Source: an uncultured Synergistia bacterium (GTDB lineage Bacteria; Eremiobacterota; SpSt-956; JAKJGF01). Taken from it: a stretch of 9,850 nt of DNA. Of the stretch, positions 1 to 9,850 are shown one piece after another. The notes beneath the pieces were generated by a model. It was not told the DNA's origin and ran no database searches. It saw only the letters and a list, made by a program, of their open reading frames with translations. The DNA lies in contig CALARM010000531.1 of assembly GCA_937888925.1 (NCBI GenBank), positions 1 through 9,850 of the forward strand. Direction: 5' to 3'. The first letter of the stretch is position 1. Each line of letters begins with the position of its first letter. The translations under genes and the position numbers were made by a program.

Positions 1-36
1 AATAATGTCTGATAAGGTTAGCATATAGTTTCATAA

Positions 37-69
37 AAAATGCCTCTTTCATCTGTAAAGAGGTATTTT
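37..69. terminator. Bidirectional rho-independent terminator
   Basis: TGCCTCTTT at 41-49 pairs with AAAGAGGTA at 57-65 around a 7-nt loop, with one G-U pair. The stem extends through A37-A40 with T66-T69. It is followed by TTTTCTTTTTT on the plus strand and by a run of six T (from A35-A40) on the minus strand, so it can stop transcription from both sides. It lies about 200 nt downstream of the hydrolase gene and would also serve a convergent plus-strand gene to the left of the window, if there is one. Confidence 0.8.
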
Positions 70-86
70 CTTTTTTATCTATTTGG

Positions 87-142
87 GTGAGTAGTGAAAA
101 ATGAAAAATGAATAAAGTTTAAGGTTTATAGTTGAAAGTCTG
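87..142. repeat. Degenerate heptamer tandem array
   Basis: The stretch reads in 7-nt register as GTGAGTA, GTGAAAA, ATGAAAA, ATGAATA, AAGTTTA, AGGTTTA, TAGTTGA, AAGTCTG. The first four units fit the RTRA-NNN family seen elsewhere in the window; the later units are more diverged and may be chance. Part of the gene-free stretch 1-270. Confidence 0.6.
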
Positions 143-170
143 TTTTTAAACTCTCAACGCTCAACTTTTG

Positions 171-232
171 TCACGCATCACGCATTACGCATCACGCATT
201 ACGAAACCACCCGTCACGCGTTACGCGTCACG
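171..232. repeat. Heptamer arrays downstream of the hydrolase gene
   Basis: Two adjacent arrays: TCACGCA, TCACGCA, TTACGCA, TCACGCA, TTACG at 171-203, and GTCACGC, GTTACGC, GTCACG at 213-232. CTCAACG CTCAACT just before (153-166) is a related, weaker duplication. On the minus (hydrolase) strand the units read GTGA or GTAA, giving stop triplets in every frame. Apart from the terminator at 37-69, the interval 1-270 holds only these repeats. Confidence 0.85.
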
Positions 233-270
233 ACTATAACCAGTGGAATATTTACCGTTATAAGCACTTA

Positions 271-987
271 CTATTTACTGCTCTGAAATTCATCTATGAC
301 CCACCGTACTGCTTCATCATAGACTGTTTCAGGTGCCATTGTATGGCCTCCTGAAAATTCTATCCATTTTATTTTCCATCCCAGATTCTGCAAAAAATCT
401 CTGTCACGCTGCATTTCATCATAACGAAAATCCTCCGGGCTTGCCAGGAGAACAGCTATTTTTCCCCTGGGATATGCCGGTTCTTTAAGATATTCTTCAT
501 TTATCATACCTGTATTGATTATAATGGCACATATCATATCGGGATATAAAAAAGAAAAAGCATGAGAAGCCATTCCGCCTCCTGAAATACCTGAAGCCAT
601 GATTTTTTTGATGTCTATCGGATAGGCAGGCAATATATCTTTTTTTATTATAGTGGCTATGTCATTTATTGAAGAATCCAGATCCATTCCGTTACGTCCT
701 ATTTTGGAGGCATAAATAATCCATTTGTATTTTTCGGCCGTATTTTTCCAGAAGTCTATCATGGCTGAAGCATCTGCCGACGGAGATAGGCCGATAAGAA
801 GAGGATATTTCTCTGTTTCAGAAAGGCCTGAAGGGATATAAAGGATATAATCGGCTGTATCTATAATACTGGCTGCTGTCTGTGTAGGTGTTGCAGCAAC
901 CTGTGTCGTCTGTGACAGGGAAGATGAAGAACATCCTGTAAATAACATAAAGATTCCTGCTATATATAATACAAAATATTTTAACAT
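271..987 (-). CDS. Alpha/beta-hydrolase lipoprotein (esterase/depolymerase-like)
   Basis: A 238-residue predicted lipoprotein: hydrophobic N-terminus, lipobox LFTGC with Cys19 as the lipidated residue, then a Ser/Thr-rich linker (residues 20-40). The rest resembles an alpha/beta hydrolase of the dienelactone hydrolase/LpqC/PHB-depolymerase type. The nucleophile elbow is GISGG with Ser135; the likely acid is Asp186 (SPEDFRYD) and the likely catalytic His is His215 (GGHTMAP), in the expected order and spacing. It probably hydrolyses an ester at the envelope; the substrate cannot be told. ATG start at 987 with AGAAGG 9 nt upstream. A 252-nt gap and its own promoter (1030-1035) separate it from the RND gene, so its membership in the efflux operon is doubtful. 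Catalytic assignment is by motif only; a non-catalytic family member is possible. Confidence 0.75.
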   Translation of the reverse strand: MLKYFVLYIAGIFMLFTGCSSSSLSQTTQVAATPTQTAASIIDTADYILYIPSGLSETEKYPLLIGLSPSADASAMIDFWKNTAEKYKWIIYASKIGRNGMDLDSSINDIATIIKKDILPAYPIDIKKIMASGISGGGMASHAFSFLYPDMICAIIINTGMINEEYLKEPAYPRGKIAVLLASPEDFRYDEMQRDRDFLQNLGWKIKWIEFSGGHTMAPETVYDEAVRWVIDEFQSSK

Positions 988-1029
988 ATTTTATGGCCTT
1001 CTATTTTTGCTGGATTTTATCCTGAAAAT

Positions 1030-1058
1030 ATTATACCATATTAAGTGAGTGGTGAGTA
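1030..1058 (-). promoter_or_regulatory. Candidate promoter of the hydrolase gene (extended -10)
   Basis: On the minus strand TGGTATAAT gives a perfect TATAAT (1030-1035) with an upstream TG, an extended -10. The -35 position at 17-nt spacing reads TACTCA and is weak, as is usual for extended -10 promoters. The start codon lies about 40 nt downstream. The -35 falls in the heptamer pair GTGAGTG GTGAGTA (1045-1058). Confidence 0.5.
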
Positions 1059-1117
1059 TATAGTTAGTTTCATAACTATCCATAAATAATGACCTCGTAA
1101 TGGGTAATGCGTGATGA
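1045..1117. repeat. Heptamer repeats upstream of the hydrolase gene
   Basis: GTGAGTG GTGAGTA at 1045-1058 and GTAATGG GTAATGC GTGATGA at 1097-1117. The reverse complements are TYAY-NNN units on the minus coding strand. The remaining bases up to 1180 show no further structure I can support. Confidence 0.65.
1060..1079. repeat. Inverted repeat ATAGTTA-N6-TAACTAT
   Basis: Perfect 7-bp arms around GTTTCA, directly upstream of the -35 region of the hydrolase promoter. It could be a regulator site or a small hairpin. It does not match the CTACTA dyad upstream of blaI. AT-rich, so partly expected by chance. Confidence 0.4.
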
Positions 1118-1180
1118 GCAGGGATTAAACCCTTTACATGTCACGATAAATTAAATTCTAATAAGTTATGAAATACACTA

Positions 1181-1240
1181 TAATCCTGTAAATCCCTGTT
1201 TAATCCTGTAAATCCCTGTTTAATCCTGTAAATCCCTGTT
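1181..1240. repeat. Perfect 20-bp x3 tandem repeat abutting the RND stop codon
   Basis: Three identical 20-bp copies of TAATCCTGTAAATCCCTGTT at 1181-1200, 1201-1220 and 1221-1240. Read on the minus strand, the first A of the array is the last base of the RND gene's TAA stop. The unit is itself two similar half-units (AATCCTGT and AATCCCTGT). No homopolymer-tailed hairpin accompanies it, so it is not a classical terminator. Confidence 0.95.
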
Positions 1241-4200
1241 TAGAAGGGTAATTTAAGCTCTTTTGCGGAAACCTTTTCCCTGAACTTCAAGAACATATCG
1301 TAAAAAACAGGTAATATAAAGAGAACAAAAACAGTGGATGTGAAAAGTCCTCCTATGATAACTATAGCCATAGGTTTCTGCATTTCCGTTCCCTGAAGTT
1401 TTGTCACAACAAGAGGAATAAGTCCCAGAATAGCGCAGAGAGCTGTCATAAGTTTCGGCCTGACCCTGTCAACACTTGCTTTTATGATTGCTTCTCTGCC
1501 AGTAATTCCATGTTCTTTCATCTCTTTTATATTTGTAAAAAGTACAAGACTGTTCTGAACGGCTATACCCATAAGAGCAATGAAACCTATGGATGAAGGC
1601 ACATTTAACGAAGTTCCCGTAATAAACATGGCTATAATGCCGCCTGCAAGCGCTGCAGGAAGGGTTATCATAATAAGAAGAGTTACGGATATGGAGCCCA
1701 GGGTAATATATATAAGGATGAATACTAAAAATATGGCGAAAATTACTGCGAGTGAAAGAGAACGGAATGCTTTTTCCTGATTTTCATATTCTCCTCCGTA
1801 TACTACATAATATCCTTCGGGAAGGGTTATTTCTTTATTTATTTTTTCTTTTATGGCTTTTACGACACCTCCCACATTGCCTCCCTCTACATTGCAGTTA
1901 ATGGCAATTCTTCTTGTAAGAGCTTCATGTTTTATCGTATTTGGCACATGTGTTTCATATATACTTGCTATCTGTCCTAAAGGAACCCTTGCGCCGACAG
2001 GTGTATCTATGAGAAGATCCTGTAGTTTTTCAGGATCGGAACGATACTCATCTATGAGTCTTATATAGATACCGTAATTTTTCTTTCCGCTCCATATCTG
2101 AGAAACTTCTTCTCCTCCAAGGGCAAGTCTTATATATTCCGAAAGAGAAGCGGCAGTTATACCGTATCTTGCAGCTTCTTCACGGTTTATATCTATTTTT
2201 AACTGCGGTATTTCCGTAGCCTGTTCCATGTTAAGATCCGTAATTCCGGCGATTCCTTCCATTACTTCTCTTATTTCTTTTCCTTTTTTTATAAGTAGAG
2301 ACAGATCATCACCAAAGACTTTCACACTTACCGTAGAAGGAGTTCCTGCAATGCTTTCTTCTATTCTCATCGTAAAAGGCTGCATGATGGCAACTGCTAT
2401 ACCCGGTATTTCATTGACCCTGTGCCTCAGTTCATCCACTATTTTTTCTCTGCTTCTCTGCCTTTTTGAAGGAGGTAAGAGGTTAGCATGTATTTCAGTT
2501 GTATTTATTCCTATGGGACACTCGGATTCTTCCGCTCTGCCTACAGTGCTTATAACATCCGTTACTTCAGGAATATCATGGAGTATTTTTTCTACAAGGC
2601 CTGACAGCTTTATTGCTTTCTGAAGTGATATATCGGAAGGCATGTTAATTGATAAAAATATGGCGCCTTCATCCACTTCAGGTATGAATTCTGTGGGAAG
2701 AAAAACAGATGATGAAATAATGGCTATGACTGTTATTAATGCAATTCCGATAAAAATTTTCTCTCCTGCCAGGACTTTTCGGAGAATAGAAGTATAAAAT
2801 GTTTTTAGTTTTACTGTGATTCTGGATTCTTTTTCTTCTCCTCTCTTTTTTAAAAGATAGGAACAGAGTACGGGAGTGAGTGTGAGAGAAAGTAAGAAAG
2901 CTGCAGCCATAGAAGAACATACTGCAAAAGCAAGAGGTTTAAACATTTTCCCTTCAAGACCTCCCAGGATAAAAAGAGGAAAAAATACGGAAATTATTAT
3001 AAATGTAGCTGCAGTAGTAGGTTTTCTCATTTCTTTAACACTGTTATAAATAACATGTAACAGCGGCACCTGTCTGTTTTTCTCCTCTGAAAGACGGCGT
3101 GCCGCATTTTCAACATCTATTATCGATGCATCTACAAGAAGTGTTATGCCTATGGCAAGACCTCCTAAAGACATGGTATTAATAGAAAGTTTTGCAAGAT
3201 ACATTAAAAGAAAAGTTATTATAACGGATACCGGTATAACAAGAGCTACAATAAAGGAACTTCTTATTTCTCCCAGGAATATGATAAGAACGAGTATTAC
3301 AAAAAAAGATCCTTCAAGTATTGCTTTCTGCACGTTATGAAGGGCACTTTCTATAAGTTCTGTCTGGTCATAGTATGGGATTATTCTGTAGCCGGAAGGC
3401 AGAGTGGAATTTATTTCCTGAATGTGTTTTTTTAATTCTGCAATTGTAGTAACAGTATCGGAGCCGAACTGTTTTACAACAGTACTTGAAACAGTTTCTT
3501 CTCCGTTTCTTCTTACAATACCTCTTCTTATGGCCTGGCTGTCTTCAACGGAACCGACATCGCGAAGAAGAATTGGTATTGATTTTTTTCTTACTCCCAC
3601 CACTGACAGTGCCAGATCCTGTATTGATTGTATTCTGTTATTCTGGCCGTTTATAATCATTTCAGTCGGCCCCATAGATATAAAACTGCCAGAAGCCCCT
3701 TCGTTTGATGCTATTACTGCCCTTTCAATATCGGAAAGGGTGAGATTCAATGACTGTAATCTGTAAGGGTCTACAAGAACCTGATACTGTCGAAAATATC
3801 CGCCCATATTTATCACTTTTGAAATATTCGGTGATGTCATGATCTGATATTCCAGTTGAAATTCCGCAAGCTCACGAAGTTCTGTCAGTTCCTCCGGTGT
3901 TTCATGAGGGCCCTCAAGGGTATACTGAAAAATCTCCGACAGCCTTGTTGTTATACTGCCTATGACGGGATTTTCCGTGCCGGCAGGAAAAGAAGGCATG
4001 ACCTGTGAAAATTTCTCTGTTACGAACTGTCTTGCCAGATAATAATCCGTATCGGAGGAAAAGCTTACCGTTACTGCTGAAAGGCCCGGTATTGTAGTGG
4101 ACCTTATGCCTGTTACTCCCGGAAGTCCGTTCATAGCAGTCTCTACAGGTCTTGTAATGAGAAGTTCTACTTCCTCCTGTGCCATGGATTTGTTTTCTAT

Positions 4201-4383
4201 AAGTATATTAAAAATAGGAAGGGTAAGATCGGGGAATATGTCATTCGAAAGTTTTGTATAGGACATAATGCCTGTCAGTATGGCCATAATAACTATAAAA
4301 ATCACAAGAACCCTTTTTCGAAGAGAAAAATGAATTACCTCTGTGATAAGGGAATCCGGCTTTTCCAGGTCACTGTTATTCAA
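1240..4383 (-). CDS. RND efflux transporter, CzcA/CusA (HME-like) family
   Basis: A 1047-residue inner-membrane proton-driven pump, the usual RND length. The layout is canonical: TM1 at about 26-45; first periplasmic loop with RSTTIPGLSAVTVSF and ARQFV; a cluster of TM segments at about 355-510; second loop starting FIPEVDEGA (566-574); C-terminal TM cluster at about 875-1030. TM4 reads LLVDASIIDVEN, retaining Asp418 and Glu425, equivalent to CzcA Asp408 and Glu415; the CzcA Asp402 position is Gly412 and there is an extra Asp423. These features point to the heavy-metal efflux branch. By my alignment the three CusA Met-triad positions are Ile, Ile or Gly, and Glu, so Cu/Ag is not supported. 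Start is TTG at 4383, chosen for its strong SD (4391-4399); no ATG lies nearby. It follows the adaptor and outer-membrane genes after a 247-nt repeat-filled gap. Confidence 0.93.
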   Translation of the reverse strand: MNNSDLEKPDSLITEVIHFSLRKRVLVIFIVIMAILTGIMSYTKLSNDIFPDLTLPIFNILIENKSMAQEEVELLITRPVETAMNGLPGVTGIRSTTIPGLSAVTVSFSSDTDYYLARQFVTEKFSQVMPSFPAGTENPVIGSITTRLSEIFQYTLEGPHETPEELTELRELAEFQLEYQIMTSPNISKVINMGGYFRQYQVLVDPYRLQSLNLTLSDIERAVIASNEGASGSFISMGPTEMIINGQNNRIQSIQDLALSVVGVRKKSIPILLRDVGSVEDSQAIRRGIVRRNGEETVSSTVVKQFGSDTVTTIAELKKHIQEINSTLPSGYRIIPYYDQTELIESALHNVQKAILEGSFFVILVLIIFLGEIRSSFIVALVIPVSVIITFLLMYLAKLSINTMSLGGLAIGITLLVDASIIDVENAARRLSEEKNRQVPLLHVIYNSVKEMRKPTTAATFIIISVFFPLFILGGLEGKMFKPLAFAVCSSMAAAFLLSLTLTPVLCSYLLKKRGEEKESRITVKLKTFYTSILRKVLAGEKIFIGIALITVIAIISSSVFLPTEFIPEVDEGAIFLSINMPSDISLQKAIKLSGLVEKILHDIPEVTDVISTVGRAEESECPIGINTTEIHANLLPPSKRQRSREKIVDELRHRVNEIPGIAVAIMQPFTMRIEESIAGTPSTVSVKVFGDDLSLLIKKGKEIREVMEGIAGITDLNMEQATEIPQLKIDINREEAARYGITAASLSEYIRLALGGEEVSQIWSGKKNYGIYIRLIDEYRSDPEKLQDLLIDTPVGARVPLGQIASIYETHVPNTIKHEALTRRIAINCNVEGGNVGGVVKAIKEKINKEITLPEGYYVVYGGEYENQEKAFRSLSLAVIFAIFLVFILIYITLGSISVTLLIMITLPAALAGGIIAMFITGTSLNVPSSIGFIALMGIAVQNSLVLFTNIKEMKEHGITGREAIIKASVDRVRPKLMTALCAILGLIPLVVTKLQGTEMQKPMAIVIIGGLFTSTVFVLFILPVFYDMFLKFREKVSAKELKLPF

Positions 4384-4390
4384 TAATTAC

Positions 4391-4399
4391 ACCTTCCTT
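4391..4399 (-). promoter_or_regulatory. Shine-Dalgarno deciding the TTG start of the RND gene
   Basis: AAGGAAGGT on the minus strand lies 7 nt before TTG at 4383. This is a good ribosome binding site and supports initiation at the rare TTG codon. Confidence 0.7.
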
Positions 4400-4408
4400 A
4401 CTTCTCTC

Positions 4409-4436
4409 GTGACGCGTAACGCGTAACGCGTGACGG
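4409..4436. repeat. Heptamer array upstream of the RND gene
   Basis: GTGACGC, GTAACGC, GTAACGC, GTGACGG: four units in perfect 7-nt register, ending 10 nt from the RND Shine-Dalgarno. A diverged pair GTGATGC GTGATTT lies at 4480-4493. The minus (coding) strand shows the TYAC face. The rest of the spacer 4384-4630 shows only further repeats (4553-4568, 4612-4629) and no promoter or terminator I can defend. Confidence 0.9.
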
Positions 4437-4554
4437 GAGGAAAACCTTTATTACATGCTTATGCTCGGGTTAGTAAATCGTGATGCGTGATTTCACCACT
4501 CAGGATTGTAAGAAAAATAACTCTGGCAAATTATTAGAACGATTAGTATCCTCG

Positions 4555-4568
4555 CGTTACGCGTAACG
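4555..4568. repeat. 14-bp perfect palindrome made of opposed heptamers
   Basis: CGTTACGCGTAACG is its own reverse complement, formed by one TTACGCG unit facing one CGCGTAA unit. Its bases can also pair with the array at 4409-4436 in the transcript, since CGCGTAACGCG is complementary to CGCGTTACGCG. Confidence 0.7.
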
Positions 4569-4611
4569 ATATAAACTGTAAATATGATGTACTTTTTCCT
4601 GACAACTCCTT

Positions 4612-4629
4612 ACTGGTCACTGGTCACTG
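4612..4629. repeat. Heptamer array directly after the fusion-protein stop codon
   Basis: ACTGGTC, ACTGGTC, ACTG, the same as TCACTGG units in another register. It begins one base after the TAA stop of the membrane fusion protein gene. On the coding strand it gives TGA, TGA and TAA at 7-nt steps, so in all three frames. Confidence 0.9.
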
Positions 4630-4630
4630 T

Positions 4631-6487
4631 TTAATGCTGGCACCCTCCTTTAAGAGCTTCGCTGCTTGCTGCGGATCGTAATTCAAAAGCACCTTCTATG
4701 ACAACCTCTTCTCCCGGAGAGAGACCTTTTTTTATAACATATTCCTTGTTTCTCATAAGTTCTGCTTCAACTTCCCGTCTTTCATAGGTATTTTCTTTAT
4801 CTTTCACTGCAATAAAAATAATTTTTTCCCCTTCATCATCCAGAACTGATGACGAAGGCAGTATCAGCCCCGGTGTTTCACCTGTTTTTATCTTTGAGTT
4901 GACTGTCATACCGGGTTTGAGCAGGTTCTTTCTGTTGTCGAAGGAGAATCTTATGTCAAATGTTCTTGTTTCCTGATGGAACGTATTGCTTATATAGAAA
5001 ATTTTTCCTGTAAATATCTCTCCCTGATAGGCAGAAGTTGTTATCTCAACAGTCTGTCCTGTTTTTACTTTTGTGAAATCCTTTTCATAGATTTCGCTGT
5101 CTATCCAGAGGCTTGAACTATCGAGTACTTTAAAAATAATGGTGTTTGTATATATAAATTCACCTGTATTTATATTTCTTTCCAGTATATATCCATTTAT
5201 GGGAGAGAATACAGGAAGTTCTCCTCCTGTGTAATTACCGGCATTCTCCGGTGTTATACCGAAGGTCGCCAGTACTGCTACCGCTCTCTCATATTCAATC
5301 TGTGCTTCTTTATAGGAGGATTCCGCCTGCTGCAATTCATGAGCACTGTTCAGATCGTGACTGTATATGGTTTCTTCTCTTTTCATCTGATGCTCTGTTA
5401 TATTAAGGTCTGTTTTTGCTTTTTGAAATTCTGAAAGTGCCTGTTTATATTCTTTTTCTGCTTCTGTATATTTCGCATTTACTGCCTGCAATTCTGCATT
5501 GTCTCTTACACCTCTGTCATAAACGGACTCTTCTCTTTCCATTATGCCTTTTGCTATATCCATTGCGGTTTTTGTCTGAGTAACAGATGCGGAAGCATTT
5601 TCATATTCCGTCTGAACAGAGAGAAATTCTTTTTTTGATATTATTCCTGCTTTATATAATTTTTCACCTCTCTTCAGCTCTTCCTCTGATTTTACCAGGT
5701 TACTTTTTGCCCGTATATATTCACTTTCTGCCTCTGCAAAATTCATCTTTGCCTCATCAAGTGGCTTTTTACCGAATTCCCCTGTTTCTTCTATGGCTGT
5801 TATCTTTTTAAGTTCTGCCGAAGCAGATTTAAAATTTGCCTCTGCAGATTTTACATTTTCTTTCGCAGTAATAAATTTCGTTTTCCTGTCTGCCAGTTCT
5901 TCTTTTTTTGTTTCATAGGGAGGATCTGAAAAGGCTCCTGTCTTTGCCAGTTCTTTTTTTATTCTCAAATTTTCTGCTGCTATCTTTACCTTCTGAACTC
6001 CTCCCTGTAAATCTGCAATTGCTCTGGCCAGATCGGAACTGGATATAATAGAAAGAAGATCACCTTTATGCACATAATCTCCTAAATTTACCCTGATAAG
6101 TTTTACTTTTCCTCCCGTAACAGGAGTTATATTGACCAGAAGATTCGAATTTGCTATTACTTCTCCTATTGTTTCCATATAAGAAGGGACGCTGGAAGAT
6201 TCAATTTTTTTTATTTTTAAATCTATAGACTCTTTAATTTCTTTTTCAAGTGTAACGAATTTACTGGCTTCTCCATGAACATGGCCTTCCTCTTTATGAG
6301 TTTCTTCTGTATGAGCATCTTTCTCCTGCGTTTCTTCTGTATGAGTATCTTTCCCCTCTGTTTTCTCTGTATGGGCATCTTCTACGTGAGTTTCCTCTGT
6401 ATGAGTATGTTCTGTATGCTGTGCCTCTTTACATGCAGGAATAAACAGCAATAATAATAAAATTAAAAACAGCCTGATTAATCTCAT
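4631..6487 (-). CDS. CzcB/CusB-type membrane fusion lipoprotein, His-rich, extended hairpin
   Basis: The periplasmic adaptor linking the RND pump to the outer-membrane factor. At 618 residues it is well above the roughly 350-520 usual for RND adaptors. Order: signal with lipobox IPAC (Cys19); His/Glu/Thr-rich tail 20-72 with ten His; first half of the lipoyl domain 115-150; a very long coiled-coil region about 152-408; second lipoyl half near 425-455; beta-barrel and membrane-proximal domains to the end, with GLSPGEEVVIEGAFEL typical of CzcB-like proteins and a C-terminal CQH. The coiled coil carries the tip motif R-x3-L-x6-S (Arg273, Leu277, Ser284) known for TolC docking, with two partial copies (Arg318, Arg370). 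His-rich termini are common in metal-efflux adaptors. ATG overlaps the preceding TGA as ATGA; a strong SD GGAGGAGG precedes it. Function is secure, substrate is not. Confidence 0.92.
   Translation of the reverse strand: MRLIRLFLILLLLLFIPACKEAQHTEHTHTEETHVEDAHTEKTEGKDTHTEETQEKDAHTEETHKEEGHVHGEASKFVTLEKEIKESIDLKIKKIESSSVPSYMETIGEVIANSNLLVNITPVTGGKVKLIRVNLGDYVHKGDLLSIISSSDLARAIADLQGGVQKVKIAAENLRIKKELAKTGAFSDPPYETKKEELADRKTKFITAKENVKSAEANFKSASAELKKITAIEETGEFGKKPLDEAKMNFAEAESEYIRAKSNLVKSEEELKRGEKLYKAGIISKKEFLSVQTEYENASASVTQTKTAMDIAKGIMEREESVYDRGVRDNAELQAVNAKYTEAEKEYKQALSEFQKAKTDLNITEHQMKREETIYSHDLNSAHELQQAESSYKEAQIEYERAVAVLATFGITPENAGNYTGGELPVFSPINGYILERNINTGEFIYTNTIIFKVLDSSSLWIDSEIYEKDFTKVKTGQTVEITTSAYQGEIFTGKIFYISNTFHQETRTFDIRFSFDNRKNLLKPGMTVNSKIKTGETPGLILPSSSVLDDEGEKIIFIAVKDKENTYERREVEAELMRNKEYVIKKGLSPGEEVVIEGAFELRSAASSEALKGGCQH
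6301..6420. repeat. 30-bp x4 coding minisatellite (His-rich tail)
   Basis: Four 30-bp units at 6301, 6331, 6361 and 6391. Each has CTGTATG at the same offset (6307, 6337, 6367, 6397). In the fusion-protein frame each unit gives ten residues of the HTEET type and places His mostly at 5-residue steps. Units differ by several substitutions but no indels. Confidence 0.9.
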
Positions 6488-7779
6488 AAATCCTCCTCCA
6501 GTTTGATTGAAGCAGCCCTTTCACATTTTGCGATAGCTCCGTAATATTTGTAGACAGCTTCTATATATTCTCTCTGTATTTCATTATATGTTTTCATTGC
6601 ATCCATAAATTCCAGATATGAAAATGCTCCTTCTTCATATCCGTACTGAGCCTTCCATAGAAGATCATCGGAATTTACCAGTATTTTATTTCTGAAAGCT
6701 GTAACTAAACTTCTGGCTTCAGCCAATTCATAACAGGCTTTTTCCGCTTCCAGTTTCACCTGTATTTTTACAGATGATAACATGGCTTCTTCCTGTCTCT
6801 GGCCTGCTTCTGCCATATCTATCTGTGAGCCTATGGAACCATAATCGAAAACAGGAAGGGCGAACCTGAATACCACTCCGTTTTCCTCCGGTTCATGTTC
6901 TCTGTTTGAATCTCTTCTATAGGATACTATAAGATCTGGAAACCTCTCTCTTTTTGCCATACTGATTTCATATTCTTTCACAGATATTAATGCTTCCTGA
7001 CCTTTTATAACAGGCCTTTTTGCAAGGGCTTCCTGTATAATTTCTTCCTCTTTTACTTCTTTTATTTTTATGCTGTTTATATCACCAACTGATATATCGA
7101 TATTTTTTCTGTCATACTGTCCCATAATACTGAATATAGCTGATGCGGCAATCTTTAGTTGATTCTCTGCATGAATAAGAGCCTGTACCGCACGCGCTTC
7201 TTCAAGCTGAAAACGGAGGAATTCCGCCTGCGGAATATTGCCGAGATTATATTCTATTTCTGATTTTTCCAGTGCTTTTTTGAAAAGCTCTGTATTTTTT
7301 TCCTGAAGCTTATAAATTTCAAAAGCGGTGCAATAGTCATAGTATCTGAGCCTTGCCTGAAGGGAAGTTTCAAGAATTACCTCCTGTAACTGACATGCCT
7401 CATAAAAAGCCTCTCTTTCCGCCTTTTCGCCTTTTAGATGAAATTTCCCTGATATGTCAAATAACTGAGAGAGGAGTATATTTTCTTTCCTTTCTATAGA
7501 GCCTGTATTTGGGCCTATAACGAGTTCCGGATTCGGCCATGTGCCGCTTCCCCTGGCGGCAGCCTCGAAATATGCCAGTTTTTGTTTTGCAGCATTTATA
7601 TCGGGATTTTTTTCTATGGTAATAGCTATAATATCTTCAACAGTCAATATATTCTCAGATGCACGGCATGGAGAAGTAAGAAGAAATATGCTCAATAAGA
7701 GAATAAAAAAAAATTGAAAGATGTTTATATAATCGTAACGCGTAACGCGTAACACGTTACGCGTGGTTTCATTACTCAT
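6484..7779 (-). CDS. TolC/CzcC-family outer-membrane efflux protein
   Basis: The outer-membrane channel of the tripartite pump. Counting from a possible GTG at 7809 (441 residues) I number as follows: hydrophobic core 32-46 and a likely signal peptidase I site after CRA (50); then two OEP repeats, with NIPQAEFLRFQLEEA (191-205), ALPVFDYGSIGSQIDMAEA (317-335) and a C-terminal YEEGAFSYLEFMDA (391-404), all typical of CzcC/CusC-like proteins. I prefer the ATG at residue 11 (position 7779), which has GGTGA 4 nt upstream; the GTG at 7809 lies inside a repeat and also has a GGTGA. No start lies between the repeat-encoded residues (16-25) and the hydrophobic core, so translation must read through the heptamer array at 7735-7762. 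The stop overlaps the next gene by 4 nt. An A9 run (7705-7713, plus strand) lies in the signal-sequence codons. Confidence 0.9.
   Translation of the reverse strand: MSNETTRNVLRVTRYDYINIFQFFFILLLSIFLLTSPCRASENILTVEDIIAITIEKNPDINAAKQKLAYFEAAARGSGTWPNPELVIGPNTGSIERKENILLSQLFDISGKFHLKGEKAEREAFYEACQLQEVILETSLQARLRYYDYCTAFEIYKLQEKNTELFKKALEKSEIEYNLGNIPQAEFLRFQLEEARAVQALIHAENQLKIAASAIFSIMGQYDRKNIDISVGDINSIKIKEVKEEEIIQEALAKRPVIKGQEALISVKEYEISMAKRERFPDLIVSYRRDSNREHEPEENGVVFRFALPVFDYGSIGSQIDMAEAGQRQEEAMLSSVKIQVKLEAEKACYELAEARSLVTAFRNKILVNSDDLLWKAQYGYEEGAFSYLEFMDAMKTYNEIQREYIEAVYKYYGAIAKCERAASIKLEEDL
7735..7762. repeat. Heptamer array inside the TolC-family gene N-terminus
   Basis: GTAACGC, GTAACGC, GTAACAC, GTTACGC in exact 7-nt register. 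The coding strand reads the reverse complement and encodes TRNVLRVTRY just before the signal-peptide core. The only unit that shows GTAAC on the coding strand is out of frame as a stop (CGT AAC), so the frame stays open. Confidence 0.9.
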
Positions 7780-7783
7780 CTTT

Positions 7784-7788
7784 TCACC
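7784..7788 (-). promoter_or_regulatory. Shine-Dalgarno GGTGA supporting the ATG at 7779
   Basis: GGTGA matches the 3' end of the consensus AGGAGGTGA and lies 4 nt before ATG. A second, apparently orphan SD (AGAGGAG, 7839-7845) has no start codon at a useful distance. Confidence 0.45.
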
Positions 7789-7804
7789 ATATACCCTTCG
7801 TTTT

Positions 7805-7874
7805 TTCACTCTTCACCCTTCAGGGCGTTTAGTAAAACTCCTCTGCTCACTTTTCACTCTTCACTTTTCACTAA
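7805..7874. repeat. Heptamer arrays between the M56 and TolC-family genes
   Basis: TTCACTC, TTCACCC, TTCAGGG at 7805-7825 and TCACTTT, TCACTCT, TCACTTT, TCACTAA at 7847-7874. On the minus strand the M56 gene's TAG stop uses the first G of a GTGAAAA unit. A possible GTG start of the next gene (7807-7809) also falls in the first array. Confidence 0.88.
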
Positions 7875-8917
7875 ATATTAATAAGCAATTCCATAAAACA
7901 GTGTTCAATATTCAAAACATGTTTCACTATTATGAGAAAACAAAAAAATAATATATAAAAACTTATATTTTTCAGTAATAACAGACGGGAAACATGGCTT
8001 GTAAAAAAAGAATTATTTTTTTTGCTGTATTCAATTAATTTTTCAAGTCTTAATCTGATAGAACTTTTTCCGAAACAGGAAAATGCGTAATTTTCATGAG
8101 GAGTTTCCGAAAGTTCTACTGTCTTGACAAGGGCCGATGCAACAGCAAGAGGATTCTTCGTATGAAAAACGGAAAATTTATCACATTCTAAATCTCTGTT
8201 TTTATCCCATTCTTTATAAAATTTCATAGGAAGAAAAAATAAAATACTGTTACATAATAATATGATAAGTCTTACAGGATTATCCCTGTTTATTATATGA
8301 CATGCTTCATGATACATAAGACCTTCCAGTTCTCTGTCATTTAATGTTTCTGTTAATTTTTTCGGCACTATGACCACAGGATTAAAGATCCCTGTAATCC
8401 CTGTATATTTTACCGGTATATGTGCTTCCTGAAATTTTATGGAAGTTCCCAGTTTTTTGTTGATCTTCTCACCCGGTATATTAACTCTTTCCGATGTAAT
8501 AATAAATCTTTTTGAGAGACTCCTGTAAAATATTCCTGTTGATACAAGCAGTGAACATATCTTCAGGCATGATACAATCATTAATATGACAGCAAGAACT
8601 TTAAGTATAATTACTGTATCTTTAGCTTCCCCCGGTACCGTATCAAGAGCTATATGGATTATTCCGTTTATCCCGGCACATCTCGTATGTCCGTCAAAAA
8701 TATTATTGTCAGGACATTTACTCTGTTCCCAGTAAGTATAAAGTGTTATATAAGAAGAAATTAATACGGGAAATACTGTAATGAAAAGAAAATTTTTTGA
8801 CAGGTTTTTAATAAAGAGATTTTTTATCTTTTCAAAAAAATAGAAAATTATCGTCGTAAATAAAGTAAAAAACAGAAAAAATAAATAAATAGAACTCAGA
8901 ATATTAAGGATTTTCAT
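7871..8917 (-). CDS. M56/BlaR1-type membrane zinc metalloprotease without penicillin sensor
   Basis: 348 residues with predicted TM segments at about 4-27, 43-62, 101-127, 215-231 and 313-332. The zinc protease motif is HEACH (His203, Glu204, His207), followed by ECD (Glu244-Asp246), the expected third-ligand region of the M56 family. GIFNPVVIVPKKL (176-188) is another family hallmark. In BlaR1/MecR1 such a protease cleaves the cognate BlaI repressor on signal. The large C-terminal penicillin-binding domain of BlaR1 is absent; only a short tail follows the last TM. The outer loop between TM2 and TM3 (about 63-100) holds Cys68, His77, Cys80 and His88, a possible sensor site. ATG overlaps the blaI stop by 14 nt, so translation is probably coupled. 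The stop codon abuts a heptamer array, so the C-terminus may have been shortened. Confidence 0.9.
   Translation of the reverse strand: MKILNILSSIYLFFLFFTLFTTIIFYFFEKIKNLFIKNLSKNFLFITVFPVLISSYITLYTYWEQSKCPDNNIFDGHTRCAGINGIIHIALDTVPGEAKDTVIILKVLAVILMIVSCLKICSLLVSTGIFYRSLSKRFIITSERVNIPGEKINKKLGTSIKFQEAHIPVKYTGITGIFNPVVIVPKKLTETLNDRELEGLMYHEACHIINRDNPVRLIILLCNSILFFLPMKFYKEWDKNRDLECDKFSVFHTKNPLAVASALVKTVELSETPHENYAFSCFGKSSIRLRLEKLIEYSKKNNSFFTSHVSRLLLLKNISFYILFFCFLIIVKHVLNIEHCFMELLINI
8388..8405. repeat. 9-bp x2 direct repeat in the M56 gene
   Basis: ATCCCTGTA twice in tandem, encoding Thr-Gly-Ile twice before the family motif FNP. The unit resembles half of the 20-bp repeat at 1181-1240. It may be coincidence with a conserved Gly-rich turn. 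Confidence 0.6.
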
Positions 8918-9347
8918 TGTTTTTGTCCTGTTCCAATTCGGCTATTATATGGGAAAATTTTCTGACAACCTCCAGATCTTCAGGATCTTCCGGATTTGCA
9001 AAATAAGACATAAGAGGTTCTTTCATGTCAGAAAACAGACCTTTTAAGGTTTCCCTTATTATATGCTTTTCTAACCTTTTTTCAGTAACTTTCGGCCAGT
9101 AATTATAACCTTTCACTATTTTCTTTCTGGAAAGGATTCCTTTTTTATAAAGCCTGTCCATAGTGGTCATTACAGTTGTATAGGCTATATCTCTTTTGTC
9201 TTTTATTATGTCAAATACCTCTCTTACGGACAGTTCACCTTTTCCCCAGATAATCTCCATGATGTCTGCCTCCAGAAAACCGAGTGCTTTCCTTATACCG
9301 CTTTCCGATAGATGGAGATTTTCAAATTTAATATCCTGATTTTTCAT
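8904..9347 (-). CDS. blaI: BlaI/MecI-family transcriptional repressor
   Basis: 147 residues, the usual length of the family. N-terminal winged helix: LGFLEADIMEIIWGKGELSV (22-41), then REVFDIIKDKRDIAYTTVMTTMDRLYKKGIL with the family signature AYTTVMTTMDRL that forms the recognition helix, followed by the wing. The C-terminal part is the dimerisation and protease-sensitive region. It has no cysteine, so it lacks the CxC metal cluster of CopY; induction is more likely through cleavage by the adjacent M56 protease than by direct metal binding. ATG at 9347 with GAGGT 6 nt upstream. First gene of the operon; it presumably represses its own promoter at the dyad 9396-9414. The symbol denotes family, not a role in beta-lactam resistance. 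Confidence 0.93.
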   Translation of the reverse strand: MKNQDIKFENLHLSESGIRKALGFLEADIMEIIWGKGELSVREVFDIIKDKRDIAYTTVMTTMDRLYKKGILSRKKIVKGYNYWPKVTEKRLEKHIIRETLKGLFSDMKEPLMSYFANPEDPEDLEVVRKFSHIIAELEQDKNNENP

Positions 9348-9379
9348 AATATGACCTCATTTGAATATTATTAAAATAA

Positions 9380-9408
9380 ATTTTAACATTTACATCTACT
9401 ACTGTCAA
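9380..9408 (-). promoter_or_regulatory. Sigma70-type promoter of the blaI-efflux operon
   Basis: On the minus strand: perfect -35 TTGACA (9403-9408), 17-nt spacer, -10 TAAAAT (9380-9385). The blaI start codon is about 33 nt below the -10. This is the strongest promoter match in the window. Confidence 0.8.
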
Positions 9409-9414
9409 TAGTAG
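9396..9414. promoter_or_regulatory. Candidate BlaI operator overlapping the -35 box
   Basis: Dyad CTACTA-N7-TAGTAG with two further symmetric inner bases on each side (TG/CA), 19 bp centred on 9405. The TTGACA -35 lies at its centre. Known BlaI/MecI operators are dyads of related TACTA/TAGTA and TACA/TGTA character placed over the promoter, so this is the natural repressor site. A protein bound here would block RNA polymerase. Confidence 0.7.
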
Positions 9415-9444
9415 GTTTGAAACTACAAAAAATGATCTTATTAT

Positions 9445-9473
9445 TATACAATCCGGTAAAGAAATGTTATAAT
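9445..9473 (+). promoter_or_regulatory. Divergent promoter for the membrane-protein gene
   Basis: TATACA (9445-9450), 17-nt spacer, TATAAT (9468-9473) with TG at 9465-9466, an extended -10. It faces away from blaI and would give a leader of about 120 nt before the ATG at 9600. Its -35 is about 30 bp from the blaI dyad, so shared control is possible. Confidence 0.6.
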
Positions 9474-9494
9474 ATAATATCAAACTAACAAACA

Positions 9495-9509
9495 TGATTG
9501 GTTCAATCA
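9495..9509. promoter_or_regulatory. Palindrome TGATTG-GTT-CAATCA downstream of the divergent promoter
   Basis: Perfect 6-bp arms, 3-bp centre, located about 15-30 nt past the predicted start of transcription. The position suits a repressor operator or a small leader hairpin. Unrelated in sequence to the blaI dyad. Confidence 0.45.
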
Positions 9510-9537
9510 CAACGAAGTATGAGAATTTGTTCCTCCC

Positions 9538-9564
9538 GTCACGCGTCACGCGTTACGCGTTACG
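9538..9564. repeat. Heptamer array in the leader of the divergent gene
   Basis: GTCACGC, GTCACGC, GTTACGC, GTTACG in 7-nt register. The TYAC face is on the plus strand, which is the coding strand of the gene that follows. Confidence 0.9.
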
Positions 9565-9599
9565 ATTCTCATATAAATAAATCTGCCGGGGGGGTCTGT

Positions 9600-9850
9600 A
9601 TGGAAAAAGAAAGATATACGTTGAAAAATTTATTTCTTCCCAGATTAAGAGGAAGACCGTGGAGAGAAATACCTGCCATGCTTATGCTCAATCCTATAGT
9701 ATGGCTCTGTGAAATTATTGTATGGCTTGTCTTTGCCATTGGCTCTACCTATCAGGCATCAGTTCTTGCGCCTCATCTTGATTTTGTAATAATTCTTGTA
9801 GCTACTGTAGCAACAATAGTATTTCCAGTTATTTATCTTTTATTTATGTG
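9600..9850 (+). CDS. Membrane protein of unknown family (5' part only)
   Basis: Open frame from ATG at 9600 to the right edge, 83 codons seen and continuing. A basic N-terminus (residues 1-24, with RLRGRPWRE) precedes two hydrophobic segments at about 26-48 and 61-83, consistent with a cytoplasmic N-terminus and at least two TM helices. I do not recognise the family. The only Shine-Dalgarno-like element is a G7 run (9588-9594), 5 nt before ATG. It is divergent from blaI with its own promoter, so it could belong to the same response or be unrelated. Confidence 0.65.
   Translation, partial: MEKERYTLKNLFLPRLRGRPWREIPAMLMLNPIVWLCEIIVWLVFAIGSTYQASVLAPHLDFVIILVATVATIVFPVIYLLFM

Follow-up and report, generated by a model that had tools for sequence, protein, structure and literature searches.

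A 9,850-nucleotide stretch of contig CALARM010000531.1 from an uncultured Synergistia bacterium, hereafter the window, carries arrays of a degenerate heptamer, TYAY-NNN or, in the opposite orientation, RTRA-NNN. We tentatively interpret these arrays as a family of small fold-back repeats, in which a complete copy would be a convergent pair, 5'-(RTRANNN)n - spacer - (TYAYNNN)n-3', a layout that reads alike on both strands. The computed properties of the arrays are a 7-nt register, a polarity, a predicted hairpin, length differences by whole units between copies of one element, a difference of units in orthologous gaps and an expansion in one lineage; in addition, some copies lie inside a miniature inverted-repeat element.

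The window was scanned for exact runs of TYAY-NNN or RTRA-NNN, with 200 dinucleotide shuffles of the window as the control. Ten runs of at least three units were found, against a shuffle mean of 0.19 (maximum 2), and five of at least four units against 0.005; base identity at a lag of 7 is 0.376 in the window gaps versus 0.24 in a stretch of CusA. Heptamers in strict 7-nt register, as claimed in a preliminary description of this DNA, were present at all the places it listed, although two of these are weaker than proposed: 1045-1058 (minus strand, GTGAGTG) has two units only, and within 7805-7874 only 7847-7871 attains three. At the left end of the window, an RTRA arm of four units (87-111, minus strand) forms a convergent pair with a TYAY arm of five units (171-202, plus strand, TCACGCA/TTACGCA), and beyond a register break a further TYAY array of three units follows (214-231, plus strand, TCACGCG/TTACGCG). 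The two-unit stretch at 1045-1058 adjoins a miniature inverted-repeat element of 124 bp (1059-1182), whose ends (1059-1076 and 1165-1182) fit TATAGTNNNTTTCATAAC and which holds an RTRA array of three units (1097-1114, minus strand). On the CusA side of the gap between the membrane-fusion gene and CusA there is a four-unit array (4409-4433, minus strand), which becomes TYAY when read in the direction of these two genes on the minus strand. The membrane-fusion gene (4631-6487, minus strand) is directly followed, past its stop codon, by a three-unit TYAY arm (4610-4627, plus strand); the left partner of this arm is an RTRA arm of three units (4473-4490, minus strand), and at 4556-4569 one unit of each orientation meets head to head in the palindrome CGTTACGCGTAACG. 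Further on, an RTRA arm of three units (7735-7752, minus strand) runs into one inverted unit (GTTACGCG), the BlaR1-like gene (7871-8917, minus strand) has a TYAY arm of four units (7847-7871, plus strand) at its stop codon, and a four-unit TYAY array (9539-9563, plus strand) separates the BlaI-like gene from the one that comes next. At the gathering score, Rfam gave no known structured RNAs in the window. The preliminary description had not mentioned the polar pairing of arrays, the hairpins predicted for the pairs or the miniature element (1059-1182).

The genome-wide test was run on UR.bin48, the nearest genome, whose CusA is 95% identical to that of the window. The four-unit TYAY pattern has 398 + 404 matches in this genome, whereas its letters in reversed order have 46 + 53; long arrays contribute several overlapping matches to these counts. 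An unselected sample of 40 contigs, drawn by stepped contig number (388,111 bases) and compared with the mean of five shuffles, contained 95 runs of at least three units (8.2 shuffled), 43 of at least four (0.2 shuffled) and 16 of at least five (0 shuffled), so the scan against shuffled sequence that had been suggested as a check reveals a clear excess in UR.bin48. Scaling the 95 runs in 388 kb to 5 Mb, we estimate that more than 1,000 runs of at least three units are to be expected in this genome. A lag scan that presupposes no core, applied to 222 kb of unselected contigs, returned 44 regions at lag 7 and 15 at lag 14, whereas each of the lags 4-6 and 8-13 gave between 0 and 8. A chance origin of the arrays is ruled out by the shuffle and reversed-pattern controls in the window and UR.bin48. 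The arrays are mostly intergenic, with 10 of 95 in frames of at least 120 aa in the unselected contigs and 15 of 158 overall. About a third of the gaps in UR.bin48 hold arrays (48 of 145 gaps of at least 60 nt); the earlier statement that they occupy almost every intergenic space is thus right for the window but not for the genome.

A core shared between loci is evident even when arrays are found without reference to it, since TCA or TTA occurs in 93 of 94 such arrays versus 51.9 expected (from shuffled units, with low-complexity arrays dropped), which rules out arrays without a shared core. The triplet, described earlier as free, is looser than the core but not wholly free, TTT, GTC, GCA and TCT being the most frequent among 486 units, and triplets are indeed alike within a locus (identity 0.60 within arrays versus 0.32 between loci). 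The window scan, the UR.bin48 counts and these identities together support a fixed core, a looser triplet and local amplification. What has to be revised is the notion of a single heptamer family, as a second core, TYAG, exists with the opposite arm order: 23 TYAG pairs run in the order opposite to TYAY pairs and 2 do not. The commonest period-7 triplet in UR.bin48, TCA/TGA (31 runs of at least four units versus 0.2 shuffled), heads both families, with 39 runs of at least three units for TCAC and 19 for TCAG.

Neighbouring arrays form polar pairs, with RTRA on the left and TYAY on the right. Counting neighbouring runs of at least three units no more than 150 nt apart, we obtained 36 such pairs, 2 reversed and 3 in the same direction in 60 contigs, of which 20 had been chosen for holding arrays; the 40 contigs not chosen for arrays gave 20, 0 and 3, respectively. 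Runs of two units show a weak order (112 versus 54), because most of them are expected by chance. A general purine bias was set aside as the source of the polarity: over all lag-7 arrays of UR.bin48, 26 pairs were purine-then-pyrimidine, 6 pyrimidine-then-purine and 8 mixed; the pyrimidine-then-purine cases may be the TYAG family. Split by gap type, convergent gaps have 10 RTRA-TYAY pairs and tandem gaps 13, with none reversed in either, whereas divergent gaps have 4 in this order together with both of the reversed pairs. RTRA sides that face a gene 3' end do so at a median distance of 1 nt, 58 of 78 lying within 30 nt and 36 of 78 overlapping the stop codon.

The order is relaxed only in divergent gaps, where no gene ends, a hint that gene 3' ends play a part in polarity. 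For this reason, we have weighted down the fold-back interpretation and regard as a real, if doubtful, possibility that the pairs are two-way gene boundaries, in which each strand would read stops (RTRA) first and a Rho loading site (C-rich, G-poor TYAY) second. Whichever frame a ribosome is in, three units suffice to stop it, as RTRA holds TAA or TGA once in every heptamer; the abutment of RTRA sides on gene 3' ends agrees with this role. TYAY arms have 36% C and 5% G versus 17% and 17% across contigs, and the termination factor Rho itself was found in UR.bin48 (640 bits, above the cut-off), but the predicted folding of the pairs would hide the C-rich arm. CTA/TAG is rare as a period-7 triplet (2 runs of at least four units versus the 31 of TCA/TGA) although TAG ends 36 of 196 long frames, a preference that suits the boundary only in part, as TAG could act as a stop as well. 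A crude scan found terminator-like sites, a hairpin with a T run, downstream of only 12 of 139 gene ends, which counts for the boundary reading; such sites are, however, not depleted beside arrays (3 of 44 ends, as against 9 of 95 for the other ends), so no substitution of terminators by arrays was seen. Moreover, arrays are no commoner in convergent (8 of 20) than in divergent gaps (12 of 26), and they sit within the window's efflux gene cluster, where termination would split an apparent operon. The TYAG family has its TGA side inward and heptamer pairs without stop codons occur in cyanobacterial plasmids; an account based on stop codons only is rejected, as neither of these families fits it.

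The predicted RNA folds of the pairs have a mean z of -4.29 (30 of 36 below -2), and at the median 86% of the shorter arm is base-paired with its partner. Chimeras made of arms from different loci fold nearly as well (mean z -3.87), and the reversed arm order folds too (z -3.69), so that hairpins do not explain the polarity. The triplets of the two arms of one locus are hardly more alike than those of different loci (0.337 versus 0.309, p 0.15), and own arms in UR.bin48 pair no better than swapped ones, which leaves locus-specific hairpin pairing in this genome unsupported. Given these two comparisons and the folding of the chimeras, the arms are not maintained here by locus-by-locus templating at the hairpin.

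The expansion of TYAY arrays is seen in one lineage, while the repeat type is already seen in other bacteria. The four-unit TYAC pattern has 556 matches in UR.bin48; 6 of 148 other genomes of the phylum match, with at most 7 each. In two orthologous gaps, whose flanking genes have DNA identities of 88.7% and 92.6%, the core and the order (RTRA after the upstream gene, TYAY before the downstream gene) are conserved while the units differ. In cyanobacterial plasmids, selected stretches (200 kb) gave 10 R-Y pairs, no Y-R and 11 same-type, and unselected ones (300 kb), which hold few arrays, gave 2, 0 and 0; complementarity between own arms is present there but absent in UR.bin48.

A core common to loci with differing triplets, together with interchangeable arms, is what would be expected of one trans-acting factor. 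A putative DNA- or RNA-binding protein might thus read the core every 7 nt, with the triplets free and the pair as a two-sided site, and a binding protein was suggested by MacGregor for TAACTGA repeats (PMC4679880). We consider such a binding-site array rather unlikely, given that 7 bp is not a whole helical turn, that array length and place vary between related loci, and that mere traces in 6 of 148 relatives would be odd for an essential site. Less likely still, taken as a whole, is a genome-wide punctuation in which one factor would read the RTRA/TYAY core every 7 nt and mark gene borders, TYAG would mark something else, stops in every frame would precede a C-rich arm on both strands, and facing pairs led by the purine-rich arm would also have emerged around other cores, in cyanobacteria (opposed pairs 12 to 0) and in Xanthomonas.

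The miniature element represented by one copy in the window carries a convergent RTRA/TYAY pair, and its terminal repeats have 74 matches in UR.bin48, versus 0 for the reversed pattern. The 24 complete copies read are 108-151 bp long, and the element has the attributes of a MITE, being short, without a gene, bounded by terminal inverted repeats and present in many copies. The copies differ mostly by whole 7-nt units, with core lengths of 51, 58, 65 and 79 nt, one residue modulo 7, in 12 of 18. The ends of the copies read TATAGT...ACTATA, which would be compatible with a TA target-site duplication, and the flanking bases vary. This family makes it conceivable that the arrays are merely the interior of miniature transposons spread through the genome, which is improbable as a full account: the element covers only 4 of 117 array loci and the other arrays lie in unlike surroundings. 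Repeated non-array sequence accompanies 35 of 117 array loci, a smaller share than the 47 of 107 among gaps without arrays. With few loci in the element and less repeated sequence at arrays, general mobility is unsupported, and only a minority of arrays are parts of dispersed repeats.

Papers by Mazel and Costa reportedly describe STRR heptamers and other simple repeats in cyanobacteria. A fixed core with free bases, thought undescribed in the preliminary description, has precedents, as degenerate heptamers appear in two published reports (PMC4692102, PMC3488679); the TYAY core itself was not found in print among open-licence PubMed Central papers. According to Rehm et al. (2015, PMC4692102), Xanthomonas has a degenerate heptamer, (GGGANTN)n / GGGAATC, whose convergent pairs number 70 in one species and 75 in another. 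Like the present arrays, with their 7-nt register of fixed and free positions and their convergent neighbours (36 to 2), those repeats are described there as mostly intergenic, at hundreds of sites, nearer the 5' neighbouring gene and not common to related species (PMC4692102). They differ in a GGGA core, G-quadruplex potential and a GC-rich host (PMC4692102), whereas here the RTRA strand has no GGG run, stop codons can be read in the arms and there is a miniature element with a pair in it. TAACTGA direct repeats, reported from Beggiatoaceae, cyanobacteria and Bacteroidetes (MacGregor 2015, PMC4679880), are also intergenic heptamers and in the rotation ATAACTG fit RTRANNN; however, they are one fixed heptamer, with related ones rarely repeated, mostly in forward orientation and immediately ahead of start codons, and not described as pairs except in one inverted case. 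The TAACTGA unit is not among the frequent units of the 486 here. The Nostoc trnL intron hairpin is described as containing degenerate heptanucleotide repeats (PMC3488679). The cyanobacterial STRR and Nostoc repeats likewise have base-pairing arms and copy-number variation, but they lie in an intron loop or have other cores, and they show the own-arm complementarity that UR.bin48 lacks. It is highly improbable that a REP-associated tyrosine transposase mobilizes the arrays as REP elements: they share with REP, BIME and REPIN (PMC3733652, PMC3116915) inverted pairs in gaps, often after genes and able to fold by prediction, and UR.bin48 has six Y1_Tnp matches, but three of the four Y1_Tnp loci inspected have no run of at least three units nearby and the fourth has one AT-rich run just before the gene, a weak link, and the arms are 7-nt tandems with a GTRA core instead of a 20-40 bp palindrome with a GTAG or CGTC tag.

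Convergent pairs of degenerate heptamers were already known from Xanthomonas (PMC4692102); new here are the polar pairs, the predicted folding, the opposite-order TYAG family, the differing units in orthologous gaps and the array-bearing miniature element. Slippage alone is insufficient for a core shared genome-wide. Under the fold-back interpretation, short palindromic seeds would have been scattered into gaps, and their arms would gain or lose whole units by slippage or template switching at the hairpin, which would make triplets alike within a locus. The seed would pass on its polarity, an idea prompted by the reversed order in the sister TYAG family, and the arms may spread to the nearest indispensable base, which would bring RTRA arms up against the 3' ends of genes, where they would frequently provide the stop codon. 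Such a family would work like REPINs or BIMEs, that is, paired inverted extragenic repeats, by likeness and not by membership.

We know of no agreed cause for the abundance of heptamers. Among the longer simple repeats of many bacterial genomes, they are reported to be the most frequent (PMC4679880). The many runs, the two families of opposite polarity and the dozens of element copies in UR.bin48 offer a natural test of how arrays start, grow and retain their core. If the gene-boundary reading were true, the pairs would represent a new way of separating genes on both strands.

The window (9,850 bases, G+C 36.7%) holds an efflux cluster consisting, by Pfam, of a CusA-like RND pump, a membrane-fusion protein and an outer-membrane efflux protein, together with a BlaR1-like M56 peptidase and a BlaI-like repressor. 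The pump has a 95% identical counterpart in 'Bacillota bacterium UR.bin48', on a single contig (L001); the 5.0-Mb genome of this bacterium (G001) served for the genome-wide tests. A relative of the membrane-fusion protein (P0003) was deposited under the name of a Candidatus Eremiobacteraeota protein. Near the N-terminus of the membrane-fusion protein, a His/Glu-rich stretch (HTEETH...) derives from in-frame 30-bp repeats (6287-6418) and varies in length among relatives.

The tandem heptamer arrays (TYAYNNN or, reverse-complemented, RTRANNN) listed in the preliminary description are present in the window well above chance expectation, and a genome-wide excess was borne out in G001. A core-free scan detected period 7 and hardly any other; TCA/TGA recurred most frequently at 7-nt steps when all triplets were compared, and T[CT]A was the best fit among the one-ambiguity triplets tried (mean occupancy 0.765). 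Core position 4 divides the arrays into TYAY and TYAG. The free triplets are, as had been proposed, more alike within a locus than between loci (identity 0.60 within arrays versus 0.32 between loci).

With every array of 3 or more units first turned to read TYAY, 237 shorter neighbors no more than 120 nt away lay to the left in opposite orientation, versus 30, 30, and 13 in the other three classes. Among arrays of at least 3 units no more than 150 nt apart, 36 pairs were RTRA-TYAY, 2 reversed and 3 in the same direction (20, 0, and 3 in contigs unselected for arrays); the window has three pairs at this spacing, every one of them RTRA-TYAY. This order prevailed over the reversed one by 10 to 0 in convergent, 13 to 0 in tandem and 4 to 2 in divergent gaps, 3 to 0 inside frames and 6 to 0 at contig ends; thus, it is firm next to gene 3' ends, and the six pairs in divergent gaps show no more than a tendency. 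A second family, TYAGCNN...NNGCTRA, found in G001 contigs (L037, L046, L063 and others), has the opposite order (23 to 2), and some of its copies have a common loop, AGCTTAAGGAAAAA, and common flanks. Cyanobacterial plasmids (L099-L101) carry many heptamer families with other cores, which often place the purine-rich arm first and the pyrimidine-rich arm second (12 to 0 among opposed pairs).

Predicted folds of 36 pairs gave a mean z of -4.29 against shuffles, compared with a mean of -3.87 when one arm was exchanged for that of another locus and -3.69 when arm order was reversed; the near-equal folding of swapped arms indicates that pairing rests on features common to all loci. In cyanobacterial plasmid stretches, chosen for containing a BLAST match, own arms were predicted to pair better than swapped ones (-33.6 versus -21.3 kcal/mol). 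Our preferred reading, held tentatively, is that the arrays may be tolerated fold-back repeats.

Of 145 gaps measuring 60 nt or more, 48 contain arrays (tandem, 28/99; divergent, 12/26; convergent, 8/20), and 10 of 95 arrays lie inside reading frames, genes here being frames of at least 120 aa only. Where an RTRA side faces a gene 3' end, the median distance between them is 1 nt, versus 106 nt where it faces a 5' end. This placement, the looser pair order in divergent gaps, the C-rich, G-poor TYAY arm, the scarcity of TAG cores and the finding of Rho in G001 are consistent with a two-way gene boundary, in which stop codons and a C-rich arm would act on both strands; such a role is nevertheless rather unlikely, considering that arrays are spread over every gap type and located within the efflux gene cluster, that the TYAG family has the reversed order, and that the predicted fold would hide the C-rich arm. 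That the arrays are binding-site arrays seems more doubtful still. A palindromic short repeat, GGGCGAACACAGGGTTCGCCCC, adjoins several arrays (L073:6530, L083:520, L085:1030, L001:4360).

A single-pair query returned 47 matches in G001, and alignment of the copies revealed a miniature element that has inverted ends and encloses a convergent pair of heptamer arrays; the window has a copy of this element (1059-1182). The element end pattern had 74 matches in G001 and a control pattern 0. Twenty-four complete copies measure 108 to 151 bp, and the listed end-to-end spacings (about 85 to 150 bp) include no long one hinting at an autonomous copy. Core length had the same residue modulo 7 in 12 of 18 copies, namely those, from 31 loci scanned, whose cores could be excised with one expression. 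Just 4 of the 117 array loci have element ends close by, and repeated flanking sequence shows no enrichment there (35 of 117 array loci versus 47 of 107 array-free gaps). Between the window copy and the CusA end, a 20-bp unit, TAATCCTGTAAATCCCTGTT, is repeated 3.1 times exactly (1181-1242). Another dispersed inverted-end element (TAAGTACCGCAACAGG...CCTGTTGCGGTACTTA), at L071:13690-13900 and on other G001 contigs, gave 29 BLAST segments in 658 kb, with heptamers absent inside.

When the window is compared with L001, two gaps, BlaR1-OMP and MFP-CusA, beside genes 88.7 and 92.6% identical, retain RTRA behind the upstream gene and TYAY ahead of the downstream gene, with heptamer units that differ throughout; after CusA, L001 is too unlike the window for a comparison. 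A 4-unit TYAC pattern was matched in 7 of 149 genomes of the phylum, 556 times in G001 and 1 to 7 times in each of the other six. Stretches of G023, G005, G009, and G052, selected for matching, contain like heptamer units.

Related repeats are described in several papers: REP dimers and REPINs (Di Nocera et al., PMC3733652; Bertels and Rainey, PMC3116915), TAACTGA repeats (MacGregor, PMC4679880), and Helicobacter GTGATTA, cited in PMC4692102, which matches RTRANNN as the present arrays do. A TYAY core with a sister family of reversed polarity was not found in the open-licence papers searched. Convergent pairs of degenerate heptamers are in print for Xanthomonas (Rehm et al., PMC4692102).
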